From positions 1 to 51,885 of the forward strand of contig JAPUKU010000079.1 of the NCBI GenBank assembly GCA_027295505.1: a DNA stretch of 51,885 nt, written 5' to 3'. This DNA comes from Acidobacteriota bacterium. Its GTDB lineage: Bacteria; Acidobacteriota; Polarisedimenticolia; JAPUKU01. Below the pieces are notes generated by a model, which saw only the letters and a list, made by a program, of their open reading frames with translations, was not told where the DNA came from and did not search any database. Positions 1 to 51,885 of this stretch are shown here, piece by piece (within the stretch, counting starts at the first letter, position 1; every line of letters starts with the position of its first letter). The position numbers were made by a program, and so were the translations under genes.

Positions 1-1545
1 TCCCCTGCCCGTGAGCCGGGTCGGATCAGGAATGATGTCCGTAATTGCTATTACCGACTCGGTGACATCCTTGAAATCCTCGAATTCTGAGCCGTCGAAC
101 TCCGCAATGAGCAGCCGCAACCGCGGCTCGAAGGGCCCGTCCTTCTTGTAGACCATGACCGTCTCTCCCGAGATGGGAGAGGTGATGGTCAGCACCCGAC
201 ACAGGGTCGGGTCGCCGTCCGGCGAGGGGTCCACTCCCGGGGGCAGAGCCGGCTCCCCGTCCGTGAACTCACTGCCGCTGCAAATGGCTCCGCCTCCCTC
301 CGTGGAGAGAGAGTTACTCACCTCCAGGAGAATTCCTTCTCCGGAGCAGATGACTTCATCCTCGGTCGGACCGGCGGGAATCGCCATAAAGTTGACCGGA
401 AGCTGGCAGGTCAGGCCGGTGACGTCGGTGACAATGACGCTACCCTCAGCGTCGGAGCCGGAGATGTCCGGCGCAACCGTGAAGAGCGCCGTGAGGTCCC
501 CTACCTCAAAAGACTCGTCCACATCCAGGACCAGGTTGGTGGATGACTCGTCGAGCTCGATGGTGGCAATTCCATCATCGTCGGTCGTCGTGCCGGCCAC
601 CCCCACCGGATCGGTGATTGGGGCTCCCATGCAGACCGGCCGCTGTGGGCAGGGCGTGTCATAACCCAGGGCGGCGAGGCTGCTGCCACCGGTGGCCGAG
701 ACAACCCCAACGGGGGTGAAGAACCCGGTCAAGGTGTCGATCGTACCCAGGCGCCCGCCGATCGCCTCGCCGAACGCGCGCGACGATCCTCCGAGCAGGG
801 TTCCGTCGCATTCGAACTGCAGGCTGACAATGCCCCCGTCCGGAATCGATTCCTCAGTTTCGAGGATCGAGGTCACGAACGTCGCCGCGCCGGTCGTGGG
901 ATCGATCGTGTAGAGGCCGGGCGAGCCCGCAGCACCCCGCGCGTTCACAGCGCCCCACAGCACTCCGAATTCGTCGAAGGCGATCGCCTCCATGCCCTCG
1001 ATCGTGCACGACCCGGAGGCCGAAGTGCACTCGGTCTCAACTCCCGTACACGAACCGAACGGCCCGATTACGCTCGCCAGCCCGGTGGTCTTGTCCAGGA
1101 TCGCCAGATGGTCTGATCCGGTGCCGCCGTCGCCGGCAATGTTCACCGCCGCAAACAGGGTGCCGTCGGCCCTGAAGTCCAGACCGCCGATGGCCGCGAA
1201 CCCGAGGTTGGTATTTCCACACTCGGGATCCGCGATGCCCACGAGGGTCCACGCACCGGTCAGGGCACTCACCGTGTAGAGGTTCGGACTCCCCGATCCC
1301 TCACCGCCATAGATGATGCCGGTTGTCGGATCGACGGCGAGCGACGGCGTGGCGTTCACGCCAGAAGCCCCGACAACCATTCCAGCCCCGGTGAGCGGGT
1401 TCACGGTGATCGTGTCACCGTCTCCAGCGTTGGTTCCGTATAGCGTGCCCCGGCCCGGATCCGGGTAGACCGGCTGCATTGCGAGCACTGATACGCAGAA
1501 GATCGAAAAAATCCATATGCGCTTCGAGCTCTCGAACGAAATCAC
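1..1545 (-). CDS. Secreted propeller-like protein, partial (3' end missing)
   Basis: The frame is open from a GTG at 1545 to the left edge, giving 515 codons with no stop; the C-terminus lies outside the window. The GTG start is supported by a GGGGAGG ribosome site five bases upstream and by a promoter further up (1723-1751). The first residues (basic SSKR followed by a hydrophobic IWIFSIFCVSVLA stretch) look like a signal peptide. Then come at least four repeats with an LYTIDPTTGAATFV-like core, the pattern of beta-propeller blades that are annotated in many secreted bacterial proteins. After about residue 240 the sequence changes to acidic, Ser/Thr/Gly-rich beta segments. I do not recognise a catalytic motif. 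It is probably an exported or surface protein of unknown role. Confidence 0.75.
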   Translation of the reverse strand, partial: MISFESSKRIWIFSIFCVSVLAMQPVYPDPGRGTLYGTNAGDGDTITVNPLTGAGMVVGASGVNATPSLAVDPTTGIIYGGEGSGSPNLYTVSALTGAWTLVGIADPECGNTNLGFAAIGGLDFRADGTLFAAVNIAGDGGTGSDHLAILDKTTGLASVIGPFGSCTGVETECTSASGSCTIEGMEAIAFDEFGVLWGAVNARGAAGSPGLYTIDPTTGAATFVTSILETEESIPDGGIVSLQFECDGTLLGGSSRAFGEAIGGRLGTIDTLTGFFTPVGVVSATGGSSLAALGYDTPCPQRPVCMGAPITDPVGVAGTTTDDDGIATIELDESSTNLVLDVDESFEVGDLTALFTVAPDISGSDAEGSVIVTDVTGLTCQLPVNFMAIPAGPTEDEVICSGEGILLEVSNSLSTEGGGAICSGSEFTDGEPALPPGVDPSPDGDPTLCRVLTITSPISGETVMVYKKDGPFEPRLRLLIAEFDGSEFEDFKDVTESVIAITDIIPDPTRLTGRG

Positions 1546-1722
1546 GTGTGCCTCCCCCCCCCCGGGCAGATATGCGATCCGGGTTTTCGGCAAACCACCG
1601 GACGCCGATTCACACTACGGTGCCATTGCATCTGGAGGTGCGCGGAGAAGCCCCGGCGGGAGCCGACTCCGCAGATCCCATATGCAAGAGCGACTGATCA
1701 GACTAGTTTGAATGCGGGAGTT

Positions 1723-1751
1723 AGAATATGCGACCAACCCATTTATGTCAA
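1723..1751 (-). promoter_or_regulatory. Promoter for the secreted propeller-like gene
   Basis: On the minus strand a perfect TTGACA (1746-1751) is followed after 17 bases by TATTCT (1723-1728). Transcription would start near 1716 and give a leader of about 170 bases before the GTG at 1545. Confidence 0.6.
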
Positions 1752-1764
1752 AGGCTTTAATGCT

Positions 1765-4700
1765 TCAGGGCTGAAGGATGGAGCGCAACCGGGCCACATC
1801 CTCCGGGCGGCTGGAGGCCTGGAAAATGGCCTCGGCGTCGCGGGCGAAGGCAACCGTCTCCGCGCGGCCCAGGAAGTGCCGGGCCCGGGGTCCACTCAGA
1901 CGGCTGCGCATCTGTTCGAGCGGCTCGAGCGCCGCAGCATATTCGAGTGAAGCCCCTTCACGATTTCCCTGGGCTTCGAGAATCCGGGACGAGACATGGT
2001 AGGCCTGGAAGAGCTGATCGAGCTGCGACAGGCTCGCCGCAACCTTCTTGGCCTTCTCGATCTCCTCGGTAGCCTGTTCGGCGCGCCCTGATTCCAGGAG
2101 AAGCCGCGCCCTGGCGATGCGCCCCGGGGCGAGCAATGGCTCGAGACCGGCGGTCTTCGCTTCCTGCACCAGCCGTTCCAGATCATCCGTCGAGCGGCGG
2201 GAGATCGCCTCCTGCAGATTTGCCTGGAGCTGCAGCCTGTAATCCCTGGACGACTCCGCCGCCTGCAGCGCCTGCCGCAGGACGTCCACCGCCTCCGTCT
2301 GCCGGGACAGGCTCCCCAGAAGAACCCCCTGGTTCAGCGACGCTTCCGAGAGGATTGCCGCGTTCTCCATCTCACGCGCCAGGTCGACCGCCTCCTGCAG
2401 GGCCTCCCCTGCCCCCGCGTGGTCGCCGAGCTTGCGGCGCACGCTCCCGAGGAAGGTCAGGCACATGGCGAGTTGCTGCCGATCGTTGATTTCCCTTGCC
2501 GTCGCCACAGCTTCCTCGAGAAGTGACAGCGCGGCACCATAGTTCCCCTGATCTTCGTGGATGTTGGACAGGTTGGCCGCGAAGACAAGTCCTGCAGTCC
2601 TTTCCCCGGTGCGTTCTGCGAGCGCCTGGCCTTCGAGATAGTATTTCAGGGCCTCGTCGTAGCGTCCCTGCAGCTGTTCCACGATGCCGATATCGATCAG
2701 GGAGTTTATGATCTCCATCGAGTCACCGATCTCACGCCGGCGCTGTAACGCCTCCTTGAGAAAGAAAAATCCCTCGACGTACCGGCCCAGCACCACGTTC
2801 GTGTAACCGATGTTGCTGAAATTTCGCGCCAGGATCGCCTCGTTCCCCGCCTCCCGGACGATCCTCAGGCTCTCTTGATACGCCTTCAGCGCCATTTCCG
2901 GCCGCCCCGCCGCGACGTATACATCTCCCAGGTTTGAGTAGTCCTCCGAGAGGCCGACCTGATCGCCGATCTCCTCCGAGATCTGCCGCGCATCTTCCAG
3001 GAGCGAGATCGCTTCGCCGTAGAGTCCCCCCACCACCTGGGTCATGGCCATGTTGGTCAGCGCAACGCTCACCCCCCGCCGGTCGCCCAGGCGCTCGCTG
3101 ATTTCGAAGGCCCGCCTGAAGTTGCGCAACGCCTCATCATCCTGCCCGAGCACCCGCTGCGTGCGTCCCAGGCCGGTATGGGCCGCGGCCTGTCCCTCTT
3201 CGTTGCTTCTCTCCACGTGGAGGGCGAGAACCAGGTTGAAGACAGACAGGGCCTCAGTCGATTTTCCCAGCTTGACCAGGAGACGTCCCCGTGTGAACTG
3301 GGCATCGGCAAACTTCGGATCGAGATCGGTCGCCCGGTCGAGCGATTCCAGAGCGGACTCGAGATTCCCGTTCTCCTCCTGGGCAAGGCCCAGATCGAAG
3401 AAAGCCTCCGCGTCGTTGGGCGCGAGCGCGCTGAGCTCCAGGTAGACAGCCTCGGCGCCGTCCCGATCGCCTTTCAGCCGCAGGCCGATGGCCCGGATCT
3501 TCATGGCCTCGTACGAGGAATCAGCGCCCAGCCCCGCAACCGCCCTATCTGCCTCCGCGAGCGCCTGTTCGTCGTACCCGAGCCGATCGTAGGCCTGCGC
3601 CAGGGCGGCGTGCGCGGCCGGGAATTCCTGATCGATCTCGAGAGCGGTCTTCAACGCCTCTTCGGCCTGCGTGAACTGGCCGTCCCTGAGGAGCGCGCGG
3701 CCTTCACTGTAGTGGCGCAGGGCATCGAGAGACCGGGTGCTGGTTTGCGTCCCGCCCCCGCCGCCCCAGAAACCTTCCGAGACACCCAGCCGGTCGCGAA
3801 TGCGATCGGCCAGCTCGTCCGCCATGGCGAAAAGGCTCTCCTCGCCCACTCCTTCAACCCGGATCGGCTGGAAACTTTCTCCCCCGGCCGCGCCAACCCG
3901 GAGCAACTTCGCCTCGATGCGATACTGATCTCCCGCTCTCATCAGCGATCCCGTGATGGCATTTTCCGCTCCGGCCAGCCCACCTATTCTGATGACCGAC
4001 GGAACCTGGGAGAGATCATCCGCGGTGAGCTGGAGCCCGGCGAGTAGCCGCTGAACACGCTCGTCAGGGATCAGGCGAAGAGCTTTCGTCCGCATCAGGT
4101 TCGATCGCACGAGGCCGGGAATGCCGTCGCCGATCCAGTCGTAGGCGGCGTCACCCGTCAGGTTCTGAAACGGCAGAAGGACCATGGATGCGGCGGGCAC
4201 CGTCATGCGGGGACCGGAGACCGGGAGCGAACGGTAGGCGATCACCGCGGCTGCCGTCAGGACGGCGACCACCACCAGGGGCGCCCACGTCTTGGGACGT
4301 GCCAGACGACGCCACTTCCCCGACGGGCGCTGGCGCTCGATGTCACCCAGGAGTTCCCGGGCGCTCTGATGCCTCACCTCTGGATCGCGATTCAGCGCTT
4401 TCGCCACCACGGCCGAGATCCAGCCCGGCAGATCCGGTCGTGACTGGCGCACGGTGGGAGCGTCCTTATGAACCCTCTGCATCATGGCAGAGAGAGGGTT
4501 CTCGGATTTGAACGGCAGCTTGCCCGTGAAGATCTCGTACATGATCAGACCCAGCGAGTAGATGTCGCTGCGCAGATCCGGTGGATCGCCTCGGGCCTGC
4601 TCCGGCGACATGTAGTCGACGGTTCCGAGGATCGCACCCGTTTCCGTCATCGTCGACCCACTCTCGAGCGAGCGCGAGATACCGAAATCAGCAATGTAGG

Positions 4701-5340
4701 GCGTGCCCTCCTGATCGATCAGAATGTTCTGGGGTTTCAGATCGCGGTGCACAACGCCAGCGTCATGAGCCGCCTGCAGCGCCTCACAGATCTGCCGCAG
4801 GAGCGGCATGGCCCGCTCCACCGGGATCGGTCCACCCTCCCGCAGCAGCTGCTTGAGGTTCTTGCCTTTCACGAAGTTCATCGAGATGAATCGCGTCCCA
4901 TCCGCCTCGCCAAGATCGTGAATACGCAGAACGTTCTTGTGGGTGATGCTGCTGGCCAGGAGGATCTCCCGCTTGAACCGCTCCAGAACCTCCGGCTGTG
5001 AAGTCATCTCGTTGCGGATGACCTTCAGGGCCACCCGGCGCTGAAGGTCATGATCGACGGCCTCGTAGACCGTCCCCATGCCCCCCTCGCCGAGAACGGC
5101 GACGATCTCGTAGCGCTTGCCGAGGCGGTGACCCGGCGGGAAGTTCTTGCGAACAGTCCCGTCACCCGCGGGGTGTGATAAAGGTCCAATGCTTTCGGTG
5201 GGGTTTTCGCCGGGGATGAAGGTCAGGGTGGCGCCTTCCCGGGAGGGTGGCGCTCCGGCACTTCCGGCAAGGGCGAGGCCGCAGGCTTCACACTTGTCCG
5301 CTCCGGCTTGGATCACGCGGCCACAGCGGGTGCAGTTCAT
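1765..5340 (-). CDS. Zinc-ribbon Ser/Thr protein kinase with TolB-like and TPR domains
   Basis: 1191 aa. An N-terminal zinc ribbon (CTRC at 3-6, CEAC at 17-20) precedes a PknB-type kinase domain at about 77-345: glycine loop LGEGGMG (83-89), Lys106, HRD (198-200), DFG (218-220) and an SPEQARG activation segment. The catalytic residues are all present, so it should be active. One transmembrane helix follows at about 352-368. After it comes a region resembling the TolB/FlgO-type N-terminal fold (LLPFQNLTGD...WIGDGI), then about a dozen TPR repeats to the C-terminus. The kinase should be cytoplasmic with the TPR part on the other side of the membrane, a layout common in Acidobacteriota and Myxococcota. 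It is monocistronic as far as seen, with its own promoter at 5422-5451. Substrate unknown. Confidence 0.92.
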   Translation of the reverse strand: MNCTRCGRVIQAGADKCEACGLALAGSAGAPPSREGATLTFIPGENPTESIGPLSHPAGDGTVRKNFPPGHRLGKRYEIVAVLGEGGMGTVYEAVDHDLQRRVALKVIRNEMTSQPEVLERFKREILLASSITHKNVLRIHDLGEADGTRFISMNFVKGKNLKQLLREGGPIPVERAMPLLRQICEALQAAHDAGVVHRDLKPQNILIDQEGTPYIADFGISRSLESGSTMTETGAILGTVDYMSPEQARGDPPDLRSDIYSLGLIMYEIFTGKLPFKSENPLSAMMQRVHKDAPTVRQSRPDLPGWISAVVAKALNRDPEVRHQSARELLGDIERQRPSGKWRRLARPKTWAPLVVVAVLTAAAVIAYRSLPVSGPRMTVPAASMVLLPFQNLTGDAAYDWIGDGIPGLVRSNLMRTKALRLIPDERVQRLLAGLQLTADDLSQVPSVIRIGGLAGAENAITGSLMRAGDQYRIEAKLLRVGAAGGESFQPIRVEGVGEESLFAMADELADRIRDRLGVSEGFWGGGGGTQTSTRSLDALRHYSEGRALLRDGQFTQAEEALKTALEIDQEFPAAHAALAQAYDRLGYDEQALAEADRAVAGLGADSSYEAMKIRAIGLRLKGDRDGAEAVYLELSALAPNDAEAFFDLGLAQEENGNLESALESLDRATDLDPKFADAQFTRGRLLVKLGKSTEALSVFNLVLALHVERSNEEGQAAAHTGLGRTQRVLGQDDEALRNFRRAFEISERLGDRRGVSVALTNMAMTQVVGGLYGEAISLLEDARQISEEIGDQVGLSEDYSNLGDVYVAAGRPEMALKAYQESLRIVREAGNEAILARNFSNIGYTNVVLGRYVEGFFFLKEALQRRREIGDSMEIINSLIDIGIVEQLQGRYDEALKYYLEGQALAERTGERTAGLVFAANLSNIHEDQGNYGAALSLLEEAVATAREINDRQQLAMCLTFLGSVRRKLGDHAGAGEALQEAVDLAREMENAAILSEASLNQGVLLGSLSRQTEAVDVLRQALQAAESSRDYRLQLQANLQEAISRRSTDDLERLVQEAKTAGLEPLLAPGRIARARLLLESGRAEQATEEIEKAKKVAASLSQLDQLFQAYHVSSRILEAQGNREGASLEYAAALEPLEQMRSRLSGPRARHFLGRAETVAFARDAEAIFQASSRPEDVARLRSILQP

Positions 5341-5421
5341 GGTTTCGGGCTACGAGGCTCGAGGATTCATCACTTCCGGGTCGGACGCACGAGCAAAATT
5401 CTAGCGCTAACGGTACCGTCG

Positions 5422-5451
5422 ATCGTAGCGGGAGGCACGAGCGTTGGTCAA
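5422..5451 (-). promoter_or_regulatory. Promoter for the kinase gene
   Basis: TTGACC (5446-5451), an 18-base spacer and TACGAT (5422-5427) on the minus strand. The leader to the ATG at 5340 would be about 75 bases. Confidence 0.5.
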
Positions 5452-5477
5452 GACTGCGCGATCGACACCCGGGTGAT

Positions 5478-8400
5478 TTACGTCTCGTATCCCAGGTTGG
5501 GAGACAGCCAGCGCTCGGCATCGGCCACGCTGAGCCCCGCACGCCGGGCGTAGTCCTCGACCTGGTCGCGTCCAATGCGGCCAATGCTGAAATAGCGTGC
5601 CTGGGGGTGGGCGAGATAGAGGCCGCTCACGCTGGCGGCGGGAAGCATCGCCAGATGCTCGGTCAGCGTGATTCCGACCGACTGAGCACCCAGCAGTTCA
5701 AACAGCGCACGCTTCGGCATGTGATCCGGGCAGGCCGGATAGCCAAAGGCCGGGCGGATGCCGCGGTATCTCTCTGCAATCAGGTCTTCCACACTCAGCT
5801 TCTCATCGGCGCCGTAACCCCATTCGCGGCGCCCGCGCTCGTGAAGACACTCTGCGAAGGCCTCGGCCAACCGGTCAGTCAGTGCCTTGACCATGATGGC
5901 ATGATAGTCGTCGTGGTCCTTTTCGTATCGTGCCACGAGCTCGTCGACGCCGAGACCGGCCGTGAGCGCAAATCCCCCCACATAGTCATGGAGTCCAGTA
6001 TCCGCTGAAGCCACGAAATCGGCGAGCGACACCAGCGGCTCATTCGACCCAGCGTCCCTCTGCTGGCGTAACATCGGGATCCGCAGCCGCTCCTGACGCC
6101 GGGAGTCGTCCTCGTACAGGACGATATCATCCCCCTGGCGCTCGGCCGGCCAGAATCCGTAAACGCCACGGGCCCGCACAGACCCTTCCTCCACGATTCG
6201 TTCCAGCAGGTTCTTTCCCTCCGCGTACAGATCGCGCGCCGCCTCGCCATAGCGCGGATGCTCGAGGATGGCCGGAAACTTTCCCTTGAGTTCCCACGCC
6301 GTGAAGAAGAAGGTCCAGTCGATGTATTCAGCAATCGTCTTTAGAGGAATGTCGTCCACCAGCCGCCGCCCGAGGAAGGATGGTTTGGAGACATCCTGCG
6401 GCCGCCATTCGATCTGCAGCCGCCTCTTCTGAGCCGCCGCATGAGGCACCAGCGGCCGCTCGCTCCTGGCCCGGTACTGGCTACGAAGATGCTCCTGCTC
6501 CTTCTGGACCTGCTTCACCAGTGGCTCGCGCTGCTTGGGATCCAGAAGCGCCGATACGACCCCGACGGCCCGCGATGCATCGAGAACATGAACGGTCGGT
6601 TCACCATATTCAGGGGCAATCTTGACCGCCGTGTGCAGTTTGCTGGTCGTGGCACCGCCGATCAGCAACGGCAGGTGGAAGTCTTGGCGCTTCATCTCCC
6701 GCGCCACGTGAACCATCTCGTCCAGCGACGGGGTGATCAGGCCCGAGAGCCCGATCAGATCGGCCTTGAGCTCCCGGGCCGTCTCCAGGATCTTACCCGC
6801 CGGCACCATGACCCCAAGATCGATAACCTCGTAGTTGTTGCAGCCCAGCACGACACCGACGATGTTCTTGCCGATGTCGTGCACGTCTCCCTTGACCGTG
6901 GCTGTCACGATGCGACCCCGTAGGGTCTGCTCGCCAGCCCGGGACTTCTCAGCCTCGAGGAACGGTTCCAGGTAGGCCACCGCCTTCTTCATGACCCGAG
7001 CACTCTTGACGACCTGAGGCAGAAACATCTTTCCGGCGCCGAAGAGATCTCCGACGATTGACATTCCCTTCATGAGGGGACCCTCGATCACCTGCAAAGG
7101 CCGGTCGGACTTCTTGCGTGCTTCCTCCGTATCCTCGACGATGTAATCGACGATGCCACGCACCAGTGCGTGCGACAGGCGCTCCTCCACGCTGGCCTCA
7201 CGCCAGGAGAGATCAACCTCGCGCTTCTTGCCTTCGCCACGCACTTGCTCAGCGAAAGACACCAGCCGCTCCGTGGCGTCAGGCCGACGGTTGAAGAGTA
7301 CATCTTCGATGTGCTCCAGAAGATCCTTCGGGATGTCCTCGTAGACCACAAGCTGGCCCGCATTGACGATCCCCATGTCCATGCCGGCCCGGATGGCGTG
7401 ATACAGGAATGCCGCGTGCATCGCCTCGCGCAGCCGGTCATTCCCTCTGAAAGAGAAAGACAGGTTCGACATTCCGCCGCTCACCTTGGCACCGGGACAG
7501 CGCTTCTTGATGATTCGCGTCGCCTCGATGTAATTGATGGCGTAGGCGTTGTGCTCCTCGATTCCGGTGGCCACAGGGAAGATGTTCGGATCCAGGATGA
7601 CGTCCTCGGGAGCGAAACCTGCTTTCTCGACCAGCAGCTTGTAGGCCCGCTCGCAGATGCCGACCTTGTGCTCGATGGTCGCCGCCTGACCGGTCTCGTC
7701 GAACGCCATGACGATAACCGCGGCCCCGAAGCGGCGCGCCTGTTTTGCCTGTTTCAGGAACTCCGTCTCGCCGGCCTTGAGGCTGATTGAATTGACGACC
7801 GCCTTACCCTGGACACAGCGCAGCCCCGCTTCGATCACCGACCAGCGCGAGCTGTCGATGACGATCGGCACCCGCGCGATCTCCGGCTCTGTGGCGATTA
7901 GGTTCAGGAAGGTGGTCATGGCTTTTTCGGACTCGAGCAAGCCCTCGTCCATGTTGACATCGATCAGGTTGGCGCCATTACGCACTTGATCCGCTGCCAC
8001 CTCGACGGCCGTCTGATAGTCATTCTTCTTGATCAGGTTGAGAAAGCGCCGTGATCCGGTAACGTTGGTGCGCTCGCCGATCATCACGAAGTTGGTGTCC
8101 GGCTGGATCACCATCGGTTCGAGACCTGAGTAGCGGCTGAGGTGCGAATCCCTCTCCGGGAGCTTGCGAGGGGGAAGCCCGGCGACCGCCTCGCTGATGG
8201 CGCGGATGTGGGCCGGCGTGGTACCGCAGCAGCCGCCGACCAGGTTCACCCACCCGTTCTGGGCGAACTCCCTGAGCAGTCGGGCCGTTGTCTCGGGCTT
8301 CTCGTCGTAGCCGCCGAAAGCGTTCGGAAGCCCGGCGTTCGGATAGCAGCTCACCGGCACGGGGCAAATGCGCTCGAACTCCTCCAGGAACTGGCCCATC

Positions 8401-9215
8401 TCCGTGGCTCCCAGCGAACAGTTGAGGCCCGCTGCGAGGGGGTGTGCGTGCTCGATTGAGATCCAGAAAGCATCGAGCGTCTGGCCCGACAGTGTGCGTC
8501 CGCTCATGTCGATGATGGTTCCCGAGATGATCAGCGGTACCCTGACCGATTTCTCCTCGAACACCTCCTCGATGCCAACGATGGCTGCCTTGGCGTTGAG
8601 GGTATCGAAGATGGTTTCGAGCAGGAGCACGTCCACGCCCCCGTCGAGGAGCCCCCGGGCCTGGTCGGCGTAAGCTTCACGAACCTCGTCGAATGTGACG
8701 GCGCGGAAGGCCGGATTGTTGACATCCGGAGACAGGGACAGGGTCTTGTTCATGGGTCCCATAGAACCCACTACGAAGCGTGGCTTTTCAGGAGTCCGCC
8801 GACTCCATTCCTCGCAGGCCTGGCGCGCCAGGGTCGCCGCCGCCCGATTGATTTCGCAGGCGAGATGTTGAAGGCCATAGTCGGCCTGCGAGATGGCGGT
8901 GGCATTGAAGGTGTTGGTGGAGATCAGGTCCGCACCGGCCTCGAGGTAGGCTCGGTGAATGTCGCTGACTATCTCCGGTCGAGTGAGGCAGAGGAGATCG
9001 TTGTTCCCCTTGAGATCGCTGGCGTGATCACGAAAGCGCTCACCCCGGAAGTCAGCTTCGTTAAGCTCATGGGCCTGGATCTCGGTACCCTTGGGGCCTT
9101 CGATCACCAGGATGCGCTGCGCGAGCAACTCTTTCAGTTGCGCTTCTGTCTTCTTGATCTCAATCTCCTCGAGTGTCCGTCGTTCCCGATGATTCCCGGG
9201 TGAAAGTTCAGCCAC
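5478..9215 (-). CDS. metH: Cobalamin-dependent methionine synthase
   Basis: 1245 aa, close to the usual length of the full four-module enzyme. It transfers a methyl group from 5-methyltetrahydrofolate through cobalamin to homocysteine. Modules in order: homocysteine-binding barrel (about 25-345) with zinc ligands in AGLNCSLG and GGCCGT; pterin-binding barrel (about 370-640, [13 protein letters not shown]); B12 cap and Rossmann domain with [11 protein letters not shown], whose His779 is the lower axial cobalt ligand; and a C-terminal S-adenosylmethionine-binding activation domain (about 920-1245) needed to rescue oxidised B12. Nothing is truncated. The start overlaps the end of metF by eight bases, so the three genes metV-like, metF and metH are one translationally coupled operon. 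Confidence 0.97.
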
Positions 9216-10173
9216 TCACCGTCTTAACAGCCGGGGTCGGCCGGGGAAGCAAGCCGGAGGCCTCGACCACCCGACCAATGACCTCCTCCCATTTGATGGC
9301 GATGAGATGGATTCCCGCCACGCCCCGGATCTCCCTGAGGGCCTGCACGGTTTCAGTAGCGATACGGATTCCTTCTTCCACCTGATCCTCTTTCCTGACA
9401 TGCTGCTCCATGCGCTTGATGATTTCGATCGGAACATCGATCCCGGGCACATGATCCCGCATGTAGTGGACCGCTCGGGCGGAGCGGCAGATGGCCACCG
9501 ACGGCAGGATGAACACTTTTTCCAGCAAACCAAGATCCTCCACCCGTTTCATGAACTCCCTCAGGCGGGGCAGGTTGTAGACGATTTGCGTCTGGATGAA
9601 TTCTGCGCCAGCCTCGACTTTCTTGCCGAGGCGCAGGGGACGGAAATCGTGCGGTGGCGCGAATGGGTTCGCGACAGCACCAATGAAATACTCCGGCGGG
9701 TGCGTCAGCTTGCGACCGCTCAGATACACTCCCTGGTCCCGAAGCATCGCGGCCACCCTCAGCAGGTGCATCGAGTCGAGATCCCACAGCGGCATGGCGT
9801 CCGGATGGTCACCGACGGAGACATCATCACCTTGCATCAGAACCAGGTTACGCACACCCAGCGACGCGGCGCCCAGGATGTCCGCCTGCAACCCTAGCCG
9901 GTTGCGGTCCCGGCACGAGAACTGCGTGATCGGCTCGAGACCGTTGTCAATCAGCAACCGTGACGCGGCTAGCTGGCAGAGATGTGGATGGGCGGTGGCG
10001 TTGTCGGTGCAGTTGATCGCGTCGACGTAACCCTGCAGTGGTTCACACGCCTTCCGGACTGAATCCGGATCAGCACTGTCGATCGTCCGCAGCTCGCAGG
10101 TGACCACAAACTTACCACCACGCAGCAGCCTTTCGAGATGGCTACGACTGCCCTTTCCTGTAGTTTCCGTCAT
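9208..10173 (-). CDS. metF: Methylenetetrahydrofolate reductase
   Basis: 321 aa. A TIM-barrel reductase that makes 5-methyltetrahydrofolate, the methyl donor for the metH product downstream. Family signatures include the N-terminal FVVTCEL strand, [24 protein letters not shown] and the [17 protein letters not shown] region. It is slightly longer than Escherichia coli MetF and closer to the forms found beside a MetV-like subunit in acetogens and related bacteria. It starts inside the end of the upstream MetV-like gene (four-base overlap) and ends inside metH (eight-base overlap). The electron donor cannot be read from sequence; the MetV-like partner suggests a hetero-oligomeric complex rather than a simple NADH enzyme. 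Confidence 0.93.
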
Positions 10174-10601
10174 GACGGTTTCGAGCGCTCCTGGGCCGCG
10201 GCTCTCCAGCCTTCAGGTACCTGCTGATCCCTTCCGCTCACCAGGTTTTCCCACGATGAAGTTTCCTTCAGCCGCCAGTCAACCGGTGGATTCAGGCGCT
10301 TCATGTGATCTCGCCACAGGGGCAGCTTGCGTGAGCGCTGCCATGCCTGAACCCAGACACATGGCTTGTCCTTAAAGACCTCGCAGTTGCCGTCCACCAG
10401 TACGCCCCCGCACGGACCATTGCGCAGGTTCTTCGGGCAGCGCATGGGACAGGTCATGCCTGTGGAGTGGAGGATGCACTGTCCGCACATCCGGCAGTCA
10501 AAAAGGCTTTCCTTGATCGCCTTCTCGACCACCAGCAGTGCCCTGCGCCAGCCCTTCGGCTCCTGAACAGCGAGGGACTTCCTTTCCGTCGCCGCTGCCA
10601 T
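10170..10601 (-). CDS. MetV-like methylenetetrahydrofolate reductase C-terminal/zinc-binding protein
   Basis: 143 aa. A run of cysteines (CRMCGQC, TCPMRCPK, GPCGG, DGNCEVF, KPCVW) matches the small domain known as the MTHFR C-terminal family (PF12225), represented by MetV of acetogens and usually encoded next to metF. In MetV systems it forms a complex with MetF and binds a metal or Fe-S cofactor; that it does so here is inference. It is the first gene of the metV-like/metF/metH operon and overlaps metF by four bases (ATGA). The 134-base upstream region shows no riboswitch I can recognise. Confidence 0.85.
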   Translation of the reverse strand: MAAATERKSLAVQEPKGWRRALLVVEKAIKESLFDCRMCGQCILHSTGMTCPMRCPKNLRNGPCGGVLVDGNCEVFKDKPCVWVQAWQRSRKLPLWRDHMKRLNPPVDWRLKETSSWENLVSGRDQQVPEGWRAAAQERSKPS

Positions 10602-10658
10602 TATCTCCAGCTACCTCGCAGATACCGGATCAGATTCGACCTCCGCGGGCCGCGCCAT

Positions 10659-10674
10659 CCGTGCCACGGCACGG
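10659..10674. repeat. Inverted repeat upstream of the methionine operon
   Basis: CCGTGCC and GGCACGG separated by two bases, about 60 bases upstream of the MetV-like start. It could be an operator or a small leader hairpin. No convincing promoter boxes are paired with it. Confidence 0.35.
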
Positions 10675-10735
10675 GGCCTGTCGTCGAGACCTATCTCGGT
10701 GGAAGGAAATGCCTTTCCCTGAGGTTGGGGACGAA

Positions 10736-11737
10736 TCAAAAGTGATCGTAACCGTAGCTCTGCAGAGCCGTCAAGCTCGGGTATGAACGCGCACCCGGCG
10801 TGTCGGATGCGGAGGCGGCACGAGCATGCTGATGAATGGAATACGCGTTTGATCCCTGCCGCTCGAGCAGATTGAGGATCCCCTGCTCACCGACGATGTG
10901 GCCTGCCCCGACCACAACGAAGTAGGTGCCTTGGGTACCGAGAAACTCGCGGATGCGGGACACCATCCTGGCATTGCGCTCATCGAACAACCTCTCGTAC
11001 ACCGGTCGCAACCGCGCATCCTCCTTCAGATCCTCCCTCATGAGGCGGTCGAGTGCTTCCGGGTCTCCGTTCCTCCAGGCCTCAAACACCTGCTCGAGTT
11101 CCCGCTGGACCCCCTCGTTCTCACGCAGTGCGTGGATCAGGGTCAGCTCCTGAAGCTCGTCCGAAAAACCGGCCAGCAGACCAATCTGGGAATCGATCGA
11201 TTCGAACTCTTCGATGCGTTTGCCGGCCTCGCGAGCCTGGCGCAGAAAATGCTGATCGATTCCCAGCGACGGGTCATATCCCAGCAGCGCGATCTCCATG
11301 AGCGTGAGTGTCTGCACCACGAACCAGGGCTTCATGCCGAAGAACCTCACGCCTGGCAACTCGCGATCGCTCAGATAGTTCTCGAGGAGTGAGAAAGTTT
11401 CAGGGGTGAGATGATCGCGCAGAGTGGTGCCATCCGTGTAAATCCCCTTCTCGAGTCCAAGCCTCTGAGCTCGCGCCTGTGCCTGTTCGTCGAGATCGAT
11501 CTCCACCACGAGTGAAGAAGAGTCCGCGAACGCCTCCTCGATGGTGCTGTCGAGTGGATACATGTCCTCGGTGCCAACATGGAGCGATCCAAGGAGGTGG
11601 ACCGTGGCACTCTGAGATCGCACGGTCCAGAAGAACAGCGGTCCGGGGTCCCCTGCCGACGCGGCCTGGAGAAAGACCATCCCCCCCAGCAAAACCGTGG
11701 TGCTGAGGATGATCCTTGTGCGCAGAGTCGAGAACAT
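10736..11737 (-). CDS. TraB/GumN family protein
   Basis: 333 aa. An N-terminal hydrophobic segment with a likely signal-peptidase site (VFLQAASAGDP, about 20-30) is followed by the TraB/GumN fold: FFWTVRSQSATVHLLGSLHVG near the start, EEFES in the middle, and FVVVGAGHIVGEQGILNLLE near the end. These glycine-histidine and glutamate motifs are the conserved residues of the family, which includes predicted metal-dependent proteases such as Tiki. The biochemical role of bacterial members is mostly unknown. It should be periplasmic or membrane-anchored. It lies 14 bases downstream of thiD in the same direction, probably as the last gene of that operon, but a thiamine-related role is not implied. 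Confidence 0.88.
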   Translation of the reverse strand: MFSTLRTRIILSTTVLLGGMVFLQAASAGDPGPLFFWTVRSQSATVHLLGSLHVGTEDMYPLDSTIEEAFADSSSLVVEIDLDEQAQARAQRLGLEKGIYTDGTTLRDHLTPETFSLLENYLSDRELPGVRFFGMKPWFVVQTLTLMEIALLGYDPSLGIDQHFLRQAREAGKRIEEFESIDSQIGLLAGFSDELQELTLIHALRENEGVQRELEQVFEAWRNGDPEALDRLMREDLKEDARLRPVYERLFDERNARMVSRIREFLGTQGTYFVVVGAGHIVGEQGILNLLERQGSNAYSIHQHARAASASDTPGARSYPSLTALQSYGYDHF

Positions 11738-11751
11738 GCTGGCACGCCCCT

Positions 11752-12576
11752 TCAGGTGATCTCCGCGTGATGGTTCACCGGGCCGAGGCCCCGTCCCAAT
11801 CCGGGGTTCGTGCGGATGGCGCGCGTGATGTAGCGCTTCGCGGCGCCCACGGCGGCGATCAGGTCGTGGCCGAGCGCCAGATTCGCGGTGATAGCCGCTG
11901 AATAGGTACAGCCCGTGCCGTGCGTCTGATCGGTGGAGATATGCTCCGCGCGAAAGGAGTGAAAAGCTTCCTGATAGTAAAGGATATCGGTAGCCTCGCG
12001 ATCACTAGAACGGCTCACTCCGGCAGACCCAGCGACGTGCCCACCCTTGACGAGAACCGCCTGCGGCCCCAGGCGGGCAATCGCTACCGCGGCTTCACGC
12101 AACGAAGCATCGTCGCCGATCTTCGTGCCGGCCAGCGCCTCCGCCTCGTGCAGGTTGGGAGTCACCAGGAAACAGCGTCTCAGGAGACGAGAGGCGAGGG
12201 CCTTGCGGCCATCCTCGGGAAGTAGCGCCACACCGTGTTTGCTGATCATCACCGGATCCACGACCAGCGGAACCTCAATCTCGGCCATGCGGCGGGCCAC
12301 GACCTCCACCACACCGGCGGATCCGAGCGCTCCGGTCTTGGCAGCCGCGGGATGCATATCGGAGAGCACCGCGTCGATTTGCGCCAGAACAAACTCCGGT
12401 CTCAACACTTCCACGGCGGCCACACTGCGAGTGTTCTGAACGGTGAGGAGCGTCAGAGCACTGGTGCCGTAGACCCCGTGCTGGTGAAACGTCTTCAGAT
12501 CGGCCTGGATGCCGGCCCCGCCCGAAGGATCGGATCCGGCAATCGTCAGGCAGACGGGTCTGCCCTTTTCCTTCAC
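11752..12576 (-). CDS. thiD: Hydroxymethylpyrimidine/phosphomethylpyrimidine kinase
   Basis: 274 aa, typical length. Phosphorylates HMP and HMP-phosphate to HMP-diphosphate for thiamine synthesis or salvage. Signatures: TIAGSDPSGGAGIQADLKT at the N-terminus (substrate pocket) and DQTHGTGCTYSAAITA near the C-terminus, with the catalytic Gly-Cys anion hole and the conserved aspartate of the ribokinase fold. Its start overlaps the end of tenA by four bases, so the two salvage genes are coupled. thiE, thiC and thiG are not in the window. Confidence 0.95.
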   Translation of the reverse strand: MKEKGRPVCLTIAGSDPSGGAGIQADLKTFHQHGVYGTSALTLLTVQNTRSVAAVEVLRPEFVLAQIDAVLSDMHPAAAKTGALGSAGVVEVVARRMAEIEVPLVVDPVMISKHGVALLPEDGRKALASRLLRRCFLVTPNLHEAEALAGTKIGDDASLREAAVAIARLGPQAVLVKGGHVAGSAGVSRSSDREATDILYYQEAFHSFRAEHISTDQTHGTGCTYSAAITANLALGHDLIAAVGAAKRYITRAIRTNPGLGRGLGPVNHHAEIT

Positions 12577-13205
12577 CCAGCCTCCTCCAGCGGAGCGCTG
12601 AAGAAGTCGACCTCACACTGCATCGCAGTGCGATAGCGCTCTTCCACCGCAGGGGTGGCACGCGCCAGGCGATCGAGGAGAACCTCCATGCGCTGCACGT
12701 GCTTCCAGTAATCGTCGCTGCTGTACGTTCGTATCCAGTCCCCGTACCGGTGAGAGGGAATCTCCTCTCGGGCCAGCTCACTGCCCAGAAATCCGTACAG
12801 GCGCACACAGGGCGTCATGGCGGCGAGTGTCTGATCAGCGCCCTCGGCCCAGGCCGTTCTTTGCAGGAAATCGCTGTAGGAGGCCGTTGCCCGGTAGGGA
12901 ATAACCCTGGATAGGTCAATGCCCAATTCTCGGGAATAGGCGGAATGAAGCTTCAGCTCGTCGAGCGTGCTCTGTTGCATCTCCACCAGCACGGCGGCAG
13001 CTTCAATGTCCGGGCTGCGCGCCGTGCACAACGCATAGGCGCTCAGGAAGGCACGCAGGAAGTAGGCGTCCTGGGCAACGTATCTCCGGAACGCGTCGAC
13101 CGGCAGTGTCCCGTCACCCAGACCGCGTATGAACGGATGCTCCAGGCAGCGCTGCGCGAGATCGAGGTTGTTCTGCCACAGACGCTCATGCAGGAGCTTT
13201 TCCAT
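12573..13205 (-). CDS. tenA: TenA-family thiaminase II
   Basis: 210 aa from the ATG at 13205, which I prefer to an in-frame GTG at 13250 because MEKLLHERLW is the usual TenA N-terminus and the longer form would overlap the upstream gene. TenA releases hydroxymethylpyrimidine from degraded thiamine so that ThiD can re-phosphorylate it. Visible signatures are HPFIRGLGDGTLP, the YxxxDAYFLRAF segment, the active-site cysteine in AMTPCVRLYG and the C-terminal YRTAMQCEVDFF helix. It starts 12 bases after the upstream small gene and overlaps thiD by four bases. Confidence 0.93.
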   Translation of the reverse strand: MEKLLHERLWQNNLDLAQRCLEHPFIRGLGDGTLPVDAFRRYVAQDAYFLRAFLSAYALCTARSPDIEAAAVLVEMQQSTLDELKLHSAYSRELGIDLSRVIPYRATASYSDFLQRTAWAEGADQTLAAMTPCVRLYGFLGSELAREEIPSHRYGDWIRTYSSDDYWKHVQRMEVLLDRLARATPAVEERYRTAMQCEVDFFSAPLEEAG

Positions 13206-13216
13206 CACCACAGGCT

Positions 13217-13483
13217 TCAGACGGGCTCCGGCGGGCCGGCGGGAAGCCACTCGGTCATGTTCTGGAAAATCTTGCGGCCCAGAAGCTCGGCAGCCTTCTT
13301 TTCCGAGATCTCACCGGCAGCGTACTGCTTCATGACCACCGACTTGAAGACCTCGAAGACGCCGCGGCGCACTGCAATGGCCAGAATCTGCGCCTCGCTC
13401 TGTTTGAGATGCCGCCGAAGGTAATCGAGTTCTTCTCCAACGGAACGCGTATAGAGCCGTGCTTTGCGGGATCCCACTGCCAT
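13217..13483 (-). CDS. Small helical protein, possibly antitoxin-like
   Basis: 88 aa, all predicted helix, ending in a Pro-rich tail. The segment AAGEISEKKAAELLG resembles the short helix-turn-helix of UPF0175-type antitoxins, but no toxin gene is adjacent, so this is a weak comparison. GGGCGGAGC just before the ATG is a usable ribosome site. It is the first gene of a run that continues with tenA, thiD and the GumN-like gene. A 28-base inverted repeat (13498-13525) lies 15 bases upstream of the start. Confidence 0.7.
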   Translation of the reverse strand: MAVGSRKARLYTRSVGEELDYLRRHLKQSEAQILAIAVRRGVFEVFKSVVMKQYAAGEISEKKAAELLGRKIFQNMTEWLPAGPPEPV

Positions 13484-13497
13484 GCTCCGCCCTCTCT

Positions 13498-13525
13498 TTC
13501 AACGATCCTCGAGATCTTCGTTGAA
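13498..13525. repeat. Operator-like inverted repeat before the small helical gene
   Basis: TTCAACGA and TCGTTGAA (eight-base arms) flank twelve bases that contain CTCGAG. It lies in the leader between the start codon at 13483 and a possible minus-strand -10 box (TAAGAT) near 13540. It suits a binding site for a dimeric regulator, possibly the small protein itself. Confidence 0.45.
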
Positions 13526-13619
13526 TGAAACCCTCATGGCATCTTAGCACGCACGGTCGCACTGGGGTCTTCACCTCCGAGCCCTGGAGCTACATCCCCT
13601 GACTTGTTTAGGATGGCAC

Positions 13620-15134
13620 ATGCCTGCCACACCCCGCGACGCAGCGACCATCGTCCTCACCCGGCCCGGGAGCGAGGCGCTCGAGATCCTGATGACGCAA
13701 CGTCCCGCCACAATGAAGTTTGCCGCCGGGCTTCACGTGTTCCCCGGCGGGGCCGTCGACCCGGAGGATCATGATGCCGATCTCGTGCGGCGTTCTGGGC
13801 TCACTCCCGATGAGGCTCGGGCGGCATTCGGTGAAGCCCGCCCCGGAGTCGAGTGCCTGGCTTTTTATCTTGCCGCGGTGAGAGAGATGTTCGAGGAAGC
13901 GGGGGTGCTGCTCGCTGAAAGGCCGGGAGGAACGGTGATCGACGCCGAGCTGCTGGACCTCCGTGAGGCCGTGGCGCGGGGGGATCTGCCATGGAAGGAA
14001 TTCTGCGCTCGCTTCGATCTGCGGTTGCGCACCGACCTGCTCGTCTACCTGTGCCGGTGGATCACTCCAGCCTCACTGCCCCGGCGTTTTGATACACGCT
14101 TCTTTGCGGCCCCGCTTCCCGAAGGGCAGGAAGCACACGGCGACAACCGCGAGGTCGAGCGACTGGCCTGGATGTCTCCCCGGGCGGCGCTCGACGCCAT
14201 GGCGAGCGGGCATATCCAGATGTGGCTGCCAACCAGTACGACGTTGCAGCACCTGGCCGACGCCCGGGATTTCGAGGAGATCCGCTCTGGTCTGGCCGGA
14301 GGCGCACCCGGGGCCGTGACGCGGGAAGATCTCTCCTCGCTCGTACGACGACTCCTGTGCCCCAATCCAAGCATCCTGACCGGCCCCGGCACCAACACCT
14401 ACCTGGTGGGACGCCGGGAAATCGCCGTTATCGACCCGGGTGTGCAGGACGACACGTTGCTCGACACGATCGAGGGAACGGTTCGTGCCCTCGATGGAAA
14501 GATCTCCTGCATCCTGCTCACGCACATTCACCCGGATCATATCGGCGGTGCAGAGGATCTCGGTGATCGAAACCAAGCTCCAGTCCTCTGCGGGCCGGGA
14601 GGCTCCGGTTACCTGCCGTTTGAGGCCCGCGAGCTTGCTGACGGCGAGGTCGTGCAGCTCGACGGTGCCACGCTGGTCGCCCACCACACTCCCGGCCACG
14701 CAGCCGACCATGTCTGCTACCGCCTGAACGAGGAACAGGCCGTTTTCTCGGGCGATCTGATCGTCGGGCAGGGCACGGTGATGATCGCACCCCCGGACGG
14801 GGACATGAAGCTCTACCTGCGCTCGCTGCGTGCTCTGGATGCCCTGGATCCAAAACGCATCTACCCGGGCCATCATCCCCCTATCGAGAATCCGCAGGCG
14901 CAGATCGCTTCGCTCATCGCCCACCGCAACGAACGCACTGAAAAGGTCGTCCGGGCGCTGCGGGCGGAGCCACGCGAAGTCGATGATCTTCTCGGGGAAG
15001 TTTACGACGATGTCAGGAAGGAACTGCTGCCGTTCGCGCGCGGTTCCCTCGAGGCGACCCTCCTCATGCTGGAGGAGGAGAACCGCGCACGGCGCCGGGG
15101 CCATCGCTGGTGCACGGATAGACGCCTGGACTAG
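13620..15134 (+). CDS. Nudix hydrolase / metallo-beta-lactamase fusion protein
   Basis: 504 aa. The N-terminal half (about 5-225) is a Nudix domain of the NUDT19/CoA-pyrophosphatase-like type: FPGGAVDPED and a Nudix box with REMFEEAG (88-95). The C-terminal half (about 245-490) is a metallo-beta-lactamase fold of the LACTB2 type: GPGTNTYLVG, the THIHPDH metal site (His302, His304, Asp306, His307), HHTPGHAADH, SGDLIVG and YPGHHPP. All metal ligands are present in both halves. The fusion suggests sequential hydrolysis of one nucleotide-linked substrate, perhaps an acyl-CoA derivative or a nucleic acid end; this is inference. A TAGGAT -10-like box ends five bases before the ATG, so the mRNA may be leaderless. 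The 3' end overlaps the converging nitroreductase gene by four bases. Confidence 0.92.
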   Translation: MPATPRDAATIVLTRPGSEALEILMTQRPATMKFAAGLHVFPGGAVDPEDHDADLVRRSGLTPDEARAAFGEARPGVECLAFYLAAVREMFEEAGVLLAERPGGTVIDAELLDLREAVARGDLPWKEFCARFDLRLRTDLLVYLCRWITPASLPRRFDTRFFAAPLPEGQEAHGDNREVERLAWMSPRAALDAMASGHIQMWLPTSTTLQHLADARDFEEIRSGLAGGAPGAVTREDLSSLVRRLLCPNPSILTGPGTNTYLVGRREIAVIDPGVQDDTLLDTIEGTVRALDGKISCILLTHIHPDHIGGAEDLGDRNQAPVLCGPGGSGYLPFEARELADGEVVQLDGATLVAHHTPGHAADHVCYRLNEEQAVFSGDLIVGQGTVMIAPPDGDMKLYLRSLRALDALDPKRIYPGHHPPIENPQAQIASLIAHRNERTEKVVRALRAEPREVDDLLGEVYDDVRKELLPFARGSLEATLLMLEEENRARRRGHRWCTDRRLD

Positions 15135-15859
15135 AAACGTTCCTCGTGCAGGATCTCCGTCAGCGCCAGCCTCCCCCGGCGCGGCCGCTGCGGGGGACCG
15201 GCACGCCCCACCGTCACCACCAGGGCAATCATGTAGCGTCGGGGAATGTCCAGCACCCGCCGCACCCGCCGAGGGTCAAAACCCTCCATCGGGCAGCTTG
15301 CCAGCCCGTGGTCCGCAACCAGGAGCAGGAAGGTCTGCGCCGCCATGGCGGCTTGGCGCAATGACCATATCCGGCGCTGGTGGCGGCTCAGGTTCGGCGC
15401 CGGCATCGGCCGGAACCAGGACATCAGGTAAATTGCGGCCCGCTTAGCCGCTCCCAACAGCCCCAGCGGACCGCTTTCGAAGAGCAGGCGGATGGTGCGG
15501 CCGCTGAACTTCGCGTATTCCGGCGTGACGCTGCCGTTTTCCAGGTCGCGGGCCAGGATCGCCTCAAGTCGCCCGCGGTGGGGTTCAAGGTCAGTCACAA
15601 ACACGACCACGGCCGGTGCCTGCTCGATCTGGGGCTGGCCGAGACAGGCGTGCCTCAGGAGGCGCTTCTGTTTGGAATCGGTGACGAGCACGAAGTGGAC
15701 GGGCTGAAGGTTCCACCCCGACGGAGTGAGCCTCACCTGATCCAGAAGCTTGATGAGAAGCTCCCGGGGAACCGGCCCGGGATCGTAATGGCGGACCGCC
15801 CTGCGCCGAGACAGTGCGGCCGCAACCGACCCCTCCGACGGCGGGCTTATGTCACTCAT
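15131..15859 (-). CDS. Nitroreductase-family flavoprotein
   Basis: 242 aa. The N-terminus AALSRRRAVRHYDPGPVP and LTPSGWNLQPVHFVLV are the FMN-binding signatures of the nitroreductase superfamily; LRQAAMAAQTFLLLVADHGLASCPMEGF carries the C-terminal FMN-contact region. It probably reduces nitro, quinone or enone compounds with NAD(P)H, but members also include dehalogenases and FMN-cannibalising enzymes, so the substrate is open. Its ATG overlaps the stop of the AmmeMemoRadiSam gene by one base (TGATG), so the two are translationally coupled. Confidence 0.9.
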   Translation of the reverse strand: MSDISPPSEGSVAAALSRRRAVRHYDPGPVPRELLIKLLDQVRLTPSGWNLQPVHFVLVTDSKQKRLLRHACLGQPQIEQAPAVVVFVTDLEPHRGRLEAILARDLENGSVTPEYAKFSGRTIRLLFESGPLGLLGAAKRAAIYLMSWFRPMPAPNLSRHQRRIWSLRQAAMAAQTFLLLVADHGLASCPMEGFDPRRVRRVLDIPRRYMIALVVTVGRAGPPQRPRRGRLALTEILHEERF

Positions 15860-16950
15860 CAGTGCGGATCAGATTGCGGGTGGTAGATGTCCCGGGCCCA
15901 CAGGCCGGGAACAGGTGCCGCGCAATCCGGACAGGCTCCCGACCCGGTGATCCGGAACCGGGAGATGCGGTACCCGGAGCGCTCGATGAGCAGCGCCCTG
16001 CAAGCGGCACAACGCGTGTTCTCGTATTCCCCCACCTGGCCCGGCAGATTACCGGCGTAGACGAACCGCAGCCCCTCCCGCTCGCCGATGCCCGCAGCCC
16101 TCATCAGCGTGGAGGCGGAGGTATCTTCCGGATCGGTCATCTTGTAATCCTTGTGGAAGGCAGTCACGTGCCACGGGATGTCCGGGGACACCGAGGCCAG
16201 GAAGCGAGCGATGTCGGTGAGCTCCTCGCTGGAGTCATTGAATCCTGGGATCACCAGGGTCACGACCTCGATCCAGAAATCGCGCTCTTTCAACATCCGG
16301 ATGGTATCGCGGACCACCTCGACCTGTCCGCCGAGGGCACGGTAGTTCGATTGCCGGAACGACTTGAGATCGACCTTGTAGAGACGGGTGTACGGTCGGA
16401 TGTAGTCCAGAACCTCGGGAGTGGCGTTGCCGTTGCTGATGAAAGCGCACACCAGGCCCGCCTCGACCGCGGGCCGGAACACATCCACGGCCCACTCCGC
16501 AGTAATCAACGGCTCGTTATAGGTGCTGGCGACGATCGGCGCCCGGCGTGCGAGCGCCATGCTGACGAGATCCGCCGGCGCCATTCGGTCGGGAGCGGAG
16601 GCGGCGTTCGGATCGCGCAGTACCTGTGAGGTGATCCAGTTCTGGCAGTACCCGCAGTGGAAGTCGCAGCCGAGCATTCCAAACGATAGCGCCAGACTTC
16701 CGGGCATAGCATGGAAGAATGGCTTCTTCTCGATCGGATCAACCTGCAGCGCGCCGACGTAACCGCCCGGCACACGAAGCGTTCCCCCGGAGTTGAAGCG
16801 CACCTTGCAGATTCCAGGAAGTCCTTCGGGGATCAGACAGCGGTGGCCGCAAGCGAAGCAGCGAACCTTGCGATCAGCAAGCCTCTCGCAAAGATCCCCC
16901 TTGCGGGTAAGCTGGCTCAGCACCTCGGCCAGCGGCAACGCCTGGGCCAT
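15859..16950 (-). CDS. amrS: AmmeMemoRadiSam system radical SAM enzyme
   Basis: 363 aa from the ATG at 16950. An upstream in-frame TTG (16986) is rejected because that TTGACA is the -35 box of its promoter. The N-terminal cysteine cluster (CFACGHRCLIPEGLPGIC) and the radical SAM core CDFHCGYC (Cys95, Cys99, Cys102) are followed by the MTDPEDT region and a C-terminal zinc ribbon (CAAC...CPDC). This is the architecture of AmrS, which works with AMMECR1 and Memo homologues in many archaea and bacteria; the reaction is not established. Neither partner gene is in this window. It is coupled to a nitroreductase downstream. Confidence 0.9.
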   Translation of the reverse strand: MAQALPLAEVLSQLTRKGDLCERLADRKVRCFACGHRCLIPEGLPGICKVRFNSGGTLRVPGGYVGALQVDPIEKKPFFHAMPGSLALSFGMLGCDFHCGYCQNWITSQVLRDPNAASAPDRMAPADLVSMALARRAPIVASTYNEPLITAEWAVDVFRPAVEAGLVCAFISNGNATPEVLDYIRPYTRLYKVDLKSFRQSNYRALGGQVEVVRDTIRMLKERDFWIEVVTLVIPGFNDSSEELTDIARFLASVSPDIPWHVTAFHKDYKMTDPEDTSASTLMRAAGIGEREGLRFVYAGNLPGQVGEYENTRCAACRALLIERSGYRISRFRITGSGACPDCAAPVPGLWARDIYHPQSDPH

Positions 16951-16957
16951 GTCCTCC

Positions 16958-16986
16958 ACGCTAACGCGCCCCGTCCGGGGTGTCAA
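16958..16986 (-). promoter_or_regulatory. Leaderless-type promoter for amrS
   Basis: Perfect TTGACA (16981-16986), 17-base spacer, TAGCGT (16958-16963). Only seven bases separate the -10 box from the ATG at 16950, so the transcript should begin at or next to the start codon. Confidence 0.6.
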
Positions 16987-17010
16987 CCGGCGATGGAATG
17001 GAACTGTTGT

Positions 17011-17640
17011 TCAGGAGCGCCGCGTGCGGCGCGGGGTCCTGCCGGAGCGTTTCGCCGAGGTTTTCTGCTCCTTTTCCGCGCCACCTGGAACCCACAGCAC
17101 CTCGGCACCCGGGCCGCGGTTGGTGTGGCGGGCCATCACGAACAGCAGATCAGAGAGCCGGTTCAGATACATGATGACCTGCGAGTTCACGGGTTCCGAT
17201 TGCGAAAGCGCCACCACGTCGCGCTCCGCCCGGCGGCAGAGGGTCCGTGCCAGGTGAAGCCATGCAGCAACGCGGGTGCCCCCGGGAAGAACGAAGGAGT
17301 GCAGCGGCTTCAGTCGGGCATTGAGACGGTCGATGGCAAGCTCGAGGTGGACCACACGCCCGCTGCGCAGGCGCAGCGCTTCGCCAGATTTCTCACTCGC
17401 TTTCTGAGGGACGCAGAGGTCAGCTCCCAGGTCGAAGAGATCGTTCTGGATAATCGACAGGGTGCCCGCAAGCGCCCGCGGTGGTCGGCTGGCCAAAACC
17501 ATTCCCAGCACCGAGTTCAGCTCGTCAACGGTTCCATAGGCATTGATGCGCGGCGCGCTCTTGCTCACACGTTTGCCGTTGCCGAGGGCCGTGGTGCCTC
17601 GATCACCGGTGCGGGTGTAGATGCGCGACAGATAGACCAT
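17011..17640 (-). CDS. PduO-type cob(I)alamin adenosyltransferase
   Basis: 209 aa. The N-terminal IYTRTGDRGTTAL motif (about 7-19) binds ATP; VDELNSVLG and RSGRVVHLELAIDRLNARL and FVLPGGT...LHLARTLCRRAER are the other signatures of the PduO/MMAB family. It transfers the adenosyl group of ATP to cob(I)alamin to make coenzyme B12. The C-terminus has an extra basic, Lys/Arg/Ser/Thr-rich tail. It lies downstream of a 64-aa gene with a strong promoter and is probably co-transcribed with it. It supports use of adenosylcobalamin by this organism. Confidence 0.94.
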   Translation of the reverse strand: MVYLSRIYTRTGDRGTTALGNGKRVSKSAPRINAYGTVDELNSVLGMVLASRPPRALAGTLSIIQNDLFDLGADLCVPQKASEKSGEALRLRSGRVVHLELAIDRLNARLKPLHSFVLPGGTRVAAWLHLARTLCRRAERDVVALSQSEPVNSQVIMYLNRLSDLLFVMARHTNRGPGAEVLWVPGGAEKEQKTSAKRSGRTPRRTRRS

Positions 17641-17682
17641 GGTTCGAGGTTCAGGTCAGTTTCGGCGGCGGCAGGCCGGACG

Positions 17683-17877
17683 TCAGTCCGATTCGAATTG
17701 CTCGATCTGCTCCCAGGTCAGGACGTCCTGCTCCACCAGGGTTTCGTAAGCCTGCTGGAAATCCTCGGAAGAGGTTCCTCCGGGGACCTGGTAAACAGCG
17801 CGGCGTACCTCCTGGTAGGCTTTCCTTGGACCGAGTGCCCGCAGCCTGGCTATGGTCTCGGCATCGAACTCGACCAT
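17683..17877 (-). CDS. Small acidic protein of unknown function
   Basis: 64 aa, helical and acidic. I do not recognise a family. The gene is supported by a strong promoter (17906-17934), a GGAGGGGAGG ribosome site and a clean ATG at 17877. It is followed after 42 bases by the adenosyltransferase gene. The Tyr/Val-rich centre and the EQDVLTWEQIEQFE ending suggest a small folded helical bundle. Confidence 0.75.
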   Translation of the reverse strand: MVEFDAETIARLRALGPRKAYQEVRRAVYQVPGGTSSEDFQQAYETLVEQDVLTWEQIEQFESD

Positions 17878-17905
17878 GGTGCACCTCCCCTCCAGGATTC
17901 ACCCC

Positions 17906-17934
17906 ATTGTAGAAACGCCCGCAGCAGGGGTCAA
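17906..17934 (-). promoter_or_regulatory. Promoter for the 64-aa gene and adenosyltransferase
   Basis: TTGACC (17929-17934), 17-base spacer, TACAAT (17906-17911). Leader of about 20-25 bases including a GGAGGGGAGG ribosome site. One of the clearest promoters in the window. Confidence 0.7.
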
Positions 17935-17960
17935 CCGCTAGCCCGCGGCTCGAGAGGGGT

Positions 17961-18365
17961 TCAGGAGAGGGGACGGCTCGGGCGGCCGCGAAACGGGGAC
18001 GGCCGCGAACGCATGTCGAGCGGCGGGTCACTGGGCTGTGATCCGGCCGCGACGGCGGAGCCGGGAGCTCGTTGCCGCAGCCGGAACCTGTCAGGGTGCG
18101 CCTGGCCCACAGTGAGCGCTCCTCCCGTGCGCAGGGGAAGACCCACCTGCGAGCATAGCCGGCGGTACGCTTGCTCGATACGCTCGAGCATCACGCAGCG
18201 CTCCTCTTCGCTCGCCGCGCTGCGCATGGCCGGCGAGTCTCTTCGCAGGGCACGGCGCAGCTTCATGTAGGCCGGAAGGATGTCACCCGTCGACGCGGTG
18301 GGCCTGAGACCCAGCATGCGCAGGTCGTCGCGCCGCAAGGGGTGCGGTTCAGGATCGGGGCTCAC
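17961..18365 (-). CDS. J-domain-like partner of the MinD/FlhG-like ATPase
   Basis: 134 aa. Residues about 12-70 (RMLGLRPTASTGDILPAYMKLRRAL, then RIEQAYRRLC) follow the helix pattern of a J-domain: helix I, helix II with a basic face, and the final AYRRL helix. The HPD tripeptide needed to stimulate DnaK is absent, so it is a degenerate J-like module, probably a protein-binding part. The C-terminal half is basic, Pro/Ser/Arg-rich and likely disordered. Its start overlaps the stop of the ATPase gene by four bases, so the two proteins should be made together and may interact. The family assignment is by pattern only. Confidence 0.65.
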   Translation of the reverse strand: MSPDPEPHPLRRDDLRMLGLRPTASTGDILPAYMKLRRALRRDSPAMRSAASEEERCVMLERIEQAYRRLCSQVGLPLRTGGALTVGQAHPDRFRLRQRAPGSAVAAGSQPSDPPLDMRSRPSPFRGRPSRPLS

Positions 18366-19393
18366 GCCGCCTCCCCCACCGTGGAGAGATCCCTCAGGCT
18401 CTTGCCGATGCGCATGATGCGGCTGGCCGCCGTCTGCGTGTAGTGAACCTTGAGATAGGGATATCCGGATCTCAGAGCCGCGCCAAAGCAGGCATCGTAC
18501 GGCACGGAACCGACGTATTGCAAAGGAACGCCGAGGAATGTCCGGCAGGCCACTTCAATCGACTCACCGAGCTGATCGTCCACCCGGTGGCGCGACTGGT
18601 TGATGATGAGCGAGGGCCTGAAGCGTTCGAGAGCGGAACGGATCCATCTTCCCGCCACCCCGTCGACGCGCTCCACTTCATTGACGAGATCGGCGGGCCG
18701 CACCAGACCGCTCAACTTGCGGCGGCGCCCGACCCAGTCCAGGATCGATCCAATGCCATGTTCGCGAGCCGCTTTCGCTATGCGCCGAAAGAAGCTGGCC
18801 TTGAGAAACCGGTAAAGGTTCTCCACCGAGGTCGGCTCCGGCAGCACGACGGCGACCGGTCGGTCGGCGGAGCAAAAGAGATCCAGCACCGCGAGCGAGA
18901 TGCCTGCCCCCAGGTCGACCAGGACTCGATCCGCATCGAGTTGCCGTAGCTGGCGGATGAAGCGTTGCTTCTGAAGAAAGGGGAGGCTTTCGGAGTTGAG
19001 CGCGTTGCGGGCACCGCTGATCACCCGCAGATTGGTGGTTCCCGTCGGCAGGGCCACCTCCTCCAGGTTCGCCCAGCGGCGGTTGATGAAATCGCTCAGC
19101 GTGCGCTCCGGGCACTCCAGCCCGAGCGCCGTGTGCAGGTTGGGGCAACCGAGGTCGGCATCCACCGCCACCACCCGGTCACCAAGGTGGGCGAGGTGCA
19201 CCGCCAGGTTGGCGCACATCAGAGTCTTGCCGGTGCCTCCCTTGCCGCCCCCGATCACCCAGACCTCAGGCTGCCGGCCGGGTTCTCGCTGGAGTCCGGG
19301 AGTAGCTTTCTCGTGGGTCGCGGGCACACCGGCGATACCGGGCGCCTGTCCTAAACGATCCAGGGCAGGTATGCAGGGTAGATCGGACCTCAT
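18362..19393 (-). CDS. MinD/ParA-superfamily ATPase, FlhG-like
   Basis: 343 aa. A 40-residue Pro/Gly-rich N-terminal extension leads to a deviant Walker A GGGKGGTGKT (Lys51 to Thr57), then VVAVDADLGCPNLHTALGL (Walker A' switch) and VLVDLGAGIS (Walker B). This is the MinD/FlhG type of dimerising ATPase that positions structures at the membrane or pole. The canonical C-terminal amphipathic membrane helix of MinD is not evident, and no flagellar gene is nearby, so the cargo is unknown. The end overlaps the J-like gene by four bases. Confidence 0.85.
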   Translation of the reverse strand: MRSDLPCIPALDRLGQAPGIAGVPATHEKATPGLQREPGRQPEVWVIGGGKGGTGKTLMCANLAVHLAHLGDRVVAVDADLGCPNLHTALGLECPERTLSDFINRRWANLEEVALPTGTTNLRVISGARNALNSESLPFLQKQRFIRQLRQLDADRVLVDLGAGISLAVLDLFCSADRPVAVVLPEPTSVENLYRFLKASFFRRIAKAAREHGIGSILDWVGRRRKLSGLVRPADLVNEVERVDGVAGRWIRSALERFRPSLIINQSRHRVDDQLGESIEVACRTFLGVPLQYVGSVPYDACFGAALRSGYPYLKVHYTQTAASRIMRIGKSLRDLSTVGEAA

Positions 19394-19466
19394 GCTCTAC
19401 ATATACGAGCCCCCTGGAACCCTAGCCAGCAGATCCAGTGTGGGAGAGACGGTTCGGGGGGTGACG

Positions 19467-19487
19467 AGTGTCCAGTTTCTGGACACT
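19467..19487. repeat. Perfect inverted repeat between DUF2007 gene and MinD-like gene
   Basis: AGTGTCCAG and CTGGACACT, nine-base arms with a TTT centre. It begins at the stop codon of the DUF2007 gene and lies about 75 bases upstream of the MinD-like ATG. No T-run follows on either strand, so it looks more like a protein-binding site or an mRNA-end hairpin than an intrinsic terminator. Confidence 0.6.
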
Positions 19488-19789
19488 TATGAACTGGAGG
19501 AACCGCTCGAGGAATCTTCAGGGGCTTCAGACGCCGCCCGCTCGAGCTGGTCCTCCGGGACCTGTTCCCTGAGCAGGCGAAGCGCACTCTCTTCCTCCCC
19601 TTCCTCCACCCAGAGACGGTAGCGCGAGGGAGAGCCTCCCACCGTGACTGTCAGCATGCTCAGCGGCACGGCCTCGAGAACCGCTTCGATCTCGCTTGAC
19701 TGCAGGCACCCGAGAGCCAGCTCAGCCTTGACCGGATCGGTAAACTCCATGAGCTTCACCCATCCTTCCCTGCCTGATCCACGGTTCAT
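19487..19789 (-). CDS. DUF2007-type signal-transducing protein
   Basis: 100 aa. The pattern VKLMEFTDPVKAELALGCLQSSEIEAVLE followed by RYRLWVEEGEEESALRLL matches the small ferredoxin-like DUF2007 family of putative signal-transducing proteins; the fold has similarity to PII-like domains, but no ligand is established. The tail is acidic and Ser-rich. GGAGGGGAGG lies six bases before the ATG. It starts 24 bases after the end of the PA0069-like radical SAM gene and is probably in its operon. Confidence 0.75.
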   Translation of the reverse strand: MNRGSGREGWVKLMEFTDPVKAELALGCLQSSEIEAVLEAVPLSMLTVTVGGSPSRYRLWVEEGEEESALRLLREQVPEDQLERAASEAPEDSSSGSSSS

Positions 19790-19813
19790 GTCGCACCTCC
19801 CCTCCGCACTCGA

Positions 19814-20893
19814 TCAATCGAAGAGCGGAAGCTGTTCTGCTTTCTCCCGGGGCACACGAAACTGGCGGGTATCGAGCGGTCTGGGCTTTTCGCTCAGACC
19901 GTAGCGGAGCCGGGCGACCTCGAAGCGCCGGCGCAGCATCTCCGCGTGAGGCCCGGTGCCGCGCATGCGGGTTCCAAAGGTGCTGTCGTTGAGCTTCCCG
20001 CCCCGCGTCTCCCGGACCAGGTGAAGCACGCGGGAGGCTTTGAGCGGGTAATGCACTTGCAACCACTCCGTGAACAGATCCTTAATCTCGAGCGGCAGGC
20101 GCAGGAGGATGGTGCCCGCTGAGCGGGCGCCAGCCGCGGCGCTCACCTCGAGAATGCGCTCGAGGTCATGATCGTTGAGCCCGAGGATCATCGGTGAGGC
20201 GAGCACTCCGGTCCGGATACCGGCGCCGGAGAGCGTGCGGATCACTTCGATGCGCCGGCGGGGAGTGACCGCGCGAGGCTCCATGAATCTCGCCAGCTTC
20301 CGGTCGAGGGTGGTGACCGATATCATGACGCTGACAAGGTTGCATTGTGCCAGCGGCTGGAGAAGATCCAGATCCCGCAGAACCAGATCCGATTTGGTGA
20401 TGATGGTCACCGGGTGACGGTGTTCCGCCATGACCTCCAGGATCGACCGGGTGATTCCCAGGGAGCGCTCGGCCGGCTGGTACGGATCGGTGTTGGCCCC
20501 CAGGGCTAGGGTCTCGCAACGGTATCCCGGCCGGCGAAATTCACTGCGGAGCAGGCGCGCTGCCTCCGGCTTGGAGACGATGCGCGTTTCGAAATCCAGG
20601 CCCGGGGACAAACCGAGATAGGCGTGCGCAGGGCGTGCGAAGCAATAGACACAGCCGTGCTCGCAGCCTTTGTACGGATTGATCGATCGGTTGAACGGGA
20701 TGTCAGGCGAATCGTTCCGGGTGATGATGGTGCGGGTTCTCTCCGGGGTGATCGTGGTCTGCAGCGGTTGCGGCTCATCCGCCCGATCCAGATCCAGGTC
20801 TCCATCCAGAGGAACGATACGACGGGGCTCGAACCGGGCCGCGGGATTGCTTAGAGCGCCCCTGCCGCGTTCGATCCTGACTCGTTCCCTCAT
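19814..20893 (-). CDS. PA0069-family radical SAM protein
   Basis: 359 aa. The motif INPYKGCEHGCVYCFARPAHAYLG carries the 4Fe-4S cysteines Cys77, Cys81 and Cys84. NTDPYQPAER, VTIITKSDLVLRD and VSVMISVTTLD identify the PA0069/SplB-like subgroup of radical SAM proteins, found widely in non-spore-formers. Its substrate is unknown. The spore photoproduct lyase function is unlikely because the surrounding genome shows no sporulation genes. It is followed by the DUF2007 gene. Confidence 0.9.
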   Translation of the reverse strand: MRERVRIERGRGALSNPAARFEPRRIVPLDGDLDLDRADEPQPLQTTITPERTRTIITRNDSPDIPFNRSINPYKGCEHGCVYCFARPAHAYLGLSPGLDFETRIVSKPEAARLLRSEFRRPGYRCETLALGANTDPYQPAERSLGITRSILEVMAEHRHPVTIITKSDLVLRDLDLLQPLAQCNLVSVMISVTTLDRKLARFMEPRAVTPRRRIEVIRTLSGAGIRTGVLASPMILGLNDHDLERILEVSAAAGARSAGTILLRLPLEIKDLFTEWLQVHYPLKASRVLHLVRETRGGKLNDSTFGTRMRGTGPHAEMLRRRFEVARLRYGLSEKPRPLDTRQFRVPREKAEQLPLFD

Positions 20894-21086
20894 GCGTCAC
20901 CCTGACGGAGGCTGTTCCCACGTCCGTGTCTGGTACATTCGGCCCGCGCTCGGTACTTCGAGCGCCCGGCAACCGATGGTCCGCTGTCGGTACGTAGAGT
21001 GATCCTGCCTTGAGGGGGGAATTTGAGTCAAGTGAGGGGTTTCGGCAGTATCCGCAGGCTGGGCTAGAATCGCCCAGTCCGACGCC

Positions 21087-21758
21087 ATGAGGATTCAGAT
21101 CCTGAAATTGTGGCCGCTGAGCGGCTTCGCCATCGCCTTCGCTTACGTCGAGGCGGTGGTCGTCGTCTACCTTCGGATCGTGCTGGGAGTCGAGGATCTC
21201 ATCCGTGACGTACCGACCTACGATCCGCCCATCGCCGCCACGGAACTGGGGCGGGAGGCGGCCACGCTTCTGCTGTTGCTGGCGGTAGGCTGGGCCGCGG
21301 GCAGAAACCTGCAGAGTCGGCTCGGGTTCGCCTTCTACGCCTTCGGGCTCTGGGACATATTTTATTACCTCTGGCTGAGGGTGCTGCTCGGCTGGCCCCG
21401 GTCGTTACTGGACACCGACATCCTATTTCTGATTCCACTGCCCTGGTGGGGGCCCGTTCTGAGTCCAGTGCTGATCGCCCTGCTGTGCATGGCCGGCGGC
21501 GCGTTCGCACTCATACGCGATGAGCGGGGAGAGAACGTTTGCCCCACGGCCGTCGAATGGATCTGCGTGGGCGTTGGGATGCTGATCGTGCTCGGCGCGT
21601 TCATGGCCGATGCTCTGGCCTCCCTTCCGGCCACGGCGGAGGATCTCAGCCGGCTTCGACCCGGCCCCTTCAGGTGGGCAGTGTACCTGCCGGGTCTCGC
21701 GGCAATGTCCTGGGGCGTTTTGCGTGCCACGTGGCCACCGGGACGATGCGCAAGATAG
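21087..21758 (+). CDS. Multi-pass membrane protein of unknown function
   Basis: 223 aa with about six hydrophobic helices (about 8-33, 55-70, 80-100, 112-135, 150-172, 190-212). I do not recognise a family. The loops contain several conserved-looking aromatic and acidic residues (AFAYVEAVVVVYLR, FGLWDIFYYLWLR, PWWGPVLSP), a composition seen in small integral membrane enzymes or carriers. A TAGAAT box lies 17 bases before the ATG. Its 3' end overlaps the start of the PLP decarboxylase gene by 13 bases, so translation of the two is coupled. Confidence 0.8.
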   Translation: MRIQILKLWPLSGFAIAFAYVEAVVVVYLRIVLGVEDLIRDVPTYDPPIAATELGREAATLLLLLAVGWAAGRNLQSRLGFAFYAFGLWDIFYYLWLRVLLGWPRSLLDTDILFLIPLPWWGPVLSPVLIALLCMAGGAFALIRDERGENVCPTAVEWICVGVGMLIVLGAFMADALASLPATAEDLSRLRPGPFRWAVYLPGLAAMSWGVLRATWPPGRCAR

Positions 21759-23281
21759 ATTTAACCTCCAGGGCGCGCCGGGGGCCCAGGCGCCGTCCGG
21801 CTGCACGGTCACTCGACCTGCCAGCCGCTACCATGAGGCGCCTCGGAGCCCGCGGCGTCGACATGGTGATCCGCCACCTGGAAGGATTCAGGCGCCGGAC
21901 CACGGGCGAAACCGCGGGCCGCGCCAAGCTCGAGGCGCTTCTGCACGGGCCCCCACCGGTGCGCGGCCGGGCCCCGCTGGCGGTGCTGCGCCGCCTCGAG
22001 CGCGATGTACTGAAGTACAGTCTCAGCACGAACCATCCGCGCTTCTATGGCTTCATCCCATCGGGGGCCAGCTTTCCGGGTATGCTCGGCGATTTTCTGG
22101 CCTCCGGCTTCAACGTCTATTCCGGAGCCTGGATCGAGGCGGCCGGTCCTGCCCAGATAGAGCTCACGGTGATCGACTGGTTCCGCCGCTGGCTCGGGAT
22201 GCCCGCCACCGCGGGCGGAACCATGGTGAGCGGGGGTTCGGTGGCGAACCTCACGGCACTGGTCGTGGCGCGCGAGGCAATGCTCGAGCGCTCCGACCGG
22301 CGCGCGCGTGCGCGCACCGTACTGTATGCCTCCGACCAGACGCACTCCTCGATCGAGCGGGCGGCGCGGGTTCTGGACTTCCCGGACAATCACGTGCGAC
22401 TTCTGCCCACTGATGACCAGTTCCGACTCTCTGTGGCCGCACTCGAGGCAAGCATCCGCAGGGACCGGAAACGTGGCTTACGGCCGCTGTGCGTCGTGGC
22501 CAACGGGGGAAGCACGAACACGGGCAGTGTCGATCCGCTGCCCGAACTGGCGAGGCTGTGCCGCCACCACAAGGTGTGGCTGCACGTGGACGCTGCCTAC
22601 GGAGGTTTTGCCGTGCTCACCCGTCGGGGACGCAGCGCTTTGCGGGGCATCGGCCGGGCGGATTCCGTGACGCTCGACCCTCACAAGTGGCTGTGCGTAC
22701 CGTATGAGGCCGGCTGCCTTATGGTGCGGGATCGGCGGCTCCTGCGGAGAGCCTTCGACGTGCGGCCGGAATACCTGCAGGACATCCGGCTCCGGAAGGA
22801 GAATTTCAACTTCTCAGACTACGGTATCCAGCTGACGCGATCCTGGCGCGCTCTAAAAATCTGGCTCACCCTGCAGATCTTCGGCACACGCCGGATCGTG
22901 GCCTCCATGGATCGCGCCCTCGATCTGGCCGCGCGTACAGCCCGGCGGCTGGCCGCCTCCCCCGCGTTCGAGATCCTGGCGCCGCCATCACTGGGTGTGA
23001 TCTGCTTCCGATACATCCCGGAGGATCTGCGTCGCAAATCGTCATCGCGCACTCCGGTAGCCTCGCGTTCCGCTGCCGAGGAGCGACGCCTGCGGCTCGT
23101 CAACGAGCAGATCGTTCGCAGCATCCAGGAGCGTCACTGGTCGTTTCTCACCTCCACCGTGCTGAACGGCCGCTACTCGGTGCGACTGTGCATCCTCAAT
23201 CATCGCACCCTATGGTCGGACATCCTCGACACCCTCGGCGAGATTGAGACCGCGGGGAGTGCCGCCAGCGCCATCGTCTGA
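21746..23281 (+). CDS. PLP-dependent group II decarboxylase (aromatic amino acid decarboxylase-like)
   Basis: 511 aa from the ATG at 21746. The open frame extends upstream to 21539 but that part is antisense-like Arg/Gly-rich sequence lying over the previous gene. Signatures of the glutamate/aromatic decarboxylase family: [34 protein letters not shown] (PLP-binding Asp) and [15 protein letters not shown], whose Lys314 should form the Schiff base. The C-terminus has the small-domain strand [11 protein letters not shown]. The substrate is not decided by sequence; tryptophan, tyrosine, DOPA or a smaller amino acid are possible, and some relatives are lyases or aldehyde synthases. Coupled to a membrane protein, possibly an exchanger or an enzyme acting on the amine. 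Confidence 0.92.
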
Positions 23282-23294
23282 GCATTCGCGAAGT

Positions 23295-24047
23295 TCAGAG
23301 TTTGAACAGCCGCCGCGCATTGGCGGAGGTGGCTTCGAGGACAGCCTCTTCGTCAATGCCGCGCAGGTCGGCCATGGCGCGTGCAGAGATGCGAACGTTG
23401 GCGGGCTCGTTGCGGGAGCCCGGCTCGGGGCCCAGCACCGGCGAGTCGGTCTCGAGGAGAAGGCACTCGAGAGGCAGGCGGCGCACCAGCTTCTGCTTTT
23501 GGGGGGATCTCACGATCGACGGCGGGACGGAGAAGAAGTACCCCGCCTCGACCCCGGGTACGGCAGAGGCCGCCCGTCCGTCGAACGCATGCAGGAGCAC
23601 CCGCCGCGCCCCTTCCTCGCGCAGCACCTCGATGGCGCGGGCACCGGCCGATCGGGAGTGGACATTGAGCGGCAGGTCGAGGCGGATCGCGGCCCGCACG
23701 AAGCGTCGGAAGATGCGCTCCTGCACTTCGAGGTCCGCCGCCTCCTTAACCTTCCAGCGATCCAGGCCGACCTCCCCCACCGCCGCCAGGCGATCCACGT
23801 TCCTGTCGATGAACTCGAGGAGCGCATCCGCCTCCGACTCCTCGAGGTGGGTCGGATAGAGTCCGGCACACGGCCGCAGGATCGGGTGCTCGGCCGCCAG
23901 TGCCAGGATGCGCTCCGCTTCCGCCAGGGTCTCCCCGACACAGATAACGGCCCCGACCCCCACCTCCCGGGCCCGCTTCAGGACCACGGCCCGGTCGGAA
24001 TCGAACGCGGCATCAGCCAGATGGGCGTGGGCGTCCACGAGGTTCAC
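23295..24047 (-). CDS. TatD-family metal-dependent hydrolase
   Basis: 250 aa from a GTG start. DAHAHLAD (first metal site), the GEVGLDRW segment, NVHSRSAG, LLHAFDG and LLETDSPVLGPEPG are the conserved metal ligands of the TatD amidohydrolase family, whose members are 3'-5' exonucleases on DNA or RNA or D-aminoacyl-tRNA deacylases. A TACGAT box ends six bases upstream of the GTG (24054-24059), so the message may be leaderless; no convincing -35 box is present. It converges on the PLP decarboxylase with 13 bases between them. Confidence 0.92.
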   Translation of the reverse strand: MNLVDAHAHLADAAFDSDRAVVLKRAREVGVGAVICVGETLAEAERILALAAEHPILRPCAGLYPTHLEESEADALLEFIDRNVDRLAAVGEVGLDRWKVKEAADLEVQERIFRRFVRAAIRLDLPLNVHSRSAGARAIEVLREEGARRVLLHAFDGRAASAVPGVEAGYFFSVPPSIVRSPQKQKLVRRLPLECLLLETDSPVLGPEPGSRNEPANVRISARAMADLRGIDEEAVLEATSANARRLFKL

Positions 24048-24176
24048 GCGGGAATCGTATCCGAAAGGACGCGAACCCAGGAAATAGGCCCCAATAGCTG
24101 GAATTCTTCCTCCAGGGCTCTAAATTGAGCGGGGTTGCTCCCCCCCCTCTGGGGGGATCTCCTTAACCTGGATACC

Positions 24177-25100
24177 GTGCCCAACCTAGACGAAGCCCCG
24201 CCGTCCGTAGCTGACGCCACGAGCGTCCTGAGAGTCCCCACATCGGCTCCGGAGCCCCGTACTGGCGCCTGCCTCCTGGTCATTAAAGGGCGAGAGATCG
24301 GGCGCGACTTCCGCCTGCGGCGCAAGTGCTACATCCTCGGGCGCGACCCGGACCTCGATGTTCCGGTGCACGACGAGTCAGTCTCCCGCCGGCACGCCCA
24401 GCTCGAGGTTCTCCATGGCCCGGCCATGCACGAGCTGCACTACTGGCTCACTGACCTGCAGAGCACGAATCATACTTATGTCAATCGCAAGAAGATCGAG
24501 CGCGTGGAGCTGCACGACGGCGACAAGATCCGGCTGGGAGAGACCATCCTCAAGTTCGCGCTGCTCGACGAGGTCGAGGCGCGCTTCCACCGCGAGATCC
24601 GCGACCGCATCCGCTACGACAGCCTGACTGGCCTGCTGACGCGCGATTCCCTGTTCTTGGCCCTGGAGATCGAGCTACGCCGCGCGGTAACTTACAAGCA
24701 CCCCCTGTCGGTCCTGATGATGGACCTGGATCGGTTCAAGCGCGTCAACGACACGTATGGACACCTGGTGGGCAGTCATATGCTCACCCTGGTGGGGCGC
24801 ATCATCCGCGAGAACCTTCGGATGGTCGACGTCAGCGGCCGCTACGGTGGCGAGGAGTTCATCACCTACCTGGCAGAGACCTCTCCCGAAATGGCGGTGG
24901 CCGCTGCGGAGCGCATCCGCAAGGGGCTCGAGGGCCAGACCCTCCAGAACGGCAAGGCCAGGGTCAACATCACCATCAGCATTGGCGTGTCCTGCTACCC
25001 GGGGAATGGAAGCGACGTGACCACCCTGGTGGCGTGCGCCGACAGCGCCCTGTATCGTGCGAAAGAGGGCGGCCGTAACCGGGTGATCAAGGCCGTCTGA
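24177..25100 (+). CDS. FHA-domain diguanylate cyclase
   Basis: 307 aa from the GTG at 24177; a TTG at 24135 is an in-frame alternative. The GTG is preferred because it has a TAACCT box seven bases upstream, like other genes here. The first 35 residues are Pro/Ala-rich. An FHA domain (about 38-130) has YILGRDPDLDVPVHDESVSRRHAQ, the phosphothreonine-binding GR...SRRH pattern. A GGDEF domain (about 150-305) has DLDRFKRVNDTYGH and an intact GGEEF at 224-228, so it should make cyclic di-GMP. Phosphothreonine recognition plus GGDEF suggests an output for a Ser/Thr kinase, possibly the kinase at 1765-5340, which is inference. Confidence 0.9.
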   Translation: MPNLDEAPPSVADATSVLRVPTSAPEPRTGACLLVIKGREIGRDFRLRRKCYILGRDPDLDVPVHDESVSRRHAQLEVLHGPAMHELHYWLTDLQSTNHTYVNRKKIERVELHDGDKIRLGETILKFALLDEVEARFHREIRDRIRYDSLTGLLTRDSLFLALEIELRRAVTYKHPLSVLMMDLDRFKRVNDTYGHLVGSHMLTLVGRIIRENLRMVDVSGRYGGEEFITYLAETSPEMAVAAAERIRKGLEGQTLQNGKARVNITISIGVSCYPGNGSDVTTLVACADSALYRAKEGGRNRVIKAV

Positions 25101-25183
25101 GTTCGGCCGCTCCCCACACTTCCTCGTTTTACCCCCGGTGCCGATTTCTCCAGCCACCCTCTGCCTCGGCCCCAGTCCGGCGG

Positions 25184-25189
25184 TATAAT
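25184..25189 (+). promoter_or_regulatory. Consensus -10 box nine bases before a start codon
   Basis: Perfect TATAAT ending nine bases before the ATG at 25199; the -35 region is poor. It is consistent with a leaderless message for the secreted protein gene. Confidence 0.5.
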
Positions 25190-25198
25190 CGAATTTAC

Positions 25199-25897
25199 AT
25201 GAAATTACACACCACCCCCCGGCTGGTGCTGGGCTCCAGCCTGGCCATTCTTTTGGCCGCAGCCGTGGCCATGGCCGCCGGGGAAGAAGAGCCTCCCCAG
25301 CCAGCGCGGACAGCGGAGCCCCTGCGCGGCAGCGGCTACCTGATCCTCGATCACCGGGACAGCCAGGAGACGGTCAAGGCACGGTTCCGCAAGTTTGTCG
25401 ACGAGGTCCGCTTAAGCGTACCGCCGGAGCTCAGCCGCGAGGAGACCCGCCAGCAGGTGGATGCCTTCCTCGAATCGGATCTGACCTCTTCCGAGGATCT
25501 GCCGCACCTCGACCTGGAGTTCGCGGCGGGCGTGACGCGCGAAAATCTGATCGCTTATCTTGAAAACACTGCCTCCGCACAGGAAAGCCGGCTTATCTGC
25601 TCTCTCTCCTGTCCGGTCCGGGCCATGTTCAGGAACGGCTTTCATATCCACCTCACGCGCCCGGCGGGCGGCCTCGGTGACAGCGTCTTCGCGCTGGAGC
25701 TGCACGGCAGACGGGCCGACCACGGGCCTAAACCGTCACAGACCTCAACGAGCGGCCTGGATATCGAGCGCCACAGCCTGCTAGACCGGTATCCCGTCGC
25801 CGATGACGGGCGCAAACCGATCGGCCGGGTGTTCGGTGTGCGCATCTATCTGGGCGAACCGGCAATCCCTGAGAGCTCCCAGCTACCGCCGGATTAA
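25199..25897 (+). CDS. Exported protein of unknown function
   Basis: 232 aa. A classical signal peptide (basic MKLHTTPR, hydrophobic LVLGSSLAILLAAAVAMA, then AAGEEE) indicates export. The mature part has a helical acidic segment (about 55-95), a region around LENTASAQESRLICSLSC with two cysteines that may pair, and a beta-rich C-terminal half. I do not recognise a family. It has a perfect TATAAT box nine bases upstream and no ribosome site, so it is probably translated from a leaderless message. Confidence 0.75.
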   Translation: MKLHTTPRLVLGSSLAILLAAAVAMAAGEEEPPQPARTAEPLRGSGYLILDHRDSQETVKARFRKFVDEVRLSVPPELSREETRQQVDAFLESDLTSSEDLPHLDLEFAAGVTRENLIAYLENTASAQESRLICSLSCPVRAMFRNGFHIHLTRPAGGLGDSVFALELHGRRADHGPKPSQTSTSGLDIERHSLLDRYPVADDGRKPIGRVFGVRIYLGEPAIPESSQLPPD

Positions 25898-25979
25898 AGG
25901 GGCTCTCTGCCGCGACCGCCTCGCAAACCTCGCTCTGCGATCCGCACCTCACGGAAGCGTCGAGAATTGCTGATTCTCC

Positions 25980-26009
25980 TTGACAGCATTCTGATCCCAG
26001 TGCTACCGT
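25980..26009 (+). promoter_or_regulatory. Leaderless-type promoter for the B12-binding radical SAM gene
   Basis: Perfect TTGACA (25980-25985), 18-base spacer, TACCGT (26004-26009). The ATG at 26020 follows ten bases later with no ribosome site between. Confidence 0.6.
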
Positions 26010-26019
26010 CCGGGCCACT

Positions 26020-28143
26020 ATGATGCCCTCATTGCAAATGACCGATAAGATTTCGGACTCTGTTGCCGGGAAATCGGCACCTCCCTTTACCGTTGTACTG
26101 ATCAAGCCCTCGAAGTATGACGACGACGGCTACGTCGTGCGCCATGTGCGCGGCGTGCTGCCCAGCAACACGCTGGCAGCCATCCACTCGCTGACCCGCG
26201 ACGTGGTCAAGCGCAACGGCCTGGGAGAGGGCATCGAGGTTCGTACGCTGCTGTACGACGAGACCGTGCATCGAATCGATCCAAAGCGCATCGCGCGGCG
26301 CGCGCTGCGTGGCGGCGGGCGGGCCGCTATCTGCCTGTGCGCCGTGCAAAGCAACCAGTTCCCCAGGGCAGCCGATCTCGCATTGCAGTTCCGCGACCTG
26401 GATCTACCGGTCCTCATCGGTGGCTTCCACACCAGCGGTATCATGGAGCTGTTTCCCGATCTGACACCCGAGCTGCAGGAGATGGTCGATCACGGTGTCA
26501 CGATCGTGCACGGGGAGGTCGAGGAGGCCTGGGCCGGCCTCCTGCGCGATGCTTATCTTGGCCAGCTCAAGCCGCGCTACGACATCAAAGAGCGGCCGGA
26601 CCTGAGTGAGCAACCCATTCCGGAGCTCGATCGTACCTACATGAAGCGCTTCGCCTACCCGAACCTGGGCACCATTGACGCCGGCCGCGGTTGCCCCTTC
26701 AACTGCTCCTTCTGCACCATCATCAATGTGCAGGGACGAAAGATGCGCACCCGCTCGGCCGTCGAGATCAAGAGAGTGGTTCGGGACAACTGGAAAAAGA
26801 AGGTCGACTACTACTTCTTCACGGACGACAACTTCTCCCGCAATCCGAACTGGGAGGAGATCTTCGATGTCCTCATCGAGCTACGAGAAGAGGAAAACAT
26901 CAGAATTGACTTCATGATCCAGGTGGACACCCTGGCCTGGAAAATCCCCCATTTCATCGAAAAGGCGGCCCGGGCCGGATCCACGCAGGTCTTCATCGGC
27001 ATGGAATCGATTCGCCCCGAGAACCTCAAGGCGGCGGGCAAGACACAGAACAAGGCCAAGGAATACACCGAGATGATCGATCTGTGGCACCACCACGGCA
27101 TCGCCTGCCACGTGGGCTACATCCTGGGCTTCCCGGCCGACACCCCGGAAAGCATTGCCGAGGATGTTCATGCCCTCATCCATGAGATCCACATCGATCA
27201 GGTCTCCTTCTTCATGCTCACGCCGCTGCCGGGCTCCCGCGACCACCTGGAGATGGTCCATAAGGGCGCCTGGATGCACTCCGATCTGAACCGATTCGAT
27301 TCGTTCCACCCCGTCATGGACCACCCGAACATGAGCGCCGAGCAATGGTCCGAGGCTTACCAGCAGTGCTGGAAGACGTTCTACTCGTTCGATACCCTGC
27401 GACAGGTGCTGTCGCGGGCGAATCCTCACACCTACTGGGGGTTGTTCAAGAACTACCTTTGGTACCGCGCTGCCATGATCGAGGACGCGCACCCCATGAT
27501 CACCGGCTTCCTGCGCCTCAAGGACCGTACACAACGGCGCCGGGGATACGCGGTGGAGTCACGATTTGCCCACCTGCGCCGGCGCATTCCCGAGGTGGCC
27601 CGCCAGCTTCGGGCATGGGTCACGCTCTTCCTCGAGATGGAGGAACTGTGGCTGCAGACCCGCCACGTCACGCGCCCGATACGACGTCACCGCTTCAGGG
27701 TGAGCAACTCGATCAGCGCCATCACCTCCGGCATCAGCCAGGCGGCCCGCGAGCAGATGGACAAGGCCGGCGCCCACCTGGAGACTGCCAGGGGGGCGGC
27801 CCGCGAGCAGATGGACAAGGCCGGCGCCCACCTGGAGACTGCCAGGGGGGCGGCCCGCGAGCAGATGATCAAAGCGGGTGCACACCTCGAACATGCCCGG
27901 GGCGCGGCAAGGCGCTCACTGGCCTCGATGGTGGCGCGCCTGCACGCCCGCCTCAACCCTCTCTCCTTCCGCGGTCTGCGCAGCCGGCAGCACCTGGCCG
28001 ATCACTGGCGCTCGACCCGGCTAGCGCTGCTCTCCGGCCGCTTCTGGCGGCTTCGCCCCCTGCGCTCGTTGACGAACCTGGTGCGTGACGTCAACTGCAC
28101 CACCCGCTTCGGCCTGGCCCTGATCGCCACGCGCATCAAGTAG
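26020..28143 (+). CDS. B12-binding-domain radical SAM protein with C-terminal helical repeats
   Basis: 707 aa. The N-terminal 200 residues form a cobalamin-binding Rossmann domain (FTVVLIKPSKYDDDGY, VLIGGFHTSGIM). The radical SAM core has CPFNCSFC (Cys225, Cys229, Cys232), then FTDDNFSRN, VFIGMESIRPENL and YILGFPADTPESI, the pattern of the large B12-dependent radical SAM class that includes methylases, BchE and ring cyclases. After about residue 500 is a long helical region of unusual sequence, including three tandem copies of an 18-residue unit (AREQMDKAGAHLETARGA) encoded at 27742-27903, then a basic tail. Substrate unknown; the repeat region could be an oligomerisation or partner-binding coiled coil. 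It starts from a leaderless-type promoter. Confidence 0.93.
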   Translation: MMPSLQMTDKISDSVAGKSAPPFTVVLIKPSKYDDDGYVVRHVRGVLPSNTLAAIHSLTRDVVKRNGLGEGIEVRTLLYDETVHRIDPKRIARRALRGGGRAAICLCAVQSNQFPRAADLALQFRDLDLPVLIGGFHTSGIMELFPDLTPELQEMVDHGVTIVHGEVEEAWAGLLRDAYLGQLKPRYDIKERPDLSEQPIPELDRTYMKRFAYPNLGTIDAGRGCPFNCSFCTIINVQGRKMRTRSAVEIKRVVRDNWKKKVDYYFFTDDNFSRNPNWEEIFDVLIELREEENIRIDFMIQVDTLAWKIPHFIEKAARAGSTQVFIGMESIRPENLKAAGKTQNKAKEYTEMIDLWHHHGIACHVGYILGFPADTPESIAEDVHALIHEIHIDQVSFFMLTPLPGSRDHLEMVHKGAWMHSDLNRFDSFHPVMDHPNMSAEQWSEAYQQCWKTFYSFDTLRQVLSRANPHTYWGLFKNYLWYRAAMIEDAHPMITGFLRLKDRTQRRRGYAVESRFAHLRRRIPEVARQLRAWVTLFLEMEELWLQTRHVTRPIRRHRFRVSNSISAITSGISQAAREQMDKAGAHLETARGAAREQMDKAGAHLETARGAAREQMIKAGAHLEHARGAARRSLASMVARLHARLNPLSFRGLRSRQHLADHWRSTRLALLSGRFWRLRPLRSLTNLVRDVNCTTRFGLALIATRIK
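27742..27903 (+). repeat. Three tandem 54-base in-frame repeats
   Basis: Units begin at 27742, 27796 and 27850, each 54 bases (18 codons). The first two are virtually identical and the third is diverged, keeping the amphipathic pattern REQM-KAGAHLE-ARGA. In-frame expansion by slippage or unequal crossing-over is the likely origin. Confidence 0.95.
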
Positions 28144-28146
28144 GAA

Positions 28147-28174
28147 CCGGAGACCGGCTCCGGGGCAAGGCCCC
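28147..28174 (+). terminator. Two overlapping hairpins after the radical SAM gene
   Basis: CCGGAG/CTCCGG (28147-28163) and GGGGC/GCCCC (28162-28174) follow the stop codon at 28143. There is no T-run, so termination, if any, would be by another mechanism. Confidence 0.35.
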
Positions 28175-28191
28175 CCAATCTAAGTATCTTG

Positions 28192-28220
28192 TTGAAAAAC
28201 AAGAGCTTACCTTCTACGAT
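28192..28220 (+). promoter_or_regulatory. Promoter for the sigma/anti-sigma/bactofilin-like operon
   Basis: TTGAAA (28192-28197), 17-base spacer, TACGAT (28215-28220). The -35 box lies in a perfect hairpin CTTGTT-GAAA-AACAAG (28188-28203). The leader to the GTG at 28268 would be about 40 bases. Confidence 0.6.
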
Positions 28221-28267
28221 CCTTTTCTGAAACCCCCGCTGCGGCTTGCCAGTAGAATGGTTGGACG

Positions 28268-28846
28268 GTGGAGCAGAGTGCTTTTCGAAGCGATGATGAA
28301 CCGGACGCCAGGCTCATTGCCCGGATCCTCGGGGGTGAGGCAGATCTATACGGGGAAATCATGCGCCGCTACCAGCGCCTGGTGGCCTCGGTCATTTACA
28401 AGATGGGCATTTCGGTCGACGATATGGAGGATCTGGTGAGCGAGGTTTTCATGAAGGCGTATCGCAACCTGGCCCGCTACCGGCCGGAGAACGCCTTCTC
28501 GACCTGGATCTATCGCATCGCCACCAACCGGGCTCTCGACGAGATCCGCTCCCGGAGGCACCGGCGCCGGTTTGGACCGCTCGACGAACGCCTGCCCGCT
28601 CCCGGGCCGGGAGCCGAGAGTGCCGTCAACAAGAAGGATCGCAGTGCCGTGGTCGCCCGCGCCCTCGAACAGCTGCCGCACGAGTACCGGGCTCCGCTGG
28701 TGCTGCTCCATATGGAAGATCGCAAGGTCTCCGAGATCGCCGACCTGCTTGGCATTCCGGAGGGAACCGTGAAAACGCGCCTGGCCCGTGGCAGGGTGAA
28801 GCTGCGCCGCATCATTGCACGCCAATTTCCAGAGTACGCAGTGTAA
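28268..28846 (+). CDS. ECF-type RNA polymerase sigma factor
   Basis: 192 aa from a GTG start. Region 2: RYQRLVASVIYKMG, DLVSEVFMKAYRNL and FSTWIYRIATNRALDEIRS (promoter -10 recognition). Region 4: ALEQLPHEYRAPLVLLHMEDR and EIADLLGIPEGTVKTRLARGR (helix-turn-helix for the -35). Length and domains are standard for an ECF factor with no extra domain. The next gene encodes a zinc-binding anti-sigma factor 12 bases downstream, and the third a bactofilin-like membrane protein, so the three form an operon. Confidence 0.95.
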   Translation: MEQSAFRSDDEPDARLIARILGGEADLYGEIMRRYQRLVASVIYKMGISVDDMEDLVSEVFMKAYRNLARYRPENAFSTWIYRIATNRALDEIRSRRHRRRFGPLDERLPAPGPGAESAVNKKDRSAVVARALEQLPHEYRAPLVLLHMEDRKVSEIADLLGIPEGTVKTRLARGRVKLRRIIARQFPEYAV

Positions 28847-28858
28847 GATCGTGAGCCG

Positions 28859-29467
28859 ATGACCTGCCGAGCCTATGAGCGCTGGATCGAAGACGAAGCG
28901 AGCGGACTGATCGCTCCCGGCATCGAGATCCGGCTGCACGAGCACCTGAGATCCTGCGGCGCCTGCCAACGGTACCGCGAGCGCACCGTGTCGCTGGCAC
29001 ACCTGCTGGCCCGCACGCGTGCCCAGGTGCCGATGGTAGACGTGCGCGAGCGTGTGATGGATGCCATTCACGCCGGGGTACCGCCGGCTGTGGCGCGCAA
29101 ACGGTTCGGGCGGAGAGCACTCTGGCAGGCGACGGCTGCTTCACTCTTTCTCTTCCTCGTGTTTGGTGTGCTGGGAAGCCTGTCAGCTCTGCTGTTCTCC
29201 GCTCGATCGGTTTCCAGCGGCTCTGCCACCTGGCGGACGCTGAAGGGACTCGGCGCCACGCTCTGGTCGCTCCTGGGGGCGGCTGGATCACTCGTCATGA
29301 GCCTCCTCGACGCCGCCGCACAGGCAGCCGTGTCGCTCGCACCGATGCTGCCCTTCCTAGAAGTGGCGGCCCTGACCATCCTTGTATTGACTGTGTGCTC
29401 GGCGGCCCTGCCCCTGGCGCGCGAGTTCCGGAGCGGTGTGCGGCCGCAGCGGAGTGAGATCCGGTGA
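28859..29467 (+). CDS. Zinc-binding (ZAS) membrane anti-sigma factor
   Basis: 202 aa. Cys3, His29, Cys33 and Cys36 make a C-x25-H-x3-C-x2-C zinc site, the ZAS motif of RsrA-type anti-sigma factors, in the N-terminal cytoplasmic part that should bind the sigma factor encoded just upstream. Two or three hydrophobic segments follow (about 84-108, 130-150 and 165-190), so it is membrane-embedded. Its stop overlaps the start of the next gene by four bases. The signal it senses is unknown; the downstream partner is bactofilin-like, which points to the cell envelope. Confidence 0.9.
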   Translation: MTCRAYERWIEDEASGLIAPGIEIRLHEHLRSCGACQRYRERTVSLAHLLARTRAQVPMVDVRERVMDAIHAGVPPAVARKRFGRRALWQATAASLFLFLVFGVLGSLSALLFSARSVSSGSATWRTLKGLGATLWSLLGAAGSLVMSLLDAAAQAAVSLAPMLPFLEVAALTILVLTVCSAALPLAREFRSGVRPQRSEIR

Positions 29468-30693
29468 CCCCGCAGCTCCAGCCCGCGGGGATCGCTCCGG
29501 TTCGGCTACTTCTCCTGCTCGCACTCGTCATCGGGCTTTTCGCAGGCACGCTAACCGCTGCCACCCTAGCGGCCGGAGATGCCGACGATCCCGCTCAGAC
29601 CCAGGTCACGGCCGACGAGGAAGAGGGATCGGATCACACCTTCTTGCTCGAGTTGAAGGTGTCCGACAACAGCTCGGAAGACGGCCACCACGAGGAGACG
29701 GAGATCCTTCTGGATGTCCATGGTGTCCACGGCGGAGGCGCCTTCGAGTTCTTCCATCCGATCACAGTGGGGTCCGAGGACACCATGAAGGACGACGTCG
29801 TGTCGGTGGGTGGCGACGTGGAGATCCTGGGTGAGGTCCGCGGCGACGTGGTGGTGATCTGCGGAACCCTGAAGATCTCGGGCCGGGTGGAGGGCGACGT
29901 GGTGGCCATCCTCACTGATACAGAGGTGATGGACACCAGCGTGATTGACGGCCAGTTCGTTCACATCGGTGGAATGTACGAAGTCTCGCCGCTCGCCACC
30001 GTGCACGGCGAGCGCGTTCACCTTGATGTCGGGAATTTCAGCCTGGGATCCTTTATCAGCGAACTCGACTTGGGTGAGGAGGCCCACTCGGCTGGCATCG
30101 GCCTGCTGCGCTGCATCTACGCGTTCCGGCTCATCAAGCTGGGAGTGTTGTTCGGGTTGATGCTGCTCATCGTGGGGCTCATACCGCAGCGCGTCATCGA
30201 TGCCGGGGGAGCGCTCCCGGAGATCTGGGGTCGCTCCATTTTCATGGGCCTGCTAGCCTACGCCTCTTACTTCGTGCTGATGTGCATCTTCATCCTGCTC
30301 TGCTTCGTCCTGATCGGCATCCCGCTGGTCGGCATGCTCGGCATCGCCTGGATCGGCGTCAAGGCATTCGGGCTGGCGGCGATCCTGAGACTGCTGGGCG
30401 ACCGCATCGCGCAAGGGCTCCTGCACCGCGACGTCAAGCCGATGGCCGCCCTGTCGATCGGCTTCCTGGTTTACCTGCCGACCCAGATCATGCCGTTCTA
30501 CTGGGGAATCGTGGCCTTCAGCCTCAGCGTTCTCGGCTCGCTTCTGGGCACGGCCCTGCTGGTCCTGTCGGCCGGGCTTGCGCTCGTGACCCAGTTCGGA
30601 GCGGTGACGACATTCGCCCCCGCCCAACCGTCGATCGGCCCACCGGCTTCCCCGCCACCGACCGCGCCCCCCGCGCCGGCGGAAAACTCCTGA
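29464..30693 (+). CDS. Bactofilin-like beta-helix membrane protein
   Basis: 409 aa from a GTG start overlapping the anti-sigma gene. A hydrophobic N-terminal helix or signal (about 13-36) is followed by an acidic linker, then a right-handed beta-helix-like stretch (about 100-195) with VVSVGGDVEILGEVRGDVVVICGTLKISGRVEGDVVAI turns typical of bactofilins. After residue 215 come about six membrane helices and a Pro/Ala-rich end. The combination of a polymer-forming-type domain with a multi-pass membrane part occurs in proteins annotated as polymer-forming cytoskeletal. Here the beta domain is predicted outside or at the membrane face. It is the likely target or effector of the sigma/anti-sigma pair. 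Confidence 0.82.
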   Translation: MTPQLQPAGIAPVRLLLLLALVIGLFAGTLTAATLAAGDADDPAQTQVTADEEEGSDHTFLLELKVSDNSSEDGHHEETEILLDVHGVHGGGAFEFFHPITVGSEDTMKDDVVSVGGDVEILGEVRGDVVVICGTLKISGRVEGDVVAILTDTEVMDTSVIDGQFVHIGGMYEVSPLATVHGERVHLDVGNFSLGSFISELDLGEEAHSAGIGLLRCIYAFRLIKLGVLFGLMLLIVGLIPQRVIDAGGALPEIWGRSIFMGLLAYASYFVLMCIFILLCFVLIGIPLVGMLGIAWIGVKAFGLAAILRLLGDRIAQGLLHRDVKPMAALSIGFLVYLPTQIMPFYWGIVAFSLSVLGSLLGTALLVLSAGLALVTQFGAVTTFAPAQPSIGPPASPPPTAPPAPAENS

Positions 30694-30713
30694 CCTGAAC
30701 CCTCCAGCAAGAA

Positions 30714-31736
30714 GTGCGAGCTGTTCTCATCGATCGGTATGGAGGTCCCGAGGTGCTGCGCTTCGGCGAGGCTCGCGACCCTTCTCCGGGTCCCGGCGAG
30801 GCCCTGGTGCGAGTGCGCACCTGCGGAGTCTGCTATCACGACGTGCTCATGCGCCAGGGCAAATACCGTGACGTGCGGCTTCCCCGCATCATCGGACACG
30901 AGGTCGCCGGGGAGGTAGCCTGTCTGGGGCCGGATGTGAGCGGCCTCGAGGTGGGCGACCGCGTCCTGGTACCCACGTGGCTGTCCTGCGGAGTGTGTGC
31001 TCACTGCCAGGAGCGGCAAAACGAGCTTTGCGAGGCGCCCGGCCGCATGCCGGGGCATGATGAAGACGGAGGGTACGCTGAGCTCATGTGCGCTCCGGCC
31101 ACCTGCTTGACGCGCTTTCCCGAGTCCATTCCCTGGGATCAGGCCGCGGCCCTGCCCTGCGCCGCCGCCACGGCGCTCGAGGCGGTACGTGGCGTCGCGG
31201 GCGTGAAACCGGGCGACAGCGTCCTGGTGACCGGAGCCGGTGGAGGCCTCGGGGTCCACGCCACCCAGCTCTCCCGTCTCCACGGCGCCCGGGTTATTGC
31301 CTCCACGACGTCCAAGCACAAGGCGCAGCTGTTGGAAGACCTCGGAGCCGATCACGTCATCTGCGGCCCTGCGGAGGGTCTCGCAAAAAGTGTCAAGGCG
31401 CTCACGGGCGGCACCGGCGTCACCGTCGTCATCGAATGCGTGGGGACCGCCACCTTCGAGGCATCACTCCGGAGCCTCGCGGCGGAGGGACGAATGGCGC
31501 TCATCGGAGCCGTCTCCGGCGATACGGTGCCGATCAAGCCGGCTGTCCTGGTCCTCAAGGACCTCACCATCAGCGGCTGTTCACGACAGGCCCGCCTCAC
31601 CGACGTAGTGGACCTCGTCGTCTCCGGATCGCTGCGGCCGATTGTGTCGCGCACCCTGGGACTCAACGAAGCAGCCGAGGCGCACCGCCTGCTAGAGTCC
31701 CGAGAGTCGTTCGGGCGCATCATCCTTCAGACATAG
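30714..31736 (+). CDS. Zinc-binding alcohol dehydrogenase-family protein
   Basis: 340 aa from a GTG. Catalytic zinc region: TCGVCYHDVL and IIGHEVAGEV; structural zinc: CGVCAHCQERQNELC (CxxCxxCx7C). The Rossmann coenzyme domain has VLVTGAGGGLGVHATQLSRLHGARVIA with a glycine-rich turn. All metal ligands are present. The MDR superfamily covers alcohol, sorbitol, threonine and aldehyde dehydrogenases, so substrate is not assigned. It starts 20 bases after the bactofilin-like gene, and may be read through from that operon, but its function is unrelated in appearance. Confidence 0.93.
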   Translation: MRAVLIDRYGGPEVLRFGEARDPSPGPGEALVRVRTCGVCYHDVLMRQGKYRDVRLPRIIGHEVAGEVACLGPDVSGLEVGDRVLVPTWLSCGVCAHCQERQNELCEAPGRMPGHDEDGGYAELMCAPATCLTRFPESIPWDQAAALPCAAATALEAVRGVAGVKPGDSVLVTGAGGGLGVHATQLSRLHGARVIASTTSKHKAQLLEDLGADHVICGPAEGLAKSVKALTGGTGVTVVIECVGTATFEASLRSLAAEGRMALIGAVSGDTVPIKPAVLVLKDLTISGCSRQARLTDVVDLVVSGSLRPIVSRTLGLNEAAEAHRLLESRESFGRIILQT

Positions 31737-31771
31737 AAAAAGCCCCGGAGAAGCGGACCTCCTCCGGGGCT
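31733..31771 (-). terminator. Intrinsic terminator of the cold-shock gene
   Basis: On the minus strand, AGCCCCGGAG and CTCCGGGGCT (31741-31750 and 31762-31771) form a ten-base stem followed by TTTTTCTATG. It lies just after the csp stop codon at 31794. The plus-strand dehydrogenase gene ends here too, but the T-run is only on the minus strand. Confidence 0.8.
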
Positions 31772-31793
31772 GATGCGTGGCTCAGATGGTCGT

Positions 31794-31997
31794 CTACGCC
31801 TTACGGACGTTTGAGGCCTGGGGGCCCTTGGCGCCCTCGGTAATCTCAAACTCAACTTGGTCCCCCTCGTTGAGAGACCGGTACCCATCACCCTGGATGG
31901 CGGAGAAGTGAACGAACACGTCCTTCTCCCCTTCACCCTGGGATATGAAGCCGAATCCCTTGGAGTCGTTGAACCACTTGACTGTACCTGTTGCCAT
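31794..31997 (-). CDS. Cold-shock domain protein
   Basis: 67 aa from the ATG at 31997, supported by AGGAGG seven bases upstream. A complete cold-shock OB-fold: [15 protein letters not shown] (RNP1), DVFVHFSAI (RNP2) and [17 protein letters not shown]. It is a single-stranded RNA/DNA-binding chaperone-type protein. The leader is about 200 bases and contains an intrinsic terminator-like hairpin (32119-32157), which is unusual and may control expression. Its own terminator lies at 31733-31771. Confidence 0.96.
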
Positions 31998-32118
31998 TAA
32001 CACACCTCCTAAAACCCGCGGAATTTCCCCGGCAGTGGCAACGCCGGGGGCCGCGTGCGCGCACTGTGCACGCTTGACCCTAACAGTGAGGGTATCCGGC
32101 CCAATGGGATCTCAACGC

Positions 32119-32157
32119 AAAAAAGACCGCGAAAGCGACTTGGCCTTGCGCGGTCTT
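32119..32157 (-). terminator. Terminator-like hairpin inside the cold-shock leader
   Basis: Minus strand: AAGACCGCG and CGCGGTCTT (nine-base stem at 32123-32131 and 32149-32157) followed by six T residues. It lies about 45-80 bases after the predicted start of the csp leader and 120 bases before the csp ATG. It would end a short RNA of about 80 bases unless antitermination occurs. Confidence 0.75.
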
Positions 32158-32207
32158 CACAACAGATCCTCTTAACAGACGACGTCAACCCTCGGTTACA
32201 GTACAGA

Positions 32208-32237
32208 ATTTAACTACGCAACGCGCCTCGAAGTCAA
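32208..32237 (-). promoter_or_regulatory. Promoter of the cold-shock gene
   Basis: TTGACT (32232-32237), 18-base spacer, TTAAAT (32208-32213). Transcription would begin near 32200. The -10 is imperfect, so the assignment is moderate. Confidence 0.5.
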
Positions 32238-32294
32238 ATAAAATTCCTGGCTCCGGACCTGCGAGGTGTCGTACCTGTTGTCCGGGTACGTTCG

Positions 32295-32323
32295 TTGACC
32301 CGTCCCGGGGCGGGTGCTAGAGT
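32295..32323 (+). promoter_or_regulatory. Promoter of the M16 peptidase gene
   Basis: TTGACC (32295-32300), 17-base spacer, TAGAGT (32318-32323). The ATG at 32330 is six bases downstream of the -10, so the transcript would start at about the start codon. Confidence 0.55.
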
Positions 32324-32329
32324 CCGCCC

Positions 32330-35242
32330 ATGCTGGGAGAAAAGATCGTGCTCCCGGCCCTGAACACCGTTCCGGGGCCATACGGAGGAGTCCGTTCATG
32401 CCGCCCCTTGGAGCCGATCGTATGGCTCCTGGTACTGGTGCTCTCATCGACCCCTCACACTCTCGCCGCCCCACCTCCCGCTGCAGGTGAAGAGGCGGAG
32501 TTCGCGAACTCCACGGGTTCTCCACCGATCCGCTTCAGCCGCCACGTCCTTGACAACGGCCTCATCGTGCTCCTCGGCGAGGAGCACACCCTGCCCCTGG
32601 TGAGCGTGCTCAGCTGGTACCGCTCGGGCGCGCGCTACGAGGTGCCAGGGATCACAGGGATCGCCCACTACCTGGAGCACATGGCATTCCGGGACACGGT
32701 GAACCTGCCGCCCGGTGACGTCACCGGCTTCATTGAGCGGCTCGGGGGGCACTGGCACGGCTACACGCGGCTCGACAACACCGCCTATTACGAGACCGCC
32801 CGCCGGGAGGCCCTCGACTGGCTTCTGTTTCTGGAAGCGGAGCGCATGTCGCGCTGCCGGATCCGGCCCGAGGAAGTGGAGGTGGAGCGCGGCAGCATGC
32901 TCTCGGAACTCCGGGGGTACGAGAACAACCCCTGGAGCATGCTGTTCGATGATGTGGCAGCGATTGCCTTCCGTGAGCATCCGTACCGCCTCAATATCAG
33001 CGGCTGGGTCAGTGACCTGGAGGCCATCACACACGCTGACATCGTGGACTTTTATGACAAGCATTACGTGCCGGCAAATGCGGTGCTGACGGTAGTCGGA
33101 GATTTTGACACCGATGAGGCCCTGGCGGCGGTGCACCGTGCCTTCGACAAGCTGCCCGGCCGGCCGGCCCCCGAACCGCTGCGCACACGGGAGCCCCCCC
33201 AGCGCGGTGAGAAGCGCGTCGCGATCCGCATGCCCGGCTCCTCTGCGCACGTGTTGATCGCCCACCACGCCCCCGCGTTCAACGAGCTCGATTTCTACCC
33301 TTTTCTGATGCTGGACGGCCTTCTGAGCGGGGGACGCTCCCTTAACCTGCTAGACGGCGGGTTCGAAATGGGGGCCCTGACGGCAGGGCGGCGCACCAGC
33401 CGACTGTACCGTGACGTGGTCAGGACCGGCCTGGCCACCCGCCTCTCGACCGGCCTGCTTCCATCCCTGCATCCTTATCTATACACGATCACCGCAGAAG
33501 CGGCCCCGGGTGTGAGCCCGGAACGCCTCGAACGGGGCATTCTCGAATCGTTGGAGCGTCTTGCCGTCTCCCCGCCACCACCGGAGGAACTGGCGCAGGT
33601 GCGCGAGCGGCTCGGCAACCTGATGCGCCTGTCGGCGGACACTTACCAGGAAGTCGCCCACATGCGTGCCGGCTTTGAGGCGCTGGGTGCAACCGACGGC
33701 TGGGGGCAGTTCGAGAAGCGCCTTGCCGAGGTGACCCCGGAGCGCGTCCAGGCGGTGGCGCGCCGCACCCTGATACCGCGCAACCGAACGGTGGGGGTGT
33801 TCATCCCGCAGGCAACCGCCACCAACACCGCCGGAGAGCACCGTGCCTCCAGGAGTCCGGAAGCGGCGCGCAGAAACCAAAGCGTGTCGAAGCGCCACGA
33901 GGACCACGGTTCAATCCACCCGCCCGCGGTATTGCTCGCTGCAGTTCCGCCTCCAATCCCGTTCTCGGAGGCACGGCTGGAGTCGGGCCTTGTCCTGCGG
34001 GCGGCGGAGAACTCCTGGGCGCCGACCGCCTCCCTCGTGGCGGAGATCGACGCGGGCCCTCTTGTTGATCCCTCCTCGAGGCGGGGCACCGCCGCGCTGA
34101 CGGCGCGGCTCCTCGCCTTCGGCAGTGCCGAGCTCAGTTCGGAGAAAACCGCCAGCGTCATCGACAGACTGGGTCTGCGCTGGCGAGCTCGCGTGGGCGG
34201 AGCTAGCATCGACTTCGTCGATCCCCGCAAGATACGTATCGAGATCGAATTTGCCGCGCGTGATCTAGAGCATGCTGCCGCGCTGCTGGCCGGTGCACTG
34301 CGGGATCCTGTCTTTCCACGCAACTCTTTCAACAACGCGCTTCAGGCACAGATCAATGCCGCGGCTGGCCTGGGAGACGACTCGGTAGGCCTGTCCTGGA
34401 ATGGACTTTGGTCGGCCCTTTACGACGGCACACCTTTGGCGGCCGCACTTCCGGCTTCGGGACATGAGCAGAGCCTGTCTTCCATCAGGGCCCCGGATCT
34501 GCGCGCCTTCCACCGTCGGCACTACCGGCCGGAGCGAGCGCGGATCGCCTTCAGCGGGAGCGTACCGGTGCAGGAGGCCCTGCGGATCCTGGAGAATGCG
34601 TTCACCGGTTGGAAATCGGCGCCTCGAACCCCTGAACAATCATCGCTTGGCGAAGTGTCGTCTCAGGTATTGAGTGGAAAGAGACCACGGTCACCCATCA
34701 CTCGCCTCGAGCACAAGACCCGGGTGGAGATTGCCTACGGATTCTTCACGGGCATCGAAACGGATTCACCTGACTACCCGCTCTTCGAGGCGCTCTGGTA
34801 CGTGGTCCAGCATGGCTACTATGCGGGACGCCTGGGGAATCGAATCGTCGGGCAGCGGGGTCTGGCCTACTCGGTCGAGAGCCACCACGCGCCGCAGCTG
34901 CCGGGCTCACCCATGTTCATGGCCACGGGCGCCGCACCGGAAGACGTGGAGGAACTCAAGAAAGTATGGGAAGCGACACTCGACGAGGTTGCAAGCGACG
35001 GCATCAGCCCCAAGGAGCTGGCGGCCGCAAAGACTTACCTGGACGGTCGCCACCTGCACGAACGGGAGAGCAATCTCGCAGCCGCGCGCCTGGCGCTAAT
35101 CGGAGAAGCCCGGCCACTCGAAAAAACCGCAACCTTTCAGGAGATCACGCTCAAACGCGTGAACGACCTGGCGCGCCGCCTTCTGCACAACCGCCTCGCC
35201 AGCTGGAGCCTGGCCGGCCCAACGCCCCCGATCACTCCTTGA
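32330..35242 (+). CDS. Double-domain M16 (insulinase-like) zinc peptidase
   Basis: 970 aa. Two M16 repeats: the first (about 60-500) has the inverted zinc motif HxxEH (His113, Glu116, His117) and a downstream ERGSMLSELRGYENNP segment with the third ligand; the second (about 540-960) lacks HxxEH and should be the inactive partner half. Such pairs form a clamshell with the active half. An N-terminal hydrophobic stretch (EPIVWLLVLVLSS, about 29-41) indicates export. The start is uncertain: the ATG at 32330 fits a leaderless promoter but gives a long pre-signal segment. A strong GGAGGAG site sits before an out-of-frame ATG at 32398. It converges on the DUF507 gene with an 11-base overlap. Confidence 0.92.
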   Translation: MLGEKIVLPALNTVPGPYGGVRSCRPLEPIVWLLVLVLSSTPHTLAAPPPAAGEEAEFANSTGSPPIRFSRHVLDNGLIVLLGEEHTLPLVSVLSWYRSGARYEVPGITGIAHYLEHMAFRDTVNLPPGDVTGFIERLGGHWHGYTRLDNTAYYETARREALDWLLFLEAERMSRCRIRPEEVEVERGSMLSELRGYENNPWSMLFDDVAAIAFREHPYRLNISGWVSDLEAITHADIVDFYDKHYVPANAVLTVVGDFDTDEALAAVHRAFDKLPGRPAPEPLRTREPPQRGEKRVAIRMPGSSAHVLIAHHAPAFNELDFYPFLMLDGLLSGGRSLNLLDGGFEMGALTAGRRTSRLYRDVVRTGLATRLSTGLLPSLHPYLYTITAEAAPGVSPERLERGILESLERLAVSPPPPEELAQVRERLGNLMRLSADTYQEVAHMRAGFEALGATDGWGQFEKRLAEVTPERVQAVARRTLIPRNRTVGVFIPQATATNTAGEHRASRSPEAARRNQSVSKRHEDHGSIHPPAVLLAAVPPPIPFSEARLESGLVLRAAENSWAPTASLVAEIDAGPLVDPSSRRGTAALTARLLAFGSAELSSEKTASVIDRLGLRWRARVGGASIDFVDPRKIRIEIEFAARDLEHAAALLAGALRDPVFPRNSFNNALQAQINAAAGLGDDSVGLSWNGLWSALYDGTPLAAALPASGHEQSLSSIRAPDLRAFHRRHYRPERARIAFSGSVPVQEALRILENAFTGWKSAPRTPEQSSLGEVSSQVLSGKRPRSPITRLEHKTRVEIAYGFFTGIETDSPDYPLFEALWYVVQHGYYAGRLGNRIVGQRGLAYSVESHHAPQLPGSPMFMATGAAPEDVEELKKVWEATLDEVASDGISPKELAAAKTYLDGRHLHERESNLAAARLALIGEARPLEKTATFQEITLKRVNDLARRLLHNRLASWSLAGPTPPITP

Positions 35243-35516
35243 TCGAGCGGTACTTACCCACTTCCTCGTCATAGTACTTGCGGTAAAGAATGTCCCACTC
35301 CGGGCTGCCCTCCGGAACACCGCGTCGCAACGATTCGATCTTGGTGGTCACCTTGCGCTCGATGTCTGCTTCCATTTGCAGCTCGCGCTTGAGCAGTCGG
35401 ACGATGGCCAGGCGTACGTCGTTCTTCTCGGCCACGAGGCTCACACCCGGGGCCTGATCGAGCGCCTCGGACAGCAGGTGCGAGAGCTGGATGACCTTCT
35501 CGTGACTGAGCTTCAT
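35232..35516 (-). CDS. DUF507 protein, second copy
   Basis: 94 aa from the ATG at 35516 (an in-frame GTG at 35528 also exists). LSHEKVIQLSHLLSEALD at the start and EEVGKYRSIKE at the end, all helical, match the DUF507 family, whose members commonly occur in pairs. Function unknown. It lies 13 bases downstream of the first DUF507 gene and is last in the kinase-led operon. Confidence 0.85.
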   Translation of the reverse strand: MKLSHEKVIQLSHLLSEALDQAPGVSLVAEKNDVRLAIVRLLKRELQMEADIERKVTTKIESLRRGVPEGSPEWDILYRKYYDEEVGKYRSIKE

Positions 35517-35529
35517 TGGAGCCGGCACC

Positions 35530-35808
35530 TCATAGGATGAGTTTCCGCTCGCGGACGAGTTTCGCTTTCACGAGCTTGAACATTTCGTGGTATTCGACGC
35601 TGCCGCCCGCCATTTTATCCGCGTGCTCCTCCAGCAGCTGCCGTACCTCATCGTTGAGATGGTCCTCGACCATGAGATCCTTCGTGAACGCCTGCTGCAA
35701 AACTTCCGTCGCCACGACGGGATCCTCAACCTCGATAACCCCCTCGCGCACCAGGTGCTTTACAACCTGGTGCGAAATGTATTCAACCTGGGATCGCTTG
35801 AGCTTCAT
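35530..35808 (-). CDS. DUF507 protein, first copy
   Basis: 92 aa, helical throughout: MKLKRSQVEYISHQVVKHLV opens with the same MKL signature as the second copy, and LNDEVRQLLEEHADKM and KLVKAKLVRERKL complete it. The two proteins are diverged paralogues and could form a heterodimer. The start overlaps the stop of the hybrid kinase gene by four bases (ATGA), so production is tied to the kinase. Confidence 0.85.
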   Translation of the reverse strand: MKLKRSQVEYISHQVVKHLVREGVIEVEDPVVATEVLQQAFTKDLMVEDHLNDEVRQLLEEHADKMAGGSVEYHEMFKLVKAKLVRERKLIL

Positions 35809-38180
35809 GCTCCGGCTCCTGGCTGAGCGAGCAGCGAGCGCACCACGCGGCGCAGGTCGGATAGCTTGAAAGGCTTGGTGATGTACTGGCTGTGGGTGTC
35901 CTCGAAGAACTTGCGGGTCGAGGGGTTGACCACATCACCGGTCGAGAACAGCACCCGCCCGGCAAGCTCCGGGGCGCGTCGCAGGATTTCCCCATGCAGA
36001 TCGCGGCCGCTCATGTTCGGCATCTTGACATCGGTGATGATCAGGTCGAAGGTTGCCTCACCGAGACGCCGCAGAGCCTCCCGTCCGTCGCTTGCAACCT
36101 CCACGCCGTAGCCTTCCATTTCAAGAGCCTCGCGCATCACGGTAGCCAGATAGACCTCGTCATCCACGATCAGGATGCGCTGAGACGCCGCCGGCATCGC
36201 GCTCAGCGTCGGGTGCTGTTCGGCTCGAGCGGCTTCTCTGTCGGATCCCTCGGCGGTAGAGTCAGCACCCCCTACTCCCTGATCGGTTGTGGCCTGCGCA
36301 GCGGGGAGAAAGAGCGAGAAGCAGGCCCCCGTCCCGGGCTCGTTGCGCGCTTCGATCGTTCCCCCGTGTTCCCGGACGATTCCGTACGTCAGGCTCAGCC
36401 CCAGACCCGTTCCCTTGCCGACCTTCTTGGTCGTGAAGAATGGGTCGAACAGGCGCGGTAGCACCTCCGGCGGAATGCCGGGGCCGGTATCGCTGAAGTC
36501 GATGCGTAATCCACCGGTCTCCGCGCGGGCCGTGGCGAGGATCCGCTTTTCACCGGCAGTCTCCTCCATCGCCTGGCAGGCGTTGTTGAGAATGTTGAGG
36601 AACGCCTGCTGAAGCTGATGCGGATCGGCCAGGACGACCGGAAGCTCGGCGTCAATGTGCAGATCGATCACCACACCTTCCGAGCGGCTACTGTAGGAGA
36701 CCAGCTCCACCGTCTCCCGCAGGAGGGGCTCGATCTCAACCCGGCGGCTCTCGGGCGTATGCCGGCGGGCAAAGGTGAGCAGGCTCTGAACGATCTTCTG
36801 GCACCGAACTGATTCGGAGTTCACTGTCTTGAGCATGCGGCGTACCTCAGCGGGCACCTCCGCCTCCGTCAGGAGCTGAGCGTAAGCCATGACCGTGGCC
36901 AGAGGGTTGTTGAGCTCGTGGGCCACCCCGGAGATCATTTCCCCCAGGGAAGAAAGCTTCTCGCTCTGCATGAGCTGATCCTGCACGCGGCGCTGCTCGG
37001 TGACGTCCTCGGCCACTAGTAACACATCTGAAGATTCGCCGCCGCCGCCGCGCACCCGTGTCAGGCTCAGCCTGAAGACCCGGTCTCCATCTTCGACTTC
37101 CCGGGGGAGCAACGGCGTGCCATGCCGGACCGCTTCCGCCACGAGCGGCATCAGGTCGATGCCTCCTAGCGATCGCAAAGACGTGCCGGCCGGGGTGCCG
37201 GTGGAGGCCAGAAGCTCCCGGGCCGCCGGATTGAGCAGGCGGGCGCGGCCTCGCGCATCGAGAAGAAAGATACCTGCCGGCATCGAGTCGATGATGGCCT
37301 GGAACTTGTGTGTCTCGGCGGCCTGTGACGCTTCGAGGCGCACCAGCGTTAGCGACGCCTGGTTGGCCATTCCCAGAAGCAGCCTGCGGTTCTCCTCGCG
37401 AGCCAGGGCTGGCGAGGAGGAGGCAAGCCACAGCAGGCCGGTGACCTTGCTACCGCGGTGCAGCGGGGCTACGAGCCTGAAGTCGGGAGCCGACTCGAGC
37501 GTTGGGTCCTGCCCGTGGTAGCGCAGGGATCGCTCTACGGTGAAGGCCAGGCGTCCGGTCCAGGCGGCGCCGATCTCCCGTCCTGCCGCCTCGATTTCCC
37601 TCTGCAGAGCGGCGGTGTCGGCCGGAGCGTCCAGCCGAAGGAGTCCCGCCGACACGTTCTGCCCCGTCCATGCGCAGGCGGCCACCTCGAAATCGAGCGC
37701 CTGTCCAAGGGTGTCGAGCAGGCGGCAGAAAACCTCCTCGGGCTCCAGCGCGAATGCCAGCCCCTGGGCCACCTCGTTGAGGAGCGCTAGATCCCGGCCC
37801 GCATCCGGCAGCCCGAGGGGGCGCAGGCTGAGCAGCCAGCGGCCGCCGGCGCCGGGGGGCAGTCCGCCAAGACAGGCTTCCCAGTCGCGTTCACCCACCC
37901 GGACCTTCAACGGGCCGGAAGGTTCCTTGCTGCGCCGGGGCGACCAGTCCGCGGACAGCGGTATCCGGATCCAGTCCTCCAGGGCGTCACCCCTGTCCGG
38001 GCTGGCCTTCTTAGCGATCGGTGGAAAGAGCGCCCGAAAAGCGGCGTTGAGCGCCACAAAATGGCCGCGCGCATCGAGCAGCGCGGTGGGTTCTTGAAGA
38101 AGGTTGATCCAGGGAAGTGCGGGCGGCCGACCCGCGCTACGGCCGGAGCGCGCCGGTACGCCCCGTTCGCTCTTTGCCAT
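35805..38180 (-). CDS. PAS-GAF-PAS hybrid sensor histidine kinase with receiver domain
   Basis: 791 aa from the ATG at 38180, chosen because it has a GAGGAAAG ribosome site and because the longer start at 38267 falls on the -35 box of the promoter (38238-38267). Order: a PAS-like region (about 20-60), a GAF-like region (about 140-300), a PAS domain (about 305-375), HisKA with phosphorylatable His421 in GVAHELNNP, HATPase (NILNNACQAM, DTGPGIPPEVLPRLFDPFFTTK, GTGLGLSLTYGI), and a C-terminal receiver with Asp717 in IITDVKMPNMSG. No membrane helix, so it senses a cytoplasmic signal. It is a self-contained relay module that may pass phosphate to an unseen partner. DUF507 genes follow in the operon. 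Confidence 0.92.
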   Translation of the reverse strand: MAKSERGVPARSGRSAGRPPALPWINLLQEPTALLDARGHFVALNAAFRALFPPIAKKASPDRGDALEDWIRIPLSADWSPRRSKEPSGPLKVRVGERDWEACLGGLPPGAGGRWLLSLRPLGLPDAGRDLALLNEVAQGLAFALEPEEVFCRLLDTLGQALDFEVAACAWTGQNVSAGLLRLDAPADTAALQREIEAAGREIGAAWTGRLAFTVERSLRYHGQDPTLESAPDFRLVAPLHRGSKVTGLLWLASSSPALAREENRRLLLGMANQASLTLVRLEASQAAETHKFQAIIDSMPAGIFLLDARGRARLLNPAARELLASTGTPAGTSLRSLGGIDLMPLVAEAVRHGTPLLPREVEDGDRVFRLSLTRVRGGGGESSDVLLVAEDVTEQRRVQDQLMQSEKLSSLGEMISGVAHELNNPLATVMAYAQLLTEAEVPAEVRRMLKTVNSESVRCQKIVQSLLTFARRHTPESRRVEIEPLLRETVELVSYSSRSEGVVIDLHIDAELPVVLADPHQLQQAFLNILNNACQAMEETAGEKRILATARAETGGLRIDFSDTGPGIPPEVLPRLFDPFFTTKKVGKGTGLGLSLTYGIVREHGGTIEARNEPGTGACFSLFLPAAQATTDQGVGGADSTAEGSDREAARAEQHPTLSAMPAASQRILIVDDEVYLATVMREALEMEGYGVEVASDGREALRRLGEATFDLIITDVKMPNMSGRDLHGEILRRAPELAGRVLFSTGDVVNPSTRKFFEDTHSQYITKPFKLSDLRRVVRSLLAQPGAGA

Positions 38181-38237
38181 CTGCGGCTTTCCTCGGGCGG
38201 AAAGAGGCGGTTTCCGGTTGCGCCGACAGGAGCGCTC

Positions 38238-38267
38238 ATCATAGGGGCACTCCCGTCGGCAAGTCAA
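38238..38267 (-). promoter_or_regulatory. Promoter of the hybrid kinase operon
   Basis: TTGACT (38262-38267), 18-base spacer, TATGAT (38238-38243), with a leader of about 50 bases. The match is strong and settles the start choice of the kinase gene. Confidence 0.65.
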
Positions 38268-38300
38268 GGACGCCGACGCCCGGAAAGCGTCAGCACAGCA

Positions 38301-39215
38301 TCAATGTCCGGGGTGGCTGCGGCTGTTCTTGAAGTCCCGGAAAGCGGTTTTCGGACGGTGCTTGATGACCGGAAGGGCGGTCTTGTTCTCACCGGCAAAC
38401 AGACGGCGGATCTTGCGTTTGGCCTGGACCTCGATCTGGCGCACCCGCTCGCGGCTGAGGTTCATGCGCTGGCCAATCTCTTTCAGGGTGAGAGTCTTGC
38501 CTCCCGAAAAGCCGAAGCGGTTCATGAGAATCTGCTGCTCCTGGTCGCCGAGACCGGTCAGCGCCCAGTGCACGAGCTGGCGGTTTTCCTTGCTGATCAG
38601 ACGATCCTCAACACTGGACTTGGTCTTGTCCGTGAGGAAATCGCTGATGCTGGAGTCGCTGTCCTTGCCGATCTTGCTGTCGATCGACATCTTCTTGCAG
38701 GGCAGCTGCATCAGTGCGTCGAGCTGCGCCACAGAGGCTCCGACCTGCCGGCTGACCTCCTCCCGCTCGGCCTTGCGTCCGAGCTTGCGGGTGAGCTGGC
38801 GTTCGGCGCGATTGAGCTCTCGCACCTTCTTCATCTGGTAGCTCGGAACCCGTACCAGGCTGCTGTGCTCGGCGAGGGCTTTGAGGATCGATTTGCGGAT
38901 CCACCAGACGGCGTAGGTGATGAACTTGGTGCCGCGCCGGTGATCGTAACGGTTTGACGCCTCGATGAGACCAAGGTTCCCCTCGTTGAGGAGATCCTCG
39001 AAAGAAACTCCCATGCCGCGGTACTGACTGGCGATTTTGACGACGAATGAAAGGTTCGACTGCACGAGCTGGTTCAGGGAGCTGGGCTTCTTGCGGCCGG
39101 CACTGACGTCACGCGCCAGGGCCATCTCTTCTTCCTTGCTCATCAGCGAGTACTCGCTGATCTCAGCTAAGTAGCGGGCAATGATGTGGCTGTGTTCACA
39201 CGCTTTTCCTCTCAA
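38301..39215 (-). CDS. Sigma-70-family factor (non-ECF, RpoD/RpoS/RpoH-like)
   Basis: 304 aa from the TTG at 39215, with a long GAGGAGGAGG purine tract ten bases upstream. Region 1.2 (YLAEISEYSLMSKEEEMALA), region 2 (LVQSNLSFVVKIASQYRGMGVSFEDLLNEGN, RGTKFITYAVWWIRKSI), region 3 and region 4 (TLKEIGQRMNLSRERVRQIEVQAKRKIRRLF) are complete. It lacks the acidic region 1.1 and large insert of primary factors, so it is probably an alternative factor. The Lys/Arg/His-rich C-terminal extension beyond region 4 is unusual. The long leader from its promoter (39422-39450) suggests post-transcriptional control. Confidence 0.93.
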   Translation of the reverse strand: MRGKACEHSHIIARYLAEISEYSLMSKEEEMALARDVSAGRKKPSSLNQLVQSNLSFVVKIASQYRGMGVSFEDLLNEGNLGLIEASNRYDHRRGTKFITYAVWWIRKSILKALAEHSSLVRVPSYQMKKVRELNRAERQLTRKLGRKAEREEVSRQVGASVAQLDALMQLPCKKMSIDSKIGKDSDSSISDFLTDKTKSSVEDRLISKENRQLVHWALTGLGDQEQQILMNRFGFSGGKTLTLKEIGQRMNLSRERVRQIEVQAKRKIRRLFAGENKTALPVIKHRPKTAFRDFKNSRSHPGH

Positions 39216-39260
39216 TAGTGCAGTACCTCCTCCTCATGGATTCCACAGGCCGTCGAGTTC

Positions 39261-39289
39261 TTGACACTCTTCTAACCTGCGGGTACTCT
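39261..39289 (+). promoter_or_regulatory. Promoter toward the XRE regulator
   Basis: Perfect TTGACA (39261-39266), 17-base spacer, TACTCT (39284-39289). The leader to the start at 39525 would be about 230 bases. The -10 overlaps the palindrome at 39287-39300. Confidence 0.45.
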
Positions 39290-39300
39290 CACTTGTGAGA
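39287..39300. repeat. Operator-like palindrome
   Basis: TCTCAC-TT-GTGAGA, overlapping the end of the -10 box and the expected start site of the plus-strand promoter. It is a plausible site for a dimeric helix-turn-helix repressor such as the XRE protein encoded 225 bases away. Confidence 0.5.
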
Positions 39301-39421
39301 CTTGGGAAATCCTGGGAGGGCTTCCCTGTCTCCACCCGTCGGCTCCGGATGCCGCGAAATCCGGGAACTGGCGGTCCGGGGCTTCTGGGGAAACGTGAGT
39401 TTTTCCTCCTGAGTAGTGTAT

Positions 39422-39450
39422 AGTTTATGCCGTAACAGCAGAATAATCAA
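39422..39450 (-). promoter_or_regulatory. Promoter toward the sigma factor gene
   Basis: TTGATT (39445-39450), 17-base spacer, TAAACT (39422-39427), in the AT-rich core. The leader to the TTG at 39215 would be about 200 bases. Confidence 0.5.
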
Positions 39451-39524
39451 CGTTGGTGATGCCTTGTGAACATAATGAAACAAAGATGGAATTATCCTAT
39501 TAACTATTTTTGAATCAGGTGCTT

Positions 39525-39890
39525 ATGACTCCAGAACGCAGCAACCCCGCGCCCCTTGTTGGCAAGAAAATCCGCCAACTCCGGAAAGATCGGAAACTCA
39601 CTCAGTCCGAGCTGGCCTCCAAAATGGGGATTCAGCAGTCGGATCTGTGCCGCATGGAAACGGGTGAGTACAAGGTCAGCCTGGAGGCACTGTTCAAGAT
39701 CCTGCGCATCTTTGACCTGGGTATCAGCGACTTTTTCAAGGATGAGGGGGGGCATTCACCGCCGCTCGGGGATCGACGTGCCGAGCTCTTGCACCTGTTC
39801 GACCGCCTGGAACCACACCTTCAGAACGAGGTGCTCGATTTCATGCACTTCAAGTTGTCCAGCTCAGGTCACAAGGAGGAGAGGAGCTGA
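39525..39890 (+). CDS. XRE-family helix-turn-helix regulator
   Basis: 121 aa from the ATG at 39525; a TTG at 39510 is an alternative. The Cro/C1-type helix-turn-helix occupies about 10-65: IRQLRKDRKLTQSELASKMG, then IQQSDLCRMETGEYKVSLEAL. A variable C-terminal half (about 70-121) is helical and could dimerise or bind a partner. The stop codon overlaps a CTG start of the TPR gene that follows (CTGA). The pair resembles XRE-TPR regulators in which one polypeptide carries both parts, here split in two. Confidence 0.9.
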   Translation: MTPERSNPAPLVGKKIRQLRKDRKLTQSELASKMGIQQSDLCRMETGEYKVSLEALFKILRIFDLGISDFFKDEGGHSPPLGDRRAELLHLFDRLEPHLQNEVLDFMHFKLSSSGHKEERS

Positions 39891-40804
39891 AAAAGAGGAC
39901 GCCGTCCGGCGGTGCCCGATCGGAGCACCGGCTGTGGGCCCAGCGTGGGCGTCGTGCTTACCACCGGGGCGACAGGAGGAAGGCACTCGAGGCCTTCCAA
40001 CGCGCCCTGGAGGCTGCACGGGGTTCAGGGGATGCGGCCCTGGCCCAACGTGCCTTCTGTGACGTGAGCAGTGCGTTGCTGGAGATAGGACGGCCCCGCG
40101 AGGCGGAGAGGGGCCTGAGGCAGATCATCCTGCGTTCGCTCGATCCGCGAGCCGGATGGCAGGCCAGGTTCAACCTGGCGGTGGTACTACGCCGGCAGGG
40201 GCGGCTGGAGCGCGCGCGGCGATTCGCCGGGGGGGCTCTTGAAACAGCCCGGCAGTTGCGGGCGCCACGGCTGGTAGCCCGCTCTATCAACCTCCTTGGA
40301 AATCTGGAGCTCATCGACAGCCGCTTCGACAAGGCTCTGATCCACTACCGGGAAGCCCTGGATCTGTACTGCCGCTCCCGAGGAGATTACCGTCGTGCCA
40401 TCAGCGTGCTGCGCGACAACCTCGGTTACTGCCTGATCCTGAAGAAAGAGTACCGGAAGGGGCTGAAGCAGATCCGTGAGGCGCTGGCGCGCGAGATCGG
40501 TGAGCCGCACGTCGAAGCCGAATGTCTGCAGGACGAATGTTTTGGTCTTCTAAGGCAGAATTTTCTCAGCTGTGCCGAAGTGTGCGGAAAGCGAGCCCTG
40601 CGCCTCGCCGAGCTTCATGGCTACCGCGACCTGCGGGTGAACTGCTACTATCTGCTAGGTGAGATTCGCCACCTGAGAGACGATGGAGCGGGCCGCGATG
40701 CCTACTTCATGAAGCTGCAGCAGCTTTATCCCCACCTGCCGTTCCTGCGCGACTTTCTCTGCGCCTTCGACGTCAGCGGCATCATCAGCCTCAAAACGTT
40801 CTGA
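39887..40804 (+). CDS. TPR-repeat protein with probable CTG start
   Basis: 305 aa if translation begins at CTG 39887, which overlaps the upstream stop as CTGA and has an AAGGAGGA ribosome site seven bases before. No ATG, GTG or TTG is in frame before the GTG at 40064, yet the intervening codons encode a clear TPR helix pair (AYHRGDRRKALEAFQRALEAA) that a 40064 start would cut away. TPR or TPR-like helices continue through the whole protein (RRQGRLERARRFAGGALETA, SRFDKALIHYREALDLY, KKEYRKGLKQIREALA). It is probably a sensor or protein-binding partner for the XRE regulator made just before it. No enzyme motif is seen. Confidence 0.8.
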   Translation: MKKRTPSGGARSEHRLWAQRGRRAYHRGDRRKALEAFQRALEAARGSGDAALAQRAFCDVSSALLEIGRPREAERGLRQIILRSLDPRAGWQARFNLAVVLRRQGRLERARRFAGGALETARQLRAPRLVARSINLLGNLELIDSRFDKALIHYREALDLYCRSRGDYRRAISVLRDNLGYCLILKKEYRKGLKQIREALAREIGEPHVEAECLQDECFGLLRQNFLSCAEVCGKRALRLAELHGYRDLRVNCYYLLGEIRHLRDDGAGRDAYFMKLQQLYPHLPFLRDFLCAFDVSGIISLKTF

Positions 40805-40823
40805 GCCGTGGCCGCGGGCGGCC

Positions 40824-41567
40824 TCAGTGGGTGCGCGTACCCGGCTTGTCGTCGTCATCGAAGACCCGGAAGCGCCGCCGCCGGATGTGCCAGCGCAACT
40901 CCGCCAGCAGCTCACGGACGCGCCAGGCCTTCTTCAGGTAAATCCAGCCGAAAACCAGCCCGCCCAGGTGCGACAGGTGGCTGACGCCGCTGCCGGGCTG
41001 CGTCAGTGAGGCGTACAGGGCCATGAAGCCGAGAACGATGACCAGCCACTTCACCTTGACCGGGAACAGGAAATAGACGTGAATGATGCGGTTCGGAAAC
41101 AGCATCCCGTACGCCATCAGGATCCCGTAGATCGCACCCGAAGCGCCGATCGTCGGGAAGGTCGCGCCCGGGCTCACCGCCAGCACCGTCAGGCCGGCCC
41201 CGATCCCGGTGAACAGGTAGTAGCGCAGGAAGGCACGGCTCCCCCAGGCACGCTCCAGGTCTCCTCCGAACACCCATAGCATCAGCATGTTGAACAGGAG
41301 GTGGAAGGGCAGGATCCCTCCCCCGATCGAATGCAGGAACATCGAGCTGCCGAGCTGCCACACCCAGCCCCGGCCCAGCACGTAGGCCGGAACGAGGCCG
41401 AAGAAGCGGATCAGGCTTTCGAAGCCACCCGGGCCAAGGGCCGCAAAGAGCACGACCTCGAGACCAAAGACAATGAAGTTGGCCCACAGCAGGCGCCGGA
41501 TCATCGGCGTCAGCGGGCCGCCTATCCTATAGCTGGCGGCTGAGAAGCGTGCCCAGGTGGGATCCAC
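40824..41567 (-). CDS. Rhomboid-family intramembrane serine protease
   Basis: 247 aa from a GTG. Six membrane helices. The catalytic Ser143 is in GASGAIYG and the catalytic His is in HLSHLGG (His197 or His200); FHLLFN (His89, Asn93) matches the oxyanion-stabilising helix. The family cleaves membrane protein segments. A basic C-terminal tail (RWHIRRRRFRVFDDDD) lies in the cytoplasm. It is transcribed divergently from the small beta protein gene, and a TACAAT box lies in the shared gap on its strand. Confidence 0.93.
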   Translation of the reverse strand: MDPTWARFSAASYRIGGPLTPMIRRLLWANFIVFGLEVVLFAALGPGGFESLIRFFGLVPAYVLGRGWVWQLGSSMFLHSIGGGILPFHLLFNMLMLWVFGGDLERAWGSRAFLRYYLFTGIGAGLTVLAVSPGATFPTIGASGAIYGILMAYGMLFPNRIIHVYFLFPVKVKWLVIVLGFMALYASLTQPGSGVSHLSHLGGLVFGWIYLKKAWRVRELLAELRWHIRRRRFRVFDDDDKPGTRTH

Positions 41568-41585
41568 GGGATGCCTTGAACTCCT

Positions 41586-41613
41586 TTGACAGGGCCATTC
41601 TGGAGTTTATATT
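41586..41613 (+). promoter_or_regulatory. Promoter of the small beta-rich protein gene
   Basis: Perfect TTGACA (41586-41591), 16-base spacer, TATATT (41608-41613); a TATTTT two bases further (spacing 18) is an alternative. Leader of about 18 bases. Confidence 0.65.
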
Positions 41614-41637
41614 TTCCATTGTAGGCGAGATCCGCTA

Positions 41638-42033
41638 TTGAGACAGCCTCAGAAGATCGTCGTTCATTACCTCGACGGCCGCCTGCTGCGCGGCCGGAGC
41701 AAGTTCTTCTTCCGCGGCCAGGAAACCGTGCGCGTCGTCAACCTCCGGGGCCGCACCGTGAGGGTCCCCCTCAGCGAGGTCAAGGCCATCTTCTTCGTGC
41801 GCCGGCTGCGCGGCCGCCAAGATTACCACGAAAAGAAGCGCTTTACCTCCACCTCGCCGAGCTTCGGGCGCAGAGTGCAAGTAAAGTTCCTGGATGGTGA
41901 GGTCCTGCGGGGAAGCTCGCTCAACTACAGGCCCGGTGAGAAGGGATTTTACCTCAAGCCGAGCGATCCGGCGAGCAACAACGACATGGTGTTCATCCCG
42001 CTGTCCGCGCTCAAGGGGATCAAGGTAAAGTAG
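41638..42033 (+). CDS. Small beta-rich duplicated protein (DUF6982-like)
   Basis: 131 aa from a TTG at 41638, the only start near the strong promoter at 41586-41613. The two halves are similar: VVHYLDGRLLRGRSKFFFRG and VKFLDGEVLRGSSLNYRPGEKGFYLKP each show a DGxxLRG strand-turn, with VPLSEVKAIFFV and IPLSALKGIKV following. This looks like an internal duplication of a small beta-barrel, similar to what I recall as DUF6982. Function unknown. Its end overlaps the converging HNH gene by 14 bases. Confidence 0.8.
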   Translation: MRQPQKIVVHYLDGRLLRGRSKFFFRGQETVRVVNLRGRTVRVPLSEVKAIFFVRRLRGRQDYHEKKRFTSTSPSFGRRVQVKFLDGEVLRGSSLNYRPGEKGFYLKPSDPASNNDMVFIPLSALKGIKVK

Positions 42034-42643
42034 GCTGCAGTTCCTCCTGCAACTCCACGTTCCAGTAGGCCAGATCGAGAAAGTTCTTCCAGATCTCGTA
42101 ACGCGAGTGGGACAGGCTCAGGCGCACCAGCGGGTGCCAGCGGGGCTTGGTGGGCTGCTTGAGGAGCCGGATTCCCGCCTCCACCGGCAGCCGGTTCCCC
42201 TTCCGGGTGTTACATTCCAGGCAGCAGCAGACGATGTTGTCCCACGTCGAGCGGCCGCCCCGCGACAGCGGAATTACGTGATCGAGGTTGAGATCCTTGA
42301 TGGCGAACTTTCCGCCACAATACTGGCAGCGGTTCTTGTCCCGGTAGTAGATGTTCTTGCGCGTGAATCGCACCTCGTGGCGCGGCATCTGGTCAAAGTA
42401 CAACAGCTGGACCACCCAGGGAATTCTTATGCGGAAGGTGGGGGTGCGGATGAAATCGTCTTCGCTCTGGGTTGTAACATCACGCCAGTTCTCGAAGCTG
42501 TAGGTGGTGTAGTCCGGCTCAACCGCCCGCGCATCCCCCTTGTAGAGCATGGTGAAGGCCCGGCGCACGGAGGTAACATCCACCGCCTGGAACAGGCGGT
42601 TGAGCACCAGGACATTCGCATCTAGCAGAGCGGTTGACCCCAA
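42020..42643 (-). CDS. HNH endonuclease
   Basis: 207 aa from a TTG at 42643, with a promoter at 42693-42722. The HNH region (about 111-160) has RCQYCGGKF, LNLDHVIPLSRGG (Asp-His metal and base), and DNIVCCCLECNTRKGNR, with two CxxC pairs for a structural zinc. The N-terminal 100 residues (LLDANVLVLNRLFQAVDV) are the conserved leader of a stand-alone HNH family found in many bacteria. It is not near restriction or mobile genes, so a housekeeping nucleic-acid role is more likely than defence, but unproven. Confidence 0.92.
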   Translation of the reverse strand: MGSTALLDANVLVLNRLFQAVDVTSVRRAFTMLYKGDARAVEPDYTTYSFENWRDVTTQSEDDFIRTPTFRIRIPWVVQLLYFDQMPRHEVRFTRKNIYYRDKNRCQYCGGKFAIKDLNLDHVIPLSRGGRSTWDNIVCCCLECNTRKGNRLPVEAGIRLLKQPTKPRWHPLVRLSLSHSRYEIWKNFLDLAYWNVELQEELQPTLP

Positions 42644-42658
42644 GGCTTCAGGTCCTCA

Positions 42659-42719
42659 AAAAAACAGTCTGTGGGTTGCGGCTACACTGTGCAACATAGC
42701 CGCGCCCCCGTATGACTGT
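42659..42719 (-). terminator. ddl terminator-like hairpin containing a 7-base inverted repeat
   Basis: On the minus strand, ACAGTC (42714-42719) pairs with GACTGT (42664-42669), enclosing a perfect GCGGCTA/TAGCCGC repeat (42678-42684 and 42697-42703), and is followed by a run of six T residues. It begins at the ddl stop codon. The inner repeat overlaps the -10 box of the HNH promoter, so it may also act as an operator. Confidence 0.5.
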
Positions 42720-42722
42720 CAA
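42693..42722 (-). promoter_or_regulatory. Promoter of the HNH gene, embedded in the ddl 3' end
   Basis: Perfect TTGACA (42717-42722, overlapping the ddl stop codon), 18-base spacer, TATGTT (42693-42698). Leader of about 43 bases. Confidence 0.65.
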
Positions 42723-43852
42723 GGAAGTGAGCGCGTGCGCCCCTCGTAGCGGGTCTCCAGGCCGGCGTTCCGCCGGTTTCGCTCCCGGGCCAGTTCGATG
42801 AGGCGGTCGATGAGACGAGGGTATTGCAGCCCGCTTGCCTCCCATAGCTTCGGATACATGCTGATGGGGGTAAAGCCGGGCAGGGTGTTGATCTCACTCA
42901 CGTAAGCACTGCCGGTGTTTCGGTCAATCAGGAAATCAACTCGTGCCATGCCTTCACAACCCAGTGCCTTGAAGGCCTCAACTGCCATGCGGCGCACCTC
43001 CCGGGTCTGCTCATCCGAGAGATCCGCTGGAATCTGCAGGCGCGAGTTTTGATCCAGGTACTTGGCATCGTAATCGTAGAACTCGTTCGCGGGCACCACC
43101 TCGCCCGGAATCGATGCCTCCGGCTTCTCATTACCCAGCACGCTCACCTCGATCTCGCGCGCGTCAACGGCGCGCTCGACGAGTATCTTCCGGTCGTAGC
43201 GGCCCGCCTCCCCGAAAGCGGCCTTCAATGAACCGACATCTTTAACTTTGACGATGCCCACGCTCGAGCCGCCGTTGGCGGGCTTGACAAAGCACGGGAT
43301 GCCGGGGCCGTCCTCCACCTGCCGCCGCACGTTGTCCCAGTCCTTTAGCCACACCGCATCCTCGAAGCAGGCGTACTCGACCACACGGACCCTCGCGGCC
43401 TGCAGCAGGCGCTTGCTGACCACCTTGTCCATGCACAGGGCCGAGGCCAGAACTCCGCAACCGACGTACGGCAAGCCGGCCATCTCCAGCAATCCCTGAA
43501 GTGATCCATCCTCGCCATAGCGGCCATGGATGAGCGGCATGACGACATCGACGCTCTCCCCTGACGGGCCCGGCTTATCTCCGCCTTCACCCAGCGGCAC
43601 CAGGCCGCGAACGTTCGGATCCGCCAGGAGGGCGCTGGGAACCGCTCCGGCCCCAGTCTCAGCTCCGGACTCGAGAAGATTGAGGGTCTGCGGGCCCGAC
43701 AACCATCGTCCATCTCTGGTCACACCCACCAGCAGCACCTCATAGCGGGATGAATCAATGGCCGATAGAACCGATCGGGCCGAGGTGAGCGATACTTCAT
43801 GCTCGACCGAGCGCCCTCCGAAGATGAGCGCCACCCTCAGCTTGCGAGCCAT
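42719..43852 (-). CDS. ddl: D-alanine-D-alanine ligase
   Basis: 377 aa from the ATG at 43852, although the open frame continues upstream to 44104 over hflX. MARKLRVALIFGGRSVEHEVSLTSA is the standard N-terminus. ATP-grasp signatures: YVGCGVLASALCMDKVVSK, PCFVKPANGGSSVGI, and ARVDFLID...YVSEINTLPGFT (metal ligands). It joins two D-alanines for peptidoglycan. The start overlaps the end of hflX by 16 bases, so the pair is an operon driven by the hflX promoter. The C-terminal tail is slightly longer and basic. Confidence 0.96.
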   Translation of the reverse strand: MARKLRVALIFGGRSVEHEVSLTSARSVLSAIDSSRYEVLLVGVTRDGRWLSGPQTLNLLESGAETGAGAVPSALLADPNVRGLVPLGEGGDKPGPSGESVDVVMPLIHGRYGEDGSLQGLLEMAGLPYVGCGVLASALCMDKVVSKRLLQAARVRVVEYACFEDAVWLKDWDNVRRQVEDGPGIPCFVKPANGGSSVGIVKVKDVGSLKAAFGEAGRYDRKILVERAVDAREIEVSVLGNEKPEASIPGEVVPANEFYDYDAKYLDQNSRLQIPADLSDEQTREVRRMAVEAFKALGCEGMARVDFLIDRNTGSAYVSEINTLPGFTPISMYPKLWEASGLQYPRLIDRLIELARERNRRNAGLETRYEGRTRSLP

Positions 43853-45183
43853 GCGTGGTCCCCTCTCGGGCGCGCTCCCCGGCGCACCAGCACCTGACGC
43901 AGGCGCCCCTGCTGGCCATCCGTTGCCCGGTAATCGAGCAGCACGCGGTTGCGCCGGTAACGCTGGCGCGTGACCAGAACGCTCTCGTAAACCTTGTAAA
44001 CCAGGTCCGGCCTCGAGACCGGCAATGTCAGGTGCCGCTCCGGGCGCATTTCCCACAGAGAGTTTCTCAGGCGCTCGCGCAGTTCCTCCAGGCCCCAACC
44101 GCACTGCGCGGAGATGACCTCGGCTTCCGGGTAGAGTGTGCGCAGGCGCTGCAGGTACCCGTCCGCATCAACCTGGTCGGCCTTGTTGAAGACGAGGATC
44201 TCGGGGCGCTCCACCCCGCCCAGGCGTGCGATGGTCTGTCGCGTCACGCGCAGGTGATCCTCACAGGTGGGATGGCTCGCATCCACCACGTGCAGGAACA
44301 GATCGGCTTCCGACACCACCTCCAGGGTGCTGCGGAACGAAGCGATCAGATGGTGCGGCAGCTTACGCAGAAACCCGACCGTATCGACCAGGAGCACCCG
44401 GGAGTGGGCGCCGAGCGACGCGGCCCGCACCCGCGGATCGAGCGTCGAGAATAGTCGATCCTCCACCTTGCAGTCGGCGTCCGCCAGAGCATTCACCAGC
44501 CGACTCTTGCCCGCATTGGTGTAGCCGACCACCGCCACCCGCGGCAGACCGTTGCGGGCGCCGCGCCGCTGCCGGCGGCCGGTCTCAATGCGGGACAGAT
44601 CTTTCTTGAGCTGAACGATCTTGCGGCGCAGCATGCGACGGTCGAGCTCGATCTGTTTCTCGCCGACACCGCGCATGCCGATGACGCCTCCCTGCTGTCC
44701 CGCCAGGTGGCGCCAGCGACGGGCCAGTCTCGGCAACAGGTACTGGAGCTGGGCCAGCTCCACCTGCGTACGCGCCTCCCTGCTGCGCGCGTGATCGGCG
44801 AAGATGTCGATGATGAGCCCGGAGCGATCGATAACACGCGCACCGAGCAGACGCTCGAGCTCGCGCACCTGGCCCGGGCTGAGGTCGTCGTCAAAGATGA
44901 CCAGCTGGGCCTCCAGATCGCGCACCCGCGCGGCGAGCTCACGCGCCTTGCCGTGGCCGATGTAGCACGAAGCTTCGGGCCGCGATCGTTCCTGTACCCA
45001 GCGATCCACAACCCGGCCGCCGGCGGTCGAGGTCAGGCTCTCGAGCTCGACCAGGTTCTCGAGAACCTGCAGGCGCTCCCGAGTGTCGAAGCAGATCGCC
45101 ACCAGGATGACTCGCTCTGGCCCTCGATTGTTTTGGGGAAGTTCTGGGGGCTGCGTAAAACTCAGGTCTTTGCCGGAAGGCAT
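43837..45183 (-). CDS. hflX: Ribosome-associated GTPase HflX
   Basis: 448 aa. N-terminal HflX domain (VGHGKARELA-type segment SCYIGHGKARELAARV, DDDLSPGQVRELE), then GTPase motifs GYTNAGKS (G1), DTVGFLRKLP (G3) and FNKADQVD (G4). It splits stalled ribosomes in characterised bacteria. A long C-terminal extension (after about 370) is basic and Arg-rich. A leaderless-type promoter lies at 45193-45221. Coupled to ddl downstream. Confidence 0.96.
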   Translation of the reverse strand: MPSGKDLSFTQPPELPQNNRGPERVILVAICFDTRERLQVLENLVELESLTSTAGGRVVDRWVQERSRPEASCYIGHGKARELAARVRDLEAQLVIFDDDLSPGQVRELERLLGARVIDRSGLIIDIFADHARSREARTQVELAQLQYLLPRLARRWRHLAGQQGGVIGMRGVGEKQIELDRRMLRRKIVQLKKDLSRIETGRRQRRGARNGLPRVAVVGYTNAGKSRLVNALADADCKVEDRLFSTLDPRVRAASLGAHSRVLLVDTVGFLRKLPHHLIASFRSTLEVVSEADLFLHVVDASHPTCEDHLRVTRQTIARLGGVERPEILVFNKADQVDADGYLQRLRTLYPEAEVISAQCGWGLEELRERLRNSLWEMRPERHLTLPVSRPDLVYKVYESVLVTRQRYRRNRVLLDYRATDGQQGRLRQVLVRRGARPRGDHAWLAS

Positions 45184-45192
45184 CTACCGTCG

Positions 45193-45221
45193 ATTTTAAT
45201 ACACGGGTACCTGAGGGTCAA
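45193..45221 (-). promoter_or_regulatory. Leaderless-type promoter of hflX-ddl
   Basis: TTGACC (45216-45221), 17-base spacer, TAAAAT (45193-45198), the best-matching box pair in the window. The ATG at 45183 follows nine bases after the -10, with no ribosome site between. Confidence 0.75.
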
Positions 45222-45276
45222 CGTAACGGCCTCAAACCGGCGGCCACGCAACGCCGAGCCGCCTCTCCAGAGTCGA

Positions 45277-45843
45277 TCAGGCGTTCTCGAGCAGAGCCTG
45301 AACCCGCTCTTCCAGATCGGTGGGCAGACCGTAGGAGGAGTACTCGATGACACCGTCCCGGTCTATGAGGAAATTCGTGGGTATGTAGGTGATGCCGTAA
45401 CGCTGCACGACCTTCTCGCGCTCGTCGTACAGCACCGGAAACTCCACACCCTGGTCCCGGGCGAACAAGCGGACCTCCTCGAGGGTCTGGTTGTAGCGCA
45501 CGCCAACGGCCAGGATCTGCAGCCCGCTCGAGGCGTACTCCTCGTGGAGGCGCTGGAGCTCCTGGAACTCCGCCACACAGGGCGGGCACCAGACGGCCCA
45601 GACAACGAGCAGAACGGGTCGTTCGTCGAGCACGTCCTCAAGAACGATCCGACCTCCGCTGATGAGGGGAAGATCAAAATCGGGTGCCTCGGCGCCCGCT
45701 GACAGTTCCGGGATCTCCTCTTCCACCACCACGCCCGGGTCCTCAACGGGCGTTTCGGGCCTCCAGGCAAGTGTGGCGCCCGCCAGTCCGGCCATCAACA
45801 AGCCCGCCAGAATCAATTGGAACATGGAACGAGTTGCAGCCAC
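45277..45843 (-). CDS. TlpA-family periplasmic thiol-disulfide oxidoreductase
   Basis: 188 aa from the GTG at 45843, which has GGAGGAGAG five to six bases upstream; a TTG at 45858 is an alternative that overlaps the trxA stop. A signal or anchor helix (about 7-27) precedes an acidic linker and a thioredoxin fold with the active site WCPPC, LAVGVRYNQTLEEVR and the conserved cis-Pro in YGITYIPTNFLID. It is exported and acts on disulfides outside the inner membrane. It is the last gene of a sigma/anti-sigma/trxA/tlpA run. Confidence 0.92.
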   Translation of the reverse strand: MAATRSMFQLILAGLLMAGLAGATLAWRPETPVEDPGVVVEEEIPELSAGAEAPDFDLPLISGGRIVLEDVLDERPVLLVVWAVWCPPCVAEFQELQRLHEEYASSGLQILAVGVRYNQTLEEVRLFARDQGVEFPVLYDEREKVVQRYGITYIPTNFLIDRDGVIEYSSYGLPTDLEERVQALLENA

Positions 45844-45854
45844 GGACTCTCTCC

Positions 45855-46193
45855 TCAACCAGCCAGCAGGGTGTCGATGGCTTCCTTGAGCTTGCTCTTG
45901 GGGATCGCCCCGACCATCTGGTTCATGACCTTGCCGTCCTTCATGAACAGGAGTGTCGGCACCGAGGCTATCCCGTACTTGACCGCCAGGTCGCGGCTCT
46001 CGTCCACGTCAACATGGGCCACGCGCGCCCGGCCGTCGTATTCACCAGCGAGCTCTTCCAGCACGGGTGTCAGCAACTTGCACGGGCCGCACCAGGTCGC
46101 AGCGAAATCGACCAGCACCGGTTGCGTGCTCTTGATAACCTCGCTGTCGAAGTTCTTGTCATTCACTTCCAGGATTGCACCATTACCCGCCAT
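45855..46193 (-). CDS. trxA: Thioredoxin
   Basis: 112 aa with no signal peptide, so cytoplasmic. The active site is WCGPC near residue 35, with FAATWCGPCKLLTPVLEELA and the cis-Pro region IASVPTLLFMKDG. It is the canonical disulfide reductant. It follows the anti-sigma gene by 27 bases and precedes the exported TlpA homologue, so both a cytoplasmic and a periplasmic thiol protein sit under one sigma/anti-sigma pair. Confidence 0.96.
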   Translation of the reverse strand: MAGNGAILEVNDKNFDSEVIKSTQPVLVDFAATWCGPCKLLTPVLEELAGEYDGRARVAHVDVDESRDLAVKYGIASVPTLLFMKDGKVMNQMVGAIPKSKLKEAIDTLLAG

Positions 46194-46220
46194 CTGCTTA
46201 TCCTCCAGGAACGCCCGGTT

Positions 46221-46919
46221 TCACAACTCGTGGACGTTCCGGGCAATCAAATATCCCACGTCCTCGAATGCCTCTGCCTGAACAGCGACTTCACGACCGC
46301 GCATCTCATGGGCCTGCAGGTCTGGATTCCGGCCCTTGTTCTGTACCAGCAGCCACAGCCGACCCTGATCGTCGCGCAGCCCGTTGAAGTGCCCATAAGT
46401 ATCGCACAAGATGTGCTGCTCGACCGGCACGCCCGCCTCGTCGCAGATCGCGCACACCACCCAGCCGCGAAGCTCTACAGAGGCCGGGACCCAAGCCCGG
46501 CCGCCCGACTCAGCAGCTCCGGGCGTCGCCACCCCGCCGGCCGGCCGCGGCGCCGGAACCTTGCCGTCGAGCCACATTATGGCGAAGACCAGGGCCAGGC
46601 CATAGCCGACACCCGCCAGGGCCAGCCTCCACCGGCCGGGCCACGCCGCAAACCCTGCACCCCTCGACTCGCGCGCAGCTTCCTGCTCGAGGCCCCGACG
46701 TACCTTCCGCATCAGCCCCGCAGGGGCCGCCTCGCCCAGTCGGCGAGCACGCAGTTCACCGGTGAAGCTGCGCTCCACCTCCGCCTGTTCACGGCAGGGC
46801 GCACAGGTGGCGACATGGCGCTCCACGCCCGAGAGCTCCTCGGCTGACAGCTCCTCATCAATATAGGCGCTGAGCTGCTGGCGCACCTCCCGACAGTTAT
46901 CGGGCAAAGCTGTTTTCAT
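46221..46919 (-). CDS. RsrA-like zinc (ZAS) anti-sigma factor with membrane helix and outer CxxC
   Basis: 232 aa from the ATG at 46919; the open frame extends upstream but overlaps the sigma gene. Cys9, His35, Cys39 and Cys42 form C-x25-H-x3-C-x2-C, the spacing of RsrA (Cys11, His37, Cys41, Cys44), whose zinc site opens on disulfide stress. One membrane helix lies at about 98-116. The C-terminal 115 residues should be extracytoplasmic and carry a second cysteine group: Cys156 and Cys159 (VVCAICDE) and Cys172. The start overlaps the sigma gene stop by four bases, and trxA and tlpA follow. The architecture suggests redox sensing on both membrane faces; the outer function is inference. Confidence 0.9.
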   Translation of the reverse strand: MKTALPDNCREVRQQLSAYIDEELSAEELSGVERHVATCAPCREQAEVERSFTGELRARRLGEAAPAGLMRKVRRGLEQEAARESRGAGFAAWPGRWRLALAGVGYGLALVFAIMWLDGKVPAPRPAGGVATPGAAESGGRAWVPASVELRGWVVCAICDEAGVPVEQHILCDTYGHFNGLRDDQGRLWLLVQNKGRNPDLQAHEMRGREVAVQAEAFEDVGYLIARNVHEL

Positions 46920-47632
46920 GTCTCTGACTCTCCTGCTGCTTCCGGCTTCGCGAGCCGCTGGATCGGCTGTGCAACCTGTCCCTCCTGTTCTTTGACGAGC
47001 CCGCGCCGGCGCCCGTAGTCCAACAGCCAGGCCTGCAGCAACCGGCGGCCGCGGTGCAACCGTGACATCACAGTACCAATCGGGATCGACAGCACGCGGG
47101 CAATCTCCTTGTAGGCCAGGTCCTCCACCACAGCCAGCCACACAACCTCACGATATTCCTCCGGCAGACGATCCAGCGCTTCACGGATCTCCGCGTCCAG
47201 GGTGCCGTCGAGGAGCGTCTGCTCCGGGTCCCTGCGCCGCCGGCGAACCGTCTCCGCGATCAGAGATTCGTAGGTCTCCTCGATCTTCTCGAAGTCCACG
47301 CTCAACGGAGAGGAGACCTTGCGCCGGTAGCGGTTGATGAACGCGTTGCGCAGGATCGTGAACAGCCAGGCACGCAGGTTAGTGTCCGGCTCCCACTGCT
47401 CGAAGAACCGGTAGGCCCTCAGGTAAGCGTCCTGCACCAAATCTTCGGCATCCTGGGGCCGACGCGTCAGCCGCATGGCCAGCGCGTACATGGCACCCAT
47501 GTGGGGGAGCGCTTCTTTCTCGAATGCCTGCCGGCGCTCCTCGGGGCTATCTTTGCGGCGCACGACCATCACCGCGACCCCAACAAGCATGCCGATTATG
47601 AGAACATAATTTGTAGGTGAGAAAATTCCCAT
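46916..47632 (-). CDS. ECF-type sigma factor with N-terminal transmembrane helix
   Basis: 238 aa from the ATG at 47632. Earlier in-frame ATGs at 47665 and 47662 fall on the -10 box of the promoter (47661-47690), so they cannot start the main protein. The chosen start keeps a hydrophobic helix (about 9-24, NYVLIIGMLVGVAVMVVRR) just before the sigma domain, which would tether it to the membrane. Region 2: MGAMYALAMRLTRRPQDAEDLVQDAYLRAYRFF and LRAWLFTILRNAFINRYRR; region 4: ALDRLPEEYREVVWLAVVEDL and EIARVLSIPIGTVMSRLHRGR, as in SigR/RpoE-type ECF factors. The C-terminal tail is charged. No internal start has a ribosome site, but a start within the helix cannot be excluded. Confidence 0.88.
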   Translation of the reverse strand: MGIFSPTNYVLIIGMLVGVAVMVVRRKDSPEERRQAFEKEALPHMGAMYALAMRLTRRPQDAEDLVQDAYLRAYRFFEQWEPDTNLRAWLFTILRNAFINRYRRKVSSPLSVDFEKIEETYESLIAETVRRRRRDPEQTLLDGTLDAEIREALDRLPEEYREVVWLAVVEDLAYKEIARVLSIPIGTVMSRLHRGRRLLQAWLLDYGRRRGLVKEQEGQVAQPIQRLAKPEAAGESET

Positions 47633-47660
47633 TTCCCCGGTTCCGAAGCCAGCTATTGTC

Positions 47661-47690
47661 ATCATACTGGAGCTTTCGGATTCATGGCAA
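47661..47690 (-). promoter_or_regulatory. Promoter of the redox sigma/anti-sigma operon
   Basis: TTGCCA (47685-47690), 18-base spacer, TATGAT (47661-47666). It gives a leader of about 20 bases to the ATG at 47632. Confidence 0.55.
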
Positions 47691-47746
47691 TGCGGTGCGG
47701 GGCAAGTGAAGCGGCGTCGGAGAGCCCTTCTGGAAGCTCGCGCAGG

Positions 47747-47776
47747 TTGTGAGGCGATCCAGCCTTCTGCTATCAT
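47747..47776 (+). promoter_or_regulatory. Promoter of larC-metG
   Basis: TTGTGA (47747-47752), 18-base spacer, TATCAT (47771-47776), with a leader of about 22 bases to the ATG at 47806. It is divergent from the sigma promoter. Confidence 0.5.
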
Positions 47777-47805
47777 TCCGCGCGCATCTAAATATTTACT
47801 GGTCA

Positions 47806-49002
47806 ATGACTTCAGAGAAAAAGATCCTTTATCTGGACTGCCTCTCCGGCGTCAGCGGTGACATGTTCACGGGAGCACTGATCGATCTGGGTGTGGCGCC
47901 GGCCCGCCTCAAGAAGATCCTCTCGGGTCTTCCGTTGAAGGGATACCAGGTGCGCACGAGCAAGTGCCGCCGGGGAGGGCTGGGCGCCACACGCTTCATC
48001 GTGGAGGCCGGCCACGAGCATGCCCACCGCGGACTGCGCGAGATCACCCGCATTCTAAAGCGCGCTGACATTCCCCAGCCGGTGCGCAGCATGGCACAGG
48101 CGGTGGTCGAGAGGCTGGTGGAGGCGGAGGCTCGCGTGCACCGCATCCCGAAGCAGAAGGTGCACCTGCACGAGGTGGGCGCGGTCGACGCGATTGTGGA
48201 CATCGTCTCCGGAGCAGCGTGCCTGTACCTGCTCGGCGCCAAGCACGTGGAGTGCTCTGAGCTTCCACTCGGCGGCGGCAGCGTCAAGGCCGCCCACGGC
48301 ACGCTTCCGGTGCCGGCCCCCGCCACCCTCGAGCTCCTGCGCGGCATCCCCGTGCGTCCGGGACCCGTGGAGGCAGAGCTGGTCACTCCCACAGGGGCGG
48401 CGCTGGTGTCGACCGTGGCCTCAAAATTCGGGCCTCCACCTCCCATGACGGTCGAGCGCATCGGACACGGTGCCGGCGCGCGTGACTTCAAAGACCACCC
48501 GAACGTGCTGCGCGCCTGGTGGGGCCGGACGCGAGCCTCCGCGGGACGGTCCGAGATCGTGATCATCGAGACCACCCTCGACGATCTGAGTCCGCAGGTG
48601 TACGGCTACCTGATGGAGCAACTCCTCAAGGCGGGAGCCCTCGACGTGCACTACACGCCGGTGCAGATGAAGAAGAGCCGTCCCGGTATCAACGTCACCG
48701 TCCTGTCACGGCCGGGCACCGCACCCGCCCTCGAGCAGATCCTGTTCGAGGAAACCTCGACTCTGGGCGTGCGCTCCTGGTCGGCGACGCGGCGTGAGCT
48801 GGAGCGCCGGATCCACAGCGTCAAAACCCGGTTTGGTAAGATACCTGTCAAGGTGGCCGGTGACGGTGATCGTCTCCTGAATGCGGCGCCCGAGTATGAA
48901 GCCTGCGCCCGCGCCGCCCGCCGCCACCGTGTGCCGCTCAAGCACGTGCAGCAGGCGGCGCTGGAGGCGTTGCCGGCACGCCCGCGGCGCTCCCGTTCAT
49001 GA
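47806..49002 (+). CDS. larC: LarC-family nickel-pincer cofactor biosynthesis protein
   Basis: 398 aa from the ATG at 47806; a TTG at 47749 in the same frame precedes the promoter's -10 and is rejected. LYLDCLSGVSGDMFTGALIDLG and GHEHAHRGLREITR at the N-terminus, HLHEVGAVDAIVDIVSGAACLY, and LVTPTGAALVSTVASKFG are LarC signatures. LarC inserts nickel into the pincer cofactor of lactate racemase and related enzymes. larB, larE and larA are not in the window. Its stop overlaps the metG start by four bases, an unusual pairing. Confidence 0.93.
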   Translation: MTSEKKILYLDCLSGVSGDMFTGALIDLGVAPARLKKILSGLPLKGYQVRTSKCRRGGLGATRFIVEAGHEHAHRGLREITRILKRADIPQPVRSMAQAVVERLVEAEARVHRIPKQKVHLHEVGAVDAIVDIVSGAACLYLLGAKHVECSELPLGGGSVKAAHGTLPVPAPATLELLRGIPVRPGPVEAELVTPTGAALVSTVASKFGPPPPMTVERIGHGAGARDFKDHPNVLRAWWGRTRASAGRSEIVIIETTLDDLSPQVYGYLMEQLLKAGALDVHYTPVQMKKSRPGINVTVLSRPGTAPALEQILFEETSTLGVRSWSATRRELERRIHSVKTRFGKIPVKVAGDGDRLLNAAPEYEACARAARRHRVPLKHVQQAALEALPARPRRSRS

Positions 49003-50951
49003 AGAAAGACACTTTCTACCTAACGACGCCAATCTATTACGTCAACGACCTGCCGCACATCGGGCACGCGTACACCACGATCGTCGCCGACGCCATCGCC
49101 AGGCACGCGCGCCTGAGCGGCAAGGACGTTTACTTCCTCACCGGCAGCGACGAGCACGGACAGAAGATCGAGCGCGCCGCTCAGAAGCAGGGTCTGGAGC
49201 CGCGCCAGCTCGTAGATCGCGTCGTCAAGCGCTTCCAGCAACTCTGGAAGCGGCTGGAAATCTCGAACGACGACTTCATCCGCACCACGGAGCCGCGCCA
49301 CAGGAAGGGCGTGGAGGATCTCTTCCGGGCAGTGAAAGCGCGGGGTGACATCTACCTCGATCGTTATCGCGGCTGGTACTGCACGGGCTGCGAGTCTTTC
49401 TACACCGTTACACAGCTCGTCGACGGCCGCTGCCCCGAGCAGGGTCATCCCGTGGAGGAGCTCGAGGAGGAGAGCTACTTCTTCCGGCTGTCGCGCTATC
49501 AGGATGCACTGCTCGAGCATTACCAGAAACACCCCGAGTTCGTGCGCCCTGAGACCCGCCTCAATGAAGCCCGAGAGTTCGTGCGCTCCGGGCTGCGGGA
49601 TCTGAGCATCAGTCGCACCGGCTTTGACTGGGGCATCCCGGTACCCGGGGACGACCGGCACGTGCTCTACGTGTGGTTCGACGCCCTCACCAACTACATG
49701 GCAGCCGCCGGGTACGGTGCTGACCCGAAACGCTTCGGGAAGCTGTGGCCCGCAGATCTGCACCTGGTGGGCAAGGACATCCTGCGCTTCCACGCCGTCT
49801 ACTGGCCCGCCTTCCTGATGTCGGCCGGGCTGCCCCTGCCGCGTACGGTGTTCGGGCACGGCTGGTGGCTGACGGCGCAGGGCAAGATGTCGAAGTCGAA
49901 GGGCAAGGTGGTCGATCCTGTGCCGCTCATCGAGCAGTTCGGCGTCGATCCGCTGCGCTATTTCCTGCTGCGTGAAATGACGTTCGGCCAGGACGGCGCC
50001 TACTCCGACGAGGCGCTCATCGATCGCATCAACAGCGATCTCGCCAACGATCTGGGAAACCTGGTGCAGCGCACGCTGGCCATGGTGCACTCGTACCTGG
50101 ATGGACAGGTCGAGCCGCCGGACGAAAACGTCCTGCCCGAGTCGGCCTCGCTGGGCGCGCTCGCACGCAAATCGCTCGGGGCTTACCGCGAGCACATGGA
50201 CTCGTACGCGTTCTCGGTCGGGCTGGCGGCGCTGTGGGATCTGGTGGGAGGCATCAACCGCTTCCTGGTCAAGCACGAGCCATGGCGGAAGCCGGACGGC
50301 AAGGACGACGAGGCGCGCCGCGCTGCAGTGCTCGGATCCGCCGTCGAGGGGTTGCGCTGGGTAGCGCTGGGGATTGCCGCCTCGATGCCAGAATCGGCGG
50401 AGACGCTGCTCGAGCTGCTCGGATTTCCAAAGAAGGAGCTTCAGGCAGGGTACGACGCCCTCGAGTGGGGCAGATGGAAGGAGAAACCCACGCGCTGCAA
50501 GCGGGCCGAGGCCCTGTTCCCGCGTATCGACAAGCAGGCTTACTTCGCGACGCCAGCTGCGGCTTCCACTTCAGGCGATCGCTCGCCCAACTCCCGGAGG
50601 AACTCCATGGACACCGTACCCGATCAGATCACCATCCAGGAATTCCAGCGCATCAAGCTGAGGACAGCCAAGATCACCGCGGCCGAGAGGGTAGAAGGCA
50701 CCGACCGGCTGCTGAAGATCGAAGTCGACCTGGGAGACGGGAAGCGCACCATCGTCTCTGGAATCGCCGAGCAGTACAGCGCCGACTCGCTCGTGGGCAA
50801 GATGGTCGTGGTGGTCACCAACCTGAAGCCAGCCCGCATCCGTGGGGTGGACTCGAACGGTATGTTGCTGGCTGCCGGCGTGGGTGCCGAGGATCGACCC
50901 ATCATCTGCACGTTCGAGGAAGAGGTCCCCCCTGGCGCCCCCGTGCGCTGA
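48999..50951 (+). CDS. metG: Methionine-tRNA ligase with C-terminal tRNA-binding domain
   Basis: 650 aa. Class I synthetase: PHIGHAY (HIGH motif, about 19-24), the zinc-binding CTGC/CPEQGHP knuckle, KMSKSKGKVVDP (KMSKS loop), an anticodon-binding helical domain to about residue 520, then an OB-fold (EFQRIKLRTAKITAAERVEG, GKMVVVVTNLKPARIRG) that binds tRNA. It charges tRNA-Met for initiation and elongation. The C-terminal end overlaps a converging membrane glycosyltransferase gene by 50 bases. Co-transcription with larC is indicated by the ATGA overlap. Confidence 0.97.
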   Translation: MKKDTFYLTTPIYYVNDLPHIGHAYTTIVADAIARHARLSGKDVYFLTGSDEHGQKIERAAQKQGLEPRQLVDRVVKRFQQLWKRLEISNDDFIRTTEPRHRKGVEDLFRAVKARGDIYLDRYRGWYCTGCESFYTVTQLVDGRCPEQGHPVEELEEESYFFRLSRYQDALLEHYQKHPEFVRPETRLNEAREFVRSGLRDLSISRTGFDWGIPVPGDDRHVLYVWFDALTNYMAAAGYGADPKRFGKLWPADLHLVGKDILRFHAVYWPAFLMSAGLPLPRTVFGHGWWLTAQGKMSKSKGKVVDPVPLIEQFGVDPLRYFLLREMTFGQDGAYSDEALIDRINSDLANDLGNLVQRTLAMVHSYLDGQVEPPDENVLPESASLGALARKSLGAYREHMDSYAFSVGLAALWDLVGGINRFLVKHEPWRKPDGKDDEARRAAVLGSAVEGLRWVALGIAASMPESAETLLELLGFPKKELQAGYDALEWGRWKEKPTRCKRAEALFPRIDKQAYFATPAAASTSGDRSPNSRRNSMDTVPDQITIQEFQRIKLRTAKITAAERVEGTDRLLKIEVDLGDGKRTIVSGIAEQYSADSLVGKMVVVVTNLKPARIRGVDSNGMLLAAGVGAEDRPIICTFEEEVPPGAPVR

Positions 50952-51885
50952 AGCGGCGCCTCCCCTCCAGACCCCACACAGCCAGAAACGGCACATACTC
51001 CAGCCACAGCAGCGCCCACTCCGGCAGCCCGGCCCAGCCGGCGGGGGCGTAAGACAGGAAGATCGTCGCCGAGAACACGAACCAGGCACCGGCCTGGTAC
51101 CAGGCCGCGAACGGCAGCACCCACAGCAGGTACCAGGGGTGGACAGTTGGCGCCAGCACCAGGACCAGCCCCATGAGCCGGAAAGCAGCCCGGGGCGGCT
51201 CGGTGCCCGCGCGCCAGAGCCACACGGCGGCGCAGGCCAGGCCGGCCGCCACCAGTAGCTTGGTGATCTGACGCGGCTCGCTGTGGGGCCAGATCAGCGG
51301 CTCCCAACCGGGCTTCCCCATGGCGGTGCAAATTTCTCCCCACAGAGTGTCAATTCCTTGCTTCAGGTTCAGCCACTCGATAGCCTGGCGCAGGTAACGG
51401 AAAAGAAACGCGTTCGATTCCCAGTGCCTGCCGTAGGTCAGGAGCCCTTCCCAGAGCCGTGCCCCCGCACCGAGATAGGGAGCCCACAGGGCCGCCCACA
51501 GCAGCGGCGGAAGGACCCAGAAGCGCTTCGGAACCACCCGCATCCATGCGGGTAACGCTATGATAGGAAAAAACTTAGCAGCAACCGCCGCACCCAGCAC
51601 CGTAATTGACAGCCCGGATCGGCCGAGTATAATGAGCACGCTCGAACAGACAAGCAGTCCCACTCCGAGAACATCATTGTGTCCGCTTCCAGATCCCTCG
51701 ATGATCACCAGGGGGTTCCAGAGGTAGAGCAGAAACCAGGCGGGCGACAGAGCTCTCAGGCGCCAGAGTCGCAGCAGAGCCAGCCAGGTGCCGATCTCCA
51801 CGAGCACCCAGAGCGCCTTCATCCCCACCACGCCTGTCGAGATGAATGCGGCCGCGGCGAACAGGAGTTGCGAGAGCGGTGGATA
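50902..51885 (-). CDS. GT87-like membrane glycosyltransferase, partial (5' end missing)
   Basis: The frame is open to the right edge; the 5' end lies outside. The first visible residues are YPPLSQLLFAAA, a motif typical of the GT-C/DUF2029 (GT87) polyprenyl-phosphate mannosyltransferase-like family; GSGHNDVLGVGLLV and KFFPIIALP fit the membrane loops. Ten or so hydrophobic helices span the visible 327 codons. It should use a lipid-linked sugar donor to glycosylate a lipid, glycan or protein in the cell envelope. The stop codon at 50902 lies inside the metG 3' end. Confidence 0.8.
   Translation of the reverse strand, partial: YPPLSQLLFAAAAFISTGVVGMKALWVLVEIGTWLALLRLWRLRALSPAWFLLYLWNPLVIIEGSGSGHNDVLGVGLLVCSSVLIILGRSGLSITVLGAAVAAKFFPIIALPAWMRVVPKRFWVLPPLLWAALWAPYLGAGARLWEGLLTYGRHWESNAFLFRYLRQAIEWLNLKQGIDTLWGEICTAMGKPGWEPLIWPHSEPRQITKLLVAAGLACAAVWLWRAGTEPPRAAFRLMGLVLVLAPTVHPWYLLWVLPFAAWYQAGAWFVFSATIFLSYAPAGWAGLPEWALLWLEYVPFLAVWGLEGRRRFSARGRQGGPLPRTCR

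Follow-up and report, generated by a model that had tools for sequence, protein, structure and literature searches.

A probable CTG start codon in the four-base overlap of a conserved XRE-TPR gene pair of Acidobacteriota

In an Acidobacteriota bacterium of the class Candidatus Polarisedimenticolia, the TPR gene of a conserved XRE-TPR pair probably starts at a CTG codon (position 39887) by termination-reinitiation assisted by a Shine-Dalgarno (SD) sequence, a reading to which we assign a probability of about 0.78. The window is the whole stretch of DNA that was analysed, i.e., the 51,885 nucleotides of contig JAPUKU010000079.1 (assembly GCA_027295505.1, forward strand). The features discussed below are the following:

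38301..39215, minus strand: sigma-70 family gene, RpoS/RpoD-like; divergent, conserved neighbour
39525..39890, plus strand: XRE-family HTH regulator gene; 121 aa, ATG 39525, TGA 39888-39890; Pfam HTH_3, E 7e-11
39873..39880, plus strand: putative SD sequence AAGGAGGA, separated from the CTG by 6 bases (GAGGAG)
39887..39890, plus strand: CTGA, in which the proposed CTG start overlaps the XRE stop codon TGA
39887..40063, plus strand: N-terminal extension of 59 codons, predicted to encode the first two helices and the beginning of helix 3
39887..40804, plus strand: gene of the TPR protein; product of 305 aa if started at CTG 39887, stop 40802-40804
40064..40066, plus strand: GTG, earliest canonical start of the TPR frame; codes for valine 60 within predicted helix 3, without SD
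40824..41567, minus strand: rhomboid-family gene; convergent, conserved neighbour

The open TPR frame spans 39746-40804, beginning upstream of CTG 39887, and its segment 39746-40063 contains not a single ATG, GTG, TTG, ATT, ATC or ATA codon. The original prediction held that ATG, GTG and TTG are absent from the frame before 40064, and this proved correct when all coordinates were re-read. Since the first canonical start, GTG 40064, lies 59 codons past CTG 39887, a gene caller that admits just ATG, GTG and TTG as starts indeed drops about 59 residues and yields a protein of 246 aa as against 305 aa from the CTG. The sequence also bears out the overlap of CTG 39887 with the XRE stop as CTGA, behind a properly spaced SD. 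The CTG is thus in frame and served by an SD, and no canonical alternative would yield the full-length TPR protein. A CTG with an SD is by itself weak evidence, so that the decision falls to the homology of the extension.

Orthologues were searched for in 41 genomes of the class (E below 1e-25); none of the relatives searched belongs to the same genus. The TPR gene is present in 22 of the 41 genomes, the source genome included, and the 21 other orthologues share 38-45 % identity with the TPR protein (37 % for one truncated match). Named records among them are Acidobacteriota 'gp22', Candidatus Polarisedimenticola svalbardensis and strain Mor1. The 20 complete orthologues measure about 298-310 aa, which compares with 305 aa from the CTG and 246 aa from GTG 40064. 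Their starts, taken from sequence alone as the nearest upstream canonical start, align from about one residue before to eight after the CTG, i.e., within about nine residues. Homologues that begin at GTG 40064 with nothing similar upstream, which would have refuted the CTG reading, were not seen; the orthologues instead reach the CTG position. Moreover, an orthologue profile built without the query matches the 39746-40063 piece alone with 18.6 bits, the match setting in at model position 8, which is residue 13 when counted from the CTG. Mean identity to the orthologues is 7 % over residues 1-15, 29 % over residues 16-59 and 44 % over residues 60-120. Similarity is found from residue 13 on, while residues 1-12 of the CTG-started protein are not conserved, and homology fixes the start only to within about a dozen residues. 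These comparisons support the assignment of the 59-codon extension to the TPR protein, for which homology is decisive. Within this interval three features favour CTG 39887: no other NTG codon precedes the conserved region, an SD accompanies it, and it lies at a conserved overlap.

Domain models and structure prediction agree with this assignment. The TPR protein is matched above cut-off by the TPR_12, TPR_2 and TPR_1 models, and one TPR_2 match covers residues 15-44, inside the extension. An AlphaFold2 model computed with 13 orthologues is all-helical (mean pLDDT 92.3), with its first three helices spanning residues 7-26, 30-47 and 50-66. In a fold search the best matches were LGN/Pins and consensus TPRs, with Rap structures further down. 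In the predicted structure GTG 40064 (residue 60) falls within helix 3, so that a start at this codon would remove the first TPR, and another in-frame CTG at 39932 (residue 16) falls within helix 1. Predicted pairing with the 16S tail (anti-SD) amounts to -11.2 kcal/mol for CTG 39887, -5.8 kcal/mol for CTG 39932 and +0.6 kcal/mol for GTG 40064.

These data bear on two other places where translation could begin. GTG 40064 has in its favour that it is the first ATG, GTG or TTG of the TPR frame; the 59 codons upstream would then be untranslated, which is contradicted by the homology found there and by the lengths and starts of the orthologues. Its pairing energy corresponds to no SD and its position inside predicted helix 3 is equally unfavourable, and we consider the chance that it is the true start negligible. 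A start at some other non-canonical codon, chiefly CTG 39932, which would give a 290-aa protein, is very unlikely. Its weak SD-like site and the lack of clear homology before about residue 13 would fit such a start; however, the SD is far weaker than at 39887, predicted helix 1 would be cut, none of the 20 complete orthologues is as short as the resulting protein, and the overlap with the XRE stop that is seen in five sister pairs would be missing.

The strength of the SD at CTG 39887 was set against chance. A duplex of -11 kcal/mol or better precedes 0.35 % of random in-frame codons as compared to 4.9 % of 122 near-forced canonical starts, and the median energies of the two sets are alike. 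Strong SDs are uncommon in this genome, which was counted against the CTG reading. A scan of 947 kb, a third of the genome (100 stretches plus the window), found 232 CTGA overlaps that are followed by a long frame, two of which reach -11 kcal/mol where about 0.8 are expected. Two strong-SD junctions are about what chance gives, and the SD is supporting but not decisive evidence. Codon-usage scoring of the CTGA candidates was too weak to decide, and the 39887 case itself fails the strict filter. The second junction (L077:8792-8795, minus strand, contig C30, same genome; SD GGGAGG, -11.8 kcal/mol) joins a BCCT transporter gene to a DUF4380 gene. An in-frame ATG without obvious SD lies six codons upstream of its CTG, which makes that CTG start ambiguous, and no orthologues of this junction were found in the class.

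The junction itself is conserved among the relatives. At every orthologous junction read, XRE immediately precedes TPR, the XRE match being partly masked by N in one locus (L020) and restricted to the HTH in another (L003). Five orthologous pairs have the same four-base stop/start overlap, in the form of ATGA (L014, L018), GTGA (L011, L013) or TTGA (L016); in the remaining pairs XRE and TPR are separate genes with 1-58 nt between them. The proposal that CTGA mirrors coupling of the ATGA type thus finds direct counterparts at the equivalent position. Taken at face value, the aligned sequences place at one orthologous junction a putative overlapping start whose first base is A, G, T or, in the present genome, C. 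The change from TTG to CTG is synonymous in XRE, where it turns the last codon from AGT into AGC, the commonest serine codon of the genome (2761 occurrences vs 531 for AGT), and may have been the evolutionary route to CTGA.

The same comparison raises the question of an error. Base 39887 might truly belong to an ATG, GTG or TTG, the C being due to a consensus mistake or a mixture of strains, in which case the pair would be an ordinary coupled one like the relatives with ATGA, GTGA or TTGA. The deciding base comes from one draft metagenome assembly (259 contigs; 2.92 Mb, 95 % complete), and a collection scan, which may omit records of the source genome, contained no second assembly of the species. 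With one assembly only for the C at 39887, plausibility has to decide whether the CTG is genuine or a consensus error. Consensus errors are rare in assembled short-read contigs and this one would have to fall on precisely base 39887, in a region where the flanking homology is unbroken and keeps the frame. Furthermore, a T to C change at this position is silent and expected from codon bias. We consider an error unlikely.

A further alternative concerns the stop codon. Its suppression, or -1 frameshifting at CTGA, could partly or wholly convert the pair into an XRE-TPR fusion; the TPR frame has no stop back to 39746, and at a mycobacterial AUGA overlap a frameshifted fusion has been reported beside reinitiation (PMC11260477). 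However, no slippery heptamer precedes the stop, the run of A lying after it, and since the genes are 1-58 nt apart in most relatives, two separate proteins are the ancestral state. The probability of a fusion is accordingly remote.

Reinitiation at CTG 39887 could then proceed as follows. Ribosomes terminating XRE translation at TGA 39888-39890 would be held by AAGGAGGA, step one base back and restart at the overlapping CTG with initiator fMet-tRNA. The product would be a separate 305-aa TPR protein, whose synthesis would be coupled, at a low ratio, to that of the DNA-binding XRE protein. We infer reinitiation as the mode of initiation from the precedent of similar overlaps: coupling at four-base overlaps is established, and in most of the tested pairs reinitiation fell when the SD was mutated (PMC6728339). 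Subunits of heteromeric complexes are over-represented among pairs with such overlaps (PMC10666635), which makes it plausible that the TPR and XRE proteins act as the two chains of one regulator, as they probably do. As in the known ATGA-coupled pairs, a TGA stop overlaps an NTG start and the SD resides inside the upstream gene (PMC6728339, PMC10666635); in contrast to these pairs, the start is CTG instead of ATG, GTG or TTG. No CTG start inside a coupled overlap was found described in the open-access literature.

CTG starts as such are rare but known, and that of the XRE-TPR pair, which we infer to be the initiator, would be a further example. According to the excerpt of PMC11983097 on which we draw here, 20 of nearly 85,000 annotated genes have been cited as starting with CTG, and an E. 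coli reporter gave roughly ten-fold less expression from CTG than from TTG (Hecht et al., cited therein), which was counted against the CTG start. The same excerpt describes the IncFIB rep gene (F, P307, pO157), whose CTG start was proven by N-terminal sequencing and mutation, a change of CTG to CTC abolishing function, and which is commonly misannotated at an in-frame GTG 14 codons downstream. The two cases share a CTG start, a good SD and a downstream in-frame GTG that invites misannotation. They differ in that rep is a plasmid gene with a proven start, whereas the present start belongs to a chromosomal gene pair and is deduced from sequence; they also differ in the stop/start overlap, none being described for rep in the excerpt.

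The pairing of an HTH DNA-binding unit with a TPR superhelix is reminiscent of the RRNPPA regulators (Rgg, PlcR, NprR, AimR). These are single chains with an N-terminal HTH and a C-terminal TPR part, unlike the separate genes seen at all junctions read here, which moreover belong to Acidobacteriota. None of the RRNPPA family models passes its cut-off, and the AimR model scores 16.2 bits vs a cut-off of 70, its match being confined to the HTH of the XRE protein. RRNPPA identity was rejected on account of the separate genes and of the AimR match far below cut-off.

Start calling restricted to ATG, GTG and TTG costs a conserved regulator partner 59 residues and its first TPR. In addition, one orthologous junction shows NTGA overlaps with each of the four possible first bases, a natural series for probing the start-codon choosiness of reinitiating ribosomes. 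A tentative extension, which we think doubtful at present, is that at four-base overlaps the stop codon and the SD place the ribosome while the identity of the start codon is relaxed, such that any NTG including CTG works. If so, the ATGA, GTGA, TTGA and CTGA forms of the XRE-TPR junction would be a natural series showing this relaxation, and coupled genes beginning with CTG would be under-represented in annotations beyond this case.

As to other signals, no Rfam match and no plus-strand promoter or terminator was found in the window. A 6-bp stem CAGCUC/GAGCUG (39860-39889), which would hold the SD in its loop and pair the CTG, was rejected as no stronger than in shuffled sequences (z -1.07); if real, it could tie initiation to XRE translation.

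The gene pair is embedded in a wider conserved arrangement. The order sigma-70 (minus strand), XRE, TPR, rhomboid (minus strand) is kept in 12 of the 12 loci with both flanks (L032-L043), pointing to a core locus of regulation in Polarisedimenticolia. Some loci of the class carry one extra gene between TPR and rhomboid. The Polarisedimenticolia sigma-70/XRE/TPR locus is also present on a contig labelled Chloroflexi (L044, VBID01000173.1), which is probably misbinned and whose TPR gene appears to use a TTG start.
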